Shown piece by piece: positions 1-64,000 of a DNA stretch of 64,000 nt. Source of the DNA: Lachnospiraceae bacterium (GTDB lineage: Bacteria; Bacillota; Clostridia; Lachnospirales; Lachnospiraceae). A model generated the notes under the pieces. It was not told where the DNA came from, made no database searches, and worked only from the letters and a program-made list of their open reading frames with translations. The translations under genes and the position numbers were made by a program. How positions within the stretch are numbered: the first letter of the stretch is position 1; every line of letters starts with the position of its first letter. Where the stretch lies: NCBI GenBank assembly GCA_017441585.1, contig JAFRWW010000041.1, positions 1 to 64,000 of the forward strand, given 5' to 3'.

Positions 1-1
1 A

Positions 2-3000
2 TTCGAGATCAATTCAAAGGATTGGGATAATAGCGTGATGACTATAGCAAGGGGAGCGACTTATGATATCTATAAGGCTCTGGTCATCACATCAAAGGAC
101 GGCGATGAATTCTACGTAAAGGATGATAAGATATACAGCTCTTTTGAAGGCGCTGACATGATCACCCTTGATATGCTCTTTGATCTCATCGAAGAGGCTG
201 AGTTATATGATACGGCTGATTTCTCGGCTGAAAGCTTTGCGGTACTTAAGAAGGCTTTGGCTGAGGCAAAGACCTATGCTGAAAATATTGAAAAAGAACT
301 CGAGGAAGAGGACGCTGAAAAGACGGCAACACTTTACAATAAATTAAAGGATGCCATAAACGCCCTTAAATACAGCACCGAGGCGGGCATTAACGTAAGG
401 AAGGTGGCCCTCAATGATGACTTCATAACCGGTGCGGACCTGTCCTCCTTCGTTTCAGTACGTCAGTCCGGCGTGGTATTTAAGGCAGACACAAACGGTG
501 ACGGTGTGGCAGAGGCCCTTTCCGACCAGCAGTTCTTTAACTATCTTAAGGACGGCGGCACCAACTGGGTGAGGATCCGTATCTGGAACGATCCTTATGA
601 TTCCTCAGGAAACGGCTACGGCGGTGGAAATAATGACATCAATAAGGCTGTTATTCTGGCTAAGCTGGCACAGAATGCGGGTATGAAGATCCTCATCGAT
701 TTCCATTATTCCGATTTCTGGGCAGATCCCGCCAAGTACAAGGCTCCCAAGGCCTGGGCCGATATGACGAATCAGCAGAAGGCTGATGCTCTTTACAAAT
801 TTACATATGAATCTCTTGAAACCCTTCATGATGCGGGCATCAATGATATCTACATGGTACAGGTGGGTAACGAGAGTAACCACGGAATCGCCGGCGAGAC
901 TGATAATGACGCCACCATCCTTTACGGATACGGCTGTGAGGCTGTCCATGATGCGGCAGATAAGCTCTACGGACATTACATCGATGCGGCTGTTCACTTT
1001 ACCGATGTACAGAACGGCGGCGGTACCGTGACAGGCTGCATGGACAGACAGGTAAGAAACAGAAAGTATAAGAGTCATGCTGACGGAACCGAGCAGTATG
1101 TGCCTTACGATGCAGTGGGCGTTTCATATTATCCCATGTACAATCACGGCAGCATCTCAAACCTCAAGACGGTACTTAAGGCTCTGAAGTCAGGTTACGG
1201 CCCCGGCGGAACACCCACAAAGGTTTATGTGGCCGAGACCTCATGGGCCTGGACATGGCTGGACGGTGACGGCTTCCATAACTCCGGCCCTTCCATATCA
1301 GGCGGACAGGATGTGACCAGCTATTCCATATCGGTACAGGGTCAGGCGGATGAATTAAGAGCTGTGGTGGATGCTGTCAACAGCGTGAACGAGGGTAAGG
1401 ATGATCTGTCAGCCTTTGGTGTGTTCTACTGGGAGAGCGCATGGCTTTCACCTTATCAGGCATGCTATGACGATTACTCATATGATGCGGAGAATTACAA
1501 GAAAAATGTGGCAGCCTGGGAAACCTACGGTTCAGGCTGGGCGTCAAAGTATTCCATCGAGTACGATCCCACGGATGCAGGTCTTTATTACGGCGGCGTC
1601 GGAGTGGATAACATGGGCTGGTTCAATTTTGACGGAACTGCCCTTGATACAGCACGTATCTTTAAGCTCATAAGAAGCGGCGCTTCTGCGGCAAAGAAAG
1701 AGGTAGTGGCAGTACAGGGAAATCAGAAGATCATACTTAATGTGGGTACGGACGCTGAGATAGACGATATCCTTCCCGCTACGGTTCCCGTATACTACAA
1801 TGATGGCAGCGAAGGCGAGACTTCCGTAGTATGGAACAAAGATGAGAAAAAGAAGATCGATCTGGATGAGGCCGGGATCTATGAGATAAACGGAAAGGCA
1901 AAGGCCGAGGGCACAGTCTATGTGGTGAAGCTGACTGTGGAGGTTGTGGCAAACAATTCAATCGGCGCCCTTAAGAACAACGATTTTGAGAACATCCAGT
2001 ACAACACAAACAATAATGTGAAGTTCTACAACTGGGATGTATACGGCGTAAATGAGGACGGCACCTATGTCACCTACATCACGGATACGGACGGAACAGA
2101 TAATACCAAGTATTTTAACTGGGGTACCAACAATATCACCATAAACAATGAGAACGCAAAGGGTGATACACAAAAGGGACATGCCCTTAACTTCTGGCAT
2201 GGCGATGCTCCCATGGATATCCACATCTATCAGAAGATAGGTACGGCCAAGGCAGGCACCGAGTTCATACCCGGCAGCTACACCTTCGGAGGATATCTTG
2301 AAGGCGGTTCCGCAGGAAAGTATGACAAGCAGTATGCGGTAGCTTATGTATACGATGATGAGGCAGCCTTTGATAAGGATCTTGAGGCCACAAAGGCAGA
2401 TCCCGTAAAGCATCCACTGGGAACTGACGCTAAGAGATACAAGGCTTCCACACAGTTTGCAGGCTGGCTCTCATGGCAGGAAGTAAAGACCGAGGATATA
2501 AAGGTTGACGCGGGACAGTATCTGGTAGTGGGCTTTGAGATGAACGGCTCCACTGCAGGCGCCTGGGGATCAGTGGATGATACCTATCTCTATGGAACCT
2601 ATAACATAAACGTTACCGAAAATACCGGAAACGGACAAGGTCTTATAACGGCATCCAGGTATGTTGCCGGAACCTGCGAAAAAGTTAAGCTCACCGCAAA
2701 GAGTGAGAGAGGCTCCATGCTCAATACCATTACCGTGACAGGTGAAGGCGTGAATGAGACATACTTTAAGAAGGAATTTGCCAACGGAAAGAGTGCATGG
2801 AAGGTAGATGGCAAAAAGGCGGTTTACACAGCCACCGAGGAAGATAATTCACTGGCATCCGCTACCATATACTTCAACATGCCCGAGGGTGATGTGACAG
2901 TCACCGGTGATTTTGTAAATCCCTTTGAAAACGGAGCGGTGGATGTAAACGATAAGGAGGTCATCGTAAGCCTGAACGGCATCAGTCCCGATAAGGCAGC

Positions 3001-5419
3001 CTTCTATCTGAATAGTAAGAGGGTGATGCCCGAGGTTACCGTAAGATACAGGGGTTATACTCTTGCCGAGAAGGATTTCGAGGTTAAATACGGAAAGAAT
3101 GCATCTGTAGGCGAGGGAACCATTACCGTAACGGGAAAGAAACCTAATTTTACAGGTTCAAAGAATATTACCTTTAAGATAGTGGATGATACCAGGAAGA
3201 AGATAGCTTCCGTTGAATTCATAAGACCTGATGTAAATAAGAAAGTTAAGGAGTATTATTACACCGGATCTCCCATAACCTTTGTGGATAAGGCTGAGGA
3301 TCCCGACAGTATCTACGCCATAGAGGTAAAGGATTCGGATGGAAATACCGTGTCATCCAACGAATATGTGCTGGGATATGAAAAGAACAAAAAGGTAGGA
3401 AAGGCTACCTTGTATGTGTCGGCCGTATTGGGCTCTGCAACATATTCAGGAAGCATATCGCAGAAATTCAAGGTTCAGAGAGCCGACATCAGTAAACTCA
3501 TAATCGAGGGCGATGCCAATTCGAGAATGGTTGTAAATGATACAAACAGGATCGCGGATGTGGAATATGTAAAGGATGGAGCTAAACCCTCCGTACAGAT
3601 ATGGTATGACAAGACAGTCAACCTGCGTAACAAGAAGGATTACAGTGTCACTTATCAGAATAATAAGAAGGTCAGCACTGATACAAAGAAGGCGAAGGTG
3701 GTCATCAAAGGAAAAGGAAATTATAAGGGTAAGGCCGTATTGACTCTGAACATTAAGCCCTATGACATAACGGATTCCGATATGATCGTTCAGACCCAGG
3801 ATATTCTGGAGGGTAAAGCTTTGAAGCCCAAGACCACTCTGATGCTTAAGTCCAGCAACAATAAAAAGATCACTCCCGGTCTTTTCAATGTTTCGGTTTA
3901 TGAGGTGAGCGCAAATCTGGTGAGTGCAAACTCTGTCAGCGTAAACCAGCTGGGGGCAGAGGTTACCGGTCAGAGGGCGGATGCTTCAAAGAATTATGTG
4001 GTCAGGGTAGACGGCAAGAAGGAACTTACCGGAACCGTAATTAAGACTCTGAGAGTGGCTGATAAGGATCACATGGTCACATCAGCATCAGTTAAGTTGG
4101 GAGATGTGTTCTATCAGGCAGGAGCTATCCGTCTAGACAAAAACGGAAAAGGCACACTTAAGGTGGATACCACCGGAAATAAAACAATCAGCGCAAATTA
4201 TATCAGCGTGAAGACGGGAAGCGGCGCCACTATCCTTACTCAGGACCAGTTTGATATCTATCTGTACAAGCAGAAGGCAAAGGATAATATCACCTCTGCC
4301 GGCACCGCGGTTATTTACCTGAGAGTTAAGGACGGAGCAAAGGCGGCAGACGGAAAGCTTCTGGCAGGCGATGTGTCAAAGAAATTTAAGGTTAAGACAC
4401 TTAAGCTGGTTCCCCTTTCAAAGTACAGGACCCTTGTCTCGGCAAACAACGCCATGGGCTATGCAGCCATAAATCATGAGTCGGCAAATACGCCGGTACA
4501 GGTTACGGAAAAGACCAACCTCTTTGATGTGATGGATGAGGATACCACCTACGGAAGAGAGCAGTATTACACAGGCTATAAGAAGACTCCGGGATATTCG
4601 GGCGCTTCCGCAGACAGTGATGGATTAAGGGTACTAATAAACGGAAATGAAGCCAGCATGCCTTTCATAGACTACAGGCTGAGTTACTCCGATAATGTGA
4701 AAGCGTCAAAGCTTACCAGCAGCGGAAACGGAATAACCTACGGCGGACTCAATAAAGAGGATCCCGTACCTTACACATACGCAAAGGGTGAGGGTGTAAA
4801 AGCGAAATTCTCTGGCACAACCAATTACACCGGAACTGTCACCTTCTGGGATGCATTCTATATCCGCCCCAGGACTGTGGATGACCTTGAGATAGTTTCC
4901 GTCAACTCGGTACAGTTCAGCGGAAAGACCTTGCTTAATGATGTGAAGTATGTAAAGTTCATAGATCCCAGGTACGGAGTAGAGGATTTCATGAAGAGAG
5001 GGACCGCATACAATCTTACGGTAAAGAATATCAAGAAGGTGTCGGGTGTATTTGGAAAAACCGTTCCCAATCTTGTATTCACAGCAAAGAATGATCTTAA
5101 GGGAACAGGAAACAAGAATATCATTAAGTGGAACTTCGCACTCTCTTCACGTAAACTTACTGAGAGTAACACTGAGATCAAGGAGATAAAGCCTCAGAAG
5201 TATAGGAATGGAGAGGCGGTAGAACCGAAGCTTAAGGTTAAGTGCAATAAAAAGACACTGAGACAGAATAAGGATTATGTGCTGGTTTATTCAAATAACC
5301 ATGACAGATGCTCAACGGCAGATGCGCAAGGCTTTGAGTATGACAGCGCACCCACTGTAAAGATCATCGGTATAGGTAACTATACCGGAGAACTTACAAG
5401 GACATTTGTGATACAGTAA
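2..5419 (+). CDS. Secreted multidomain arabinogalactan endo-beta-1,4-galactanase (GH53), 5' partial
   Basis: The reading frame is open to the left edge, so the true start and signal peptide lie outside; the GTG/ATG near position 35 is internal. Numbering from position 35, residues about 60-115 are a FIVAR-like helical segment. The GH53 barrel spans about 125-560, with the acid/base Glu280 in VQVGNES and the nucleophile Glu401 in VAETSW. A bacterial Ig-like domain and a galactan-binding-type beta-sandwich (about 645-870) follow. The rest is a long tail of repeats with motifs such as NYKGK, NYTGT and NYTGE. No LPxTG anchor is seen, and the protein ends soon after the last repeat. GH53 enzymes cut beta-1,4-galactan side chains of pectin. 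The importer, beta-galactosidase and second GH53 downstream fit that role. The GH53 call is firm; the accessory domain names are tentative. Confidence 0.93.
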   Translation, partial: FEINSKDWDNSVMTIARGATYDIYKALVITSKDGDEFYVKDDKIYSSFEGADMITLDMLFDLIEEAELYDTADFSAESFAVLKKALAEAKTYAENIEKELEEEDAEKTATLYNKLKDAINALKYSTEAGINVRKVALNDDFITGADLSSFVSVRQSGVVFKADTNGDGVAEALSDQQFFNYLKDGGTNWVRIRIWNDPYDSSGNGYGGGNNDINKAVILAKLAQNAGMKILIDFHYSDFWADPAKYKAPKAWADMTNQQKADALYKFTYESLETLHDAGINDIYMVQVGNESNHGIAGETDNDATILYGYGCEAVHDAADKLYGHYIDAAVHFTDVQNGGGTVTGCMDRQVRNRKYKSHADGTEQYVPYDAVGVSYYPMYNHGSISNLKTVLKALKSGYGPGGTPTKVYVAETSWAWTWLDGDGFHNSGPSISGGQDVTSYSISVQGQADELRAVVDAVNSVNEGKDDLSAFGVFYWESAWLSPYQACYDDYSYDAENYKKNVAAWETYGSGWASKYSIEYDPTDAGLYYGGVGVDNMGWFNFDGTALDTARIFKLIRSGASAAKKEVVAVQGNQKIILNVGTDAEIDDILPATVPVYYNDGSEGETSVVWNKDEKKKIDLDEAGIYEINGKAKAEGTVYVVKLTVEVVANNSIGALKNNDFENIQYNTNNNVKFYNWDVYGVNEDGTYVTYITDTDGTDNTKYFNWGTNNITINNENAKGDTQKGHALNFWHGDAPMDIHIYQKIGTAKAGTEFIPGSYTFGGYLEGGSAGKYDKQYAVAYVYDDEAAFDKDLEATKADPVKHPLGTDAKRYKASTQFAGWLSWQEVKTEDIKVDAGQYLVVGFEMNGSTAGAWGSVDDTYLYGTYNINVTENTGNGQGLITASRYVAGTCEKVKLTAKSERGSMLNTITVTGEGVNETYFKKEFANGKSAWKVDGKKAVYTATEEDNSLASATIYFNMPEGDVTVTGDFVNPFENGAVDVNDKEVIVSLNGISPDKAAFYLNSKRVMPEVTVRYRGYTLAEKDFEVKYGKNASVGEGTITVTGKKPNFTGSKNITFKIVDDTRKKIASVEFIRPDVNKKVKEYYYTGSPITFVDKAEDPDSIYAIEVKDSDGNTVSSNEYVLGYEKNKKVGKATLYVSAVLGSATYSGSISQKFKVQRADISKLIIEGDANSRMVVNDTNRIADVEYVKDGAKPSVQIWYDKTVNLRNKKDYSVTYQNNKKVSTDTKKAKVVIKGKGNYKGKAVLTLNIKPYDITDSDMIVQTQDILEGKALKPKTTLMLKSSNNKKITPGLFNVSVYEVSANLVSANSVSVNQLGAEVTGQRADASKNYVVRVDGKKELTGTVIKTLRVADKDHMVTSASVKLGDVFYQAGAIRLDKNGKGTLKVDTTGNKTISANYISVKTGSGATILTQDQFDIYLYKQKAKDNITSAGTAVIYLRVKDGAKAADGKLLAGDVSKKFKVKTLKLVPLSKYRTLVSANNAMGYAAINHESANTPVQVTEKTNLFDVMDEDTTYGREQYYTGYKKTPGYSGASADSDGLRVLINGNEASMPFIDYRLSYSDNVKASKLTSSGNGITYGGLNKEDPVPYTYAKGEGVKAKFSGTTNYTGTVTFWDAFYIRPRTVDDLEIVSVNSVQFSGKTLLNDVKYVKFIDPRYGVEDFMKRGTAYNLTVKNIKKVSGVFGKTVPNLVFTAKNDLKGTGNKNIIKWNFALSSRKLTESNTEIKEIKPQKYRNGEAVEPKLKVKCNKKTLRQNKDYVLVYSNNHDRCSTADAQGFEYDSAPTVKIIGIGNYTGELTRTFVIQ

Positions 5420-5458
5420 AAAGCAGTAAAGTAAACTATGAAATTATGGAGGAAAGAA

Positions 5459-6853
5459 ATGAAAAGAAAGATCTTAGCAGCAATCTTGACAACAGTAATG
5501 GCAGGCTCTCTTCTGACAGCCTGCGGTAATCCCGAGGTGGCGGACACCTCAGAGCCGGCACCCGAGGCGCAGACACAGGAACAGGCTCCTGCGGATGGCG
5601 CTCCCGCAGCGACAGATGGTACACAGGAGATACAGACTGTGGATACCTCATCCGTAGCATCCGGTGAGGATGCGGTCAACGCTCTTATCGCCAATACCAC
5701 GGGCCCCGTAGACCTCACTGTCTGGGCAGCCGAGGAAGACCAGGATATGGTAAAGGGCTGGTGTGATGATTTTGCGGCGCAGTATCCTGACGTGAGCTTA
5801 AGCTTCAACATCGGCGTTCAGTCAGAGTCCACCGCAAAGGATACCATCCTTACAGACCCTGAGGCTGCGGCAGATGTATTTTCCTTTGCGGGAGATCAGG
5901 TGACGGATCTGGTAGCGGCAGGAGCCCTTCAGGAGGTTTCCATCGATACTGACAAGATCATCGAAGATTGCGGAGGCATGGAGGCAGGTGCCGTTCAGGC
6001 AGCCGTAAGGGACGGAAAACTCTATGCTTATCCCGCAACTGCGGATAACGGATATTTTATGTTCTATAACAAAGAATATTTCTCAGAGGATGATGTAAAG
6101 AGTATGGATGCCATGCTGCAGAAGGCAGCCGATGCCGGAAAGAAGGTTTCCATGCAGTTTGACTCCGGCTGGTACTCCTTGAGCTTCTTTGTAGGCGCAG
6201 GTTTCGAGCTTTCAGCCAATCCCGACGGTTCCACCACCATGGACTGGAACGGTACGTCAAAGGACGGGATTAAGGGTACTGAAGTGGTTCAGTCCATGCT
6301 TGACATAGCAGCCAATCCGGGCTTCCTTTCCACCAGTGACGCAGAGTTTGTGACAGGACTTACCGATGGCTCCATCATCGCAGGCGTGAATGGTACCTGG
6401 AATGCCGAGGTGGCGGCCAATACCTGGGGCGACAACTATGGTGCTACCCATCTTCCCACCTTTACATGTGCAGGTAAGCAGATCCAGATGAGTTCCGTGG
6501 CAGGTTACAAGCTTTTCGGTGTGAACCCTCATTCAAAGAATGTGGGCTGGGCTATGCTCCTTGCCGAGTACTTTACAGACTATGATCGTCAGCTTGAAAG
6601 ATTTACCTTAAGAGGCGCCGGCCCTGCAAACGCAAAGGCTGCAGCTTCCGAAGAGGTTCTTTCCGATCCCGCTATCGCAGCCCTTGCCAGTCAGTCACAG
6701 TTCGCTATCCTCGACGGATGCGAGGGCGGAAATTACTGGACTCCCACCGAGACCTTCGGTGCCATCATAGCATCAGGAAACCCCGAGGGTAAGGATCTTC
6801 AGGAACTTCTTGACAACCTTGTGGACGGTGTATCACAGCCTGTAGCCGAGTGA
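5459..6853 (+). CDS. Sugar ABC transporter substrate-binding lipoprotein (MalE type)
   Basis: This 464-residue lipoprotein captures oligosaccharide outside the cell for the two permeases that follow. The ATG at 5459 is preferred over the one at 5438 because GGAGG at 5448-5452 lies six bases before it. From that start the protein opens with a standard lipoprotein signal ending LLTAC, so the cysteine would be lipidated. An acidic Glu/Ala/Pro/Gln/Thr linker follows, then a family 1 extracellular solute-binding fold (for example the stretch around AYPATADNGYFMFYNKEYF). It sits between a secreted galactanase and a beta-galactosidase, so galacto-oligosaccharides are the inferred ligand. No transporter ATPase is encoded nearby; a shared MsmX-like ATPase elsewhere is the usual arrangement for such systems. 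Confidence 0.93.
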   Translation: MKRKILAAILTTVMAGSLLTACGNPEVADTSEPAPEAQTQEQAPADGAPAATDGTQEIQTVDTSSVASGEDAVNALIANTTGPVDLTVWAAEEDQDMVKGWCDDFAAQYPDVSLSFNIGVQSESTAKDTILTDPEAAADVFSFAGDQVTDLVAAGALQEVSIDTDKIIEDCGGMEAGAVQAAVRDGKLYAYPATADNGYFMFYNKEYFSEDDVKSMDAMLQKAADAGKKVSMQFDSGWYSLSFFVGAGFELSANPDGSTTMDWNGTSKDGIKGTEVVQSMLDIAANPGFLSTSDAEFVTGLTDGSIIAGVNGTWNAEVAANTWGDNYGATHLPTFTCAGKQIQMSSVAGYKLFGVNPHSKNVGWAMLLAEYFTDYDRQLERFTLRGAGPANAKAAASEEVLSDPAIAALASQSQFAILDGCEGGNYWTPTETFGAIIASGNPEGKDLQELLDNLVDGVSQPVAE

Positions 6854-6886
6854 TCGTTTTTACGGATATGAAAGGCCGGCAAAATT

Positions 6887-8317
6887 ATGAATGTATATGT
6901 AAGATATAAGGATCACAATTTTATACAGAAATTCTGGATTGCGCTTAAGGACGGCAATATCTGGACGAAGCTCTCCCTGTTCATCATGGGGGCGGGTTAT
7001 ATGGCTCACCGTCAGATCATAAAGGGCCTTCTGGTCACGGGAATGGAGATACTGTTCATTGCTTACATGTATTTTTTCGGAGTGGGATATCTCGGAAAAT
7101 TCAAAACCCTTGGCACTGTGCAGTATGAGTCAAAGTTTGACGTGATCACCATGCAGAATGTGGTAAATGATTATGACAATTCATTTATGATACTGCTGTT
7201 GGGAGTTATCACCATAGTCCTCATCCTTTTGTTCATAGCCATCTGGATGGTGAACATGACGAGTGTGTATTACATTCAGGATGAGGATGAACAGGGCCAT
7301 CATATAAATACCTTTATCGAGGATATAAAGGAGATGTTTGACAATAAGTTCCATATAACCCTCCTTTCCCTCCCGGTCACAGGTGTGCTCCTGTTTACCA
7401 TAGTGCCGCTCATCATCATGATAGCGGTGGCCTTTACCAATTATGACCAGGCGCACATGCCTCCCACGGCACTGTTTACATGGGTGGGCTTTACGAACTT
7501 TTCAAAGATCATTTCCTTCGGACAGTCGGCTGAGTTCGCCTATGCCTTCAGGGTGGTCATCGTATGGACTCTGGTGTGGGCGCTGTTTGCTACCTTCACC
7601 ACCTACATAGGCGGTATACTGCTGGCCATGTTGATAAACAGCCCTGCCACGAAGCTGCCCAAGCTCTGGCGTACCCTTTTTATGGTGACCATAGCGGTGC
7701 CTCAGTTTGTGTCGCTTCTTTTGGTCCGTAACTTTTTCGCGGATTCAGGTATTGTGAATTCCATCTGCTCGAATCTGGGGATTACGGCGCTTTTACAGCA
7801 GATTGGTCTGGTAAAGGACACCATTACCTATATCCCTTTCCTTACCAGCCCGGGCTGGGCCATGGTGATGATAGTGCTCATAAACATATGGGTGGGCGTG
7901 CCTTATCAGATGCTGATAGCCACCGGCGTGCTGATGAATATCCCCTATGAACTGGTGGAGGCGGCAAAGATCGACGGCGCTACAAAATTCCAGATATTTG
8001 TCCATATTACCATGCCCTACATGCTCTTTGTCACAGGACCTGCACTCCTTACGGATTTTGTAAGGAATATCAATAACTTTAACGTCATATATCTGCTGAC
8101 TCAGGACATGTATGTGACCACCAACCAGACTCTGGCGGCGGCTAACGCCAAAGAGGTGGATCTGCTGGTAACGTGGCTGTTCCGGCTGACCTCCGAGTAC
8201 TATAACTACAAGATGGCTTCGGTCATCGGCTGTGTGGTATTCGTGATCTGTGCCGTGGGTACTCTCATCACTTTCACCAGGATGATGAGAGCCGGAAGAG
8301 AGGAGGACTTTAAATAA
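6887..8317 (+). CDS. Sugar ABC transporter permease, MalF type
   Basis: This 476-residue polytopic membrane protein is one half of the translocation channel. It has an extra N-terminal region with hydrophobic segments before the core, as MalF-type permeases do. The cytoplasmic coupling loop (EAA motif) is visible as EAAKIDGATKFQIFVHITMP, the contact for the ATPase. It starts 33 bases after the binding-protein gene and its stop overlaps the next permease by one base, so the three are one operon. The substrate, probably galacto-oligosaccharide, is inferred from the enzymes on both sides. The ribosome site before the start is weak. Confidence 0.93.
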   Translation: MNVYVRYKDHNFIQKFWIALKDGNIWTKLSLFIMGAGYMAHRQIIKGLLVTGMEILFIAYMYFFGVGYLGKFKTLGTVQYESKFDVITMQNVVNDYDNSFMILLLGVITIVLILLFIAIWMVNMTSVYYIQDEDEQGHHINTFIEDIKEMFDNKFHITLLSLPVTGVLLFTIVPLIIMIAVAFTNYDQAHMPPTALFTWVGFTNFSKIISFGQSAEFAYAFRVVIVWTLVWALFATFTTYIGGILLAMLINSPATKLPKLWRTLFMVTIAVPQFVSLLLVRNFFADSGIVNSICSNLGITALLQQIGLVKDTITYIPFLTSPGWAMVMIVLINIWVGVPYQMLIATGVLMNIPYELVEAAKIDGATKFQIFVHITMPYMLFVTGPALLTDFVRNINNFNVIYLLTQDMYVTTNQTLAAANAKEVDLLVTWLFRLTSEYYNYKMASVIGCVVFVICAVGTLITFTRMMRAGREEDFK

Positions 8318-9159
8318 TGAAAGACTTATTGTTATCATTTTTGAGACATCTGCTGCTCTTTGTACTGGCATTCTTCTGGCTCGTTCCCATAGTATGGCTG
8401 GTGTGCACCTCATTTTCGGCCTACCCCGGAATAAACATAAGCCATTTCTTCCCGGAGCAGTGGTCCATAGAAAATTACAGGAGCCTGCTCTTTGGGACCG
8501 ACACCGTGGCCCAGTTCCCCAGATGGTTCTGGAATACCTTTGTCATAGCCTGCTTCACCTGTGTCATCAGCACCACTTTCGTGCTCAGCGTGGCTTATTC
8601 CATGTCATGCATGAGGTTCGGTGCCAGGAAGGCTCTGATGAACGTGAGCATAATCCTGGGCATGTTCCCCGGAGTACTGGCCATGATCGCCGTTTACTTT
8701 GTGCTCAAAACCTTTGGCCTGACCAATTCCCATCTGGGTCTTATAATGGTGTATTCGGGCTCATCGGGCCTGGGCTATCTGATAGTGAAGGGCTTTTTTG
8801 ATACCATTCCCGAATCATTGAGGGAAGCGGCCAAACTGGAGGGCGCATCAGAGGCAAAGATATTTACTTCCATAGTGCTGCCACTTTCAAAGCCAATAAT
8901 CGTGTATACCGTCATAAGCGGATTCCTGGCTCCCTGGATGGATTTTGTCTACGCCAAGATGATCCTGAATTCGGGTATATCCTCTGACTGGACTGCGGCC
9001 ATCGGACTTTATAATATGCTGGAGAAAACCTTGATCAACTCCTATTTTGCAAGGTTCTGCGCAGGCGGCGTGCTGGTATCCATACCCATCTCTGTTCTTT
9101 TCATAATCATGCAGAGATTCTATGTGGAAGGTATCACCGGCGGTGCTACTAAAGGATGA
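8317..9159 (+). CDS. Sugar ABC transporter permease, MalG type
   Basis: This 280-residue protein is the second channel subunit and pairs with the MalF-type permease. It has about six hydrophobic segments and a clear EAA loop, EAAKLEGASEAKIFTSIVLP. Its ATG overlaps the stop of the upstream permease (TAATG), which implies translational coupling. MalG-type importers of this class normally use a separately encoded ATPase, and none is present in the locus. After the stop comes a palindromic repeat region rather than an obvious terminator, so transcription may continue into the beta-galactosidase gene. Confidence 0.93.
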   Translation: MKDLLLSFLRHLLLFVLAFFWLVPIVWLVCTSFSAYPGINISHFFPEQWSIENYRSLLFGTDTVAQFPRWFWNTFVIACFTCVISTTFVLSVAYSMSCMRFGARKALMNVSIILGMFPGVLAMIAVYFVLKTFGLTNSHLGLIMVYSGSSGLGYLIVKGFFDTIPESLREAAKLEGASEAKIFTSIVLPLSKPIIVYTVISGFLAPWMDFVYAKMILNSGISSDWTAAIGLYNMLEKTLINSYFARFCAGGVLVSIPISVLFIIMQRFYVEGITGGATKG

Positions 9160-9186
9160 TATTCTTTGTCATTCTGAGTATTGTTT

Positions 9187-9320
9187 GTCATCCTGGGCGA
9201 ATTTCGTCCTAAGGGGGCGCTAAACGTCCGGGGGACGTTTGTTCAGCGCCGACCGAAGCGGAGCGTAGACACACGAAGTGGTGGATTCCTTAGGACATTA
9301 GCGAAGGATCCTGAAAGAGT
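9187..9320. repeat. REP-like element carrying a nested palindrome
   Basis: The outer ends match the REP-like family seen elsewhere in this window (GTCATCCTG at the left, GAAGGATCCTGAAAGAGT at the right). The middle is interrupted by a second palindrome bounded by GTCCTAAG and CTTAGGAC. Inside that is a perfect-stem hairpin at 9216-9250 (GGCGCT paired with AGCGCC, AACGTCC paired with GGACGTT). The same core recurs at 11499-11533. It lies between the permease and beta-galactosidase genes and may act as an mRNA stability or processing element; its function is unknown. Confidence 0.8.
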
Positions 9321-9341
9321 TTGGCAATCTGAGAAACCAAT

Positions 9342-11390
9342 ATGAAAACGATAATTAAAACACATAAAATATTCCCCAAGATCGACGGCATCCTCCACGG
9401 CGGAGACTATAACCCCGACCAGTGGCTGGATCGCCCCGACATCTTAAAAGAAGACATAAGGCTGATGAAAAAAGCCGGAATAAACTGTGTGACACTGGGG
9501 GTATTTTCCTGGTCCTCCTATGAGAGGCGGGAGGATGAATTCGATTTCTCCTGGCTTAAAAAAGTGATGGATGACCTGTATGAAAACGGCATATATACCA
9601 TCCTGGCCACACCCTCGGGATCAAAGCCCGCATGGCTTGACAAAAAATATCCCGACGCCATAAGAGTGGATGAGAACGGCATAAAGGCTCATCACGGCAT
9701 GCGAGAGAATCATTGTATGTCATCACCGAACGTTGAACGGCGCATACGCGTCATCGACCGGAAACTGGCGGAAAATTTTGCCGATCATCCCGGACTTTTG
9801 ATGTGGCATATATCAAATGAGTATACGGGATATTGCTACTGCGATAACTGTAAGCAGGAGTTCAGACGCTATCTTTCAAAACGTTTTGACGGGGACATAG
9901 AAAAGCTTAACCATGCCTGGTGGGCCACCTTCTGGAGCCATACCTACAATGATTTTGACGAGATAGATCCTCCCTTTATGAACGGGGAGAGATCCATCCT
10001 GGGCCAGAATCTGGAGTGGCGCAGGTTCAATACATGGAATGTATGCCGGTCCATGAAGATGGAGATCGACACCTTAAGAGAGGTGCGGGCGGATATTCCC
10101 GTTACCACCAATTTCATGTGCCTCTTTGAAGATTTTGATTACAGGGTATTGGCAAAGGAACTGGATTATACCAGTTGGGACGCTTATCCCTTCCTTCATA
10201 ATGATTATGAGTCCCTGTCGGATACCCTGTATGATAATGCTTTTAATCACGTGTTGTACGCCTGCATGAAAAAGGACAGGCCTTTCATGCTGATGGAAAG
10301 CGCTCCGGGGCTGGTAAACTGGTCCCCCTACAATAAGTACAAAAGACCCGGCATCCACGCGCTTATGTCTTTTCAGGCTTTATCCTGCGGGTCGGACACG
10401 GTGCAGTATTTCCAGATCAGAAAGGGCAGAGGCTGTTCCGAACAGTTCCACGGAGCCCTGATCGATCATCTGGGAACGGACGATACCAGGATCTTTAAGG
10501 AAGTGGAAGACCTGGGACAAAAGCTTCTCAGAGTAAAAAATATTCAGGGCAGCGTCAGAAAAAGCGAAGTAGCCGTGATCTTTGAATGGGATGTGCGCTG
10601 GGCCGTAAAGGATAGCTGGGCTCTTTCAAACGAGACTAAGAATTATGACCGGACTGTGATGGATAGCTGGAAGGAACTGGCCAAAATGGGAATGGATCCC
10701 GACATCATATCTTCGGATGATGATTTTTCGGAGTATAAGATGATAGTCGCTCCCATGCTTTATCTGCTGCACGATGGCGTCGGTGAAAAGATAAAGGAAT
10801 ATGTGGAGGGCGGCGGACAGTTCATCGCCACCTACTTTACAGGCTATGTGGACAAGGACACGCTGTGCTATCTGGGAGGCTTCCCGGGACAGGGACTGTC
10901 AGAAGTCTTTGGCATCATAAGCGAAGAGATAGACACTCTCTATCCCAAGGATTCCAATGAGATAACCTTTGTGAAGGACGGCCGGAAGGCTTTGGTAAAA
11001 GACTATCAGGAGCTTCTTCGTGTAAAGGATGCAAAAGTTCTGGCCACCTATGAGCAGGATTATCTCAAAGGTACGGCCGCAGTCACAGCCAAAGAACACG
11101 GTAAAGGCAATGCCTGGTATGTGGGCTGCAGATTAAGCCCCGAAGATATGCATCACATCTTTGACATGACGCTTGACGCAGCCGGTATCAAAGGCAGATC
11201 CATTCCCGAAGGAGTGGAATACCATATCAGATATGCTGATGACAAAAAATATGAATTCTACCTGAACATGAACGCAGAGTCCGTTACCATAGAAAATGTA
11301 AGCGGATGGGAACTGCTTTCGGATAAGGAGTGCAACGGAAGTGTTACACTTCAGAAATATGAAATTGCAGTCGTGGATGATAGTGTGTAG
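9342..11390 (+). CDS. Beta-galactosidase, GH42
   Basis: This 682-residue enzyme removes terminal beta-linked galactose. No signal peptide is visible, so it is cytoplasmic and acts on imported galacto-oligosaccharides. The GH42 barrel opens with GGDYNPDQW. The acid/base is Glu160 in HISNEY and the nucleophile is Glu319 in LMESAPG. A cysteine cluster (CYCDNC) just after the acid/base matches the zinc-site region of many GH42 enzymes. The trimerisation and C-terminal beta domains follow at about 400-680. It lies directly after the importer genes. The ribosome site before the ATG is weak, but the N-terminus aligns with family members. Confidence 0.95.
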   Translation: MKTIIKTHKIFPKIDGILHGGDYNPDQWLDRPDILKEDIRLMKKAGINCVTLGVFSWSSYERREDEFDFSWLKKVMDDLYENGIYTILATPSGSKPAWLDKKYPDAIRVDENGIKAHHGMRENHCMSSPNVERRIRVIDRKLAENFADHPGLLMWHISNEYTGYCYCDNCKQEFRRYLSKRFDGDIEKLNHAWWATFWSHTYNDFDEIDPPFMNGERSILGQNLEWRRFNTWNVCRSMKMEIDTLREVRADIPVTTNFMCLFEDFDYRVLAKELDYTSWDAYPFLHNDYESLSDTLYDNAFNHVLYACMKKDRPFMLMESAPGLVNWSPYNKYKRPGIHALMSFQALSCGSDTVQYFQIRKGRGCSEQFHGALIDHLGTDDTRIFKEVEDLGQKLLRVKNIQGSVRKSEVAVIFEWDVRWAVKDSWALSNETKNYDRTVMDSWKELAKMGMDPDIISSDDDFSEYKMIVAPMLYLLHDGVGEKIKEYVEGGGQFIATYFTGYVDKDTLCYLGGFPGQGLSEVFGIISEEIDTLYPKDSNEITFVKDGRKALVKDYQELLRVKDAKVLATYEQDYLKGTAAVTAKEHGKGNAWYVGCRLSPEDMHHIFDMTLDAAGIKGRSIPEGVEYHIRYADDKKYEFYLNMNAESVTIENVSGWELLSDKECNGSVTLQKYEIAVVDDSV

Positions 11391-11474
11391 TGAAGTGTTT
11401 TTGCTGCTCAGACGGGGATGTTCTGAGACGTCCGGTACTTAACAAAAACGAACGAAGTGAAGTTTGAGTTTAGT

Positions 11475-11559
11475 ACCGCTGCGTCGAAGACACATAGCGG
11501 CGCAAAACGTCCGGGGGACGTTTGTTATGCGCCGACCGAAGCGAAGCGTAGACAGCGGT
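11475..11559. repeat. Nested palindromic repeat, second copy of the GGCGC-AACGTCC core
   Basis: The core hairpin at 11499-11533 is nearly the same as the one at 9216-9250. Its outer base pair is changed on both sides (GGCGCA with TGCGCC instead of GGCGCT with AGCGCC), so pairing is kept. The shared tail GACCGAAGCGAAGCGTAGAC follows. An outer inverted repeat, ACCGCTG at 11475 and CAGCGGT at 11553, frames the element. It lies in the 227-base gap between the GH42 gene and the next gene, which otherwise holds only a ribosome site. Confidence 0.78.
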
Positions 11560-11617
11560 GCCCCGTTGAGCAGTGAAAACACTGAACGGATCATAAAATA
11601 TAAAATAAGGAGAAACC

Positions 11618-13468
11618 ATGGACAAATTTATCGTAAATATAATCCACCGCCCCGAGATGGTTCCGGAATACTCCGCTACCGTCACGGGACAGGGCAAAGA
11701 GGAGGATATAGGGGATAAGGCCCTGATCACCGAGTCCCTCGACATATTTAAGACCCAGCAGAGGATAGCTCATGAGAACGGTCTTAAGTGCACCATCCAG
11801 ATGACCTACGCCTCTCTTTTTAACGAAGAGGCCGTGTCACTGGCAAAGCAGCACCATGAAGAGTTTGGTGATGAGATCGCCCTTTCCCTTCTGGGACTTC
11901 CTTGCGAGCAGTTCAGGGAAAAATACAAGACCAAAGATTTCTGTATCTGGATGTTTTCCATGGAAGATAAGAAAGCCATTGTACAGGATGTGTTTGAACT
12001 CTTCAAGGAAAAGTTTGGATTTTACCCCGAGTCCACGGGCTCCTATTATATGGATGCCGAGCTGACTAATTATATCAAGGAAACCTATCCGTCGGTAAAA
12101 TGCGCGGTGGCAACCTGCTGGGAAGAGGGCCCTAAGGCTTATCATACCTGTAATAATTCATGGTACACTCTCTTTGACGGAGGTCCCTGGGCACCCTGGA
12201 TCCCTTCAAAGCAGAACACCCATGCCCCCGCCGCAAATGAGGCTGAGGACTCCGGCATCGTGGCTATCCCTCATCTTTCCAGAGATCTGATCGCCTGCTA
12301 TGACGGTAACGGTTCCAATTTCGGCACCCATCCCCAGAATGTGCTCCGCGGTATGATCTATGATACAAAGACCTGGGAATTCCCCTATCTTTATAATCTC
12401 ATCGATCAGTATCGGAGCCTGGAAAAGTACAACAATGGCTACGCCTACAATATGATGTTTGTGGGACCGGGCTGGATGAACAAGATGGGACGCTGGGAGC
12501 AGCCCTATGAGCTGCTTTTAAAGTCATACACCGAAGGCTGTAAGTATTACGGTGACCTGAAGAAACAGGGTAAGCTCATCGATATGACTATGAGCGAGTT
12601 TGCAGATCATTACAGAGAAAAGAAACACGTGAACGAGGGCAATTACAATGAGCCCGAGTGCGCCCTCTGGAGGGATATACTTTACGGATCGGACAAGCAG
12701 CTGTTCTGGTACTGCGATCCTTACATGAGAGCCTGCGTGAACATGGATCAGGGCGGCGCCATAGTAGACCTTCGTCCTTATGTGGCAAAGCTTAACTGGC
12801 CCGTGGGTATCGGCACACCCCATGTGCAGGATGCATCCTATCCTTTCCTCATTCAGGAAAAATACAGGGCCGGCTATTTTACCCATTATGCAGGTGCGGG
12901 AACCGTGAGAAGCGCTAAGCTCTCCTGCAACGGAGAGGAAGTGGACCTTTGTCTTTGCCCCACCCATGCACACTTCTTTGAAGAGGAGATCGATGGCAAA
13001 AAGAACAGGATACTGACCCTGGATCCCGTGACCATAGAGTTTAACAAGGTCAGCGTGAAGCTTCAGACCAGGGAATATTTTGAAGAAGGATCTTCCAATA
13101 TAAAGATAGAAAGGACCATCCTTGAGATCACGGATCCCACGGCAGAGATCTTTTTGGATGAATATATCACCGCCTGCTATGGTACCACCGAATATCCCGA
13201 GGATATGACCGGCATCATATTAAAGGTGGACGATCAGCAGATCGATTACGCCTATAAGTGCCGCGATGCAAAGCAGGAAGGCGCAAAGGAAGTCAGCGCT
13301 ATTGTACCTGCAATAGATACCAGAGTTTCCATGACGCCTTCCGATAAGGCGCTCGGATATATAGAAGAGGGCTATGCTTTTTCACCCATGTTCAAACTGG
13401 GCTTCAAAAAGCAGATAAAGGAAAAGGAGGTGTTTGCGACATGGCTCAGCTTAGAAAAGGCAAACTGA
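11618..13468 (+). CDS. Uncharacterised cytoplasmic protein of the galactan locus, possible carbohydrate-active enzyme
   Basis: I do not recognise this 616-residue protein with certainty. It has no signal peptide and starts at an ATG with a good ribosome site (AAGGAG). Residues 1-300 read like an alpha/beta barrel of the polysaccharide deacetylase or GH57-like type: a helix-strand pattern around ENGLKCTIQMTYASLF, the segment FYPESTGSYYMDAEL, and conserved-looking Trp, His and Asp clusters (GPWAPWIPSKQNTH, AIPHLSRDLIACYDG). Residues about 400-616 look like a beta-sandwich. It is flanked by GH42 and GH53 genes, so a role in galactan-oligosaccharide breakdown is likely. The fold assignment is inference only. 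Confidence 0.75.
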   Translation: MDKFIVNIIHRPEMVPEYSATVTGQGKEEDIGDKALITESLDIFKTQQRIAHENGLKCTIQMTYASLFNEEAVSLAKQHHEEFGDEIALSLLGLPCEQFREKYKTKDFCIWMFSMEDKKAIVQDVFELFKEKFGFYPESTGSYYMDAELTNYIKETYPSVKCAVATCWEEGPKAYHTCNNSWYTLFDGGPWAPWIPSKQNTHAPAANEAEDSGIVAIPHLSRDLIACYDGNGSNFGTHPQNVLRGMIYDTKTWEFPYLYNLIDQYRSLEKYNNGYAYNMMFVGPGWMNKMGRWEQPYELLLKSYTEGCKYYGDLKKQGKLIDMTMSEFADHYREKKHVNEGNYNEPECALWRDILYGSDKQLFWYCDPYMRACVNMDQGGAIVDLRPYVAKLNWPVGIGTPHVQDASYPFLIQEKYRAGYFTHYAGAGTVRSAKLSCNGEEVDLCLCPTHAHFFEEEIDGKKNRILTLDPVTIEFNKVSVKLQTREYFEEGSSNIKIERTILEITDPTAEIFLDEYITACYGTTEYPEDMTGIILKVDDQQIDYAYKCRDAKQEGAKEVSAIVPAIDTRVSMTPSDKALGYIEEGYAFSPMFKLGFKKQIKEKEVFATWLSLEKAN

Positions 13469-13659
13469 ATTACAGATGTCCTTCATGTTTTATGAGAGAT
13501 CTGGATATAGATATGTTCCTTGATACGGATACGGGTATTTATTCCTGCATCCGCTGCCAGTTCAGAGGCGATGAGAAAAAGGTGCTGGAGTGGAATGAAA
13601 AGGTGAGAGAGCGCTACGGCGATATGATGAAGCGGTTTGATAAATTCGATTTCGATTGA
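13441..13659 (+). CDS. Small zinc-ribbon protein
   Basis: This 72-residue protein carries two CxxC knuckles, CPSC near residue 13 and CIRC near residue 36, typical of a zinc ribbon. A helical, charged tail rich in Lys, Arg and Asp follows. It overlaps the end of the upstream gene by 28 bases. A strong ribosome site (AAGGAGG at 13424-13430) sits inside the upstream coding sequence ten bases before the ATG, which supports it as real and translationally coupled. The function is unknown; it could be an accessory or regulatory partner of the 616-residue protein. Confidence 0.75.
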   Translation: MAQLRKGKLNYRCPSCFMRDLDIDMFLDTDTGIYSCIRCQFRGDEKKVLEWNEKVRERYGDMMKRFDKFDFD

Positions 13660-13718
13660 GCGATAGATGTGTAAACCCTGATTATTATAAAGAACAAAGA
13701 GTAGATAAGAATATAAAA

Positions 13719-14831
13719 ATGAGAAAATTTATCAAGGGCATGGATATGTCCACCCTGGCCGAGCTGGAAAAGTGCGGCGCAAAATATTATGATCACGGCA
13801 AAGAAAAGGATGTCCTTTCCATCATGAAGGAATATGATGTGGATACCATTCGTATCAAACTGTGGAACGATCCCTTCAGCGAGGAGGGGGAGAACTACGG
13901 CGCCGGTGGCAATGATCTGGAAACGGACATATATATAGGCAAAAAGGTCACCGCCGCCGGATTGGGCGTGCTTTTAAACTTTCATTATTCCGATTTCTGG
14001 GTGGATCCGGGCAAGCAGTATAAGCCAAAGGCCTGGAGAAACTATTCGGTTGACCGGCTGGAGCAGGCGGTTTATGATTTTACAAAAGAATCTCTTGAGA
14101 AGATGATCCAAGCCGGCGTCAATATCCGAATGGTACAGGTGGGAAACGAAGTGACGGGAGGGCTACTTTGGCCCGAGGGTCAGCTTCCCGATTATGATAA
14201 CTGTGCCCGCTTTATAAGCGCGGGCATAAGGGCGGTAAGGGATGTGGATGAACTTATCCCCGTGATGATCCATCTGGACAACGGAGGCAATAATGAGCTC
14301 TATCGCAGATGGTTTGACAATTATCTGAAAAGGGGAGAGGATTTTGATGTCATCGGCATGTCATACTATCCCTTCTGGCATGGAAGCCTTAAGGATCTGG
14401 AGGACAATATGAATGATATTGCCGTTAGATATCATAAGGATATTTATGTGGCCGAGGTGTCCATGGGATTTACCATGGAGGACTATGCATCGTACGAAAA
14501 ACTTGCGCCAAAGGAAAGAAAAGGGTATGCTACTAAGGAAGAGCTCGCGTCGAAGGTGGATTACCCCATGACAAAAGAGGGGCAGAAGCTTTTTATTGAG
14601 GATTTCCTTGATCGTCTTAAGAATGTGGCGGAGGGAAGAGGCAAAGGCTTCTTTTGGTGGGAACCCGCGTGGATCCCTGTTCCCGGCTCCGGCTGGGCTA
14701 CACCCGCGTCCCTTAAGTACATGAACGACGATCCCGGCCCCTGCGGCAATGAGTGGGCCAATCAGGCGCTTTTTGACTATGACGGCAATGTGAATCCCGC
14801 CCTCGAGGCGATACGCGACTTCATACCTTGA
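13719..14831 (+). CDS. Cytoplasmic endo-beta-1,4-galactanase, GH53
   Basis: This 370-residue single-domain GH53 enzyme has no signal peptide. The ATG at 13719 (MRKFIKGMDMSTL) is chosen because it aligns with the family start; a longer frame back to 13656 has only a TTG. The acid/base is Glu144 in VQVGNE and the nucleophile is Glu246 in VAEVS. The order of blocks matches the secreted enzyme at the left edge (FHYSDFWVDPG, GMSYYP, WWEPAW). Being inside the cell, it would shorten imported galactan oligosaccharides for the GH42 enzyme. The ribosome site is weak, so it may depend on read-through from upstream translation. Confidence 0.92.
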   Translation: MRKFIKGMDMSTLAELEKCGAKYYDHGKEKDVLSIMKEYDVDTIRIKLWNDPFSEEGENYGAGGNDLETDIYIGKKVTAAGLGVLLNFHYSDFWVDPGKQYKPKAWRNYSVDRLEQAVYDFTKESLEKMIQAGVNIRMVQVGNEVTGGLLWPEGQLPDYDNCARFISAGIRAVRDVDELIPVMIHLDNGGNNELYRRWFDNYLKRGEDFDVIGMSYYPFWHGSLKDLEDNMNDIAVRYHKDIYVAEVSMGFTMEDYASYEKLAPKERKGYATKEELASKVDYPMTKEGQKLFIEDFLDRLKNVAEGRGKGFFWWEPAWIPVPGSGWATPASLKYMNDDPGPCGNEWANQALFDYDGNVNPALEAIRDFIP

Positions 14832-14844
14832 AACTTTTTCTATT

Positions 14845-14885
14845 GTCATCCTGAGGAGTGTAGCAAAGAAGGATCCTGAAAGAGT
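14845..14885. repeat. REP-like element, single copy
   Basis: The sequence begins GTCATCCTGAGGAG and ends GGATCCTGAAAGAGT, like other members of the family in the window. It sits between the cytoplasmic GH53 gene and galE. Confidence 0.8.
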
Positions 14886-14920
14886 GAATCATTAAATAAC
14901 GTAACCCCGGAGGTAAAAAC

Positions 14921-15937
14921 ATGAAAATTTTGGTAACAGGCGGCGCAGGCTACATCGGAAGCCATACCTGCGTGGAGCTTTTAAACAACGGTTATGAGGT
15001 GGTCATCCTGGATAACCTTTATAACTCAAACAAAAAGGCAGTGGACCGTATCGAGGAGATCACCGGCAAAAAGACAGCTTTTTATGAGGCGGACATGGCT
15101 GACCGCACAGCCCTGGATAAGATATTCACCGAGCATAAGATCGACTGCGTGATCCATTTCGCCGGACTCAAGGCAGTGGGAGAGTCGGTGGTAAAGCCTC
15201 TTGAATATTATAAGAACAATATCAGCGGTACCCTCATCCTGGCCGAGGCCATGAGGGATCACGGCTGTAAGAATATCATCTTTTCATCCTCTGCCACGGT
15301 TTACGGAGATCCCGCTTTTGTTCCCATAACCGAAGAGTGTCCCAAGGGGACGCCCACCAATCCCTACGGCTGGACAAAGAGCATGCTGGAACAGATCCTT
15401 TCTGATTTCCATACTGCCGATAAGGAGTGGAATGTGATACTGCTGCGTTATTTCAATCCCATAGGCGCCCATGAAAGCGGCATGATAGGAGAGGATCCCA
15501 AGGGCATTCCCAATAACCTGCTGCCCTATGTGGCTCAGGTGGCCATAGGCAAGCTTTCCTGCGTGGGTGTCTTTGGCAATGATTACGATACCCCCGACGG
15601 TACCGGAGTCAGGGACTACATACATGTGGTGGATCTGGCCATAGGTCATGTAAAGGCCATCGATAAGATAAAGGAGAATCCCGGCGTGAAGGTTTATAAC
15701 CTGGGAACTGGGAACGGCTACAGCGTACTGGATGTGATCAAAGCCTTTTCAAAGGCCTGCGGACATGAGGTTCCCTATGAGATCAAGGACCGCCGCCCCG
15801 GCGATATCGCCACTTGTTATGCGGATGCTTCCCTGGCAAAGAAGGAGCTGGGATGGGAGGCTAAGTATAACCTGGATGATATGTGTTCATCATCCTGGAA
15901 CTGGCAGAGCAAAAATCCCAACGGATATAACGACTGA
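14921..15937 (+). CDS. galE: UDP-glucose 4-epimerase
   Basis: This 338-residue enzyme interconverts UDP-galactose and UDP-glucose, the last step of the Leloir route. The NAD-binding Rossmann motif GGAGYIGSH is at the N-terminus, the catalytic serine region is FSSSATVYGDP, and the YxxxK pair is in NPYGWTK. Length and layout match GalE throughout. GGAGG lies about eight bases before the ATG. Its position at the end of a galactan locus fits routing of freed galactose into glycolysis and sugar-nucleotide pools. galK and galT are not in the window. A clear terminator follows. Confidence 0.96.
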   Translation: MKILVTGGAGYIGSHTCVELLNNGYEVVILDNLYNSNKKAVDRIEEITGKKTAFYEADMADRTALDKIFTEHKIDCVIHFAGLKAVGESVVKPLEYYKNNISGTLILAEAMRDHGCKNIIFSSSATVYGDPAFVPITEECPKGTPTNPYGWTKSMLEQILSDFHTADKEWNVILLRYFNPIGAHESGMIGEDPKGIPNNLLPYVAQVAIGKLSCVGVFGNDYDTPDGTGVRDYIHVVDLAIGHVKAIDKIKENPGVKVYNLGTGNGYSVLDVIKAFSKACGHEVPYEIKDRRPGDIATCYADASLAKKELGWEAKYNLDDMCSSSWNWQSKNPNGYND

Positions 15938-15980
15938 CCTTGAGAGGTTTCATCCTTAAATTCAGATCGTTTACGATAAA

Positions 15981-16016
15981 GGCACGGACGGACAGTATCT
16001 CCGCCCGTGTCTTTTT
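15981..16016 (+). terminator. Rho-independent terminator after galE
   Basis: A GC-rich hairpin (GGCACGG paired with CCGTGTC, extended by CGG/CCG) is followed by a run of five T. It closes the galactan locus. Confidence 0.85.
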
Positions 16017-16055
16017 ACCTTATCCGTTGTAAAATGTGAATGGATTTCAATTTAC

Positions 16056-16084
16056 TTGACACACCCTATTTGCCTAGGTATAAT
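16056..16084 (+). promoter_or_regulatory. Consensus sigma-A promoter for the metal ABC transporter
   Basis: TTGACA (16056-16061) and TATAAT (16079-16084) are both perfect and separated by 17 bases. Transcription would start near 16091, shortly before the AGGAGG at 16104-16109. No Zur-type palindrome is evident. Confidence 0.88.
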
Positions 16085-16118
16085 TGGGTTTCTTAATGGT
16101 TTTAGGAGGCATTCAAAA

Positions 16119-16847
16119 GTGGCTTTGATCACCGTTCAAAATCTGTCACTGGGATATGATTCCCATGTTATAGTAAAGGACCTTAATTTTTCCGTAAGTG
16201 CAGGGGATTATCTTTGCATTGTGGGAGAAAACGGTTCCGGAAAGACTACACTCATGAAGACGCTCCTTCGTTTAAGAGAGCCTGTGGGCGGTCAGATCGT
16301 GATCGGAGACGGTCTCAAGGAAACGGAAATAGGATATCTTCCTCAGCAGACCATAGTACAGAAGGATTTTCCGGCATCGGTTAAGGAGATCGTCCTTTCG
16401 GGATGTCTGGGACGATGCGGACTGCGTCCTTTTTACAGCAGGGAAGATAAGCGTCTGGCCCGGGAAAATATGGAGCGCATGGGCATATCATCCCTTTCTT
16501 CCCGCTCCTACAGGGATCTGTCGGGAGGACAGCAGCAGCGTGTACTTCTGGCCAGAGCTCTGTGTGCCACGGGAAAGGTATTGCTCCTTGATGAACCGGT
16601 GGCAGGACTCGATCCCATGGTCACAGTTGAAATGTACGATCTGATAGAGCAGCTGAATAAGGAAGGCATCACCGTGATCATGATCTCCCATGACGTGGCC
16701 GCAGCCCTTCGATATGCCAGTCATATCCTTCATATCGGTGATACGGTATTCTTTGGCACAAAGGAGGAATACCTTAAAAGCGATGCGGGGAGCTTTTTTC
16801 TCATGCAGCAGAACAGAAAAAGAGATGAGGGGGAGCAGGGGTCATGA
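16119..16847 (+). CDS. znuC: Metal (zinc/manganese-type) ABC transporter ATP-binding protein
   Basis: This 242-residue ATPase powers a metal importer. The GTG at 16119 is chosen because AGGAGG lies nine bases upstream; the upstream in-frame sequence is the promoter itself. Walker A is GENGSGKTT (about 36-44), the signature is LSGGQQQRV and Walker B is VLLLDEP, with a switch histidine in MISHD. Its closest resemblance is to ZnuC/MntB-type ATPases, and the next gene is an ABC-3 family permease, which supports this. The metal cannot be decided from sequence. No substrate-binding ZnuA-like gene is adjacent. Confidence 0.9.
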   Translation: MALITVQNLSLGYDSHVIVKDLNFSVSAGDYLCIVGENGSGKTTLMKTLLRLREPVGGQIVIGDGLKETEIGYLPQQTIVQKDFPASVKEIVLSGCLGRCGLRPFYSREDKRLARENMERMGISSLSSRSYRDLSGGQQQRVLLARALCATGKVLLLDEPVAGLDPMVTVEMYDLIEQLNKEGITVIMISHDVAAALRYASHILHIGDTVFFGTKEEYLKSDAGSFFLMQQNRKRDEGEQGS

Positions 16848-17674
16848 TCGAAAAACTCGCAATGTATATGCAATACCCGTTTGTGCGGTACGCCCTTATA
16901 GTGGGGGTACTCATAGCTCTTTGTTCTTCGCTTCTGGGAGTCACTCTTGTCCTTAAGCGTTTTTCCTTCATCGGCGACGGCCTGTCCCATGTGGCCTTCG
17001 GCGCCATAGCCATAGCCTCTGTCACAGGGGTGTCAAACAATATGCTGCTGGTGCTTCCCATCACCGTGATCAGCGCGATCCTTTTGCTTCGCACGGGACA
17101 GGATACCAGGATCAAGGGCGACGCTGCCATCGCCATGATCTCCGTGGGCGCCCTGGCCTTCGGATATCTTATCATGAATATCTTTTCCACCTCGTCGAAC
17201 CTGTCGGGAGATGTCTGCAGCACCCTTTTCGGATCCACCTCCATCCTTACGCTGACTGTTCTGGAGGTCAGGCTGTGCGTGGTGCTGTCCGTTGTGGTGG
17301 TGGCCATCTTCATACTGTTTTACAATAAGATCTTTGCCGTGACTTTTGATGAGAATTTTTCAAAAGCCACCGGGATCAATGCCAATGCATATAATCTGCT
17401 GATCGCCATCGTCATTGCCCTGGTCATAGTGTTGGCCATGAATCTGGTGGGATCGCTTCTCATATCCGCCCTGGTCATTTTTCCGGCGCTTTCTGCCATG
17501 CGGCTCTTTCACAGCTTTAAGAGGGTCACCGTGTTTTCTGCCCTGCTTTCCGTGATATGCGCCCTGGCGGGTATCATCATTTCCATCCTGGCCGGTACCC
17601 CGGTGGGGGCCACCATCGTGACTGTTGACATCGTCGCTTTCGCTTTGTGCTGCGGAGTGGGATTTTGTATCTAA
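16844..17674 (+). CDS. znuB: Metal ABC transporter permease, ABC-3 family
   Basis: This 276-residue membrane protein has about eight hydrophobic segments and the ABC-3 features GDGLSHVAFG and the polar segment near FDENFSKATG. It forms the channel for zinc or manganese. The ATGA overlap with the ATPase gene shows tight coupling. The operon ends here; the next gene has its own promoter. The metal-binding lipoprotein normally found with such permeases must be elsewhere, or this transporter works with a distant one. Confidence 0.9.
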   Translation: MIEKLAMYMQYPFVRYALIVGVLIALCSSLLGVTLVLKRFSFIGDGLSHVAFGAIAIASVTGVSNNMLLVLPITVISAILLLRTGQDTRIKGDAAIAMISVGALAFGYLIMNIFSTSSNLSGDVCSTLFGSTSILTLTVLEVRLCVVLSVVVVAIFILFYNKIFAVTFDENFSKATGINANAYNLLIAIVIALVIVLAMNLVGSLLISALVIFPALSAMRLFHSFKRVTVFSALLSVICALAGIIISILAGTPVGATIVTVDIVAFALCCGVGFCI

Positions 17675-17693
17675 ATTAGAACAATTATACTCA

Positions 17694-17722
17694 TTGACGT
17701 TTGTTAATTCTTAAACTATAAT
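17694..17722 (+). promoter_or_regulatory. Sigma-A promoter for pflB with a Rex-like half site
   Basis: TTGACG (17694-17699) and TATAAT (17717-17722) are spaced 17 bases. The spacer holds TTGTTAATTCTTAAAC, which resembles the redox regulator Rex operator (TTGTTAA-N4-TTAACAA) in its left half only. Rex control of fermentation genes is known in clostridia; here it is a guess from the half site. The leader is about 65 bases before the ATG. Confidence 0.7.
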
Positions 17723-17794
17723 CTACTTACACCAAAAAATACATTATTAACACCGCTTCGGCGGCCGATTTTTAAAAAGGAGGGAACACGTAAA

Positions 17795-19834
17795 ATGAGA
17801 GAAGAGTGGACAGGTTTTACACCGCATAAGTGGGATAAGGAGATCAATGTAAGAGACTTTATCCAGAACAATTACACACCTTATGACGGTGACGAGAGCT
17901 TCCTGGCTGGTCCCACACAGGCTACAAAGGATCTTTGGGCACAGGTTATGGACCTGACAAAGAAGGAGCGCGAGGCAGGCGGCGTGCTGGATATGGATAC
18001 AAAGGTTATATCCACTATCACATCACATGGCCCCGGATACCTTGATAAGTCAAAGGAAAAGATCGTAGGTTTCCAGACCGATAAGCCTTTCAAGAGATCA
18101 CTTCAGCCTTACGGCGGTATCAGAATGGCTGAGAAGGCATGTTCAGATAACGGATATGAGGTAGACCCTGAGATTTCAGAGTTCTTCTCTACCCACAGAA
18201 AGACACACAATGCAGGATGTTTTGATGCATACAATCCCGAGATGAGAGCTTGCCGTTCTTCTCACATTATCACAGGTCTTCCCGATGCATACGGCAGAGG
18301 ACGTATCATCGGCGATTACAGAAGAGTAGCTCTTTACGGTATCGACAGACTGATCGAGGATAAGGAAGAGCAGAAGGCATCTACTGGCCGCGTTATGACA
18401 GATGATGTTATCCGTCTTCGCGAGGAGCTCTCAGAGCAGATGATCGCTCTTAAGCTCATGAAGGAAATGGCTGCTTCATACGGTATCGATATAAGCAAGC
18501 CCGCCAAGAACGTTCAGGAAGCTATCCAGTTCACATATTTCGGATATCTGAGTGCTGTTAAGGAGCAGAACGGTGCAGCTATGTCACTTGGACGTACATC
18601 TACCTTCATAGACTGCTTCGCAGAGAGAGACCTTAAGAACGGTACCTTCACCGAGGAGGAGATCCAGGAGTTCGTAGATCACTTCATCATGAAACTTCGC
18701 TGCATTAAGTTTGCACGTACTCCCGAGTACAACCAGATCTTCGCAGGCGATCCCGTATGGGTTACCGAGTCTCTCGGCGGCGTAGGTGTTGACGGACGTC
18801 ACATGGTTACCAAGACATCCTTCAGATATCTTCACACACTTGAGAATCTGGGCACTGCACCCGAGCCTAACCTTACGGTTCTGTGGTCTCCCAGACTTCC
18901 TGAGGGCTGGAAGAAGTACTGCGCTAAGATCTCCATCACCACATCTTCCATCCAGTATGAGAATGACGAGCTGATGAGACCTGTACACGGCGATGATTAT
19001 GGTATCGCATGCTGCGTATCTTCCATGGTTATCGGTAAGCAGATGCAGTTCTTCGGCGCAAGAGCTAACCTGGCTAAGTGCCTGTTGTATGCTCTTAACG
19101 GCGGTATCGACGAAGTTACCAAGAAGCAGGTAGGACCTAAGTATCGTCCTGTAACCGGTGACATCCTTGATTATGATGATGTACTGGCTAAGTTCTATGA
19201 CATGATCGAGTGGCAGGCAGATGTATATGTAAATACTCTGAATATCATCCACTACATGCATGATAAGTATTGCTATGAGAGAGCTCAGATGGCTCTTCAT
19301 GACAGAGACGTACTTCGTTACTTCGCAACCGGTGTTGCAGGACTTTCAATAGTTGCAGATTCACTCTCAGCTATCAAGTATGCACAGGTTAAGGTAATAC
19401 GTGATGAGGACGGTATCATCACCGACTTTGAGACCACCGGAGAGTTCCCTAAGTATGGTAACGATGATGACAGGGTTGACGAGATCGCTCAGATGATCGT
19501 TCATAAGTTCATGACAGCCGTAAGACGTCATCATACCTACAGGAACGGTGTTCCCACCACTTCCATCCTTACCATTACCTCTAACGTAACATATGGTAAG
19601 GCTACAGGAAATACTCCTGACGGACGTAAGAAGGGACAGCCTTTCGCACCCGGAGCTAACCCCATGCACGGACGTGATACCCACGGTGCTGTTGCTTCAC
19701 TTTCATCAGTATCCAAGCTTCCTTACAATGACGCACAGGATGGTATCTCCAATACATTTACTATCATCCCCGGCGCTCTGGGCAAGGAAGATAAGGTATT
19801 CGCAGGCGACATCGAGATCGATCTTAACAAGTAA
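17795..19834 (+). CDS. pflB: Pyruvate formate-lyase core, lacking the C-terminal glycyl-radical domain
   Basis: This 679-residue protein converts pyruvate and CoA to acetyl-CoA and formate. It matches the PFL barrel along its length and carries the tandem catalytic cysteines Cys406-Cys407 in IACCVSSM. Typical PFL has about 750-760 residues and ends with a radical loop RVSGY. This one stops soon after the conserved [14 protein letters not shown], exactly where the linker to the radical domain begins in other PFLs. The missing domain is encoded separately at 20211-20453. Together the two parts equal one normal enzyme. A strong promoter and AAGGAGG precede it. The reading frame is clean with a normal stop, and the downstream parts have their own ribosome sites, so this looks like a stable gene split rather than a sequencing frameshift. 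Confidence 0.95.
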
Positions 19835-19866
19835 TTTACATTAATATAAATAAAAGGAGGTGTGAC

Positions 19867-20073
19867 ATGGGAACAGATGATAAGATGCTGGACGATGTGG
19901 TGGCGATGCTGGATTCGCAGATGAAGAACGGTACGGGCCACGTAAATCTGGATTACTCGGAAAAGGCCGAGAGTCCAAAGAGTGTAGAGACCATGGGTTG
20001 TGCAGACTGCTCCCGCACACCTCTGGCATGCAGTATACCCACCCTGCATCAGGGGTTGGATGACTATAGATAA
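19867..20073 (+). CDS. Small protein with a linker-like N-terminus of the glycyl-radical domain and a cysteine tail
   Basis: This 68-residue ORF has an excellent ribosome site (AAGGAGG at 19854-19860, six bases before ATG) and sits between the PFL core and the separate radical domain. Its residues 8-33 align without gaps to the first part of that domain (LDDVVAMLDSQMKNGTGHVN against [20 protein letters not shown]), with 8 identities over 26 positions. After that the likeness ends: the radical loop is absent, and the tail has Cys45, Cys48 and Cys55 (MGCADCSRTPLAC). It may dock on the PFL core in place of the radical domain, or guard it. The role is inferred; coding status is supported by the ribosome site, context and homology. 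Confidence 0.75.
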   Translation: MGTDDKMLDDVVAMLDSQMKNGTGHVNLDYSEKAESPKSVETMGCADCSRTPLACSIPTLHQGLDDYR

Positions 20074-20210
20074 CACAAGGTTACTATTCATAGAGTCTGG
20101 AGGCATCTGATAGGCTCGTCGAGTTTACTCGTAAGAGACTGTCATATGACTATAGATTTCCGGGAGGCGGTGAATAGTAGGAAGATAAACAAAAAAGGAG
20201 GAATAGAATT
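20074..20210 (+). promoter_or_regulatory. Structured intercistronic region before the radical-domain gene
   Basis: The 137-base gap has an outer inverted repeat (CTATTCA near 20083 and TGAATAG near 20171) and an inner pair (AGTCT with AGACT), and the string ATGACTATAG occurs at both ends. The region ends with AAGGAGG at 20195-20201. It may be an RNA processing or stability element that sets the amount of radical domain relative to core. It matches no riboswitch I know. Confidence 0.45.
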
Positions 20211-20453
20211 ATGGCAGCAAGCGCAGCACAGGTTGATAACCTGGTTAATTTACTTGACGGATATTCAAAGAAGGGCGGACATCATCTCAATGTTAACGTA
20301 CTTAACAGAGATGTCCTGGTAGATGCACAGCAGCATCCCGAGAATTATCCTCAGCTTACCATCAGGGTTTCCGGCTATGCCGTTAACTTCGTAAAGCTCA
20401 CTCCCGAGCAGCAGGCTGATGTTATCTCTCGTACCTTCCATGAGTCTATCTGA
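20211..20453 (+). CDS. Stand-alone glycyl-radical domain of pyruvate formate-lyase
   Basis: This 80-residue protein is the C-terminal radical domain of PFL as a separate gene. It contains [10 protein letters not shown], then [15 protein letters not shown] with the radical Gly55, and ends TRTFHESI, like the end of full-length PFL. It is also like the YfiD/GrcA spare part that rescues oxygen-damaged PFL in enteric bacteria, but here it is the only radical domain in the locus, because the core at 17795-19834 has none. It should bind the core, be activated by the adjacent radical-SAM enzyme, and supply the radical. The ribosome site is strong (AAGGAGG, nine bases). Confidence 0.93.
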
Positions 20454-20480
20454 TTGACAGATTATTTATGAAACTGATAA

Positions 20481-20512
20481 AATCGAGTAGGGGAAACCCT
20501 ACTCGATTTTTC
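20481..20512 (+). terminator. Rho-independent terminator between the radical domain and pflA
   Basis: An 11-base perfect stem (ATCGAGTAGGG with CCCTACTCGAT) with a GAAA loop is followed by TTTTTC. It should make the pfl pieces abundant and the activase scarce. Confidence 0.9.
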
Positions 20513-20537
20513 GCTGATAACGTATAAGGAGTCTATT

Positions 20538-21290
20538 ATGAAAGCACACATACATTCCCTTGAAAGCTTTGGCACGGTGGACGGACCCGGTACCAGATTT
20601 GTCATATTTTTCCAAGGCTGTCCCATGAGATGTAAATATTGCCATAATCCCGATACCTGGAGTCCTGCGGGCGGTACCCTGATGACTGTGGACGAGATAC
20701 TGGAGCATTATGAGAGGAACCGCAGCTTTTATGAAAAGGGCGGTATCACCACCACCGGCGGTGAGCCCATGATGCAGATCGATTTTCTCATCGAGCTCTA
20801 TGAGGAATGCAAGAAAAGAGGCATACACACCTGTCTGGACACCTCCGGCATAATCTTTAATTCCGATATTCCGGAAAATGTGGAGAAGACTTCAAGGCTT
20901 TTAGATTCCACAGACCTTGTGATGCTGGATATAAAACATATAGATCCCGCTCATCATATGGACCTGTGTAAGCAGCCTAATGACCAGATCTTAAAGTTTG
21001 CTCAGTTTGTTTCCGAAAAAGGAGTGGAACTGTGGATCAGGCACGTGGTGGTCCCTTCCATAACGGATGATGATAAATATCTGGAGGAGTTGGGCTATTT
21101 CATAGGCTCCCTTAAGACCTTAAAGGCACTGGATGTATTGCCTTATCACACCATGGGCGTTAAAAAATATGAGGAACTCGGTATAGATTATCCTCTTAAG
21201 GGCATTCCTCCCATGGACAAGGATAAGCTTCTGGACAAGAAACAGAGGATCCTGGAGGGTATTAAAAGAAGACGCGCCGAGAGCGAATAG
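20538..21290 (+). CDS. pflA: Pyruvate formate-lyase activating enzyme
   Basis: This 250-residue radical-SAM enzyme removes a hydrogen atom from the PFL glycine to make the radical. The iron-sulfur motif is Cys28, Cys32 and Cys35 in GCPMRCKYC, and the SAM-binding TTGGEP is present, with the rest matching PflA in length. It lies just after the terminator that follows the radical-domain gene, so it is probably expressed by read-through or from a weak promoter. Its substrate here would be the free 80-residue radical domain or that domain docked on the core. Confidence 0.96.
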   Translation: MKAHIHSLESFGTVDGPGTRFVIFFQGCPMRCKYCHNPDTWSPAGGTLMTVDEILEHYERNRSFYEKGGITTTGGEPMMQIDFLIELYEECKKRGIHTCLDTSGIIFNSDIPENVEKTSRLLDSTDLVMLDIKHIDPAHHMDLCKQPNDQILKFAQFVSEKGVELWIRHVVVPSITDDDKYLEELGYFIGSLKTLKALDVLPYHTMGVKKYEELGIDYPLKGIPPMDKDKLLDKKQRILEGIKRRRAESE

Positions 21291-21322
21291 TTTAGACTAA
21301 CAAAGATTAGATGTGATACATC

Positions 21323-21350
21323 TTGTAAAACGGACAGGATGTGTTAAAAT
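21323..21350 (+). promoter_or_regulatory. Promoter for the ferredoxin gene
   Basis: TTGTAA (21323-21328) and TAAAAT (21345-21350) are spaced 16 bases. A TTGTTAA half site at 21355-21361, like the one at the pflB promoter, lies just downstream. Confidence 0.55.
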
Positions 21351-21396
21351 AAGATTGTTAATGTAATGTCATTTATTATATGAAAGGAGATATATC

Positions 21397-21567
21397 ATGG
21401 CAAGAGTTATCAGTGACGGTTGTGTATCATGTGGTGCATGTGAGGGCGCATGTCCTGTAGGCGCTATTTCAGCAGGCGATGGCAAGTTTGAGATAGATAA
21501 GGATAAGTGCATCGATTGCGGCGCATGTGAGGGTGGCTGCCCCACAGGTTCTATTTCAGCTGAGTAA
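21397..21567 (+). CDS. 2[4Fe-4S] ferredoxin, clostridial type
   Basis: This 56-residue protein starts MARVISDGCVSC and ends SISAE. It has two CxxCxxCxxxCP clusters (CVSCGACEGACP and CIDCGACEGGCP), so it binds two [4Fe-4S] clusters and carries low-potential electrons. AAAGGAG lies nine bases before the ATG. It follows pflA and may be the electron donor for radical activation, although clostridial ferredoxins serve many partners. It has its own promoter and a strong terminator. Confidence 0.95.
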   Translation: MARVISDGCVSCGACEGACPVGAISAGDGKFEIDKDKCIDCGACEGGCPTGSISAE

Positions 21568-21581
21568 TGAAATATGGGATG

Positions 21582-21613
21582 GCCCCCGGACTTTTGGGTC
21601 CGGGGGCTTTTTT
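21582..21613 (+). terminator. Rho-independent terminator after the ferredoxin gene
   Basis: A ten-base GC-rich stem (GCCCCCGGAC with GTCCGGGGGC) is followed by six T. Confidence 0.95.
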
Positions 21614-21656
21614 CATTGCAGTTGCTTAATTAACCATCAACGAAGGGACCTCCGGT

Positions 21657-21878
21657 TTAATCAGTTAACACTTTGTCATAGCAGACACTCAGAAGATTTC
21701 CGTCGTCATCCCTGACCATATCTGCCATATAGGTATAGCTGCCTTTTTCGCAAACCTGCATTTTAGCCACTTCTTTAAGCGAAGAAGGTTTTCCGCATAA
21801 AAACACGGGAATATCTTCTCCCATCATGCATCGCAGTTCGCGGATACAGTCCGCTACCATTTCTTTCTTTTTTCCCAC
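21657..21878 (-). CDS. Small protein of unknown function
   Basis: This 73-residue protein on the minus strand begins with GTG, preceded by a near-perfect AGGAGGTGATAA ribosome site, which is the main reason to accept it. The sequence is mixed alpha/beta with three cysteines and shows no signal peptide or membrane segment. I recognise no family. A long structured region lies upstream of it (21879-22260). Confidence 0.6.
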   Translation of the reverse strand: MGKKKEMVADCIRELRCMMGEDIPVFLCGKPSSLKEVAKMQVCEKGSYTYMADMVRDDDGNLLSVCYDKVLTD

Positions 21879-22380
21879 TTATCACCTCCTGATCAGAAAC
21901 CGATAAAAATCGGGAGCAGATCCGTCAAGGAGTGTAAAAGAAAAATCCGTGATATATTCCTGACGGATACAGTTGTTTTGTGCACGGGAAATAAACCTTT
22001 CCCTGCACCGATACTGCGGAGACTAAGAACCTGGCGCCGGGTGCTGTCCGGACGAACAGCAAAAAAATGTGTGTCAGTATTGATTTAAAAAAATAAAGAA
22101 AAAACAAAATCACTCATGACTAAATATGTACGCAACATAATTATATAAGTGAAACTGTCCCGACGACTGTCGGGTAAGATCCTTAATGAAAAAGGACCTG
22201 ATAGAATAAAAACTATGATCATCAAAGCTGCTTTGACCTTGATAATCCGATATGGCATCATCCTCCTAACTGCGCCGGATTAGTGCCTGTTCTCCGCTTA
22301 CGGCCTGCAGGTAAAGTAATACCCGCAAAAAACCGATAAAGATATTATAACAGCAAAAAATATAATTGCAAGTGTTTTTG
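21879..22380 (-). promoter_or_regulatory. Structured, gene-poor region upstream of the small minus-strand gene
   Basis: No convincing gene is seen in this roughly 500-base stretch. Read on the minus strand it holds several hairpins: GTGCA-GGGAAA with TTTCCC-TGCAC (21980-22008), a GCTGT/ACAGC stem (22043-22060), CCCGAC/GTCGGG (22159-22174), TCAAAG/CTTTGA (22223-22237), and ATCCGT/ACGGAT (21945-21968) followed on that strand by TTTTTCTTTT, like a weak terminator about 65 bases before the small gene. The arrangement suggests an RNA-regulated leader of unknown class. A 58-codon frame (22261-22085) is present but doubtful. Confidence 0.4.
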
Positions 22381-22409
22381 TTGATTTTATCCCTGTGGTC
22401 TGTTAAAAT
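22381..22409 (+). promoter_or_regulatory. Promoter for mecA
   Basis: TTGATT (22381-22386) and TAAAAT (22404-22409) are separated by 17 bases, about 50 bases before the start codon. Confidence 0.65.
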
Positions 22410-22460
22410 ATAGGGACAAAATATGGCTTCATATATTTTGAAGCGGAATGGAGGTGCTCC

Positions 22461-23225
22461 ATGAAGATAGAAAAAGTAAACGATCATCAGATCAGATGTA
22501 CATTAACTAAATCAGATCTGGCAGACCGCCAGATGAAAATATCAGAGCTTGCCTATGGCACTGACAAGGCTAAGAGCCTTTTCAGGGATATGATGCAGCA
22601 GGCGTCGTATGAATTCGGTTTTGAAGCTGAGGATATACCTCTCATGATAGAGGCCATACCCTTATCGGGAGAGTGCATAGTTTTAATAATTACCAAGGTG
22701 GAGGACCCCGAGGAACTGGATTCCAGATTGTCGGGCTTCATGGAAGAAACAGAGGATCAGAATACGGATACCGCTCCTGCAGCTGATTCGGTCATTCCTT
22801 CCGCTACTGTCAGCGCCATTACCGATGATGTGATAGACCTGTTTAAGAAGTTCACCAGCGGACTCACTGAGCGCATAGCTGCCGAGAACAGAGTCATCAG
22901 TTCCGATGATATAGAGGTTTCGGTCCAGGAGGATATCTGCAAGCTGTATTCCTTTGAGTCACTGGACGATGTCATCCGTCTGGCCGGCATATTAAAGGGC
23001 GTTTACGATGGTGAGAATACGCTGTATGAGAATGAGGACGGCAGTTATATACTGGTGATCCATCAGTCTTCACATGCAGCGGATCTGTTTAACCGTATAT
23101 GCAATATCGCATCCGAGTACGGTGATGGCATGCATATGTCAAAGGGTTATGATTCATATCTTGCAGAGCATGTAAAACCTTTCATTGAGCATCATGCTCT
23201 GGCCCGTCTTGCCGAATTGAACTGA
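22461..23225 (+). CDS. mecA: Adaptor protein MecA
   Basis: This 254-residue adaptor brings substrates to the ClpC-ClpP protease. The N-terminal domain is highly typical (SELAYGTDKAKSLFRDMMQQ, then YEFGFEAEDIPLMIEAIP). A low-complexity acidic linker at about 95-115 separates it from the C-terminal ClpC-binding domain (about 150-254). GGAGGT lies five bases before the ATG. In Bacillus MecA controls competence and development; the targets here are unknown. The gene stands alone, with its own promoter and terminator. Confidence 0.95.
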   Translation: MKIEKVNDHQIRCTLTKSDLADRQMKISELAYGTDKAKSLFRDMMQQASYEFGFEAEDIPLMIEAIPLSGECIVLIITKVEDPEELDSRLSGFMEETEDQNTDTAPAADSVIPSATVSAITDDVIDLFKKFTSGLTERIAAENRVISSDDIEVSVQEDICKLYSFESLDDVIRLAGILKGVYDGENTLYENEDGSYILVIHQSSHAADLFNRICNIASEYGDGMHMSKGYDSYLAEHVKPFIEHHALARLAELN

Positions 23226-23249
23226 TCTTTAAGGTCATGGAGAGTTTAC

Positions 23250-23281
23250 AAGGGGAGGTGTTAAACCACCTCCCCTTTTTT
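23250..23281 (+). terminator. Rho-independent terminator after mecA
   Basis: A perfect stem (AAGGGGAGGTG with CACCTCCCCTT) with a six-base loop is followed by a T run. Confidence 0.92.
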
Positions 23282-23327
23282 GATTTTTGTTCTGTAAAAG
23301 GAGAACCATTTTAAAAGGAGAACCATT

Positions 23328-25019
23328 TTGAACAAGGAGCCTAGAAACACACGCAGGCGTCAGAAACGGCGTATCTTAAGGCGTCTGCTGCCCGCTGCAG
23401 TGGCTATTTCCCTTATTTTTATAATCGCATTTTTCTGGCTGCTCACAGGCCTGTTTAATAAACTTAGGTATTCATCGGCCCGGGCGGACCTGGATAAGTA
23501 TTTCAAGATAGAACAGGAAGGTCAGATCCCTATCATGCTCAATGATGAGTATACGGAAAGCATGGGCATCATGAAGGATGACAGATACTATGTCACCATG
23601 GATTTTGCTACCGAAAATCTTTGTGACGGCTTTTATTATGATGAATATGATGACCAGATCCTCTATACCACCGCATCCGACACTCTTGTATCCAAAAAGG
23701 AAAGCGGGGATTTTTATACGGAGGGAGAAACGGTCTATCTGGCTACCGATTATCTGCAAAAACTGGTGAATATGTCCGTTATGGTTCATGAGGGGCCTAT
23801 CAGACTGGAGATAAAAAATACCTGGGGAGAGATCGAGCAGGCCGGGATCAAAAAGGGGACGTCGGTCAGAGTACTGGGCGGTCCGAAGAGCGAGATACTG
23901 ACGGATCTGCCTAAGGACGGCACAGTGACCATCATGGAAAAAATGGATAACTGGTGCAAGGTCAAGACTCCCGACGGCTTTATAGGTTACATTGAAAATA
24001 AGCATTTAAAGGATGAAAAAAAGGTGACCGAGACTCCTGTGACGGATGTGCAGGAGGAAGAGATCATACATAATCTCAGGGATCATAAGATATGTCTGGG
24101 CTGGCATCAGGTGACCAGCAGTGAGGCCAATGCCACCTTTGACGAAGTGGTCTCAAATACGAAGGGAATGAACGTGATCTCCCCCACATGGATGAGGATT
24201 ACCGATACCATGGGTTCTGTCAGCTGCATCGGCGACACCGGATATGTGGCGAAGGCTCATGAGAGAGGCTATGAAGTATGGGCGCTCGTGGATAATTTTG
24301 ACAAGGAGGTGGACACCCATGAGGTCCTGGCCCACACCTCTTCAAGACGCATCCTGGAACAGAATATAGTGGATGAGTGCCTGCGCCTCGGGGTGGATGG
24401 TATAAACATAGATTTTGAGTCCCTTGATTCGAAGACGGGTAAGGCCTTTGCCCAGTTCATAAGGGAAATATCCGTCATGTGCAGGCAGCAGAACCTGGTG
24501 CTCAGCGTGGATAATTATGTGCCCAGGGGCCATACCATTTTTTATGACAGGAAGACTCAGGGAAAGTATGCGGATTATGTGATCATAATGGGATATGATG
24601 AGCATTATGCCTCTTCAGAGGAGGCAGGTTCCGTGGCATCCTTTAATTTTGTCCAGGAGGGTATCGAAAAAACTCTCATGGATGTGGACGCTGCCCAGGT
24701 CATAAACGCCGTTCCTTTTTATACCCGTATCTGGGATCAGGAAAAGGATCTTACCAGTATGGCGGTGGGAATGGCTGCCGCAAGGGATTTTGCGAATAAT
24801 CATGGTATAAAGTTCGCCTGGGATGAGACCTGTGCCCAGGATTACGGCGAAGTCACCGAAGGCAGTTCAAAATTCATGATATGGATGGAAGATGCAAAGT
24901 CCATAGAAGTGAAGCTGTCCCTGATGGAGACCAATTCACTGGCAGGAGTGGCCTGCTGGAAACTGGGTATGGAAACTCCCGATGTGTGGGATGTGATAGA
25001 TGCATATTTGAAGCAGTAG
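23328..25019 (+). CDS. Membrane-anchored GH18 family protein with SH3 domain
   Basis: This 563-residue protein has a basic N-terminus and one membrane segment (about 24-44), then a copper-amine-oxidase-N-like region, an SH3b domain (about 155-225) and a GH18 barrel (about 250-563). The catalytic motif is DGINIDFE, with Glu364 as acid. It resembles the SleL/YaaH/YdhD envelope group, which acts on peptidoglycan, so a wall role is more likely than chitin digestion. The start is TTG after AAAGGAG. The 17 bases around the ribosome site (AAAAGGAGAACCATTTT) are duplicated in tandem. It converges with the next gene. Confidence 0.9.
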   Translation: MNKEPRNTRRRQKRRILRRLLPAAVAISLIFIIAFFWLLTGLFNKLRYSSARADLDKYFKIEQEGQIPIMLNDEYTESMGIMKDDRYYVTMDFATENLCDGFYYDEYDDQILYTTASDTLVSKKESGDFYTEGETVYLATDYLQKLVNMSVMVHEGPIRLEIKNTWGEIEQAGIKKGTSVRVLGGPKSEILTDLPKDGTVTIMEKMDNWCKVKTPDGFIGYIENKHLKDEKKVTETPVTDVQEEEIIHNLRDHKICLGWHQVTSSEANATFDEVVSNTKGMNVISPTWMRITDTMGSVSCIGDTGYVAKAHERGYEVWALVDNFDKEVDTHEVLAHTSSRRILEQNIVDECLRLGVDGINIDFESLDSKTGKAFAQFIREISVMCRQQNLVLSVDNYVPRGHTIFYDRKTQGKYADYVIIMGYDEHYASSEEAGSVASFNFVQEGIEKTLMDVDAAQVINAVPFYTRIWDQEKDLTSMAVGMAAARDFANNHGIKFAWDETCAQDYGEVTEGSSKFMIWMEDAKSIEVKLSLMETNSLAGVACWKLGMETPDVWDVIDAYLKQ

Positions 25020-25024
25020 TGTAT

Positions 25025-26086
25025 TTACACTCGTATGATCCTCCCGGCGGCGGCTTTGCACAGCCGGTTCATCAGGGCGTTGCCGAGCCTGCCTTCAGAC
25101 AGATCTCTGGCGCAGATGAAGCCTGTATCTGTTTCGTCGAATTCTCTCAATATGGCAAAGAGTGAGGCCGCCCTTTCTTCGTCCGAACTACCGGCGTCCT
25201 TTATCAGGCCCTTCGGATAAAGGGCCGGGTCTTCTCCTGCGGTGATCACTCCGCATTTTATCCCTGCTGCTTCTTTTTGTGATATCAGCTCATTTATTTT
25301 TTCCGTAACCTTTTTATCCTCTCCGGATACTATGACCAGTTCGGCCTTGGGTGCATAGTGCCTGTATTTCATGCCGGGAGCCTTGGGTTTTATATTTTCG
25401 TCAGGCAGAGTGCCTGAGGTGATGTTGGCAACGGCAGGGTCAATGAGCACATCCCCCAGGATCTGTTTGAAATCATCGGTTATGTAATAACCCGGACGCA
25501 GCAGCATGGGCTTTGAGCCTGTCAGGTCTATTATGGTGGATTCCACGCCTATTCCCACGCTTCCTCCATCCAGGATCATGTCGATCCGTCCGTTCAGATC
25601 ATTAAGTACATGTGAAGCCTTGGTGGGACTGGGACGTCCGGAAAGATTGGCGCTGGGCGCCGCTATGGGCCTTTGGGAATATCTGATCAGATCAAGGGCT
25701 ACGGGGTGGTTCGGCATTCTTACAGCCACTGTGTCAAGCCCTCCGGTGGTCTCATAGGGGACGCCGGCCTTTTTCTTCATTATGAGTGTCAGGGGCCCGG
25801 GCCAGAATTTTTGAGCCAGGTCGCCGGCGCATGACGGGATGTCGCTTACCAGATCGTCAAGCTGTGCGATATCGCAGATATGGGCTATCAGAGGATTGTC
25901 GCTTGGCCTACCCTTTGCGGCATAAATTTTTTGGCTGGAGTCTTTATTCAGGGCGTCGCCTCCCAGACCATAGACGGTCTCCGTGGGAAAGGCAACCAGG
26001 CCGCCCACTCTGATGATCCGGCCTGCCTCTTCGTAGATGGCTGTATTATCTTCGTTTTCTGTAATGGTTTTAAATACTGTGTTCAT
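25025..26086 (-). CDS. sua5: L-threonylcarbamoyladenylate synthase
   Basis: This 353-residue enzyme makes threonylcarbamoyl-AMP from threonine, bicarbonate and ATP for the t6A37 tRNA modification. The YrdC domain occupies about 1-205 (FPTETVYGLGGDA, KGRPSDNPLIAHI, APSANLSGRPSPT, GVESTIIDL). The Sua5 C-terminal domain follows (about 240-350), which separates it from short TsaC. It is on the minus strand, converging with the GH18 gene; the two stops lie within a small palindrome (AGTGTATTTACACT). Confidence 0.95.
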   Translation of the reverse strand: MNTVFKTITENEDNTAIYEEAGRIIRVGGLVAFPTETVYGLGGDALNKDSSQKIYAAKGRPSDNPLIAHICDIAQLDDLVSDIPSCAGDLAQKFWPGPLTLIMKKKAGVPYETTGGLDTVAVRMPNHPVALDLIRYSQRPIAAPSANLSGRPSPTKASHVLNDLNGRIDMILDGGSVGIGVESTIIDLTGSKPMLLRPGYYITDDFKQILGDVLIDPAVANITSGTLPDENIKPKAPGMKYRHYAPKAELVIVSGEDKKVTEKINELISQKEAAGIKCGVITAGEDPALYPKGLIKDAGSSDEERAASLFAILREFDETDTGFICARDLSEGRLGNALMNRLCKAAAGRIIRV

Positions 26087-26102
26087 GATTTAGAATAATT
26101 AT

Positions 26103-26182
26103 ATTTGTGATAACTATTCAGAACTACCTCAAAAATCTAAGATTTTTTCGGTGTACTGGATGAATAGTTATAAGACACAAAT
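26103..26182. repeat. Large imperfect palindrome in the sua5/HPr divergent region
   Basis: ATAACTATTCA (26110-26120) pairs exactly with TGAATAGTTAT (26161-26171). The flanks ATTTGTG (26103-26109) and CACAAAT (26176-26182) extend the pairing past a four-base bulge, and AAAAATCT/AGATTTTT forms an inner stem. It lies between the 5' ends of two divergent genes, so it is more likely an operator, a small mobile palindrome or part of the sua5 leader than a terminator. Confidence 0.7.
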
Positions 26183-26271
26183 TGTGAAAATATAGTCAAA
26201 TTTGCATAACATATGATACCACATCGCAAATCTTAGTGCAATTTTCTATCTTTACTTTAAGCCAAAAATCA

Positions 26272-26436
26272 TATAATATTAATGTTGGTGTCCGGGTAGG
26301 GTCCGGAATACCTTGGAGAAGGCGATCGGTATAATTAAAATGGAGGCTCTGTGCACCTGTTTTTGGGGGCGCAGCACCCAGTGGAATTGAGGGGAATAAC
26401 CGCGGATATAAACTATGGTTTATAGAGGAGGATGAT
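26272..26436 (+). promoter_or_regulatory. Promoter and structured leader of the Crh-like gene
   Basis: TATAAT (26272-26277) would start a roughly 150-base leader. The leader has a stem near its 5' end (GGT-TCCGG with CCGGA-ACC, about 26286-26312), a possible second stem (CTGTGC with GCGCAG, about 26350-26376) and a perfect hairpin TATAAACTATGGTTTATA at about 26410-26427 directly before GAGGAGG. It matches no riboswitch I can name. The -35 box is weak. Confidence 0.5.
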
Positions 26437-26694
26437 ATGAAGAAAAAGACTATTACCATCGCCATGGGGGATGAGCAGGAGAGGCCCATCGCCATGCTGG
26501 TGCAGGTTGCCAGCCAGTTCAGTTCCGAGATCCACATTGAGAGCGGGACTAAGTTCGTGAATGCAAAGAGCATAATGGGTATGATGACCCTCAGTGTTGT
26601 TAACGGTGAGGAACTTACCGTTGTGGCCGACGGCTCTGATGAGTCCGATGCTATCGACAGCATGGAGAATTATCTTACCGGCAAGGCTTCTTAA
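26437..26694 (+). CDS. HPr-family protein without the phosphorylatable histidine (Crh-like)
   Basis: This 85-residue protein has the HPr fold, recognisable in MLVQVASQF and VNAKSIMGMM. In phosphotransferase HPr the histidine sits in LHARP; here the aligned segment is DEQERP, so Gln14 replaces His15. The regulatory serine is kept (Ser45 in AKSIMG). That is the pattern of Bacillus Crh, which cannot pass phosphate to sugar permeases but, when phosphorylated on the serine by HPr kinase, acts as co-repressor with CcpA. A role in carbon control is inferred. The ribosome site is strong. Confidence 0.85.
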   Translation: MKKKTITIAMGDEQERPIAMLVQVASQFSSEIHIESGTKFVNAKSIMGMMTLSVVNGEELTVVADGSDESDAIDSMENYLTGKAS

Positions 26695-26760
26695 GTACTT
26701 TTTGTCCCGTATCATGCGGGGCATAAAAATAAAATTTAAGAGAGAAAGGTGGTATTTGAT

Positions 26761-27729
26761 ATGGCGTTAGTCACAACAACCGAAATGTTCAAAAAGGCTT
26801 ATGATGGCGGATACGCAGTCGGAGCTTTTAACGTGAACAACATGGAGATCGTTCAGGGTATTACGGAGGCGGCAGGAGAGCTTAAGAGTCCTGTCATACT
26901 TCAGGTTTCAAAGGGCGCGCGCGCATACGCAAACCACACATATCTGGTTAAGCTGGTTGAGGCAGCTATCATAGAGAACCCTGATATTCCCATCGCACTT
27001 CATCTTGATCATGGTGATACCTTTGAGCTTTGCAAGTCATGTATCGACGGCGGCTTCACCTCAGTCATGATCGATGCTTCATCCAAGCCTTTTGAGGAGA
27101 ACATCGCACTCACAAAGCAGGTTGTAGAGTATGCACATGCACACGGCAAGGTAGTAGAGGCTGAGCTGGGTACTCTGGCCGGCATTGAGGATGAGGTTCA
27201 GGTAGAGCATGGTAAAGAGAGCTACACCCATCCCGAGGAGGTAGAGGAGTTCGTAGACAGGACAGGCTGCGATTCACTGGCAATAGCTATAGGTACTTCA
27301 CACGGTGCATATAAGTTCACTGCAGATCAGTGCACCAGAAATGAAGACGGCATCCTGGTTCCCCCTCCCCTTCGTTTCGACGTACTGGAGGAGTGCATCA
27401 AGAGACTTCCCGGATTCCCCATCGTACTGCATGGTTCATCTTCAGTACCTCAGGAATTCGTAAAGATGATAAATGAAAACGGCGGCAGCATGCCCGATGC
27501 GGTAGGTATCCCTGAGGAGCAGCTGCGTAAGGCTGCATCACTGGCAGTATGTAAGATCAATATCGATTCCGATATACGTCTTGCCCTTACCGGTACCGTA
27601 CGTAAGTATTTCAATGAGCATCCCGATCATTTTGATCCCCGTCAGTATTTAAAGCCCGCTAGGCAGGCCGTTAAGGAAATGGTGGCACACAAGATCAAGA
27701 ATGTACTGGGCTCTGACGGAAAAGCCTGA
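26761..27729 (+). CDS. fba: Fructose-bisphosphate aldolase, class II
   Basis: This 322-residue glycolytic enzyme splits fructose 1,6-bisphosphate. The ATG at 26761 is chosen because the upstream GTG lies within the ribosome site. Zinc and catalytic residues are visible in ALHLDHGDT (Asp and His), VEAELGTLAG (Glu), GTSHGAYK (His) and VLHGSSSVP (His). The length fits class IIB aldolases of Firmicutes. It sits just after the Crh-like gene, an interesting pairing of glycolysis with carbon control. Confidence 0.95.
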   Translation: MALVTTTEMFKKAYDGGYAVGAFNVNNMEIVQGITEAAGELKSPVILQVSKGARAYANHTYLVKLVEAAIIENPDIPIALHLDHGDTFELCKSCIDGGFTSVMIDASSKPFEENIALTKQVVEYAHAHGKVVEAELGTLAGIEDEVQVEHGKESYTHPEEVEEFVDRTGCDSLAIAIGTSHGAYKFTADQCTRNEDGILVPPPLRFDVLEECIKRLPGFPIVLHGSSSVPQEFVKMINENGGSMPDAVGIPEEQLRKAASLAVCKINIDSDIRLALTGTVRKYFNEHPDHFDPRQYLKPARQAVKEMVAHKIKNVLGSDGKA

Positions 27730-27730
27730 A

Positions 27731-28570
27731 ATGATCTTTATCGGACAGATACAATATTTAAAAATAGCTAAAAGGGAAACCTTTGGCGTATATCTTAGCG
27801 AAAGCGGTGACAAGGAAGACGAGCGTGTCCTTCTTCCCATTAAGCAGGTGCCCGAAGGAGCGGTGCCCGGGGATGAGGTGGAGGTCTTCATCTACCGCGA
27901 TTCAAAAGACAGACTTATAGCGACTACCACGCCTCCTGCCATTACGGCGGGAGGCCTGGCGCTTTTAAGGGTTGTGGATACATCTAAGATAGGCGCCTTT
28001 TTGGATATGGGCCTCGAAAGAGACCTTTTTTTGCCCTTTAAGGAGATGACCTATCCCGTCAAAAAAGGGGATGAGGTCCTGGTCACCATGTATGTGGACA
28101 AGAGCAGCCGTCTGGCCGCTTCCATGAAGGTGTACCACTGTCTTAAGACAGGGGCTCCTTACAAGGCAGGGGACGAGGTCAGCGGCCTGATCTATGAGAG
28201 CAGTGACAACTTCGGACTGTTCATGGCGGTGGATGATATGTACAGCGCCCGCATCCCTAAAAGGGAATGCTTCTCCAAGGATGTGCTGGGACAGCGCAAA
28301 AAGGCCAGAGTCACCAGAGTCCTGGAGGACGGGAAGCTGGACGTGAGCTTAAGAGATCCCGCATATTCCATGATCGACACGGATTCTGAAGTGATATTAA
28401 AAGCTTTGGAGGACAATGGCGGTGAACTGATGCTTTCGGATTCTTCATCTCCCGATGAGATCAGAGAGCGGCTTAAGATGAGTAAGGCTGCCTTTAAGCG
28501 GGCCATAGGCCATCTGTATAAGGATGGGATCATAGAGATTAAGGAAGATAGGATCGTTAAAAAGAATTAA
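27731..28570 (+). CDS. cvfB: CvfB-like S1 RNA-binding protein
   Basis: This 279-residue protein has tandem S1-type OB folds and a C-terminal winged helix (SDSSSPDEIRERLKMSKAAF onward), the layout of CvfB/YitL. In Staphylococcus CvfB binds RNA and affects virulence gene expression. It begins one base after the aldolase stop, so the two are probably co-transcribed. The ATG at 27731 is chosen because it leads directly into the first OB fold (MIFIGQIQYL). Confidence 0.88.
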   Translation: MIFIGQIQYLKIAKRETFGVYLSESGDKEDERVLLPIKQVPEGAVPGDEVEVFIYRDSKDRLIATTTPPAITAGGLALLRVVDTSKIGAFLDMGLERDLFLPFKEMTYPVKKGDEVLVTMYVDKSSRLAASMKVYHCLKTGAPYKAGDEVSGLIYESSDNFGLFMAVDDMYSARIPKRECFSKDVLGQRKKARVTRVLEDGKLDVSLRDPAYSMIDTDSEVILKALEDNGGELMLSDSSSPDEIRERLKMSKAAFKRAIGHLYKDGIIEIKEDRIVKKN

Positions 28571-28881
28571 ACTTATTTAGTCCCATATAAACTTAATGTC
28601 ATTTACTAAAACTTCCCACTTGATGATAAAATAGGCAATTTATGTCATTCTGAGCGCAGAGAAGAATCTTTATAAAGATGACCTTTTTAAATCCTTTAAC
28701 TCTTTCAGGATCCTTCGTTTCACTCAGGATGACATGTGGGAAGTTTTAGTCATTTACTTATCCTTTGCACAAGGTATATTTCGCTCAGGCAGGTATACTT
28801 TTTAGTGAGTTGGTTCTCTGCTTGAGCGGAGAAGTCTGCCGCCGTCGCAGGCAAAGAGTCGGGCTTAAACTAATAACATGT
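28571..28881. repeat. Intergenic region with a composite palindrome of two facing REP-like elements
   Basis: A 15-base perfect inverted repeat, ACTAAAACTTCCCAC (28605-28619) and GTGGGAAGTTTTAGT (28736-28750), frames two REP-like elements in opposite orientation (ATGTCATTCTGAG at 28642, CTCAGGATGACAT at 28723-28735). The whole unit of about 146 bases could fold into one long stem and resembles a miniature mobile element. It lies between convergent genes and could also stop transcription from both sides. No gene is seen. Confidence 0.8.
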
Positions 28882-30387
28882 TTAAAAATTCCATTTCTGC
28901 AATTTATATAATTTAAATTCATATCTGTCAAATTTAAATTCACCGGCCAGTTTGTAATCGTAGCCATGTTCGGTGATGGTATCAAGCTTATCGCTATAAC
29001 CGGGCACCTCTATATACCAGAGGGTGCCCGTTTCATTTTCTGAGATCTTATCCCAGTCGGTTTTTTCAAAGCCCGGGAAATAGTACCTGAAAGCTATCTC
29101 CCGCTCATAGTTATCCTCGGCTATGAGATATTTATCTCCTTCTTTTACATTTTCATTAAAGTAGGCGCGCATCTGCTTTACGCCCTGATCGTATTCCTTT
29201 GAAAAGGTCAGGATGTAGGAGTGGATGCTGATCGCGACGAGTATACATATGATGGCGGCCGACAGGTATTGATATGGTTTTACGATTGATATGAAGGATG
29301 TCTTCATTTCATTTGACATTCTGTATTTTTTATTGGATGTTCTCTCTTTTGCTGTGATCATATCTCTGAAATGCTCATAGCCCCTTACCGTCAGGATGCT
29401 AAAGCCCAGCCAGAATGCGCCCAGAGCCGGGATCAGATAGCGCTGTGAAAAAATATTAGATTTAAGTATGAGTACTGCCAGAAAACCAAACAGCATGACC
29501 AGAGGATATAGGGATATGAAAATAAGTCCCGTGAGGCACCGCTTATCTTTATTTTTAATGAAAAGATAAATTCCAAAGATAAGTGCGCATAAAAACATGA
29601 GCAAAAGAAGCAGTGACATGATAGTATTTTTCGTGATGAATGGCTGCTTTAAACAGGATATCACAGTGTGGATATCGGTATCCGGCATGGAAAAATAGCC
29701 CGTAACCCTCTTCATCTGCTGCAGAGTGTTTATAAAGCAGGGGATGTACAAAAGTGCTATGCCTGCGAAGGAAAGCAGCGTATTTTTGATATGAGAAGTA
29801 TCTTCTTTGCGACGAAGCAGCGACAGGATCAGTACATACAGACAGATGAAGGAAGCGGCCACCAGTGCAAAGTGGTGAGTCCACCCGCAAAGAGCCGCGG
29901 ACAGGATAAAGAGTATCCTGTCTCTTTTTGAAAAAACGGGTGCGTCAAGCACTGAGCATAGGCATAGTGTGACAAGAAACAGTGACAGGGCGTACATCCT
30001 GATCTCAGTCCCATAGAAAAACAGCTGAGGCGCGCCGGCCATGCATAAACTGAAGATGATGCTGACCCAATCGCCCAGCTTTTTCCTTATGACAGTGGCG
30101 GACAGTATGAGACAACCGGTCATGGGCAGTACGGACATGATACGAAGGGAAGGTGAATTGAATCCGAAGATTTGAGTCATACACCAGTTCAGTATATTAT
30201 AAAGCGGAGGCAGGGTGTCACTGTTGGAGCTTTGGAGCATCCGGGCAAAGCTGCCCTTGACGATCATGGCCGAAAAGGCCTCGTCCATCCAAAGATTGTC
30301 GCCGAACAACAGGGAAATATATGATATAATGCCAAGCACGGCCACGATAATGGCTGTTTTGCTTGTGTTTTTATTAGTATTTTCCAT
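28882..30387 (-). CDS. GT39/PMT-like polytopic glycosyltransferase
   Basis: This 501-residue membrane protein has about ten hydrophobic segments. The N-terminal loop carries the acidic pair in NLWMDEAFS, the hallmark of GT-C enzymes of the PMT/ArnT type, followed by PPLYNILNW. Such enzymes use a lipid-linked sugar and glycosylate a protein or glycan on the outer face. The C-terminal 100 residues are a soluble extracellular domain. The acceptor is unknown. It is divergent from the WecG-like gene, and the two promoters overlap near 30400. Confidence 0.8.
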   Translation of the reverse strand: MENTNKNTSKTAIIVAVLGIISYISLLFGDNLWMDEAFSAMIVKGSFARMLQSSNSDTLPPLYNILNWCMTQIFGFNSPSLRIMSVLPMTGCLILSATVIRKKLGDWVSIIFSLCMAGAPQLFFYGTEIRMYALSLFLVTLCLCSVLDAPVFSKRDRILFILSAALCGWTHHFALVAASFICLYVLILSLLRRKEDTSHIKNTLLSFAGIALLYIPCFINTLQQMKRVTGYFSMPDTDIHTVISCLKQPFITKNTIMSLLLLLMFLCALIFGIYLFIKNKDKRCLTGLIFISLYPLVMLFGFLAVLILKSNIFSQRYLIPALGAFWLGFSILTVRGYEHFRDMITAKERTSNKKYRMSNEMKTSFISIVKPYQYLSAAIICILVAISIHSYILTFSKEYDQGVKQMRAYFNENVKEGDKYLIAEDNYEREIAFRYYFPGFEKTDWDKISENETGTLWYIEVPGYSDKLDTITEHGYDYKLAGEFKFDRYEFKLYKLQKWNF

Positions 30388-30414
30388 AATTATGTTTACT
30401 CCGATTTGTTATAT

Positions 30415-30444
30415 TTGACTAAAGTATATCATCTTTGGTATAAT
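30415..30444 (+). promoter_or_regulatory. Promoter placing the transcript start at the start codon
   Basis: TTGACT (30415-30420) and TATAAT (30439-30444) are spaced 18 bases. The expected start of transcription (about 30451) coincides with the A of the ATG at 30451. Confidence 0.75.
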
Positions 30445-30450
30445 TTGGCT

Positions 30451-31119
30451 ATGAGAGAAATCAGTGTATTGGGGGTTTCCATCGCTGACCGTTCTTTGCG
30501 TGAGTCTTTAAGGCTTCTGGGAGTCTATATGGAAGAGGAAGGACTTCGCACGGTTTGTTTTCTGACTACAGATCTTTTGATGAAGGCAAAGGACGATGAA
30601 TCACTGAAGGAAGCTCTTGAGGGGATGGATCTTCCCGTGACCGGCTCCGTACAGATACTGGAGGCGGGAGGGATAAAATCGGCTACCCGTAAAAGAGAGG
30701 TGGAGGGGAACTACTTCCTGAGGGAGCTGATCAAGAGACTGGCCCGCGAAAAGAAAAAGATATTTTTGATCGCAGATACACAGGATGCTCTGGTATCGCT
30801 GAGGGAACAGCTTCTTCTGATGGAAGGTAAGCTTACCTTTTTTGGGAGTTATTCCTTTGATGGTCCGGAGGTTTCTGATGATGCGGTCATTAATGAGATA
30901 AATACCGTTATCCCGGAGGTGGTAATATCGGCTTCTGCTTCGCCCAGACAGGAGCTTATCATGCATGGCGCAAAGGATATGATAAATGCGCGCCTGTGGA
31001 TATCCCTTCAAGATGAGACGGTAAAGGCACTCGGTAGTTATAATAAAAAAGGTTTCTTGAGTGAGATCATCGACAAGCTGATCTTTAAAAGAACCGTGAA
31101 AAAGTATGATGAGGGTTAG
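30451..31119 (+). CDS. WecG/TagA/CpsF-family (GT26-like) glycosyltransferase
   Basis: This 222-residue protein begins MREISVLGVSIADRSLRESL, a typical GT26 opening. Enzymes of this family add an N-acetylmannosamine-type sugar to a lipid-linked acceptor in wall or surface glycan synthesis. The later conserved block appears as ASASPRQELIMHG in place of the usual GxPKQE, so it is a divergent member with reduced certainty of activity. No ribosome site precedes the ATG, and the promoter lies directly against it, which suggests a leaderless mRNA. Confidence 0.78.
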   Translation: MREISVLGVSIADRSLRESLRLLGVYMEEEGLRTVCFLTTDLLMKAKDDESLKEALEGMDLPVTGSVQILEAGGIKSATRKREVEGNYFLRELIKRLAREKKKIFLIADTQDALVSLREQLLLMEGKLTFFGSYSFDGPEVSDDAVINEINTVIPEVVISASASPRQELIMHGAKDMINARLWISLQDETVKALGSYNKKGFLSEIIDKLIFKRTVKKYDEG

Positions 31120-31121
31120 AT

Positions 31122-32201
31122 ATGGTATCAAATCAGATATTACAGTCAGTTATTGACGGCATTAAAAACATTACGAAAACGAATCTGTGGATCCTGGATC
31201 CTGAGGGAAGCCTTCTGGTGACTACGGGTGCTCCCGATGCTCTGAGATATGAGAATGTCAGCGCTTTTGTGGGCAGTGCCGCTGATTCTCAGGAGATACA
31301 GGGCTTCCAGTTCTTTAAGGTGAGTGACTCTGAGGTGACGGAGTATATCCTGGTGGTGGATTCGGAAGGAGCGGACGCCTATGTGGTCGGCCGTATGGCT
31401 GTCTTCCAGATCCAGAACCTAATGGTGGCATACAGGGAGCAGTTTGATAAGGATAACTTTATTAAAAATCTGCTGCTTGACAATATGCTGCTGGTGGATA
31501 TCTATAACAGAGCCAAAAAGCTCCATATCCGCACCGACGCCCGCAGGATCGTAATGATTCTGGAAAATTCCGATGAGAGGGATTTTAAGGCATTGGAAAA
31601 GATAAAGAACAGCTATGACTGCAAGGATATGGATTTCATCACGGCTGTTGATGAAAAGGAAGTCATAATCGTAAAGGAACTGCCGGAAGAGGATTCCAGA
31701 GAGCAGATAGAGGAATGCGCACAGACCCTGCTGGCACTTTTCCCCGAGGGCAAGGCCATCCTGTCTTACGGTACCGCCGTGAGAGAGATAAAGGATGTGT
31801 CCCGCTCATATAAGGAAGCCAGAATGGCGCTTGACGTGGGCAAGATATTCTTTGAGGAGCGCAAGATCATAGCCTACAGCTCCCTCGGCATAGGCCGACT
31901 CATCTATCAGCTTCCCATACCTCTTTGCAAGATGTTCATCAAGGAGATCTTTGACGGACGCAATCCCGACGAGTTTGATGATGAGACTCTCACCACCATC
32001 AATAAGTTCTTTGAGAACAATCTGAACGTGTCCGAGACCTCCAGACAGCTCTATATCCACAGGAATACTCTGGTATACCGTCTGGATAAGCTGGAAAAGA
32101 CCACAGGCCTCGACCTTCGCGTATTTGAGGACGCCATCACCTTCAGGATCGCCCTTATGGTGGTCAAGTATATGAAGTATATGGAGTCGTACGAGTATTA
32201 A
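31122..32201 (+). CDS. CdaR/PucR-type transcriptional regulator
   Basis: This 359-residue regulator has an N-terminal sensory region, a middle GGDEF-like domain (about 130-250) and a C-terminal PucR helix-turn-helix (NLNVSETSRQLYIHRNTLVY, about residues 297-316). Sugar-diacid and purine regulators share this layout. The ligand is unknown. It starts two bases after the WecG-like gene, so they are co-transcribed. It may control neighbouring surface genes, but no operator can be named. Confidence 0.85.
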   Translation: MVSNQILQSVIDGIKNITKTNLWILDPEGSLLVTTGAPDALRYENVSAFVGSAADSQEIQGFQFFKVSDSEVTEYILVVDSEGADAYVVGRMAVFQIQNLMVAYREQFDKDNFIKNLLLDNMLLVDIYNRAKKLHIRTDARRIVMILENSDERDFKALEKIKNSYDCKDMDFITAVDEKEVIIVKELPEEDSREQIEECAQTLLALFPEGKAILSYGTAVREIKDVSRSYKEARMALDVGKIFFEERKIIAYSSLGIGRLIYQLPIPLCKMFIKEIFDGRNPDEFDDETLTTINKFFENNLNVSETSRQLYIHRNTLVYRLDKLEKTTGLDLRVFEDAITFRIALMVVKYMKYMESYEY

Positions 32202-32228
32202 ATTTGGATTGCGTCGTTATGAATCATT

Positions 32229-32314
32229 TCCGGATGTGTGGCATTGAATGGTTTCCGGACATGTGACATTGAATGGCATCCGGACATGTGACATTGAATG
32301 GCATCCGGACATGT
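32229..32314. repeat. 25-base tandem repeat array
   Basis: About 3.4 copies of a 25-base unit beginning TCCGGACATGTGACATTGAA lie at 32229-32253, 32254-32278, 32279-32303 and a partial copy. The array runs straight into a REP-like element (32313-32353), and its units share the GACATT/GTCATT word with that element. Confidence 0.9.
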
Positions 32315-32353
32315 CATTCTGAGGAGTGAAGTGACGAAGAATCCTGAAAGAGT
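32313..32353. repeat. REP-like element, single copy
   Basis: It begins GTCATTCTGAGGAG and ends GAATCCTGAAAGAGT. It lies between the regulator gene and ftsE. Confidence 0.82.
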
Positions 32354-32392
32354 ATGCATAGCAATAAAATAAAATCATTGATAGGAGCAGAA

Positions 32393-33079
32393 ATGATAAT
32401 CCTTGATAACGTAGTAAAAACCTACAGCACCGGCTCTCCCGCCCTGGACGGCATCAGCATGCATGTGGCTAAGGGAGAGTTCGTATTTATAATGGGCGAG
32501 TCGGGTTCCGGCAAGTCCACCCTGATAAAACTTTTGACTAAGGAACTTTCCCCCACCTCTGGCAAGATAATCGTAAATAATACCGATCTTTCCAAGTTAA
32601 AGCACAGGAATATACCGAAATTCCGCCGCTCGGTGGGCTGTGTATTCCAGGATTTCCGTTTGCTTAAGGACAGGAATGTTTACGAGAATGTGGCCTTTGC
32701 CCAACTGGTGATCCAAAAGAGTGCCAAAGAGATAAGACGTAACGTCCCCGCCATGCTATCCATAGTTAATCTGGCGGAGAAGTACAAGTCCTTCCCCAGG
32801 GAACTTTCCGGAGGTGAGCAGCAGAGAGTGGCCATAGCCAGAGCCCTGGTAAATGAGCCGCCGATCCTTTTGTGCGACGAGCCTACAGGTAACCTTGATC
32901 CACGTAATTCCTGGGAGATCATGAAGCTTCTGGAAGAGATAAACGAGGGCGGCACCACGGTGGTGGTGGTAACCCATAACAGCGAGATCGTGAATGCCAT
33001 GCAAAAGAGAGTCATCACCATGAAGAGAGGCATGATCGTCAGCGACGAGCAGAGGGGCGGATATATCTATGAGGATTAG
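32393..33079 (+). CDS. ftsE: Cell division ATP-binding protein FtsE
   Basis: This 228-residue ABC ATPase works with FtsX to switch on a peptidoglycan hydrolase. The ATG at 32393 (MIILDNVVKTY) is preferred because TAGGAG precedes it. Walker A is GESGSGKST, the signature is LSGGEQQRV and Walker B is ILLCDEPTGNLD. The Q-loop segment FQDFRLLKDRNVYENV is typical of FtsE. It overlaps ftsX by 11 bases. Confidence 0.95.
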   Translation: MIILDNVVKTYSTGSPALDGISMHVAKGEFVFIMGESGSGKSTLIKLLTKELSPTSGKIIVNNTDLSKLKHRNIPKFRRSVGCVFQDFRLLKDRNVYENVAFAQLVIQKSAKEIRRNVPAMLSIVNLAEKYKSFPRELSGGEQQRVAIARALVNEPPILLCDEPTGNLDPRNSWEIMKLLEEINEGGTTVVVVTHNSEIVNAMQKRVITMKRGMIVSDEQRGGYIYED

Positions 33080-33968
33080 TACTTTATTATATACCATTAA
33101 GCAGGGACTTAAAAACATATTCAGAAACAAGGTCTTTTCGCTGGCTACGGTAGCAACCATCGCAGCCTGCGTATTTTTGTTCAGCCTGTTTTATTCGGTG
33201 ATAGTCAATTTTCAGAATATGGTCATGAAGGCACAGGCGGGAGTGGCAGTCACCGTATTTTTTGATGAAGGCATCTCAGACGAGCGGATACAGGAGATCG
33301 GAGACCTGATCAAGCAGAGAGTGGAGGTCTCAAATATCGAGTTCATTTCTGCCGAAGAAGCCTGGGATTCCTTTAAGGAAGAGTATCTGGGAGAGTATGT
33401 GGATACCTTCGGTGATGATAATCCCCTGGAGGACTGCGCCAGCTATGAGATATACCTGAATGACGTATCCATGCAGGATTCTCTGGTTAAATATCTGGAG
33501 ACTGTGGACGGCATCTCAAAGGTGAACCAGTCCGCCATGGCAGCCACCATGCTATCCTCCATGAACTCCCTGATCGCCTATGTTTCACTGGCCATCATAT
33601 TGATACTGTTTCTGGTATCGGTCTTCCTCATCAGCAACACGGTTGCCATGGGCATCACCGTGAGACGCGAGGAGATAGCCATCATGAAACTCATCGGCGC
33701 CACGGACTTTGTGGTGCGTGCACCCTTTGTGATAGAAGGTCTGATCCTGGGACTCTTCGGCGCAGCGCTTCCCCTCATCGCAGTCTACTTTGTGTATAAC
33801 AGAGTTATTGGTTACATGAGAGAGCGTTTCGAAGCTCTGGCTTCCCTCCTTCAGTTCCTGACGGTCCAGGAAGTATTTGTGACCCTGGTACCCGTGGCCC
33901 TCATCATGGGCGCCGGAATAGGACTGATCGGTAGTTATTTTACTGTGAGGAAGAACCTGAGAGTATAA
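33069..33968 (+). CDS. ftsX: Cell division protein FtsX
   Basis: This 299-residue membrane protein has an N-terminal cytoplasmic part, a membrane segment near 23-45, an extracellular domain (about 50-165) and three more membrane segments. It passes the ATP signal from FtsE to an extracellular hydrolase. The M23 gene that follows is its probable partner. The overlap with ftsE and the standard layout make the call firm. Confidence 0.95.
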   Translation: MRISTLLYTIKQGLKNIFRNKVFSLATVATIAACVFLFSLFYSVIVNFQNMVMKAQAGVAVTVFFDEGISDERIQEIGDLIKQRVEVSNIEFISAEEAWDSFKEEYLGEYVDTFGDDNPLEDCASYEIYLNDVSMQDSLVKYLETVDGISKVNQSAMAATMLSSMNSLIAYVSLAIILILFLVSVFLISNTVAMGITVRREEIAIMKLIGATDFVVRAPFVIEGLILGLFGAALPLIAVYFVYNRVIGYMRERFEALASLLQFLTVQEVFVTLVPVALIMGAGIGLIGSYFTVRKNLRV

Positions 33969-33970
33969 AT

Positions 33971-34157
33971 CGGTTTGTTATTATGATCAGTTTGTCATTA
34001 TGATCGGTTTGCCATTATTATCGGTTTGCCATTATGATCGGTTTGCCATTCGAACCGTTTGTCCATCCGAATCGTTTTGTTATTTAAACCGTTTTGTTAT
34101 TCAAACCGTTTTGTTATTCAAACCGTTTTGTCATTCGAATCGTTTTGTCATTCCGGG
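33971..34157. repeat. 17-base tandem repeat array, about 11 copies
   Basis: The unit (for example CGGTTTGCCATTATGAT) repeats about 11 times with gradual sequence drift from one end to the other, and the last copies merge into GTCATTCCGG, the start of a REP-like run. It lies between ftsX and the M23 gene. No gene is seen in it. Confidence 0.92.
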
Positions 34158-34206
34158 GATGAAGTCCCTAATAAGAGTCACTCTGAGGACGTGGTATTCT
34201 ATAAAT

Positions 34207-34243
34207 GTCATTCTGAGGACGAAGTCCGAAGAATCTTGAAAGT
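34207..34243. repeat. REP-like element next to the M23 gene
   Basis: It begins GTCATTCTGAGGACGAAG and ends GAATCTTGAAAGTG, seven bases before the M23 start, so the element forms the immediate 5' leader of that gene. A damaged copy precedes it at about 34147. Confidence 0.8.
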
Positions 34244-34249
34244 GCAGGC

Positions 34250-35590
34250 ATGAGAACAAAGTTACCCATAATTTTAATACTGACGATGATCTTGGCGGCA
34301 GCAATGCCGCTTTTCGTCTTTGGCGCGAAAAAGAAATCCTCATCATCCTCCAACAAGAACGCCCAGATTCAAAAGCAGATCGAAGAGGACCAGGGAGCCA
34401 TATCCGACGCACAGGATGAAAAGAAAAAACTGAATGAAAATGTATCCGATGTGGAGAAGGTCATAAACTCCCTCGAAACCCAGAAGGGAAACCTGGAAAA
34501 CTATGTAAAGGAACTGGATTCATCCCTGAACCGTATCCAGGATGAGATCAACAGCCTGAATGACAAAATAGAAGAACTGGATAAAAACTTAGAGGAAAAC
34601 GATAAGCTGCTTGATAAAAAAGAAGAGCAGGTGGAAGACAGCAAGGAAAAACTGGAAGAGGCCACCGAGACTCTGGATACCCAGTATGCGGATATGAAAC
34701 AGCATATCAAGTATATGTACGAGACCAGAAACGCCACCTTTATTGATGTGATCGCTAATTCCAGCGGTATCAAGGACTTTTTGAATCGCGCCCAGTATGT
34801 GATGTCCATGGCTGAATACGACCAGGACAAGCTGGAAGCCTACGCCGAGGCTCAAAAAAAGGTGGAAGAGCAGAAAAAGGCGTATGAGGATGAACTGGAT
34901 GAGCTTAACGAGATGCGTGAAAAGATCCAGGAAATGCGCGACGAGATAAGTGGTGAGAAAGATAAGGTAAAGGCCAAGGAAGGTGATATAAATAAACTGA
35001 TCTCCGCCAAGGAACAGGAGATAAACATTTACAACGCAGATATCCTCTCAAAGGAGCAGATGATCGCGGAGTACAAAAAACAGATCGCGGAACAGGACGC
35101 CATAATAAAAGCGCTGGAGGCCTCTGTGGCAGCCAACCGGGCTAAGCTCTCCGCCTCAGGCAATGAAGCCGGCGGCAGCGGGCCCAGAATATATGACGGC
35201 GGTGCCTTCGCCTTCCCATGTCCTTCATACACCAGGATATCGGATGATTATGGCTACAGGATCCATCCCATTTTGCAGACGAAGCAGTTCCATAATGGAG
35301 TGGACTTCGCAGCCCCCTCGGGCTCGCCTATTCTGGCAGCAGCCGATGGCACCGTCATAGCCGCAGCCTACTCCTCCAGCATGGGTAATTATGTGATGAT
35401 AGACCATGGCAGCGAACTGTATACCATTTATATGCATGCCTCATCCCTGCTGGTGTCCACCGGCGCCACTGTGAGCAAAGGCCAGAAAATAGCCTTGGTG
35501 GGCTCCACCGGCCGTTCCACCGGCCCCCACCTGCATTTTTCCGTCAGAAAAAACGGAAACTATGTAAGTCCTTGGAATTATTTGAAGTAG
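34250..35590 (+). CDS. Coiled-coil M23 peptidase, probable FtsEX-controlled peptidoglycan hydrolase
   Basis: This 446-residue secreted protein has a signal peptide (about 1-25), a long coiled coil (about 40-300) and an M23 domain (about 320-446). Zinc ligands are visible: His in FHNGVDFAAPSG and the His pair in GPHLHFSV. The layout equals EnvC/PcsB/CwlO-type proteins, which FtsX activates during division. Its place after ftsEX supports this. No normal ribosome site precedes the ATG; the REP-like element supplies the sequence just upstream. Confidence 0.92.
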   Translation: MRTKLPIILILTMILAAAMPLFVFGAKKKSSSSSNKNAQIQKQIEEDQGAISDAQDEKKKLNENVSDVEKVINSLETQKGNLENYVKELDSSLNRIQDEINSLNDKIEELDKNLEENDKLLDKKEEQVEDSKEKLEEATETLDTQYADMKQHIKYMYETRNATFIDVIANSSGIKDFLNRAQYVMSMAEYDQDKLEAYAEAQKKVEEQKKAYEDELDELNEMREKIQEMRDEISGEKDKVKAKEGDINKLISAKEQEINIYNADILSKEQMIAEYKKQIAEQDAIIKALEASVAANRAKLSASGNEAGGSGPRIYDGGAFAFPCPSYTRISDDYGYRIHPILQTKQFHNGVDFAAPSGSPILAAADGTVIAAAYSSSMGNYVMIDHGSELYTIYMHASSLLVSTGATVSKGQKIALVGSTGRSTGPHLHFSVRKNGNYVSPWNYLK

Positions 35591-35695
35591 GATCGGCGAT
35601 ACTGTTATCCTGAAAATGCGTTTGTCATCCGGGGTGAAGTGTAAAGTCGATTGATAAAAAGCTTTTGTTGAAGCATTGGTATGTTATATATTTCT

Positions 35696-35727
35696 GTCAT
35701 CCTGGGGCTTTAGCCGAAGAATCCTGA
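35696..35727. repeat. REP-like element
   Basis: It begins GTCATCCTGGGG and ends CGAAGAATCCTGA. Degenerate copies of the left end lie at about 35606 and 35626. It is in the gap before the first small EamA gene. Confidence 0.7.
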
Positions 35728-35766
35728 TGGATTTGAATAGATTAAAGTGATGTGGAATTCTAACTT

Positions 35767-36111
35767 ATGAAATATGAATACGTAGCCATCTTCCTATTCT
35801 CTGTGTTCATCTCATCGATATCACAGATCATACTTAAGAAGAGCGCGCTTAAAACCTACGAAAGCAAAATAAAAGAATATCTGAATCCATATGTGATCAC
35901 GGCCTACAGCATTTTTCTCATCTCTTCCTTTATCACCATGATGGCATACAAAGGCGTCCCCCTGTCTGCAGGTCCTATCCTCGAAGCCACCGGCTACATC
36001 TGGGTGACATTACTCGGCGCTATCATATTAAAGGAAAAGGTATCTCCGGTGAAATTGTGCGGCCTGGCAGTCATAATCGCGGGGATCGTGGTGTTTAACC
36101 TGGGCTCGTGA
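35767..36111 (+). CDS. Small EamA/SMR-type four-helix membrane protein, first of a pair
   Basis: This 114-residue protein has four hydrophobic segments and the EamA-type motif ISQIILKKSA near the start with a later Glu in GPILEATGY. It is half the size of usual drug/metabolite transporters and probably pairs with the similar protein at 36250-36615. Paired small members such as ArnE/ArnF flip lipid-linked sugars, so a role with the nearby glycosyltransferases is possible. The substrate is unknown. Confidence 0.78.
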   Translation: MKYEYVAIFLFSVFISSISQIILKKSALKTYESKIKEYLNPYVITAYSIFLISSFITMMAYKGVPLSAGPILEATGYIWVTLLGAIILKEKVSPVKLCGLAVIIAGIVVFNLGS

Positions 36112-36172
36112 CCTGGGCTTCGTGATCCGTGACCTGCGATCTGCGATCTGCGATTCGTGATCCGCACTTCGT
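36102..36172. repeat. Short degenerate tandem repeats before a REP-like element
   Basis: Words such as CGTGATCCGTGACCTG, GCGATCT and GCGATTCGTGATCCG recur in tandem. The run begins at the end of the first EamA gene and is followed within about 20 bases by a REP-like element at 36193-36220. Confidence 0.7.
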
Positions 36173-36192
36173 AACCGTAATGTCCCTCGATT

Positions 36193-36220
36193 GTCATTCT
36201 GAGCGAAGCGAAGAATCTTT
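36193..36220. repeat. REP-like element
   Basis: The sequence GTCATTCTGAGCGAAGCG continues into AAGAATCTTT, the clearest consensus copy in this window. It lies between the two small transporter genes. Confidence 0.85.
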
Positions 36221-36249
36221 ATTAGATTATTCATAGAGATGTTAATCCG

Positions 36250-36615
36250 ATGAGCAATACTGAAGAAAAAAGCAAACTGAAAACCTATATCCTGCTCCAC
36301 GCCCTGCTCTTATTCTACTCCGCAGGCGGCATCTGCTCAAAGTATGCAGCAAACCAGGAACTCTTTTCCTTTAAATTCTTTCTGTTCTACGGTCTGCTCC
36401 TCTTTACCCTGTTCATCTACGCCATCTTCTGGCAGCAGGTGATCAAGGACCTGCCCGTATCCGTGGCCTATTCCAATAAAGCTATAACCGTCATCTGGGG
36501 CATGATGTGGGGCGCCCTGGTTTTCGGCGAGCACATAACCCTGTTCAATATCATAGGAGCCCTGATCATCATAGCCGGAATAATGATTGTGGTGTATGCA
36601 GATCATGGGGAATAA
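36250..36615 (+). CDS. Small EamA/SMR-type four-helix membrane protein, second of a pair
   Basis: This 121-residue protein has four hydrophobic segments and EamA-like features (SAGGICSKYA near the start; VAYSNKAITVIWGMMWGALV in helix 3; FGEH). It is probably the partner of the 114-residue protein upstream, forming a two-subunit transporter. The pair is separated by repeats, so expression may be independent. Function and substrate are unknown; ArnEF-like flipping of a lipid-linked sugar is one option. Confidence 0.78.
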   Translation: MSNTEEKSKLKTYILLHALLLFYSAGGICSKYAANQELFSFKFFLFYGLLLFTLFIYAIFWQQVIKDLPVSVAYSNKAITVIWGMMWGALVFGEHITLFNIIGALIIIAGIMIVVYADHGE

Positions 36616-36664
36616 TTCAGAATTATAAAAGCTGGGAATAGGAAGCAATTTAATCAAAAACAGA

Positions 36665-36921
36665 TTGAATACCCAGCATGGCTGTGCTAAAATTCTACCA
36701 AAGCATTTATTCTAAGCGTGAATCGTGGAATCAGCTTTCGTCGAAGCTTATCGACGGCGGATTCCAGGTCATGCGGCGATCCTTAGGATCGTTGTTTATA
36801 ATCTTATCTGATTTTTCTATAAATCTATGGAATCTATGCTTTTAATTCAGTATTTATCAATCTAATAAGCAGGATTCCGAGGATTGATACATTGGACTCC
36901 TGTAAAAGAGGAGGACAATGT
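36665..36921 (+). promoter_or_regulatory. Promoter and hairpin-rich leader of the Rpn-family gene
   Basis: TTGAAT (36665-36670) and TAAAAT (36688-36693) are spaced 17 bases. The roughly 220-base leader folds into a nested hairpin, GGAATC (36727) with GATTCC (36760) enclosing CGTCGA with TCGACG, and a second one, CGATCC-TTA-GGATCG (36777-36791). AGGAGG lies at 36909-36914. No known RNA family is recognised and no other gene is seen. Confidence 0.55.
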
Positions 36922-37857
36922 ATGGGAGAAAAGGATAACATGGAGCTTGAGTATTTTTCGAATTCATCACGGTTTGCTGACATATGGAATTTCTATATGT
37001 TTGGTGGCAAATCAGTCATAAAAAGCGAGGATTTGCAGGACGCAGACAGTGTAATTGTATATAAAACAGCGGAAAAGAAAAGGCAGAAGCGGATTCCGGA
37101 TAAAATCAAGCTGTGGAAAGGGAAGTGTCTCAGAATCCTTATTCAGGAGTACCAGTCAAGCGTTGATTACGGCATGGTGCAGAGAAACATGCTCACAGAG
37201 GCGGTTGCTTATAATAAACAGCGACAGAAAATGAGGATGGTTCATAGAAAGAAAAAAGATTTAACGAAATCCGAGTTTAATTCCGGTATTAATAAAAATG
37301 ACAGATTTATTCCTGTCGTAACGCTTGTGATCAATTTATCGCTGAAGGAATGGGATGCGCCCCGGTGCCTTTATGAAACATTTGAAGAACCTGTTGATGA
37401 GATAATACAGAAGTATGTCACAAATTACCGGCTGAATGTTTTTGATTATCACGATTACGATGATTTTGATAAATTTGAAACGGAGCTTCGCAAAGTATTC
37501 AAAATATTGAAATGCGCAAATAACAGAGAAGAAGTGGATGATCTGCTTAATGAAGATGAATCTTTTAAACGTATTGATGATGACACTGCAGATATGATAG
37601 AGGTTTTGACAAAGATCAAGATTAGCTATGATGATGAGAAAGGAGAGTACAGAGATATGTGTAAAGCCTGGGAAGAACAGAAAGAATATGGTATATCTAT
37701 AGGTCTTGAGCAGGGCATCGAGCGGGGCATCGAGCAGGGCATCGAGCAGGGGCGTGAAGCAATGCGTAAAGAGATGGATATGGTCCTCGAAGAGAAAAAC
37801 AGGGAGATTGAGGCCTTGAAAAGACAGCTCGCTGATCAAATGAGTACGTTATCATGA
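36922..37857 (+). CDS. Rpn-family recombination-promoting nuclease / putative transposase (PD-(D/E)XK)
   Basis: This 311-residue protein opens with SRFADIWNFYMFGGKSVI, the family start carrying a conserved Asp, and ends with the typical degenerate IEQG repeats (GLEQGIERGIEQGIEQG) and a coiled coil. Rpn proteins are nucleases tied to RecA-independent recombination. AGGAGG lies seven bases before the ATG at 36922. Its stop overlaps a tiny following ORF by ATGA. The 3' end is duplicated at 38842-39106. The catalytic acidic residues beyond the first Asp cannot be fixed by eye. Confidence 0.82.
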   Translation: MGEKDNMELEYFSNSSRFADIWNFYMFGGKSVIKSEDLQDADSVIVYKTAEKKRQKRIPDKIKLWKGKCLRILIQEYQSSVDYGMVQRNMLTEAVAYNKQRQKMRMVHRKKKDLTKSEFNSGINKNDRFIPVVTLVINLSLKEWDAPRCLYETFEEPVDEIIQKYVTNYRLNVFDYHDYDDFDKFETELRKVFKILKCANNREEVDDLLNEDESFKRIDDDTADMIEVLTKIKISYDDEKGEYRDMCKAWEEQKEYGISIGLEQGIERGIEQGIEQGREAMRKEMDMVLEEKNREIEALKRQLADQMSTLS

Positions 37858-37949
37858 GGATCGATATGGAAGTGATAAACGTACAAAACAAAAAATTATT
37901 TAAGAAAGAATATATGAAGCTGGCCAAGTCGGATTATTATAATGAATAG
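37854..37949 (+). pseudogene. Truncated small coiled-coil ORF coupled to the Rpn gene
   Basis: This 31-codon frame begins MRIDMEVINVQN and overlaps the Rpn stop (ATGA). Its first 22 codons match the 71-residue ORF at 39103, but it stops after about ten further residues, so it is a shortened copy. Confidence 0.6.
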
Positions 37950-38646
37950 TGACGTGATTTCGGTATGTGAGCCGCAGGACATTCAATATCCGCGACAGTT
38001 ACTTGATTTGAAGAAAAGTCCAAGCCGTCTTTATTACCGAGGAAATATTGATATATTAAATGATGGAAAGAAAATTGCGGTGATCGGTATGAGGCAGGCA
38101 TCCGGTGCGGGATTGGAAGTGTCAAGACGGGCCGGAGAGATTATAGCCGGATTAGGAGTAACTCTTATTAATGGGTTGGCAATAGGCTGTGACACAGCCG
38201 CTTTGCAGGGGGCATTAGCCACAAATGGAAAATGTGTGGCGGTATTACCGTGTGGTTTGGATCAGATATACCCTAAATCAAACCAATCGCTGGCTGAACA
38301 GATTCTCGAGAAAGATGGCTGTCTTGTCAGTGAATATGCTCCCGGGGTTACCATACAAAAGTATTATTTTACCGAAAGAGATCGCCTGCAAAGTGCCCTG
38401 AGTAACGGTGTGATAATTGTGGAGTCAGAAATAAAAGGCGGCACTATGTATACTGCGAACTGTGCAATTAAGCAGCAAAGGCGACTTGCCTGCTATTATT
38501 CAAAGCTTATACAGCATATGAGTGGAAATAACCATTTGATAGAATCAGGGAAAGCGATAAAGTTGTTGTCAGATAAAGAAATAGAAAGATTTGTCCTTGA
38601 TACGGAAGATGAGAAAGAGTATGAGCAGCTTTCTTTGTTCTCTTGA
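37942..38646 (+). CDS. Stand-alone DprA/Smf-like protein
   Basis: This 234-residue protein has the DprA Rossmann fold: the Gly/Arg/Ser loop as VIGMRQASGAG, NGLAIGCDTAALQGAL, and VAVLPCGLDQIYP. Full-length DprA has an N-terminal SAM domain and often a C-terminal winged helix; both are absent here. DprA loads RecA on single-stranded DNA in natural transformation. A single-domain form between two Rpn-cassette copies is more likely part of a mobile or defence gene set. The start overlaps the tiny ORF before it. Confidence 0.8.
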   Translation: MNSDVISVCEPQDIQYPRQLLDLKKSPSRLYYRGNIDILNDGKKIAVIGMRQASGAGLEVSRRAGEIIAGLGVTLINGLAIGCDTAALQGALATNGKCVAVLPCGLDQIYPKSNQSLAEQILEKDGCLVSEYAPGVTIQKYYFTERDRLQSALSNGVIIVESEIKGGTMYTANCAIKQQRRLACYYSKLIQHMSGNNHLIESGKAIKLLSDKEIERFVLDTEDEKEYEQLSLFS

Positions 38647-38719
38647 ATGATTGTAGGGTGACGATGGTGGTAAGAATAAATGATGCAGGAATTTACATAC
38701 ATGACATAATAAATATAAA

Positions 38720-38778
38720 AAAAGAGGATAGTAGACCGTTTGAATCAGATGACCGCACGGTATAAGACCACCTCTTTT
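38720..38778 (+). terminator. Long hairpin, probable terminator or small RNA
   Basis: AAAGAGG at 38721 pairs with CCTCTTT at 38771, enclosing ACCGT/ACGGT, and a short T run is part of the right arm. It closes the DprA-like transcript. No gene lies in 38647-38841. Confidence 0.55.
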
Positions 38779-38841
38779 GCACAAGTTTAATTTATGTTAA
38801 TAAAAATGTCAAGACATTTTCTTTATATAGTACTGAAGAGA

Positions 38842-39106
38842 AGACACTGCTGATATGATAGAGATTCTGACAAATATTAAGATAAGCTACGATGAGGAGA
38901 AAGGAGAGTATAGAGATATGTGCAAAGCCTGGGAAGAACAGAAAGAATATGGTATATCTATAGGTCTTGAGCAGGGCATCGAGCAGGGCATCAAGCAGGG
39001 GCGTGAAGCAATGCGTAAAGAGATGGATATGGTCCTCGAAGAGAAAAACAGGGAGATTGCGGCGTTGAAAAGACAGCTCGCTGATCAAATGAGTACGTTA
39101 TCATGA
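38842..39106 (+). pseudogene. 3' fragment of an Rpn-family gene (segmental duplicate)
   Basis: This encodes about 83 residues nearly the same as the C-terminus of the Rpn protein at 36922-37857 (KAWEEQKEYGISIGLEQG, then EKNREIAALKRQLADQMSTL) but lacks the nuclease domain. The likeness begins abruptly near 38842, so it is a truncated copy. It still carries the ATGA overlap into the next ORF. Confidence 0.8.
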
Positions 39107-39318
39107 GGATCGATATGGAAGTAATAAATGTGCAGAATAATAAAATATTTAAGCGGGAATACATGAAGCAGATGGCAGATATCATGGACTATGAGCATAC
39201 GATAGAGATTAAAGATGCTGAGATTGAAGATTATAAAGCGGAAGTGGCGGATCAGGCAAAGGAAATCGCACGTCTTAAACAGTTACTTGTAAAATCTGAC
39301 GATTCAGTGGTAGAGTGA
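39103..39318 (+). CDS. Small coiled-coil protein of the Rpn cassette
   Basis: This 71-residue protein begins MRIDMEVINVQNNKIFKREY and continues as a charged coiled coil (IEIKDAEIEDYKAEVADQAK). Its start overlaps the Rpn fragment by ATGA. It appears to be the intact form of the shortened ORF at 37854-37949. A partner role with the Rpn protein is inferred from the coupling. Confidence 0.6.
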   Translation: MRIDMEVINVQNNKIFKREYMKQMADIMDYEHTIEIKDAEIEDYKAEVADQAKEIARLKQLLVKSDDSVVE

Positions 39319-39360
39319 GAATCTGAGTGAGTGTAAGGCTTAGGAAGGAATAGATCAATT

Positions 39361-39813
39361 ATGCAAAAGATAGAGACAAAAATAAAGAATAAAGAGCGAT
39401 CGATAGAAAGGGCCAGAAAGAAGATAAAATCTATAGAATGTAAGATGAAGGGGCTCGAAGAGGCAAGAATGTTTTGTGCTATTAATAAGGATGATACGAT
39501 CGAGAATGGGCGATACACTTCCAAAATTGATTTGGACACTTATAGGTATTGTGATTCGTGGCCTGTCAGCGTGGGAGGGAAAAATGAAAATGGTAGTATT
39601 ACGTTCTTTTCATTTTCTGAGAGATGCTATTATCCGGATAAAGATGAATTTGAAGTTAGTATTAATCGCAGAGATTTATTCACTATCAATGAGTATTATC
39701 CTCAAATGTACGAGAGTTTTGATACCAGATTACAGGAGGAAAAAAGAAAACTTGGTAGATCGTATGAAGAGTACGGGAAACTGGTGTACGACTTTAAAAT
39801 GGAAATGAAATAA
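39361..39813 (+). CDS. Hypothetical coiled-coil protein
   Basis: This 150-residue protein starts with a strongly charged helix (KIETKIKNKERSIERARKKI) and ends with another (EEKRKLGRSYEEYG), with a mixed middle region containing SWPVSVGGKNENG. No signal peptide or membrane segment is seen, and I recognise no family. AGGAAGGA precedes the ATG. It lies on the border of the accessory patch and the polysaccharide island. Confidence 0.6.
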   Translation: MQKIETKIKNKERSIERARKKIKSIECKMKGLEEARMFCAINKDDTIENGRYTSKIDLDTYRYCDSWPVSVGGKNENGSITFFSFSERCYYPDKDEFEVSINRRDLFTINEYYPQMYESFDTRLQEEKRKLGRSYEEYGKLVYDFKMEMK

Positions 39814-39848
39814 AAAAGGCGTTGTGTTTGTATCGAAATTTTAATCAA

Positions 39849-40613
39849 ATGGATAACAGAATTCTCGGTGAAAAAATTGAATTAGATGATGATGCGGTAA
39901 AGAAATTTTTTGAAAACAGAAAACAAAAGAATCTGCCCTACAGATACAATTACGTAAATTATCAGGACGCTCATCCCGAACGTGTTTTGGATCGGGATAA
40001 GATAGAAAAAGGCCGTATCGTACCATTTTTTGAGATAGATGAAGATGATCTTGTCTTGGACATCGGATGTGGTGTCGGACGATGGGGAGATTATATAGTT
40101 CCCCGTCTTGATAAAGGCAGATATGTGGGCGTGGATTATACTGAATCTTTTGTACAGATGGCCAGGGATAATTTTGCAGATTCCGATAAAGCCGCTTTTG
40201 TAAACGGAAGCTTTCAGGAACTTACCAAAGCACTAAAGACGGACGAAGAATACAGAAAGTATGACAAGATTCTGATAAACGGTGTGCTGATGTATATTAA
40301 TGACCGGGACTTCGGACAGTGTATCAGAGAAATGGATGAGGTGCTTTTAGATGGCGGGTTTGTATATTTAAAGGAGTCCGTTGGGGTAAAAAGACGTCTT
40401 ACCTTAAATAAGTTTCATTCTGATGAACTGGAATCCGATTACAGTGTAATCTATCGATCCATAGCCGAGTATTCGGAATTGTTTACGGAATATCTTTTTT
40501 CGAAAGGATATGTGATCATCACGTGTGGTCCCACATGGGATTCGGGTTTGGATCTCGGACGGGAAACCGACAACTGGTATTGGATCATTCAAAAATCTGA
40601 AAATAAGGAATAA
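39849..40613 (+). CDS. SAM-dependent methyltransferase of the polysaccharide island
   Basis: This 254-residue class I methyltransferase carries the SAM-binding loop LDIGCGVGRWGDY (about 75) and DKILINGVLMYI as motif IV. The ATG at 39849 is chosen, though a TTG at 39822 is possible. It is the first of a run of glycan genes and its stop overlaps the next start (TAATG). The substrate is unknown, probably a sugar or lipid-linked sugar. Confidence 0.83.
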   Translation: MDNRILGEKIELDDDAVKKFFENRKQKNLPYRYNYVNYQDAHPERVLDRDKIEKGRIVPFFEIDEDDLVLDIGCGVGRWGDYIVPRLDKGRYVGVDYTESFVQMARDNFADSDKAAFVNGSFQELTKALKTDEEYRKYDKILINGVLMYINDRDFGQCIREMDEVLLDGGFVYLKESVGVKRRLTLNKFHSDELESDYSVIYRSIAEYSELFTEYLFSKGYVIITCGPTWDSGLDLGRETDNWYWIIQKSENKE

Positions 40614-41872
40614 TGCCGATCATGCAGACAGAGCATAATTTCATACTATTATATATAGATCCCGGCACGGGCAGTATGCTTTTTACCGTGGTACTGGGAC
40701 TTCTGGGCACGGTTGTGTTCTTCTTCAGGGGATTGATCCTTAAGCTGAAATCCATGGCCGGCGGCGCTAAGGGCAAAAGAGTGAATTCGGATAAATTGCC
40801 GATAGTCATATATTCCGATCATAAGCGCTATTGGAATGTTTTTAAACCCATTTGCGACGAGTTTGAAAGACGGAAGCAAAAAATAGTATATATGACCCAA
40901 TCTGATGATGATCCTGTTCTTAATGCTGGCTACGAGTATATCGAGGGAAGATATATTGGCGCCGGCAATCGTGGGTTTTCCGTACTTAATCTGTTGAATG
41001 CCGGTATCGTTTTTTCCACGACTCCGGGACTGGATGTATTACAGTGGAAGAGATCAAAATATGTGGACAGATATATCCATATTTTTCATGGCGCAAGTAA
41101 CGCCAGTTTCTATAAGATGTTTGGCATAGATTATTATGACTCTGTCCTCATATCGGGAGAATTTCAAAGAGATGTTATCAGAAAACTCGAATCGCTGAGA
41201 AACCTTCCGGAGAAAAAAATTGGATATTCCGGGATTCCTTATATGGATGATATGGTCAGGCGGCTTGAGGGTGTAAAGCATGAAGCAAATCAAAAACCTT
41301 TAGTGCTTCTTGCACCTTCCTGGGGACCGAATTCCATCCTGGTAAAGTATGGAGAAGAATTTATCGATGCACTGGTTGCCACCGGATACACTATTGTCAT
41401 TCGTCCCCATCCGCAGTCTTATACAGCAGACAAAGCGGTGCTGGAAAGATTGAAAAAAACGTATCCGGACACAGACAGTCTGAGCTGGAACAGTGACAAT
41501 GATAATTTTGATATTCTGGAAAGATCGGATATTATGATCTCCGATTATTCGGGGGTTATCCTGGACTATACTTTGGTCTTTGATAAACCGGTCATATATA
41601 CCGCTCCGGATTTTGATCGTTCGACACTTGATTGTGCATGGCTTGATGAGATACCATGGGTATTGAGGACCCTTCCTAAGATAGGGCATGAACTTAGTGA
41701 AAAAGATCTTAAGTCCATAAAATCTGTTATTGATGAGTGCCTGAACAGTGACAGATATGAAAAGGGCAGGGACGAAGTAAGAGACGAGGTGTGGCTTTGC
41801 CGGGGGACAGGTGCGGTTTCAACGGTAGATTATATCATGCGTGAATATGAGGAATTAGAGAACTTAAAATGA
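40613..41872 (+). CDS. CDP-glycerol glycerophosphotransferase family protein (TagB/TagF-like)
   Basis: This 419-residue protein has an N-terminal membrane segment after LLYIDPGTGS and then the TagB/TagF-type transferase fold: HIFHGASNASFYK, PSWGPNSI, VIRPHPQSY and the block ISDYSGVILDYTLVFDKPVI. Family members add glycerol-phosphate or similar units from CDP-activated donors to lipid-linked acceptors. The TagD gene that follows with an ATGA overlap supplies CDP-glycerol, so a glycerol-phosphate modification is likely. It is anchored at the membrane's inner face. Confidence 0.9.
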   Translation: MPIMQTEHNFILLYIDPGTGSMLFTVVLGLLGTVVFFFRGLILKLKSMAGGAKGKRVNSDKLPIVIYSDHKRYWNVFKPICDEFERRKQKIVYMTQSDDDPVLNAGYEYIEGRYIGAGNRGFSVLNLLNAGIVFSTTPGLDVLQWKRSKYVDRYIHIFHGASNASFYKMFGIDYYDSVLISGEFQRDVIRKLESLRNLPEKKIGYSGIPYMDDMVRRLEGVKHEANQKPLVLLAPSWGPNSILVKYGEEFIDALVATGYTIVIRPHPQSYTADKAVLERLKKTYPDTDSLSWNSDNDNFDILERSDIMISDYSGVILDYTLVFDKPVIYTAPDFDRSTLDCAWLDEIPWVLRTLPKIGHELSEKDLKSIKSVIDECLNSDRYEKGRDEVRDEVWLCRGTGAVSTVDYIMREYEELENLK

Positions 41873-42309
41873 AGAAGATATTGACATTCGGAGTATTTGA
41901 TTATTTTCATATCGGGCATTTAAGATTATTTGAACAGTGTAAAGAACATGCGGACTATCTTATCGTGGCCCTTCAGGATGGGGAGTACATACTGAAATCC
42001 AAGCCTGAAGCTTCTGTTCTCTATTCCACGAAAGAACGTTATGATATGATAAGTGCCCTTCGCATAGTTGATGAGGTGATAATCTATAAATTGATTGATG
42101 AGCATGTTCTTGACGGCATAGATTTCGACATCCTTGCACTGGGTGAAGATCATGTAGGGGAACGATTTGATCTTATGAGGTACTGGTGTGAACAACATGG
42201 GAAACGGGTTGTTAGATTAAAGCGTACGGTTGGTATCAGTTCGTCCGGTATAAAAGCGGGAATAAGTTGTTCTTTGGAGAATGGTAATGAAAAGTCAAGC
42301 CTAAATTAA
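41869..42309 (+). CDS. tagD: Glycerol-3-phosphate cytidylyltransferase
   Basis: This 146-residue enzyme makes CDP-glycerol from CTP and glycerol 3-phosphate. The HxGH nucleotide site is HIGHLRLF near residue 16, followed by KERYDMISALR and TVGISSSGIK, the last in place of the usual TEGISTT. The length fits the family. It is coupled by ATGA to the TagB/F-like gene. Confidence 0.92.
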   Translation: MKKILTFGVFDYFHIGHLRLFEQCKEHADYLIVALQDGEYILKSKPEASVLYSTKERYDMISALRIVDEVIIYKLIDEHVLDGIDFDILALGEDHVGERFDLMRYWCEQHGKRVVRLKRTVGISSSGIKAGISCSLENGNEKSSLN

Positions 42310-42427
42310 AAAGAATTGTTGAGTGTTGCTAATTTCCCCAAGTATTCAAAACAGCAAGGTATAATCATGAGTCCAAAGCGTTTTAATTGTATTTAACCGC
42401 TATATCAATAAAATGAAAGGAGAAGTG

Positions 42428-44776
42428 GTGTATTCTGTTATGATTGCATCATACAAGTGTATGATGTCTATATTTAATATATTTTTTATTGTTCCGTTGA
42501 ATCTTCTGTATGAAGTTATATTCACAAGTTTGTATGATGCAACCTCAAATTATGGAGTGTCGATTATACTTTTGTCATTTATTGTTAATGTACTTGCCTT
42601 GCCGCTTTATTATGAAGCGGATTTGATTCAGGACGAAGAGCGGAAAGCTAGAAGCCATATTTCAAAATGGGAACAGCATATAAAGAAGCATTTTAGAGGA
42701 GATGAGAAATATCTGATCCTCCAGACTTATTATCGTCAGTGCGGGTATCGTCCCTATTATGCGATGAGAAGTGCTCTACCCCTTTTGTTACAGATTCCTT
42801 TGTTCATTTCAGCGTATAGGTATATTTCAGGACTGAAAGAACTTAAAGGGATATCTTTTATTGGTATTTCTGATTTGGGCAGTCCTGATGGCTTGTTGCA
42901 TATAGGCTTATATTCAATAAACTTGCTTCCTGTGATTATGACGATCATCAATTTATGTTCGGCGGCAGTTTATCTTGGGGACAGAGATAAAAAAGAAAAG
43001 ATACAGTCTTGTATGATTGCATTGATTTTTTTGATTATATTATATAAGTCTCCTGCAGGATTGGTTATTTACTGGATTTTTAACCAGCTCTTCTCGGTGA
43101 TAAAAAATGTTTTTGGACGTTATTTGAAATCAAGGAATTTTGATATAAAAAATATTTTTGAGTATGTAGGAAAAAAAGTTGGAGTGGGTTGGAAAGAATT
43201 GTACCCCGTACTTTTCTTCCTTTTTACATTGTTTGTTTATGCTCCAGCAGAAATATATTTAAAAAACTCTCAAGAATTCTGGTTCACATACATTGATATG
43301 TGTTCTGTGTTTGCCGAAATCGCAATTATCGGATTGTTAGTATTGTTGTGGGTTTTATATAGATTTCCACGTTTTATAACTATTATACATGGAGTATTGT
43401 TGGGTGTTGCTCTGATGTCATTCGTCCAGGGTAATGTGTTACCTTATGATTATGGCGTGCTTGATGGAACTGCAATAGATTGGAGTAGATATGAATTTCG
43501 GTCAATATATAACACAATTATCTGGGCTCTTGTTGTTATATCGGTTATTGTTATCTTTTGTAAGAATAATAAGGCACTGTCAGTTTTGATATGGAAATTA
43601 TCATACGTAGTTTTATTTATTCAAGTGATAACACTTGCCATTGGAATGTCTGGTGTAAAAAACACAGTAAAGGATGACGTTAATGGCTATATATCCACTC
43701 AGAATGAGTTCAATATATCTTCAAAAAAGAACACAATAGTGTTAGTTCTTGATGCTTTTGATTCGGGACTTATGCAAGATCTTATCATGGAGTATCCTCA
43801 AGAGGTAGAACAAGCCCTTTGTGATTTTACATATTACCCTGATACTGTTGGAGCATCTGGGAATACATCAAATTCGGTCCCAATATATCTGAGTGGTATT
43901 GTAAATGATGCTTCGAAGCCATTGGCTGAGTATATGAATGAGGCGTATGCAAATTCTCCCTTAGTGACTGAATTGAGTTTACATGATTATAACTCCGGGT
44001 TCTATTTAACCTCGCATCTTGTAGCTCCTACTATTAAGCCGGCAGCTGATAATTATAAGGTTCAGAGGATAAAAGTAAATGGTCAGTTGGGGATAGGTGT
44101 ATTGTTTATGAAATTGACTGCCTTTAAATATATGCCGCATGTTTTGAAACCATTATTTTGGATGTATACAGGTCAGTTTAGCAATATGAAGCTTATAGAG
44201 AGTACAGATGTTTATAATACCAGCAATTTTATATTTTATGATAAAATTCAAAATGAAGGCTTTAGTTTAGATTCGGAAAAAGAGTGTTTTAGGTATATTC
44301 ATATAAATGGAACACATGTGCCATATAATATGAATGAGAATTGTGAGTATCTTCCTGATGGCGATAGTACGGAAGTTGCACAGGCAAGAGGTTGTCTTAA
44401 AATGGTAAAAATGTTTTGCGATAGTCTTAAATCATGTGGTGCTTATGATAATGCAGCAATTATTATAATGGCAGATCATGGTTGGACCAGACAGATGCAT
44501 CAAAATCCTTTGTTTATGATCAAGCAACGTGGTGATGATGGGAACTTTATGCAGTCCGAGGCATCACTTTCATTTTTGGATCTGCCAAGGTTACTATGTG
44601 ATTTATTGCATGATGATAGGGTTGATATATCCAAATATGATAGGGATAACAGGTTTTATTATGATACACAGGAAATTAAAGGTGTAGCAACTCAGATTGA
44701 ATATAGAGTTATAGGACCCGCTTATGGAGATGATTTGCAACCTACAGGAAGAGTATTCAGATGGAAATACAGATGA
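42428..44776 (+). CDS. YidC/Oxa1-like membrane domain fused to a sulfatase-type (alkaline phosphatase superfamily) domain
   Basis: This 782-residue protein starts at GTG 42428, because AAAGGAG (42416-42422) overlaps the upstream ATG at 42413. Residues about 10-235 match the YidC/Oxa1 core: YGVSIILLSFIVNVLALPL, QIPLFISAYRYISGL and SPAGLVIYWIFNQLFSVIKN. More membrane segments lie at about 258-275, 295-315, 318-335 and 360-405. From about 435 a sulfatase-like catalytic domain follows: Asp442 in LVLDAFD, Thr480 in GNTSNSVP as nucleophile, His630 in INGTHVPY and Asp683-His684 in MADHGW. The second half resembles LtaS or phosphoglycerol and phosphoethanolamine transferases, fitting the TagD context. 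The groove arginine of YidC is Asn54 here. The codons are AT-rich. It is either a transferase with a borrowed insertase fold or a new membrane polymer enzyme. Confidence 0.88.
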   Translation: MYSVMIASYKCMMSIFNIFFIVPLNLLYEVIFTSLYDATSNYGVSIILLSFIVNVLALPLYYEADLIQDEERKARSHISKWEQHIKKHFRGDEKYLILQTYYRQCGYRPYYAMRSALPLLLQIPLFISAYRYISGLKELKGISFIGISDLGSPDGLLHIGLYSINLLPVIMTIINLCSAAVYLGDRDKKEKIQSCMIALIFLIILYKSPAGLVIYWIFNQLFSVIKNVFGRYLKSRNFDIKNIFEYVGKKVGVGWKELYPVLFFLFTLFVYAPAEIYLKNSQEFWFTYIDMCSVFAEIAIIGLLVLLWVLYRFPRFITIIHGVLLGVALMSFVQGNVLPYDYGVLDGTAIDWSRYEFRSIYNTIIWALVVISVIVIFCKNNKALSVLIWKLSYVVLFIQVITLAIGMSGVKNTVKDDVNGYISTQNEFNISSKKNTIVLVLDAFDSGLMQDLIMEYPQEVEQALCDFTYYPDTVGASGNTSNSVPIYLSGIVNDASKPLAEYMNEAYANSPLVTELSLHDYNSGFYLTSHLVAPTIKPAADNYKVQRIKVNGQLGIGVLFMKLTAFKYMPHVLKPLFWMYTGQFSNMKLIESTDVYNTSNFIFYDKIQNEGFSLDSEKECFRYIHINGTHVPYNMNENCEYLPDGDSTEVAQARGCLKMVKMFCDSLKSCGAYDNAAIIIMADHGWTRQMHQNPLFMIKQRGDDGNFMQSEASLSFLDLPRLLCDLLHDDRVDISKYDRDNRFYYDTQEIKGVATQIEYRVIGPAYGDDLQPTGRVFRWKYR

Positions 44777-44799
44777 TGCAGTGAATGACATAACTTTTG

Positions 44800-44829
44800 T
44801 TGTGATTAAATATAATCCGGTGTTATAAT
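44800..44829 (+). promoter_or_regulatory. Promoter for the wecE transcript
   Basis: TTGTGA (44800-44805) and TATAAT (44824-44829) are spaced 18 bases, just before GTGGAGG. Confidence 0.6.
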
Positions 44830-44850
44830 ACAAGTGGAGGCTTGATTACA

Positions 44851-45984
44851 GTGATCCCTTTTAATGTTCCCCCATTTACAGGCAATGAAATAAGATACAT
44901 AGAAGAAGCCATACAGCAAGGCAAGATTAGTGGTGATGGAATTTTCACACGAAGGTGCAGTACCTGGATGGAAGAGAAGTTTGATGCATGTAGGATTCTC
45001 TTGACTACAAGTGGTACTGCTGCACTTGATATGGCTCTTTTGATGTGTGGTCTAAAACCCGGAGATGAGGTGATCCTTCCCAGCTATACATTTTCCAGTA
45101 CGGCAAATGCAGCGGTTTTGGCAGGTGCACGTCTGGTGTTTGTAGATATACGCCCGGATACAATGAATATTGATGAAGGGCTTATAGAAGCGGCTATTAC
45201 CGATAAGACGAAAGCAATCATTGTTGTCCATTATGCCGGTGTGGCATGTGAAATGGATACAATTATGTCTATAGCACGTATGCATGGCTTAAAAGTAATT
45301 GAAGATGCTGCACAGGGCGTCATGTCTCAGTATAAAGGAAGGTATCTGGGAACAATAGGCGATTTTGGGTGCTATTCATTTCATGAGACTAAGAACTACT
45401 CTATGGGTGAAGGTGGAGCCTTAGTAATAAATGATCCTGAATATATAGAACGTGCAGAGATTCTTCGTGAAAAAGGAACTAATCGTTCAAAGTTTTTTCG
45501 TGGACAAGTGGATAAATACACTTGGGTGGATTTTGGAGACAGTTACCTGCCCAGTGAATTAAATGCAGCCTATCTGTGGGCGCAATTGGAAAATGCGAAA
45601 GGGATATATGAAGATCGAATGCAAAGCTGGAAGCTTTATTATGACAGACTGACAGATATGTATGAACAGGGTTATATTGAATTGGCGCAAATTCCTGACA
45701 CATGTATTCAAAATGCACATATGTTTTATCTGAAAGTTAAGGATCTTAAAGAAAGAACAGGAATGCTTGCATATTTAAATAAAAATGATATTTTGGCAGT
45801 ATTTCATTATGTGCCTCTTCATAGTGCTCCGGCCGGTTTGAAGTTTGGCAGATTTAATGGTGATGACAGATATACCACATCAGAAAGTGAGAGGCTTGTT
45901 CGGCTTCCGTTGTATTATGGTTTAGAGACAAAGAACATAGAATATATAACTGACACGGTAAAAAGGTTTTATTTTAGGCGATGA
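44851..45984 (+). CDS. wecE: dTDP-4-amino-4,6-dideoxygalactose transaminase
   Basis: This 377-residue PLP enzyme transfers an amino group to dTDP-4-keto-6-deoxyglucose to give dTDP-Fuc4N. The GTG at 44851 (IPFNVPPFTG) is preferred, with GGAGG ten bases upstream. The match to enterobacterial WecE is very close through VHYAGVACEMDTIMSIARMH, the PLP lysine in SFHETKNYS, and EKGTNRS, FFRGQVDKYTW and NAHMFYLKVKD. The product would be a sugar of the surface glycan. RmlA/RmlB, which make the precursor, are not in the window. Confidence 0.93.
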   Translation: MIPFNVPPFTGNEIRYIEEAIQQGKISGDGIFTRRCSTWMEEKFDACRILLTTSGTAALDMALLMCGLKPGDEVILPSYTFSSTANAAVLAGARLVFVDIRPDTMNIDEGLIEAAITDKTKAIIVVHYAGVACEMDTIMSIARMHGLKVIEDAAQGVMSQYKGRYLGTIGDFGCYSFHETKNYSMGEGGALVINDPEYIERAEILREKGTNRSKFFRGQVDKYTWVDFGDSYLPSELNAAYLWAQLENAKGIYEDRMQSWKLYYDRLTDMYEQGYIELAQIPDTCIQNAHMFYLKVKDLKERTGMLAYLNKNDILAVFHYVPLHSAPAGLKFGRFNGDDRYTTSESERLVRLPLYYGLETKNIEYITDTVKRFYFRR

Positions 45985-46907
45985 AGGTTAATAAAAAATT
46001 AGTAGATGAGGGGCTGAAGCAAAGTGATTTGATTCCACAGACCGTTTGCGGAGTTTGTGGAGAAACACTTGAGGAATTCGGAGATTTTGATCGTGATCTG
46101 GATATCAGATTTTCGCGATGCCCCGGCTGTGGTGTAGTTACATATAATAAAGTGGCCACACAGGAATACCTGGATCATATGTATTCGAATTATAATGATG
46201 CTTATGATTGGTATAATCCCGGGGAAAATGAATCAGTTACGTTTGCTCAACCTGATAGGATAGCAAGACATATTTTTAAATATATTAAGAAACACCTTGC
46301 TGATAAAACGGAGTTTAAGATCATGGATTTTGGCGGTGGCTCCGGTGTTATGGGATATAAATTGGCTAAGGTACTTATTCTGAACGGAATATGTGATAAG
46401 GTTACCGTAACTGTTGTGGATTACTTGGATGCATTGTACAGAACGGATGATCCAGCTGTATATATGGAACGTGTATTCCCTGTTCATGATGTTGAAACTA
46501 TTGATTATGATGTCATAATTGCCAGTGCGATCATTGAGCATTTACCTAAACCATCAGATGAAATGAAAGCATTATTTGACAGAATGGCCGTAGATGGGTT
46601 TCTTTATTGTCGAATGCCGTATGCTTATCCTATGTTTACGTTGGCTAAAAAGATTGGTGTAGATTTTGATATGCTTTACCCTGGCCATATTTGGGATTTT
46701 CCTCCCGAGTGGTTTGAAAATGTTATAAAGTTTGTCAGTGATCCGGATCATGTTAGTCTGGTGGTATCACAGCCGTCGATTCCGGAAACTACATTAAACA
46801 GTCATTTTATCCGTGCTCTTGTTACGCGTATGTTTAAAGCTCCATGGTATGTATTTCATAAATGGCCGTTTGTGGGCGGATGGGAAGCAATATATAGAAG
46901 AATATAA
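45981..46907 (+). CDS. Methyltransferase with N-terminal zinc-finger-like region
   Basis: This 308-residue protein has four cysteines in two CxxC pairs at the N-terminus (CGVCGE near 23 and CPGCG near 48), then a class I SAM domain with IMDFGGGSGVMG. This order is that of sugar C-methyltransferases and related enzymes of deoxysugar clusters. It overlaps wecE by four bases, so it probably modifies the same sugar or its polymer. Confidence 0.82.
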   Translation: MKVNKKLVDEGLKQSDLIPQTVCGVCGETLEEFGDFDRDLDIRFSRCPGCGVVTYNKVATQEYLDHMYSNYNDAYDWYNPGENESVTFAQPDRIARHIFKYIKKHLADKTEFKIMDFGGGSGVMGYKLAKVLILNGICDKVTVTVVDYLDALYRTDDPAVYMERVFPVHDVETIDYDVIIASAIIEHLPKPSDEMKALFDRMAVDGFLYCRMPYAYPMFTLAKKIGVDFDMLYPGHIWDFPPEWFENVIKFVSDPDHVSLVVSQPSIPETTLNSHFIRALVTRMFKAPWYVFHKWPFVGGWEAIYRRI

Positions 46908-46927
46908 TTGTTGTTAAGAGGTTGGTG

Positions 46928-48022
46928 ATGAAGTTTAGTTTTGGCAATTCACATGATGATCAGGAAATCGAAAGAATAAAAGAGGATATCAATCCGGTGT
47001 ACATATATGGGGCGGGTGTTTTTGCGCAAAATGTGGAAAGAAAATTAGCGCAGCACGGTGTGAATCTGGCCGGCAGAATTGTAGATGATATATATTGGTC
47101 ACCGGATAGATCGTTGACAAGATTAAGTGATATTATCGGTTTGACAGGGACGTATAGTATCGTTATAGGTATAGAGAGTTTATGCAATCATCCTGATCGG
47201 GTTAAGGATATATTTCGTAATTGTTTTGGCCTGTATACAATAATGGGTGTATATGATTTTGTAGTGGAATCCATAACGATGGATGATTACAATAAGCATT
47301 TTCGTGAATACGATCGAGTATACGAAAGACTCGAAGACGATTTGTCAAAAAAGACTTTTTATGATTATCTGAGATCTAAGATTGAAGAGGATAATCAATA
47401 TATTGTAAAAGATTATGTGGCAGAACAGTATTTTTTGGATATGCCTTACTGGAGTTATCGTGAGGATGAGGTTTTTTTGGATGTTGGAGCGTTTGACGGA
47501 GATACTGTTTTGAGATTTATTAGCAGTGTCAATGAAAAATACGAAAGAATTTATGCTGTTGAACCAGATCCGGATAATTTGAATGCATTAAAAAGAAATA
47601 CGGGTCAATTTGATAATATTATATATATCGAGTCAGTTATGGGGGATTCGTCCGGGACGATCACTTTTAATTCAGATCGGAATCTTAGCTCAAGAATCGA
47701 TGATAATGGTGATATGATTGTAAAGATGGAGACGATTGATGAACTTATAGGCGATGAAAGAGTATCATTGATAAAAATGGATATTGAGGGAGCAGAGATG
47801 TTGGCACTTGACGGTGCGAGAAGAACTATATCCAGAGAGCATCCTATGTTATTTATATGTATATATCATAAAAAAGATGATGCATATAGAATTATGGACT
47901 TTATCGATTCTTGTTACCCTAATTATCATTATTACATGCGTGCGCATCACCCTATAGGACCTTTGGAAGTGGTGCTATATGCAATTCCTGAAGAACGCTT
48001 TATATCAGGAGAACAAGTATGA
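46928..48022 (+). CDS. FkbM family methyltransferase
   Basis: This 364-residue protein has an N-terminal Rossmann-like part (VYIYGAGVFAQNVER) and a C-terminal FkbM methyltransferase domain: FLDVGAFDGDTVLRF, YAVEPDPDNLNALKRN, LIKMDIEGAEMLALDGA. FkbM enzymes O-methylate sugars or polyketides. The ATG at 46928 has AAGAGG upstream. The ATGA overlap with the next gene shows coupling. Confidence 0.88.
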   Translation: MKFSFGNSHDDQEIERIKEDINPVYIYGAGVFAQNVERKLAQHGVNLAGRIVDDIYWSPDRSLTRLSDIIGLTGTYSIVIGIESLCNHPDRVKDIFRNCFGLYTIMGVYDFVVESITMDDYNKHFREYDRVYERLEDDLSKKTFYDYLRSKIEEDNQYIVKDYVAEQYFLDMPYWSYREDEVFLDVGAFDGDTVLRFISSVNEKYERIYAVEPDPDNLNALKRNTGQFDNIIYIESVMGDSSGTITFNSDRNLSSRIDDNGDMIVKMETIDELIGDERVSLIKMDIEGAEMLALDGARRTISREHPMLFICIYHKKDDAYRIMDFIDSCYPNYHYYMRAHHPIGPLEVVLYAIPEERFISGEQV

Positions 48023-48885
48023 AGATATTGGTTATTGGAGGAACCAGGTTTTTTGGCATTCCCATGGTTGAACGATTGATAAGAGATGGAGAAGATGTCA
48101 CGATAGCTACCAGGGGGTTGGCAAAGGATGCTTTTGGAGACAAGGTAAATCGCATAAAGCTGGACCTTAATGATGAAAATAGTGTCAGATCCGCTTTGCA
48201 TGGAAAAAAATATGATGTAGTCATAGATAAGATGGGATATTGTTCCAATGAAATGAAGTGGATACTGGAAAGTCTTTACTGTGACCGATTCATTCACATG
48301 TCTACGGCAGGTGTTTATGATCTCAATCATTTATTGATCAGAGAAGAAGAATTTAATCCTACTGAAGGTGAATTGATCTGGTGCGGGAGGAAAGAACTCT
48401 CTTATGATGAAGTAAAGCGTAATGCGGAACGGGCGTTGTTCCAGATATATACAGATGTTGACTGCGTTTCAGTGCGAGTGCCTTTTGTTCTTGGAAAAAA
48501 TGACTACACCGGCAGGCTTAAGTTTTATGTTGAACATGTATTGAACAGTATTCCGATGTATGTGGACAATATGGACGAAGAATTCTGCGTTAGTGAATGT
48601 AATGAGATAAGCGATATGATCATAAGGCTTGTCAGATCTGATTATACGGGAACGATTAATGGTTGCTCAGCCGGGCTTATAAGTATAAGAGAACTTCTGA
48701 ATTATATTTCAATAAAAGCCGGGAAAAAACCTGTGCTTGAGAAATCCGGTGATCCGGCACCATATAATTGTACCGTGACAAATAGTCTTTGTACGGAAAA
48801 GGCTAAGGAGTTAGGAATTTCGTTTCGTGATGTGAAAAGTTGGGTGTTTGACTTGTTGGATGAGTACATGTCGTGCAGAAAGTGA
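48019..48885 (+). CDS. NAD-dependent epimerase/dehydratase family protein
   Basis: This 288-residue short-chain enzyme has the Rossmann start KILVIGGTRFFG, resembling the reductase/epimerase branch. The usual YxxxK appears as SYDEVKRNAERAL. It probably reduces or epimerises a nucleotide sugar in the island. The substrate cannot be told from sequence. It overlaps both neighbours. Confidence 0.82.
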   Translation: MKILVIGGTRFFGIPMVERLIRDGEDVTIATRGLAKDAFGDKVNRIKLDLNDENSVRSALHGKKYDVVIDKMGYCSNEMKWILESLYCDRFIHMSTAGVYDLNHLLIREEEFNPTEGELIWCGRKELSYDEVKRNAERALFQIYTDVDCVSVRVPFVLGKNDYTGRLKFYVEHVLNSIPMYVDNMDEEFCVSECNEISDMIIRLVRSDYTGTINGCSAGLISIRELLNYISIKAGKKPVLEKSGDPAPYNCTVTNSLCTEKAKELGISFRDVKSWVFDLLDEYMSCRK

Positions 48886-48890
48886 TCGAT

Positions 48891-49388
48891 ATGGATGACA
48901 GTATAAGAAATATTCTGAAAAGCTCGGTACAGTATTTAAAAAATGAGAACATAGTGCTACCCCAAAAGGCTCAGGTAAACATATATCATCATTGTGGTCT
49001 TGATCGCTTTGAGAGTGTCGGAGCTGTTTTTGTCAATATAATAAATCGGGATTATTGTAAAAGCTATGTTATTATGAAACCGGGACAGGATTATCCTGTT
49101 CATTATCATAAGATAAAAAATGAAACATTTTATGTTTTGAGAGGGACGTTGAGGATTTGTGTTAATGATAAGGAATTTATTTTGTCGCCTGGTGAAATGC
49201 TTAATGTGGAACGAGGCTGTGATCACAGCTTTGGAACATCGAAAGGTTGTATATTTGAGGAAATATCGACTATGTATATTCCGAATGATTCGATATACCT
49301 GAATGATGAAATCGCAAAGAAATCGTATAATGAACGACGGACAGTACTTGATGAAAAAATTTGGGAGGAAACAGTAGCAAATGCTTGA
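48891..49388 (+). CDS. Cupin-domain protein, probable sugar-modifying enzyme
   Basis: This 165-residue protein has a cupin metal site: HYHKIKNETFYVLRGTLRI supplies two His and a Glu, and GCDHSFGT a third His. Such small cupins in glycan loci are isomerases or epimerases of keto-sugars. It lies directly before the Kdo-8-P synthase-like gene, so it may supply or alter its sugar. The ATG at 48891 is preferred to the GTG at 48873, without certainty. Confidence 0.75.
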   Translation: MDDSIRNILKSSVQYLKNENIVLPQKAQVNIYHHCGLDRFESVGAVFVNIINRDYCKSYVIMKPGQDYPVHYHKIKNETFYVLRGTLRICVNDKEFILSPGEMLNVERGCDHSFGTSKGCIFEEISTMYIPNDSIYLNDEIAKKSYNERRTVLDEKIWEETVANA

Positions 49389-50211
49389 TGTAAAGGGTTT
49401 TAGCCTGTCTGAGGCAGTGTTTATAGGCGGTGATAAAATGACTTTGATAGCAGGTCCTTGTTCTATTGAAGGCTGGGATATGTGTGATGAAGTCGCCGGA
49501 CAGATAAAGAGATTATGTGACGAACTTGATATCAATTATGTTTTTAAAGGATCTTTTGATAAAGCAAACAGGTCAAATCTTCATGCGGGCAGGGGCGTTG
49601 GCATGGATAAAGGACTTCAGATCCTGCAGGATATTAAATCCAAATATGGCGTGTGTGTCACAACAGACGTTCATGAGACCTGGCAGTGTGGTGAGACCGC
49701 CGATGTTTGTGATATTCTCCAGATACCGGCTTATTTATGTCGTCAGACAGATTTGATACTGAGCGCCGCCAAAACAGGTAGGGCCGTAAACATAAAAAAG
49801 GGACAGTTTATGGCACCTTGGAATATGGACAATGTTATAGAAAAAATGAAGTATTGCGAAAATGAAAAGATCATTTTATGTGAGCGTGGAACCACTTTTG
49901 GATACAATCGTCTTGTTGTCGATATGCAGGGGTTACTGGATATGCGAAAACTGGGATATCCTGTTTTTTTGGATGCAACCCATTCTGTTCAGCAGCCCGG
50001 AAGTGACAGAGAATTTACTTCAGGAAACAGAGAGTTTGCTCCCTACCTTATGAATGCAGGACTTGCGGTGGGAGTAGATGGTATTTTTGCTGAAGTACAT
50101 CCCGATCCGGATCATGCGGTTTCGGATGGCCCCAGTCAGATAAGACTGAGTGATTTTGGAAATATAATAAAGACTGCAGTGAAGTACGATCGGCTTACGA
50201 GGAGTATATGA
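49381..50211 (+). CDS. kdsA: 3-deoxy-D-manno-octulosonate 8-phosphate synthase-like (KdsA)
   Basis: This 276-residue enzyme condenses phosphoenolpyruvate with a sugar phosphate. Conserved blocks are LIAGPCSIEG (Cys27), FKGSFDKANRSNLHAGRG, TTDVHETWQ, DILQIPAYLCRQTDL and DATHSVQQPG. Cys27 is the residue that marks metal-dependent KdsA, where the other type has Asn. Kdo is a Gram-negative lipopolysaccharide sugar, so a copy in this Gram-positive context suggests a capsule or teichoic-acid-like use. GGGAGGAAACAG precedes the start. It overlaps the cupin gene by eight bases. Confidence 0.93.
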   Translation: MLDVKGFSLSEAVFIGGDKMTLIAGPCSIEGWDMCDEVAGQIKRLCDELDINYVFKGSFDKANRSNLHAGRGVGMDKGLQILQDIKSKYGVCVTTDVHETWQCGETADVCDILQIPAYLCRQTDLILSAAKTGRAVNIKKGQFMAPWNMDNVIEKMKYCENEKIILCERGTTFGYNRLVVDMQGLLDMRKLGYPVFLDATHSVQQPGSDREFTSGNREFAPYLMNAGLAVGVDGIFAEVHPDPDHAVSDGPSQIRLSDFGNIIKTAVKYDRLTRSI

Positions 50212-50213
50212 TA

Positions 50214-50921
50214 ATGAAAGCTGTTATACTCGGCAAATCCAATTCCAGAAGAATTCCGGTCAAGAATTACAGACCGTTTTATAACGATTTGAGTCTTACG
50301 GACGTTTTGCTGGAAAAGTTGGTAAAGCATTTGGATAGAAATGATATTTTTTTGAGTTGTGAGAATGAAAAATATGAAGAGGTAGCATGCAGATGGGGAA
50401 TAAGGTTTATCCATCGCGATGTAAAATACACTTTGCTTGAAACCAACACAGTAGATGTTGTCAGGGGCGTTTGTAAGGATGTCCCCGGTGGTGATGATAT
50501 TCTTTACTGTTCTTGCATGGATCCTTTTTTTGATGATTATGAAAATATGTTCCAAATATGGGAACAGGTTAGGCATGAGCATGACTCTCTTAATGTGGTT
50601 TATCCGCTTAAAAATTATTATTTGGATCAGAATCATAATCCTATTGGTTTTGGTTTTGGTCATTGGCATAAGTATTCACAATATATTCCGCCGATGTACC
50701 AGATTAGCTGGGCCAATGAGATATTAAAAAGGTCATCCATTGACAGGGTGGGATATATGGTAGGCGAAAAACCGTTTTGGTACGATGCTTACAATTATAC
50801 GATTGATATAGATTCTGAAAAGGATTGGGAAATGGCCCAGGTTTTATATAAGTATTATCGGGAAAAGAGGAAAACAAATTTTCATGAAGAAGATATTAGT
50901 ACTCAATGGGACAATAAGTGA
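50214..50921 (+). CDS. CMP-sugar (acylneuraminate/Kdo-type) cytidylyltransferase
   Basis: This 235-residue protein begins MKAVILGKSNSRRIPVKNYRPF, the CTP-binding P-loop of NeuA/KdsB enzymes (ARGGSKRIPGKN type) in altered form, and has IDIDSEKDWEMA near the C-terminus. It should activate the product of KdsA, after phosphate removal, as a CMP-sugar. No KdsC phosphatase is nearby. It overlaps the next gene by 38 bases. An ATG at 50208 is an alternative start. Confidence 0.85.
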   Translation: MKAVILGKSNSRRIPVKNYRPFYNDLSLTDVLLEKLVKHLDRNDIFLSCENEKYEEVACRWGIRFIHRDVKYTLLETNTVDVVRGVCKDVPGGDDILYCSCMDPFFDDYENMFQIWEQVRHEHDSLNVVYPLKNYYLDQNHNPIGFGFGHWHKYSQYIPPMYQISWANEILKRSSIDRVGYMVGEKPFWYDAYNYTIDIDSEKDWEMAQVLYKYYREKRKTNFHEEDISTQWDNK

Positions 50922-52068
50922 GATTCCCATAATAAAAAAGGCACAGGAAATGGGTTACTATGTTGTGACCAGCGGTAATATGCCGAATCTGCCGGGACAC
51001 AGAGTGGCGGACGAATATATAGCAGAAGACTATTCTGATGTCGATGCTATCTTGAGATTAGTAAAAGAAAATGAGATCGGAGGGATTGTGAGTTGTGCCA
51101 ATGATTTTGGCAGCATTACGGCTTCCTATGTTGGCGAAAAGATGGGGTGGACGGGGCATGATACTTATGAAAATGCTTTGTTGATGCATCATAAGGACCT
51201 TTTTAAAGAGTATTGTTATAAAAAGAATATCCCTTCGCCCAGGTCGATCATATTTGATGATTTGAATAAAGCAATTGATTATTGCTCCGAATGTACGTAT
51301 CCGGTTATCGTCAAGGCAAATGATCTGACCGGCGGAAAAGGAATAAGGCGTGCAGATAATGAGAGCGAAGCGGTGATGGCAGTAAAGAATGCCATGCGGC
51401 TATCAAGGGATAAAAAGGTTTTGATAGAGCCATTTTTGGATGGTGTTCAACAGTCGATAGTTGTTTTTCTGATCGATAAAAAAATTGCTGTACTGTCTAA
51501 CAGTAATATATATTGTATGAAAAATCCATACCTGGTCCAGGCGGAAACATATCCCGCAACCGATTTTTATCTGGTAGAAGATCAGCTGAGGAATATAATT
51601 GAAACCATGGCTTTGGATCTTAACCTTGTGGATGGTATTTTTTCGTTCCAATATATAGTTCAGAATGGAACACCATATATTCTGGAGATGATGCGCAGAT
51701 GTTTTGGAAACGAAACTTTGTTGCTTGCTGATAAAAGAACAGGATATCCTTGGGAGGAAGCTTATATCAGAGCTTCATTGGGCTTGGAGTGTTCTCACCT
51801 TAAGGCACAGGGACAGGTGGTACAGTTCTGCGGTCATTATGGTGTGATGGCTGATGAAAACGGGATTCTTGAAGATTGGGAGCTTCCTGCTGATATTGAA
51901 AAAAGGGTTTTCAAAAAGACTGTAAATATGTATTCAGGTGATATTATTACTGATCATATGAACCAGAAAATAGCGCATATTTATTTTGAATATGAAGATA
52001 TTGAAACCATGAATTCAGATATCATCAGATATAATGATCGTATAAAGGTCAGAGTAAGACCTGTTTGA
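50884..52068 (+). CDS. ATP-grasp ligase of the polysaccharide island
   Basis: This 394-residue protein has the ATP-grasp fold: an N-terminal Rossmann part (KKILVLNGTISEIP), the P-loop-like TYPVIVKANDLTGGKGIRRA, and VDGIFSFQYIVQNGTPYILEM with acidic metal ligands. Such proteins join a carboxylate to an amine with ATP. In a locus with a keto-acid sugar and an amino sugar, linking an amino acid or sugar is the likely job, but the substrates are unknown. Confidence 0.85.
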   Translation: MKKILVLNGTISEIPIIKKAQEMGYYVVTSGNMPNLPGHRVADEYIAEDYSDVDAILRLVKENEIGGIVSCANDFGSITASYVGEKMGWTGHDTYENALLMHHKDLFKEYCYKKNIPSPRSIIFDDLNKAIDYCSECTYPVIVKANDLTGGKGIRRADNESEAVMAVKNAMRLSRDKKVLIEPFLDGVQQSIVVFLIDKKIAVLSNSNIYCMKNPYLVQAETYPATDFYLVEDQLRNIIETMALDLNLVDGIFSFQYIVQNGTPYILEMMRRCFGNETLLLADKRTGYPWEEAYIRASLGLECSHLKAQGQVVQFCGHYGVMADENGILEDWELPADIEKRVFKKTVNMYSGDIITDHMNQKIAHIYFEYEDIETMNSDIIRYNDRIKVRVRPV

Positions 52069-52079
52069 AGGATGTAAGG

Positions 52080-53021
52080 ATGTATGACAGTATAAAAAAA
52101 CTGACATTTGTGATTCCGTGTTACAGATCACAGAATACAATAGAGATTGTAGTAGATGAGGTTACAGATTGTGTTGGAAAACTTGGATTTTCCGATTATG
52201 AAATCGTGCTGGTTAATGATTGCTCTCCTGATAATGTATGGTCTGTAATAAAAATGATTTCAAAGAAGAATCCCAGGGTAAAGGGAATATCCTTTGCTAA
52301 AAATTTCGGTCAACATGCAGCGCTCCTTGCAGGTTATGCCCTTGCAACCGGAGATGTGATCGTTTCCTTGGATGATGACGGACAGGTCCCTGTGGATGAG
52401 TTGAATCTATTATTAGATAAACTCTGTGAAGGGTTTGATGTTGTTTATGCTTATTATGAAGAGATACAAAGAGGATTGATCAGACGTTTTGGCACTTTTA
52501 TGGCTCTTAGAATGGGCGAGATTATGTTAGGTATACCAAAGGGGATTAAGGGAAGCAGTTTCTTTGTGGCACGTAAGTATATCGTGGATGAGATGATCAG
52601 ATATACCCATCCATACCCTTATCTTGCGGGATTGGTGTTCAGGACGACAAAAAATGTGGCTTGTGTCATGACTCATCATCGAGCCAGACTGGAGGGGAGC
52701 TCAGGCTATTCTTTTAGGGGACTTTTAAGTTTGTGGATAAACGGCTTTACTGCATTTTCAGTAAAGCCGCTTGAAATAGGAACATATTGTGGGGTAGTAG
52801 CTGCAGCGATGGGGTTTATTTTCGCGGTGGTCACTATTGTCCGTAAGATATTGAATCCTGCAATGGTGGCAGGATGGGCTTCGGTTATTTCTGTTCTTCT
52901 TGTAATAGGTGGGATCATTCTTATTATGCTTGGACTTATTGGTGAGTACGTCGGCAGAATATATATATGTATAAATGATGCACCACAGTATGTCATTAAG
53001 GAAGAAATCGGAGGAATATAA
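52080..53021 (+). CDS. GT2 family glycosyltransferase, CsbB/GtrB/ArnC-like
   Basis: This 313-residue protein has a GT-A domain (LTFVIPCYRSQNTIEIV, then SLDDDGQVP with the DxD metal site, then the KGSSFFV segment) and two C-terminal membrane helices (about 230-300). Enzymes of this type transfer a sugar onto undecaprenyl phosphate. The next gene is YfhO-like. CsbB and YfhO together glycosylate teichoic acids in Bacillus, so the pair probably decorates a wall polymer here. The ATG at 52080 has AAGGA upstream. Its stop overlaps the next ATG. Confidence 0.9.
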   Translation: MYDSIKKLTFVIPCYRSQNTIEIVVDEVTDCVGKLGFSDYEIVLVNDCSPDNVWSVIKMISKKNPRVKGISFAKNFGQHAALLAGYALATGDVIVSLDDDGQVPVDELNLLLDKLCEGFDVVYAYYEEIQRGLIRRFGTFMALRMGEIMLGIPKGIKGSSFFVARKYIVDEMIRYTHPYPYLAGLVFRTTKNVACVMTHHRARLEGSSGYSFRGLLSLWINGFTAFSVKPLEIGTYCGVVAAAMGFIFAVVTIVRKILNPAMVAGWASVISVLLVIGGIILIMLGLIGEYVGRIYICINDAPQYVIKEEIGGI

Positions 53022-55786
53022 TGGCTTTATTTAAGAGTGAAAAAAAGAAGGAATTGACACAGAGACAGTGTAGGGCACTATACTTGTTTCTGTCATTCGC
53101 TTTGCCTGCATTTGTTATGCTTATTGCGCTTGCAGGGTTAAAGATTGCTCCTTTTGGAAGTGATACATTGCTATTGGCAGATGCAAATGCTTTCTATATA
53201 AATACCTTAAGTTATGCTGCCCGAATGTTCAGGGGGATGGAAAGTGCATTTTATTCTTTTGAAAAAGGTCTTGGCGGTAATATGATGGGGCATTTATGTG
53301 GTATACTCGTTACTCCCTTTGGCTCGTTGTTATCTCTTGGAAAAATTGGCGATTATCCCATAATATTTACTTTTATATCTGTACTTAATTTAAGTTTGGG
53401 TGGGCTGACTATGTATATATTTTTAGCGGATATATATGGTCATAAACGCAGTAATCTCATTTTTTCCACATCATATGCTCTTATGGGATTTAATGTAGCA
53501 AATGTATTTCAGGCGGTTTTCTTTTGCGCACCGCCTGTTGTGCCTATCATGGCTATGGGTCTCAGGCGAATTATGAAAGGCAAAAGTCCTGCAATATATA
53601 TACTTTCGATAGCTTACGGAGTTGCTGTAAATCCCTTTTTTGGCTTTGTCCTTTGTATGGCATCTCTTATATTTTTTGGGGTGGGAATATGGCAGAGCGC
53701 ATTAGATAAAGCGCAGGTGAAACGGTTAGTGTTGAAATATTTAGTTGCGTCAGTGTGTGGTGGTATGATGGTGGCAGTTATGTGGCTGCCGGGCTTTCTT
53801 TCTCTCAGAGGAGGCAGGATCGATCAGCTGAGTCTTGGTGATTTTTCCATGTGGGAAAATATGCCTTTTATAGAGATCGGAGCAAAATTGTTTACCGGAG
53901 CAAACAGTGTGGAAGAGGAGGTACATGGTCTTCCTAATATATTTGTTGGAATACTTCCTGTTATTTTGGGGATATTGTATTTTCGAAATCAAAAGGTTAG
54001 ATCCAGAGATAAAGTGGCTGCCGGGGTTTTGTTGTGCATATATCTTGCCTCATTTTGGCTTAATTCACTGAATCTTATCATGCATGCCGGAGCTACTACA
54101 AACTGGTTTAACTATAGACATTCATATGTTTTTTCGTTTATTTTGCTGGCGGTGGCGGCAGAGTCGTGGACATATCTGGGAGAATTAACAGGAGAGGAAG
54201 TAAAGAAAGCTCTTGTTGTCCTTGTTATAGCGACGATAATCATTTTTTCTAAAAAGTATGAGTTTATCCAGGCGGGGACGATGGTGCTTGATCTGGTTAT
54301 TTTAGCGTTTATCCTGTTTGTATGGAAAATGCATAAAAAAGACCCTGAAAAAAATGACAGGAGAAATTTTGAGATCGCTGTAATAGAGTTGGTTTGTTTT
54401 AACCTTCTTATGAATTATAGCATATGTACGCATAAGATCGAAGGATATCCCGGTTGGGAAATGACTATAGAGGATTACAGGGATGTGGTGAATAATGTAA
54501 GCCCTCTGGTAGAGAGTGCTAAGGCAAAGGGAGATGATTTTTACAGAATAGAGATCAATGAGCAGAGAGCCTGGAATACCGGAAATGATCCTATGCTTTA
54601 CGGGTACGATGGAGTGGGACATGGAGGATCCAACGGCAGGGATTTCGAGAGAATTCAGCTGTGTACTCTTGGAATACCCTGGGATGATATGAGAAGCTGT
54701 TATTCATCCGGTGTTACGCCTGCTACGGATTCGCTTTTGGGCCTTCGATATATAGTGGCTAAAGCAGATCTTACGGAAGAAAAGGGATACGAAAAGGTGG
54801 GCAGCATGGGTGAGTGGGGCCTCTATAAAAATGATCACGCATTGGCACCAGTTTTCCTGGCGGACAAAAAAGTTAAGGACGTACATACTAATTTTGTAAA
54901 TATTTTCGATAATCTTAATCGTACTTGGAAGGGGATAAGCGGTACGGACAAAGATGTTTTTATAATGGAGGATGATATTACCTTTGAGGCCCATAGTTCT
55001 GTTTCAACAGGACCTGTTAAGCGAGATGATGCAAAGGAGAGGGTTATATTTAATGCGATTGGTGGAAAAGGCATATTGGAACAGGATGAAGAAAATGATG
55101 ATGATGGATCGTTAAAGAATAATGTAAATGTTGATAGTGTTAGTGTTTTGAATAAGCCTGCTGACGATGAGGCGTACATTTCATATTCCTTGGAGGCAAA
55201 ATATGATGGCCCGATATATATATATGACAGAAGTTCTTTGAGGCAGGATTCGGGTTGTCCCATTTCTACGGTACAGTACATAGGTACATATCATAAGGGC
55301 GATACTGTTGTCGGGTATTTCCCTATGAGTGATGGGATCATAACGCAAAAAAAACTGGATAGTATTGCGGGATATTTCAGAGCTGCATACCTGCAGACAG
55401 ATCGGTTATGGGAATTGAACGACGGAATAAATGAACAAAAGGTGGATTTTACACGAGTGAAAGATACACTTCTAACGGGGAGTTTTGATTCGGCGTCAGA
55501 TCAGGTTCTGATGTTTACTATTCCCTATGACGAAGGGTGGACGCTCACTATAGACGGACAGAATGCTGAAATCGAGAAAACTATAGATCTTTTTATGACA
55601 GCCGATATCCCCATGGGGTCTCATTCATTTGAATTGAAGTATACACCGCCGGGGCTCTTGACGGGTAAGATTTTGTCTGTATTTTCTATATTGTTTTTTG
55701 TGATTTACATAATATATGATGTAAAAAAGAGAAAACCAACCGATGATCCTATCGAAAAAACTGATGAAGAAGGCATTATTTTGTGA
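53021..55786 (+). CDS. YfhO-family membrane glycosyltransferase
   Basis: This 921-residue protein has about 12 membrane segments over the first 450 residues, a large extracellular region (about 460-880), a last membrane helix (about 890) and a short cytoplasmic tail. It is a GT-C type enzyme of the YfhO family, beginning LALPAFVMLIALAGLKIAPFG with an acidic loop after. YfhO proteins move a sugar from a lipid carrier to a teichoic acid outside the cell. It shares an operon with the CsbB-like gene. The extracellular part includes a Val-Asp-Ser-Val-Ser-Val sequence like the large galactanase. Confidence 0.88.
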   Translation: MALFKSEKKKELTQRQCRALYLFLSFALPAFVMLIALAGLKIAPFGSDTLLLADANAFYINTLSYAARMFRGMESAFYSFEKGLGGNMMGHLCGILVTPFGSLLSLGKIGDYPIIFTFISVLNLSLGGLTMYIFLADIYGHKRSNLIFSTSYALMGFNVANVFQAVFFCAPPVVPIMAMGLRRIMKGKSPAIYILSIAYGVAVNPFFGFVLCMASLIFFGVGIWQSALDKAQVKRLVLKYLVASVCGGMMVAVMWLPGFLSLRGGRIDQLSLGDFSMWENMPFIEIGAKLFTGANSVEEEVHGLPNIFVGILPVILGILYFRNQKVRSRDKVAAGVLLCIYLASFWLNSLNLIMHAGATTNWFNYRHSYVFSFILLAVAAESWTYLGELTGEEVKKALVVLVIATIIIFSKKYEFIQAGTMVLDLVILAFILFVWKMHKKDPEKNDRRNFEIAVIELVCFNLLMNYSICTHKIEGYPGWEMTIEDYRDVVNNVSPLVESAKAKGDDFYRIEINEQRAWNTGNDPMLYGYDGVGHGGSNGRDFERIQLCTLGIPWDDMRSCYSSGVTPATDSLLGLRYIVAKADLTEEKGYEKVGSMGEWGLYKNDHALAPVFLADKKVKDVHTNFVNIFDNLNRTWKGISGTDKDVFIMEDDITFEAHSSVSTGPVKRDDAKERVIFNAIGGKGILEQDEENDDDGSLKNNVNVDSVSVLNKPADDEAYISYSLEAKYDGPIYIYDRSSLRQDSGCPISTVQYIGTYHKGDTVVGYFPMSDGIITQKKLDSIAGYFRAAYLQTDRLWELNDGINEQKVDFTRVKDTLLTGSFDSASDQVLMFTIPYDEGWTLTIDGQNAEIEKTIDLFMTADIPMGSHSFELKYTPPGLLTGKILSVFSILFFVIYIIYDVKKRKPTDDPIEKTDEEGIIL

Positions 55787-55887
55787 AATCTTAGTTAAAA
55801 TGACGGTTTACATATTCTGTTGCATTTAGATTATGTTAATAATTTGTATACAATATATTGTGAGTTGAAAATAAATGATTTTATAAA

Positions 55888-56012
55888 GTGAACAGAATGA
55901 AGAACAAAAGGTGAACATTTTTCACAAAATTTACACAAATACATAAGTGACTATTGATATTTTTAATCAGAAATTGTAAAATTTTTATTAATACAACGTG
56001 AACAAAGTTCAT
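55888..56012 (+). promoter_or_regulatory. Operator-like palindromes before the pilus operon
   Basis: In the AT-rich 248-base gap before pilC there are three GTGAAC words. Two form near-perfect palindromes: GTGAACATTTTTCAC (55911-55925) and GTGAACAAAGTTCAT (55998-56012); the third (55888) is a half site. They could bind a regulator of the pilus genes, which is unknown. The rest of the gap is AT-rich with no gene; possible promoters include the TATACAAT-like run near 55850. Confidence 0.5.
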
Positions 56013-56034
56013 TTTAAGTGTATGGAGGCATATT

Positions 56035-57249
56035 TTGAATTACGCATATACAGTACTTGACAAGAGTGGAAACCAAAAGAAAGGCACCATGGAGGCGGAT
56101 GCGCCCGAGAAAGTCAGTTCCCAGCTTAAGTCAGAAGGTTATGTAGTGTTGGCAGTGGAAGAGGCTAATGCTCTTAATACGGAGATTAAGCTCTCGGCAG
56201 GTGCAGGTAAGAAACCGAGTGCCAGAGATTTTTCCATCATGTGCCGTCAGTTTGAGTCCATGCTCGCGGCCGGTGTTACTGTTATAGATGCTATGAATAT
56301 GCTTGGCGCGCAGACTGAGAATAACAGACTCAGGGTTGCTATTAAGAATGCTCAGATAAGTGTGGAAAAGGGCGATTCGCTGGCAGTCGCCATGGAGAAT
56401 GAAAAGATATTTCCCTCTCTTTTGATCAAAATGATCAGAGCAGGTGAGGCTTCCGGTTCGCTGGAGATATCTTTGAACCGTATGGCGACTCAGTTTGAGA
56501 AGGACGCCAGGACGACAGCGCTGATCAAAAAGGCTATGGTATATCCCATCGTGGTATTGATAGTAGCTGCTGCGGTAGTTGTTGTCATGCTGGTTGTCGT
56601 TATACCGAATTATGTGGATATGTTTGCCGATATGGGCGTAGAGCTTCCCATGATCACGAAAATGGTTGTGGCCATGAGTGATTTCCTTATACATAAATGG
56701 TATATAGTTGCCGGTGTGGTTGGTATATTGGTGTTTGGAATTAAGGCTGCGTCAAAGACTGACACGGGACAGTACATTATTGGAAAGTTAGGACTTACGC
56801 TTCCGGTTTTGGCAGATTTTACCATTAAGTCCTGTACTGCCAGGTTCGCCAGGACCTTGAGTACGCTCCTTGCAGCAGGTATCGGTCTGGTGGATGCAGT
56901 GGATATAGTTGCGGATACCATGGATAATGTGCTGGTACGTAAGGCTATGAAGGATTGCAGGGAAGAGGTTATGCTGGGTACACCCTTGTCCCAGCCTTTG
57001 GAACAGAGTGGCATGTTCCCTCCTATGGTTTATCAGATGACCAGGATCGGTGAAGAGTCCGGTGATGTGGAGGGACTTTTGACTAAGTTGGCTGATTATT
57101 ATGAGGAAGAAGTGGAGATGGCTACACAGTCTCTCATGGCAGCCATGGAGCCTATGATCATTGTTTTACTGGCGGGTATAGTCGGATTCCTTGTAGGTGC
57201 CTGTATGGCTCCCATGTTTACCATGTATCAGGCTCTTGATTCTCTATGA
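56035..57249 (+). CDS. pilC: Type IV pilus inner-membrane platform protein PilC/GspF
   Basis: This 404-residue protein has two GspF domains (about 68-190 and 270-390) with membrane segments near 165-190, 218-240 and 375-400, the standard platform on which pilins are added. The blocks FSIMCRQFESMLAAGVTV and SARFARTLSTLLAAGIGLVD in the two halves mirror each other. The start is TTG at 56035 after GGAGG. The pilB and pilT motor genes are not nearby. Confidence 0.94.
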   Translation: MNYAYTVLDKSGNQKKGTMEADAPEKVSSQLKSEGYVVLAVEEANALNTEIKLSAGAGKKPSARDFSIMCRQFESMLAAGVTVIDAMNMLGAQTENNRLRVAIKNAQISVEKGDSLAVAMENEKIFPSLLIKMIRAGEASGSLEISLNRMATQFEKDARTTALIKKAMVYPIVVLIVAAAVVVVMLVVVIPNYVDMFADMGVELPMITKMVVAMSDFLIHKWYIVAGVVGILVFGIKAASKTDTGQYIIGKLGLTLPVLADFTIKSCTARFARTLSTLLAAGIGLVDAVDIVADTMDNVLVRKAMKDCREEVMLGTPLSQPLEQSGMFPPMVYQMTRIGEESGDVEGLLTKLADYYEEEVEMATQSLMAAMEPMIIVLLAGIVGFLVGACMAPMFTMYQALDSL

Positions 57250-57269
57250 TGAAAGGAGAGTAAGGTCCG

Positions 57270-57677
57270 GTGAAAGGAAATAATGATGGCTTTTCCCTGG
57301 TAGAACTGATCATAGTAATTGCTATTATGGCCGTTATTGTTGGTATATTGGCTCCTCAGTTTATTAAATATGTGGAACAGTCCAGAGAGTCAAAGGATCT
57401 GCAGAATATAGAGGAAATGAAAAAAGCAGTGGAAGCATATTCCACAGATCATGAACAAAAGGGCATTCATGTGGTAGAGGCCACGGGCGCGGTGCTTAAG
57501 TATGTGCTGGGAGATGGTGGCAGTCTTCAGCCGTATGGTGTGGAGACTCAGATTACACAGAGTTCTAGCAATAAGATAGTACTTAAGTGGCAATATGAAG
57601 ATTATATGTGGAGTTTAGTGTCCGATCAGTGCTTTGCCAATGGGGCCTGGTATGATGCAAAGGGCAGTAAGAGATGA
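57270..57677 (+). CDS. Type IV pilin-like protein
   Basis: This 135-residue protein has a short leader and the prepilin cut site G|FSLVELIIVIAIMA, then a hydrophobic helix and a soluble domain. The N-terminal 40 or so residues are almost the same as in the next pilin (ILAPQFIKYVEQSRES), while the C-terminal halves differ. The GTG start follows AAAGGAG at a long spacing. It may be a major or minor pilin; the PilD gene is close by. Confidence 0.9.
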   Translation: MKGNNDGFSLVELIIVIAIMAVIVGILAPQFIKYVEQSRESKDLQNIEEMKKAVEAYSTDHEQKGIHVVEATGAVLKYVLGDGGSLQPYGVETQITQSSSNKIVLKWQYEDYMWSLVSDQCFANGAWYDAKGSKR

Positions 57678-57741
57678 ATTAAACACCGAATAGGGCGGTG
57701 CTTAAGAATAACAACAATTTTTAAAAAAGGAGAGATGAATT

Positions 57742-58164
57742 ATGAAAAAGATGAATAACAAAGGTTTCTCACTTGTAGAGCTGATTATCGTTATTGCTAT
57801 CATGGCAATCCTGGTTGGTGTACTTGCACCTCAGTTCATTAAGTATGTAGAGCAGTCTAGAGAGTCTGCAGATCTTCAGACCATCGAGGAGATCAAGACT
57901 GCAATTGAGACTTGGACCGCTGATACCGGTGCTGCTACAGGAACGACAACTGTAACCGCTACTGGTGCTGCAAAGACTGCTGTAGTAGCAGGTACTGCTG
58001 CTGGTCAGCTCGCAGATTATGGCGTGTCTGATTCAACCAGTCTTAAGTCTGAGAGAGTAATCGTTACATGGACATATGATCATGCTTCATATAAGTGGTC
58101 TCTTACAAATGATGGTATGACCGGTGGTAACGCTCTTTACACTGCTTCTGGTAGCAAGAAGTGA
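57742..58164 (+). CDS. pilA: Type IV pilin, probable major pilin
   Basis: This 140-residue protein has the cut site KG|FSLVELIIVIAIMA with a conserved Glu at +5. The soluble part is rich in Ala, Thr and Gly (TGAATGTTTVTATGAAKTA), as in abundant pilins. A strong AAAGGAGAG and a leader of about 60 bases precede it. It ends with YTASGSKK, like the upstream pilin's end. Confidence 0.93.
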   Translation: MKKMNNKGFSLVELIIVIAIMAILVGVLAPQFIKYVEQSRESADLQTIEEIKTAIETWTADTGAATGTTTVTATGAAKTAVVAGTAAGQLADYGVSDSTSLKSERVIVTWTYDHASYKWSLTNDGMTGGNALYTASGSKK

Positions 58165-58182
58165 TTTGAACTGATAACACAG

Positions 58183-58932
58183 ATGCCTCTCATTTATACA
58201 TTTATATTTCTTTATGGAATAACGATCGGCAGCTTCCTCAATGTCTGTATCTATCGGATCCCTAAAGGCGAGAATATCGCATTAGTAAGATCCCACTGCA
58301 TGACATGCGGCTACCAGCTCAGATGGTTCGACTTGATACCTCTTTTTAGCTGGATAGCCCTGAGGGGGCGGTGCCGTAAATGTAAGACTCCCATCTCGAA
58401 GCAGTACCCTATCATCGAAGCTGCTAACGGTGTGATATACGTCATTACATTTCTGGTACACGGTCTTAGTGTGGAGAGTGCGATCTATTGTTTGATGTTC
58501 TCAGCTTTGCTGGCACTTAGTGTCATTGATTTTCGGACGTATGAGATACCTTTAGGATTCAACGTCTTTATACTGGCTCTGGGGCTCGTTCATTTAGGTC
58601 TGGATTTTTCAAACTGGCGCCACTACGTGATCGGGCTCCTGTCAGTCAGTATATTTTTAGCTATTCTTTATTATGCTTCCAATGGCCGCGCCATAGGCGG
58701 CGGTGATGTAAAACTGATGGGGGCGGCAGGATTGCTCCTTGGCTGGAAGCTTATCATATTAGCATTCTTTCTTGGATGCATACTCGGCTCCGTAATCCAC
58801 ATAGCTAGGATGAAGATATCTAAGGCGGAGCATGTGCTCGCCATGGGACCTTATCTGTCCGCAGGCATTTTTTTAAGCGCACTTTGGGGCGATGGTATGA
58901 TCGGCTGGTACCTGAACTTCTTTAAACGTTAA
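58183..58932 (+). CDS. pilD: Prepilin peptidase
   Basis: This 249-residue membrane protease removes the prepilin leader and methylates the new N-terminus. The zinc-binding pairs are CMTCG and CRKCK. The catalytic aspartates are in SVIDFRTYEIP and GGGDVKLMGA. About seven membrane segments are visible. It follows the pilin by 18 bases. Confidence 0.95.
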   Translation: MPLIYTFIFLYGITIGSFLNVCIYRIPKGENIALVRSHCMTCGYQLRWFDLIPLFSWIALRGRCRKCKTPISKQYPIIEAANGVIYVITFLVHGLSVESAIYCLMFSALLALSVIDFRTYEIPLGFNVFILALGLVHLGLDFSNWRHYVIGLLSVSIFLAILYYASNGRAIGGGDVKLMGAAGLLLGWKLIILAFFLGCILGSVIHIARMKISKAEHVLAMGPYLSAGIFLSALWGDGMIGWYLNFFKR

Positions 58933-59026
58933 TTTACAGTCGCTGCGTACGAGAAACTGTTAATCTGTGTTTTGAGTGCTGTTACTTTTTGGCAATGGGG
59001 GTTGTGTAAAAGGTAATACAGTACAA

Positions 59027-59053
59027 AAAGAGCGTAAGATACGCTCTTTGTTT
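59027..59053 (+). terminator. Weak terminator or pause hairpin upstream of the pilM-pilN gene
   Basis: A ten-base perfect stem (AAAGAGCGTA with TACGCTCTTT) with an AGA loop is followed by GTTT. The T run is short, so it may only reduce transcription into the next gene. Confidence 0.6.
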
Positions 59054-59106
59054 ACGGTTTTGAAGGCATTTAAGCCGTGCTTTTAAGACCTCGGAGGCAA
59101 CTAATT

Positions 59107-60846
59107 ATGGCAAAAAGAGTACTTAGTATTGACATATCCCGCACCCTCATAAAGGCCTGCGAGATTGACTACAAAGTAGGCAACAAGAAAAATCCGCAGG
59201 TGCATCAGGTATTTACCGTAGAGACACCTCAGGGGAAATTTGACGATGGTTTTATAGCTGAGACCGATGATTTCGCCAATTTCCTAAAAACCAAGATGGC
59301 AGAGAATAACATCAAGACAAAGAGTGTTATCTTTACCATTAATTCTTCCCGTGTAGCGAACAGGGAGGCTTTTATACCGGTAGTTAAGGATAAGCAGATC
59401 CCCGGTATATTAAAAGCTAATGCTTCAGACTATTTCCCGGTTGATATTTCCGGATATCAGCTGGCTTATTCTATACTCGATACGGTGACCGAGAATGGCA
59501 GTCAGCAGTATAAGCTGCTTGTCATGGCGGCACCCGTTCCCATGCTGGAGAGCTACTATGATCTGGCCAGAAAGGCCGGCCTTACGGTAGAGGCTATTGA
59601 TTATAGTGGTAACAGTATTATCCCTATTATCAAACATTCCATCACCTCTGAACCCACCATGATCATTAAGGTGGATGAGCATATGACTCTGGTCACTGTA
59701 ATGAAGGACAGGGCTGTGGCTCTTCAGAGAAATGTAAATACCGGCGCTGATGTGGTCATCAGAGCCTTGATGGAAAGCAGCACTTTTTCTAATCTTTCTT
59801 ATCCGGCCGCTATCAATACGCTTCGTTCCCAGAAGCTTATCAGAAAGACCTTTGATCCCAATGCGGCTGATGAGGGCGATGAGAGAAATGAGGGAGATGA
59901 CCTTAGAGAAACCAAGCTGGAATTGACAGAGGCTCTGCGAGGTCTTACTTCCAGCATAGTCAGAGTAGTGGATTATTATAATTCACGTAATGCTGACGCT
60001 CCCATTGACAGATTTATACTGACAGGTCTTGGTGGTGATTTTTCAGGCTTTGACAGACTTCTTTCTCATGAGATAGATGCGAAAGTAGTAGCCCTTTCCC
60101 ATCTGGAAGGCGTGTCTGTGGCTCATAACATGATGTCCAGAAAGATTTCCTGGGGTGAGTATCTGGCATGTATCGGAGCTACCTTAAATCCTGTGGACCT
60201 TAAACTTACGGATTATGCCAGAAGCGGTGGTAAGCAAAAGGGAGGAAAGGGTGAAGGCAAGAAAGCCGGCGGAGGCGATCTGACTACAAGCCAGTTGGGC
60301 ATTATCCTGTTGGTACTTGGTATCCTTGCATCGGTTGGTATGACAGGTTATAGCCTGCTTACCAATTATATGGAGACTATCAGGAATAAGCAGCTAAAGG
60401 CAAAGGTTACACAGCTCGAGCCCATCGAATTGGTATATACCGATTATCAGAATGCACAGCTTCTTTATACTGATGCGGCTAGTATGTATGGACTGACTGT
60501 TAATAATAACGAAGCGATAATTGAACTCATAGAAGAGTTGAAAAAGAAGATGCCTGCTTCGATAGCTCTTGAATCACTTGAGACTGACAATGAAGCACTT
60601 ACCATATCTTTCACTGTAGATGATGAATCTGCCATTGGTGAGGTGGTACAGAATCTTCGTACCTTTGAGGCTATAAAGGACGTGGAATTCACATCTGCAG
60701 CTTTGGATGAGGATGACACCGGAAGAAAAGTATGGAGTTCTACTATTGTAGCTTACTTTGATCTGCCTGCTAATCCCTATGCTCCCGAGGAGCTGACGGA
60801 AGAAGGGGCTGATGGAAGCCAGACAGATGCTCAGGTGCAGCAGTGA
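59107..60846 (+). CDS. pilM: Fused PilM-PilN type IV pilus assembly protein
   Basis: This 579-residue protein joins two normally separate subunits. Residues about 1-370 are PilM, an actin-like ATPase fold (LSIDISRTLIKACEI at the start). A Lys/Gly linker (about 375-390, GGKQKGGKGEGKKAGGG) follows, then one membrane helix at about 397-419 (LGIILLVLGILASVGM) and a PilN-like extracytoplasmic domain. In most systems PilM binds a short N-terminal tail of PilN; here they are covalently linked. GGAGG lies nine bases before the ATG at 59107. Confidence 0.9.
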   Translation: MAKRVLSIDISRTLIKACEIDYKVGNKKNPQVHQVFTVETPQGKFDDGFIAETDDFANFLKTKMAENNIKTKSVIFTINSSRVANREAFIPVVKDKQIPGILKANASDYFPVDISGYQLAYSILDTVTENGSQQYKLLVMAAPVPMLESYYDLARKAGLTVEAIDYSGNSIIPIIKHSITSEPTMIIKVDEHMTLVTVMKDRAVALQRNVNTGADVVIRALMESSTFSNLSYPAAINTLRSQKLIRKTFDPNAADEGDERNEGDDLRETKLELTEALRGLTSSIVRVVDYYNSRNADAPIDRFILTGLGGDFSGFDRLLSHEIDAKVVALSHLEGVSVAHNMMSRKISWGEYLACIGATLNPVDLKLTDYARSGGKQKGGKGEGKKAGGGDLTTSQLGIILLVLGILASVGMTGYSLLTNYMETIRNKQLKAKVTQLEPIELVYTDYQNAQLLYTDAASMYGLTVNNNEAIIELIEELKKKMPASIALESLETDNEALTISFTVDDESAIGEVVQNLRTFEAIKDVEFTSAALDEDDTGRKVWSSTIVAYFDLPANPYAPEELTEEGADGSQTDAQVQQ

Positions 60847-60862
60847 TCGGAGGTAGGATAAG

Positions 60863-61708
60863 ATGAAAAAGAATCAGATACCCATGATATTGGGATTGTT
60901 AGGAGTGTTGGCAGCGATAGCTGTATATATGTTGGTATTTAGGCCTACAAAGGAAAAAGTCGACCGCATGAGGGCGGAAGATAAGCAGTTGGAAGCCAGG
61001 ATAGCAGAGCTGGAAGCTCTGAGGGATCAGAGAGATTTCTTCATAGAAGAGACGGAGAGATATTCAGCAATAATTGATGAGATTTATGCACAGTTCCCCG
61101 CCGGAGTTCTTGCAGAAGATGCTATCCGTGAGGCTATCGATATGGAAGACGGATCTTCATCGGAAAATACCGGAATTTCATATGATACTCCTGCATCGAT
61201 CTATAAACCTATTGGTGTGAGTGTGGAGAGTATGAAAGCAGCAAATACCGGTGCTGAGCCTGATGCCCCTACCCCCGCGCCTGATGCTAATGCGGGTGGT
61301 ATAGATGATGTGGACTCAGCTTCTGCACCTGCTGCTGATGATGAGACTATCGATACAGGCTATGATCTGATGCAGCAGAATGTGATCTACACATTTACCG
61401 GAGATCTGAGTCAGGCGGAGCGCGTGGCTAAGGTTATAAATGATCAGGAAAATCGCGATGTCATCAGTGCTCTTACCATGGTTTATGATGAGAGTACAGG
61501 ACTTTTGCAGTCAGAGCTGGCACTGAGTAAATATTATGTGACCGGACGTGATGATATGGAGCATACTCCTGCATCCTTCAATGTACCTACAGGATCCTCC
61601 AATCTGTTCTCTACTTACAGATCAGGTGAGGGAGGCGCAGCGTCAGGAGCGGGTGCCTCAGAAGGTGCATCAGAAGGTAACGGCGCAGCAGCAGCACCTG
61701 CAAATTAA
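60863..61708 (+). CDS. pilO: PilO-like pilus assembly protein
   Basis: This 281-residue protein has one membrane helix (about 8-27), a coiled coil (about 30-65) and a ferredoxin-like extracytoplasmic domain, interrupted by a low-complexity Pro/Ala/Asp stretch (about 130-165), and ends with an Ala/Gly/Ser tail. Sequence and place after PilN support PilO. It begins 17 bases after the pilM-pilN stop. Confidence 0.82.
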   Translation: MKKNQIPMILGLLGVLAAIAVYMLVFRPTKEKVDRMRAEDKQLEARIAELEALRDQRDFFIEETERYSAIIDEIYAQFPAGVLAEDAIREAIDMEDGSSSENTGISYDTPASIYKPIGVSVESMKAANTGAEPDAPTPAPDANAGGIDDVDSASAPAADDETIDTGYDLMQQNVIYTFTGDLSQAERVAKVINDQENRDVISALTMVYDESTGLLQSELALSKYYVTGRDDMEHTPASFNVPTGSSNLFSTYRSGEGGAASGAGASEGASEGNGAAAAPAN

Positions 61709-61717
61709 TCAATAAAC

Positions 61718-61763
61718 AGACATTTAGCCTTGCCGCACACTATCTGTGCGGCAAAGGCTGTCT
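61718..61763 (+). terminator. Long hairpin after pilO without a T run
   Basis: AGAC...AGCC...TTGCCGCACA pairs with TGTGCGGCAA...GGCTGTCT around a CTATC loop. There is no T run, so mRNA processing or stabilisation is more likely than termination. Confidence 0.6.
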
Positions 61764-61794
61764 AATGGAAAACTTTATCTTTTTCTCATTCTGA

Positions 61795-61819
61795 GCGAAG
61801 CGAAGAATCTTGAAAGAGT
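61795..61819. repeat. REP-like element
   Basis: It begins CTCATTCTGAGCGAAGCG and ends GAATCTTGAAAGAGT; it lies just before the first minor pseudopilin gene. Confidence 0.8.
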
Positions 61820-61864
61820 AGAAATAACAATAGAGTTTAACCTTAAGCAATAAGTGAGGCACTC

Positions 61865-63139
61865 ATGAAACGTATGATTAATAACAATAAAACGGATAAC
61901 CGAGGCTTTTCCCTGGTGGAAGTACTGGTGGCAATGGTCATTATTGCGTTGGTAGTGGCACCTATAGCAGCTCTGTTCTCATCCTCAGTCCGTATGAATA
62001 TGGTCTCTAAGCGGCGTATGAATGCAGTGGGCATAGCTGAGGATACCATGGAGGCTATCAAGGCTAATTCCGTATCGGATTTATGCTATAAGTTCCATGA
62101 TATGACGAAGTTTGATCTGATAGATACGGCTCTTTTCTCCACCGGCAGTCCGGCTTCAAATGTGTCTGAAGTAGATAACTTTGATTTTGGCGCTAATGCT
62201 ATCAGCCATGTCACTATTCCCGGAGCCACCGATGATTATGACTTTAACGCTGATTTGGATGGTGATGGTACTCCCGAGAGTGAATACTATTATGAGATGG
62301 ATAATATCCAGTTTCAGGATGGTAAGGAAAGCTATGATGCTTTGATAAAGATAGATGCAAATGCATATAAGGCTGCCTCCCTTACCGATCCCGATCTGCA
62401 GCGTACGAAGTATAATTCGACCAGACTGGTGGATCTGGCTACTATTGCAGGTGATGAGAATTTATCTTATCTGCAGAGTACGGAACTGGATGCAAAGGGT
62501 ATGGCAGATGTGGGTGTAGATGAGTTTGACAGCACTAAGGCTACCAGAAGCATAATCATCAATATAAAACCGGATGAGACATCCATTGATTATGAGTATG
62601 GAAATAATGATACCTTTGCGGATAAAGTTTATACCTCAGTATGTGATCCTTTTGTTTCCGATGGCACAAATGAGATTAAGAACGTATTCCTCTTTTATAG
62701 GAGGGATTATGATTTTAATAAGTCCGGAACCTTTTTTAAAGAAGATATCACCATTAATTGTACAAAGACTTCAGGCAGTGATGTGAATGTATATCTGGTT
62801 AAGCTGGAACCTGCGGCAGATGATCTGGAAAACAGAGAAAAGAATTACAGGGTCAGGGTTAATATAGCCGGCACCGGTAAGGATAAGGTAAAGGTATATA
62901 CAAATATAGGTTACAATCTGGCACATACTCTGGATGAAACCGTAGATGAAGAAGTGCTTAGTCAGGGTACTTATCTGTTTGCCGGTTCTCCCATGAGCGA
63001 GGATGAGAAAAAGGTGCATATATTCGATTTGGCCAATACTACTTCCAAGGACAGATTTTATGATATTCAGATAGATGTATATCGTCATGATGATCATTCT
63101 ACTCCTGTATATTCATTGACAGGTAGTACGCAGGAATAA
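61865..63139 (+). CDS. Minor pseudopilin with prepilin cleavage motif
   Basis: This 424-residue protein has the leader and cut site NRG|FSLVEVLVAMVIIALVVA, then a long Asp/Tyr-rich soluble domain with no family I recognise. It is far larger than a major pilin, so a tip or minor pilin (PilV/PulJ-type region) is likely. It follows pilO after a hairpin and a REP-like element. Confidence 0.82.
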   Translation: MKRMINNNKTDNRGFSLVEVLVAMVIIALVVAPIAALFSSSVRMNMVSKRRMNAVGIAEDTMEAIKANSVSDLCYKFHDMTKFDLIDTALFSTGSPASNVSEVDNFDFGANAISHVTIPGATDDYDFNADLDGDGTPESEYYYEMDNIQFQDGKESYDALIKIDANAYKAASLTDPDLQRTKYNSTRLVDLATIAGDENLSYLQSTELDAKGMADVGVDEFDSTKATRSIIINIKPDETSIDYEYGNNDTFADKVYTSVCDPFVSDGTNEIKNVFLFYRRDYDFNKSGTFFKEDITINCTKTSGSDVNVYLVKLEPAADDLENREKNYRVRVNIAGTGKDKVKVYTNIGYNLAHTLDETVDEEVLSQGTYLFAGSPMSEDEKKVHIFDLANTTSKDRFYDIQIDVYRHDDHSTPVYSLTGSTQE

Positions 63140-63162
63140 GATTCATCATATAAAATTCCTAT

Positions 63163-63202
63163 GTCATCCTGAGGAGCAAAGCGACGAAGGATCTTAAAGA
63201 GG
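63163..63202. repeat. REP-like element
   Basis: It begins GTCATCCTGAGGAGCAAA and ends AAGGATCTTAAAGAGG; it sits between two minor pilin genes. Confidence 0.8.
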
Positions 63203-63231
63203 ACAGTAACATATATTGCGAGGAGATTAAC

Positions 63232-64000
63232 ATGAAAATATCGCAAATCTATAAAGAAAAGCTGAAAAAAACAGATAACCGTGGTGCGGCCATCGTCATG
63301 ACCATAGTGGCCATAGCTATCATAAGTGTGTTGGCTATTCTGGCATTGTGGATAGCTTATATGAACTATTACATGAAGGTTACCGATATGAATTCCACGG
63401 ATAACTTCTATACCGCCGAGGGTGTGGTAGAGCAGATCCGTATCGGTCTGCAGACTGAACTTTCGGATGCATCCGGCCGTGCATATCGTAATGTAATGCA
63501 GAAATATGCTCTGCTGGATGATACGGCAAAGAAGAATCAGTTCTTTGCTGAAGTAGAGAATCAGCTTAAGACCAGTCTTAAAGGGACTACAGAGGATGTA
63601 TATGATATGTCCAGACTTTGCAGGTATGTTAATTCAACAGAGTCGGCGACTTGGTTTGATACTCCTGGCAACCAAAATCTGCCCTCATATTCACTCAACA
63701 TGAATGCGGCAGGGGATGTGGCCATCGTGTCTGTTACTGATGGTACAAGTACGGCTGATGAGTCTAAGGCTTTCATGGAACTGGATACTACGAATCATAT
63801 CATGACTCTTCGTAACGTAAACGTAGAGTATCAGAATGCCGGTGGTTATGTGTCGGTAATAAATACAGACTTTACTTTAAAGGTACCTGTCATCAATTTT
63901 GGTGTACCCCTGTCTGATGCGGATTTTAACGTATTTGAGTATTGTGTCATCGCAGATGATAATCTGGTGGCACAGAATAGTGCAGATGCGACATTTAAAG
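63232..64000 (+). CDS. PilX-like minor pilin or pilus accessory protein, 3' partial
   Basis: The frame starts at ATG 63232 with GAGGAG about nine bases upstream and is still open at the right edge. It encodes a basic N-terminus, NRGAAIVMTIVAIAIISVLA as a hydrophobic segment, and a soluble region beginning with YYMKVTDMNSTDNFYTAEGV. This looks like the PilX N-terminal type, which lacks a strict prepilin cut site, in agreement with the position after the pseudopilin. Confidence 0.75.
   Translation, partial: MKISQIYKEKLKKTDNRGAAIVMTIVAIAIISVLAILALWIAYMNYYMKVTDMNSTDNFYTAEGVVEQIRIGLQTELSDASGRAYRNVMQKYALLDDTAKKNQFFAEVENQLKTSLKGTTEDVYDMSRLCRYVNSTESATWFDTPGNQNLPSYSLNMNAAGDVAIVSVTDGTSTADESKAFMELDTTNHIMTLRNVNVEYQNAGGYVSVINTDFTLKVPVINFGVPLSDADFNVFEYCVIADDNLVAQNSADATFK

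Follow-up and report, generated by a model that had tools for sequence, protein, structure and literature searches.

YidC is known as a protein insertase that can also scramble lipids, as liposome experiments and simulations have shown. We know of no established cellular role for YidC lipid scrambling. In liposomes, purified E. coli YidC scrambles lipids, and in simulation all tested members of the Oxa1 family do so (PMC10491306). A paper on the Lic (phosphocholine) and Pnt (aminoethylphosphonate) pathways names LicD-like phosphotransferases and makes no mention of YidC or sulfatases (PMC6697681).

We analyzed a stretch of 64,000 nucleotides (the window) from a Lachnospiraceae bacterium, in which a single gene joins a YidC/Oxa1-type domain to a catalytic domain of the sulfatase fold. 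It is well supported that the YidC-type domain belongs to a conserved three-part set, in which it is attached to one of two specific transferases. The active site of one of these transferases is expected to lie inside the cell and that of the other outside. Among the openly licensed papers searched, we found no description of the fusion or of the exchange of the YidC domain between the two partners, in keeping with the sequence-only reading of this DNA, which knew of no described enzyme of this design. All the domains are known; what appears new is that they are combined, together with the use of the YidC fold that this implies, and a categorically new function is possible.

The fusion protein and its two halves

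The fusion gene lies at 42428..44776 on the forward (+) strand, as do all the features in this section, and encodes 782 residues from a GTG at 42428. Its frame can be extended to an ATG at 42413, and the resulting open reading frame (42413-44776, 787 residues) encodes both halves without interruption. GTG 42428 is the likelier start, because AAAGGAG (42416-42422) lies upstream of it at normal spacing. We nevertheless count residues from ATG 42413, which puts our numbers five above those of the sequence-only reading. The fusion of YidC/Oxa1-like and sulfatase-type domains proposed there is real, as seen from the single frame, a match to Pfam 60KD_IMP and fold matches to both halves.

The YidC/Oxa1-type five-helix domain occupies 42470..43132 (residues 20-240), as judged by Pfam, fold and an alignment of 22 relatives. 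Besides its five core helices, the YidC part has a helix at the N-terminus and, on the cytoplasmic side, a helical hairpin at about residues 70-109. Residues 47-234 score 77.7 bits against Pfam 60KD_IMP (PF02096; E 1.3e-21, cut-off 35), and the NCBIfam YidC model TIGR03592 (cut-off 84.3 bits) scored 82.5 bits on the protein and 87.2 in a six-frame search. Solved chains matched by sequence include YidCs at about 7e-9, and residues 11-239 of the model of the window protein match the fold of B. halodurans YidC (3wo7) with a Z of 17.1. Positions of the YidC part that are invariant in the fusions include S55, P64, Y66, D70, Q73, Y220, W221 and N224.

The positive groove residue of YidC, an arginine, has been termed strictly conserved, and described YidCs are able to function without it provided that the groove remains hydrophilic (PMC8920935). 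At the groove position (N59 in the window protein, 42587..42589), which is positive in described YidCs, the 72 aligned fusions carry N (67), Q (4) or S (1), and a positive charge is absent. Does the change from Arg to Asn prove that insertase function was lost? Ordinary YidCs of the same bacteria carry R, K, Y or N at this position, so we dropped that argument. The groove residue does not separate the fused family from the ordinary YidCs of this clade.

Five further membrane helices (43196..43657, about residues 262-415, placed by hydropathy and the helices of the model) come after the cytoplasmic C-terminus of the YidC part, and the catalytic domain is therefore expected outside. By Pfam and fold comparison, this alkaline-phosphatase-superfamily (sulfatase-fold) domain, predicted to be extracellular, covers 43700..44617 (residues 430-735). 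The LtaS-like layout of the second half, five helices and then an extracellular alkaline-phosphatase-fold domain, is borne out by prediction from hydropathy, model and fold; it is also PbgA/EptA-like.

The complete-looking active site stood up to comparison across the family. Metal ligand D447 (43751..43753), nucleophile T485 (43865..43867), H635 of the GTHVPY motif (44315..44317) and metal ligands D688-H689 (44474..44479) are invariant in 72 of 72 full-length fusions. Set against the catalytic set of S. aureus LtaS (E255, T300, D475 and H476), the fusions keep Thr, Asp and His and replace Glu by Asp (72/72). D447 and T485 match the E255 and T300 positions by motif only, D688-H689 match D475-H476 by motif and also by alignment, and H635 aligns with the histidine of the LtaS motif NHYPF.

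Is the catalytic half a sulfatase? Pfam Sulfatase (PF00884) scored 15.6 bits on residues 440-690, under its cut-off of 25, and several relatives exceed that cut-off (25.6-40.7 bits). The formylglycine sulfatase maturation motif C/S-x-P-x-R is not present in the window protein, which reads T485-S-N-S-V, and Thr occupies the nucleophile position in all stand-alone relatives as well as in the fusions. Because the motif is absent, we consider the catalytic half, from its sequence, more likely to be a Thr-dependent phosphotransferase or phosphodiesterase than a sulfatase.

Structure prediction, a check that the sequence-only reading had proposed, gave the YidC fold noted above and a sulfatase fold for the second half (residues 437-787, Z about 15). 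Mean AlphaFold2 pLDDT was 73 for the window protein, mostly 80-97 in its YidC part, and 88 for a typical family member from Lachnospiraceae bacterium XBD2001. PbgA (6xlp) and MCR-1 (9nww) stand at the head of the Foldseek lists of the two models, and the two-part match to PbgA/YejM from residue 257 on has an rmsd of 12.9, so the parts are set at a different angle. By sequence, the second half matched Listeria LtaS among solved chains (0.0017), and a profile of the stand-alone relatives together with the window protein ranked S. aureus LtaS top among solved structures (E 3.4e-8). In fold comparison LtaS, PbgA, MCR and sulfatases are tied and, at the level of the models, do not discriminate between substrates.

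Spread of the family, its partner and its neighborhood

The family was searched for in 397 genomes of the Lachnospiraceae type, and 33 match at the hit threshold of E 1e-20 or better. By match ranges and open-frame lengths, 17 of the 33, the window's genome counted, have YidC-fused proteins and 17 have stand-alone sulfatase-fold relatives; one genome, G025, has both. The family is rare phylum-wide, with matches in 3 of 398 genomes. In a scan of GTDB contigs, at least 558 stretches were found to encode the YidC domain of the fused family. The 80 loci among the matches listed come from Lachnospiraceae, Oscillospiraceae, Ruminococcaceae and other Clostridia, with a single locus each from Atopobiaceae and Eggerthellaceae; many are from rumen or gut, some of the records are named as isolates, such as Butyrivibrio sp. 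INlla21 (L118) and Lachnospiraceae bacterium MA2020 (L139), and 76 complete fusions (at least 780 residues) were recovered from them. The alignment-based scan found these relatives, and a scan of genome contigs with a single protein as the query found none. No member of the family was found in the viral contigs scanned. With more than 70 complete fusions from independent genomes, a chance fusion or frameshift artifact is ruled out. The sequence-only reading had allowed for a rare accident confined to one species, and the same fusion proved to be widespread.

A tree of YidC domains places the fused family and the window protein in one group (support 100), long-branched and apart from the ordinary YidCs. 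We also observed YidC domains on TagF-like enzymes, and these form a separate group (support 98) placed among the ordinary YidCs; the supports here and below are SH-aLRT values from a short search, and the trees are unrooted. These placements suggest that the YidC domain was joined to a transferase in two separate fusions, YidC-sulfatase-fold and YidC-TagF. When the catalytic domains are placed in a tree, the members of the main fused family group together (100) and the window protein falls on the side of the stand-alone relatives (100). Homology between the two catalytic lineages extends across the helices and the catalytic domain with the window sequence excluded (hhalign E 4.1e-26). From its sequence, the window protein may be either an early-branching fusion or a recombinant. 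We rejected domain shuffling as a required reading: early branching fits equally, the trees are unrooted, and support for stand-alone monophyly is only 63. Seven loci (L084, L110, L118, L134, L135, L145 and L160) carry at least two paralogous fusion genes, adjacent or around one TagF-like gene, perhaps serving different acceptors.

The partner gene in the window, a TagF-like CDP-alditol phosphotransferase (40613..41872, + strand), lies two genes upstream of the fusion. It was recognized by Pfam Glyphos_transf (46.8 bits, cut-off 22.1), by co-occurrence, and by a YIDPGTGSMLF N-terminal segment and an RPHP motif. Neighbor clustering placed a TagF-like gene beside the fusion at many loci: it adjoins 47 of the 72 flanked fusions and lies within two genes of 52. 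Across the 397 genomes, 30 have both the sulfatase-fold part and the TagF-like part, 3 have the former alone, 2 the latter alone and 362 neither; in 2 of the 3 (G255 and G256), a contig ends right beside the module. The partners co-occur even where they are unlinked, as in G007, which has fusions on contigs C3 and C6 and TagF-like genes on C1 and C45.

A sulfatase-fold protein that carries the YidC domain is paired with a short TagF-like enzyme, which has a YIDPGTGSM-type N-terminus. Beside a stand-alone sulfatase-fold protein, the TagF-like neighbor has about 630-710 residues and carries a YidC domain at its N-terminus; at locus L077, for example, one chain matches both 60KD_IMP (E 9e-35) and Glyphos_transf (E 4e-7). 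Pfam or profile searches together with the YidC tree yielded eight such YidC-TagF proteins. The YIDPG motif is present in 64 of 65 type A and 0 of 8 type B TagF-like proteins, and the RPHP motif in 72 of 73. A PF02096 scan found a second match, in an open frame of TagF-fusion size (467-729 aa), in 11 of 11 stand-alone-type genomes, one of them cut by a contig end. Because the stand-alone-type genomes carry YidC on the TagF-like enzyme, we conclude that there is one YidC domain per pair, on either partner. Hence the possibility that relatives keep the two halves as separate, unlinked genes was realized only in part: stand-alone sulfatase-fold relatives exist, but the YidC domain there is on the partner enzyme, which is usually adjacent. 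Sixteen stand-alone-type genomes have both genes, and in 11 of these the two lie about 5 kb apart or less. One TagF-like protein (L033:12535-14700, genome G039) has a YIDPG start and an extra C-terminal stretch of about 300 residues of no recognized kind.

Perhaps the fusion is the sole YidC of its host? All scanned fusion-bearing genomes of 90% completeness or more contain an ordinary YidC as well, with an open frame of about 360-460 residues. No other YidC was found in the window's own assembly (G000), and this genome and its congeners G001-G003 (81-85% complete) have no ordinary yidC over the cut-off and no rnpA. We rejected the idea, since all four congeneric assemblies are incomplete and lack rnpA too. 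It is likelier that the yidC-rnpA region is missing or diverged in these four genomes than that the fusion is their only YidC.

In the window, the fusion gene comes directly after a TagD-like gene and ahead of sugar-modification genes, as the sequence-only reading had placed it. The TagD-like gene (41869..42309, + strand) encodes a glycerol-phosphate-type cytidylyltransferase (Pfam PF01467, E 1e-13); its best NCBIfam model is TIGR01518, at 67.5 bits against a cut-off of 165.4. Elsewhere, the activation genes near fusions encode choline/ethanolamine kinase, PEP mutase carrying a cytidylyltransferase domain, phosphonopyruvate decarboxylase, and a MobA-like nucleotidyltransferase that occurs either by itself or as one protein with the kinase or with an aminotransferase. 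A choline-kinase/nucleotidyltransferase gene is also present at the stand-alone-type loci L077, L080 and L082. We compared fusion loci with 20 arbitrarily placed 14-kb control regions, taken from related genomes rather than the same ones, the genomes being related by descent and not independent: a TagF-like gene was present at 35 of 48 fusion loci and in 0 of 20 controls (Fisher P 7e-9), and activation genes at 23 of 48 and in 0 of 20 (Fisher P 5e-5). This gene content suggests CDP- or CMP-activated groups of several kinds, among them glycerol-phosphate, choline and aminoethylphosphonate.

Other genes of the window deserve mention. Two EamA-type half-flippase genes, an ArnC-like glycosyltransferase and a YfhO protein are encoded at 35767-36615 and 52065-55786; by analogy, this set may charge, flip and transfer a sugar, with the same inside-flip-outside logic as the module proposed below. 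A complete KDO-8-phosphate synthase of the KdsA type (49381-50211; TIGR01362, 366 bits, cut-off 314) lies in the surface-polymer cluster and suggests a Kdo-like sugar in a polymer of a Lachnospiraceae-type Gram-positive. Two near-identical type IV pilin-like genes stand in tandem (57270-57677 and 57742-58164) beside an apparent pilus assembly cluster.

A proposed surface-polymer module and its rivals

We propose, with a probability of roughly 45%, a three-part surface-polymer module composed of a cytoplasmic TagF-like transferase, a YidC-fold domain for docking and lipid crossing, and an extracellular Thr-dependent phosphotransferase. The nucleotidyltransferase would make CDP- or CMP-X, with X being glycerol-phosphate in the window and phosphocholine or aminoethylphosphonate at other loci. 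The TagF-like enzyme would then move the X-phospho group to a membrane-bound acceptor at the inner face. The YidC-fold domain would dock the TagF-like enzyme and let the lipid-linked intermediate cross the membrane, and the five-helix/alkaline-phosphatase half would transfer the group to an outer surface polymer via a covalent intermediate on T485. We infer the lipid crossing, the identity of X, the acceptor and the physical complex; the lipid-crossing role is proposed by analogy, since YidC scrambles phospholipids in liposomes. Counting against this mechanism, about half of the loci are without activation genes. The extracellular domain may instead take an ordinary phospholipid (phosphatidylglycerol or phosphatidylethanolamine) as its donor, unlinked to any CDP pathway. 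A bolder claim, which we hold tentatively and with less confidence than the module itself, is that a bacterial protein of the Oxa1 superfamily gave up protein insertion to serve as the membrane-crossing element of a surface-polymer machine. Having arisen through two or more separate fusions, it would hand a lipid-linked phospho- or phosphono-group over from the TagF-like enzyme inside to the extracellular phosphotransferase.

The strongest rival is that the YidC-fold domain does no more than act as a scaffold or folding helper. It would hold the TagF-like enzyme and the extracellular transferase together and aid helix assembly while moving no lipid, the two enzymes acting at different steps on one polymer. 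That the domain is found on either partner, replacing the YIDPGTGSM-type N-terminus of the TagF-like enzyme, is in line with such a role, as is a groove residue that is not a conserved charge. However, the full insertase fold, with many invariant positions, was kept in two separate fusions, which a mere anchor leaves unexplained; we regard the scaffold as unlikely, though a serious contender.

A weaker rival is the LtaS-like polymerase suggested by the sequence-only reading, in which glycerol-phosphate from phosphatidylglycerol would be built into extracellular poly(glycerol-phosphate), with the YidC part feeding the substrate. The shared five-helix and extracellular layout, the top rank of S. 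aureus LtaS among solved structures in the profile search, the Thr, His and Asp-His positions common to both and the adjoining TagD-like gene all fit this idea. Yet LtaS systems have no need of a cytoplasmic TagF-like enzyme, and here such an enzyme is the constant partner; other loci encode donor genes of the CDP-choline or CMP-aminoethylphosphonate type. The window motifs HINGTHVPY and TSNSVP, moreover, also resemble those of EptA/MCR phosphoethanolamine transferases, and the fold matches fail to single out LtaS. Because of the TagF-like partner and of CDP/CMP genes of several kinds, transfer of a substituent fits better than a phosphatidylglycerol-fed LtaS reaction. The polymerase is possible but not favored, and we judge it improbable; the accompanying suggestion, that a lipid-linked substrate is moved by the YidC fold, may reasonably be inferred.

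Least probable of all is a YidC part that serves as a working insertase or chaperone for the fused transferase or other wall enzymes, linked for delivery: homology and fold to YidC are clear and YidC may work without the arginine if the groove is hydrophilic (PMC8920935), but a normal YidC accompanies the fusion in every scanned genome at least 90% complete, the fused domains branch long and apart from ordinary YidCs, and the exchange is with one specific transferase rather than with varied membrane proteins.

The three-part module thus remains our preferred reading. With a YidC-type domain bound to two lipid- or polymer-phosphate transferases through fusion and near-perfect co-occurrence, the family lets a non-protein role of the fold be tested directly. 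The module also points to a route by which glycerol-phosphate, choline or phosphonate groups would be added to the surface of gut and rumen Clostridia, where they may matter for host immunity and phage recognition. For these proteins, the label "membrane protein insertase YidC" from annotation pipelines would mislead.

Comparison with described systems

The YidC/Oxa1/Alb3 insertases (B. subtilis SpoIIIJ, E. coli YidC and B. halodurans YidC2) share the five-helix core and cytoplasmic hairpin with the fusion (77.7 bits, fold Z 17). Unlike them, the fusion carries an enzyme, belongs to its own long-branched group, has N, Q or S at the groove position and occurs besides an ordinary YidC. LtaS and LtaP have the same five helices followed by an extracellular alkaline-phosphatase-fold domain with a Thr nucleophile, His and Asp-His, and, of the solved structures, come closest to the second half in sequence. 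The fusion differs from them in having Asp for Glu as the first metal ligand, a YidC domain or a YidC-bearing partner, and the TagF-like link. EptA/MCR and PbgA/YejM show the same two-part layout, but they are without a YidC domain, have a Gram-negative lipid A role and share only about 10-13% sequence identity.

The TagF-like partner shares Glyphos_transf and the RPHP motif with the CDP-alditol phosphotransferases TagF, TarL and TagB, and differs from these in its form, which is either short and single-domain, with an N-terminus of the YIDPGTGSM type, or extended by a fused YidC domain. As in the Lic and Pnt pathways (PMC6697681), genes for choline kinase, a MobA-like protein, PEP mutase and phosphonopyruvate decarboxylase lie near many fusions, whereas the transfer module here is made up of the TagF-like and YidC/sulfatase-fold proteins.
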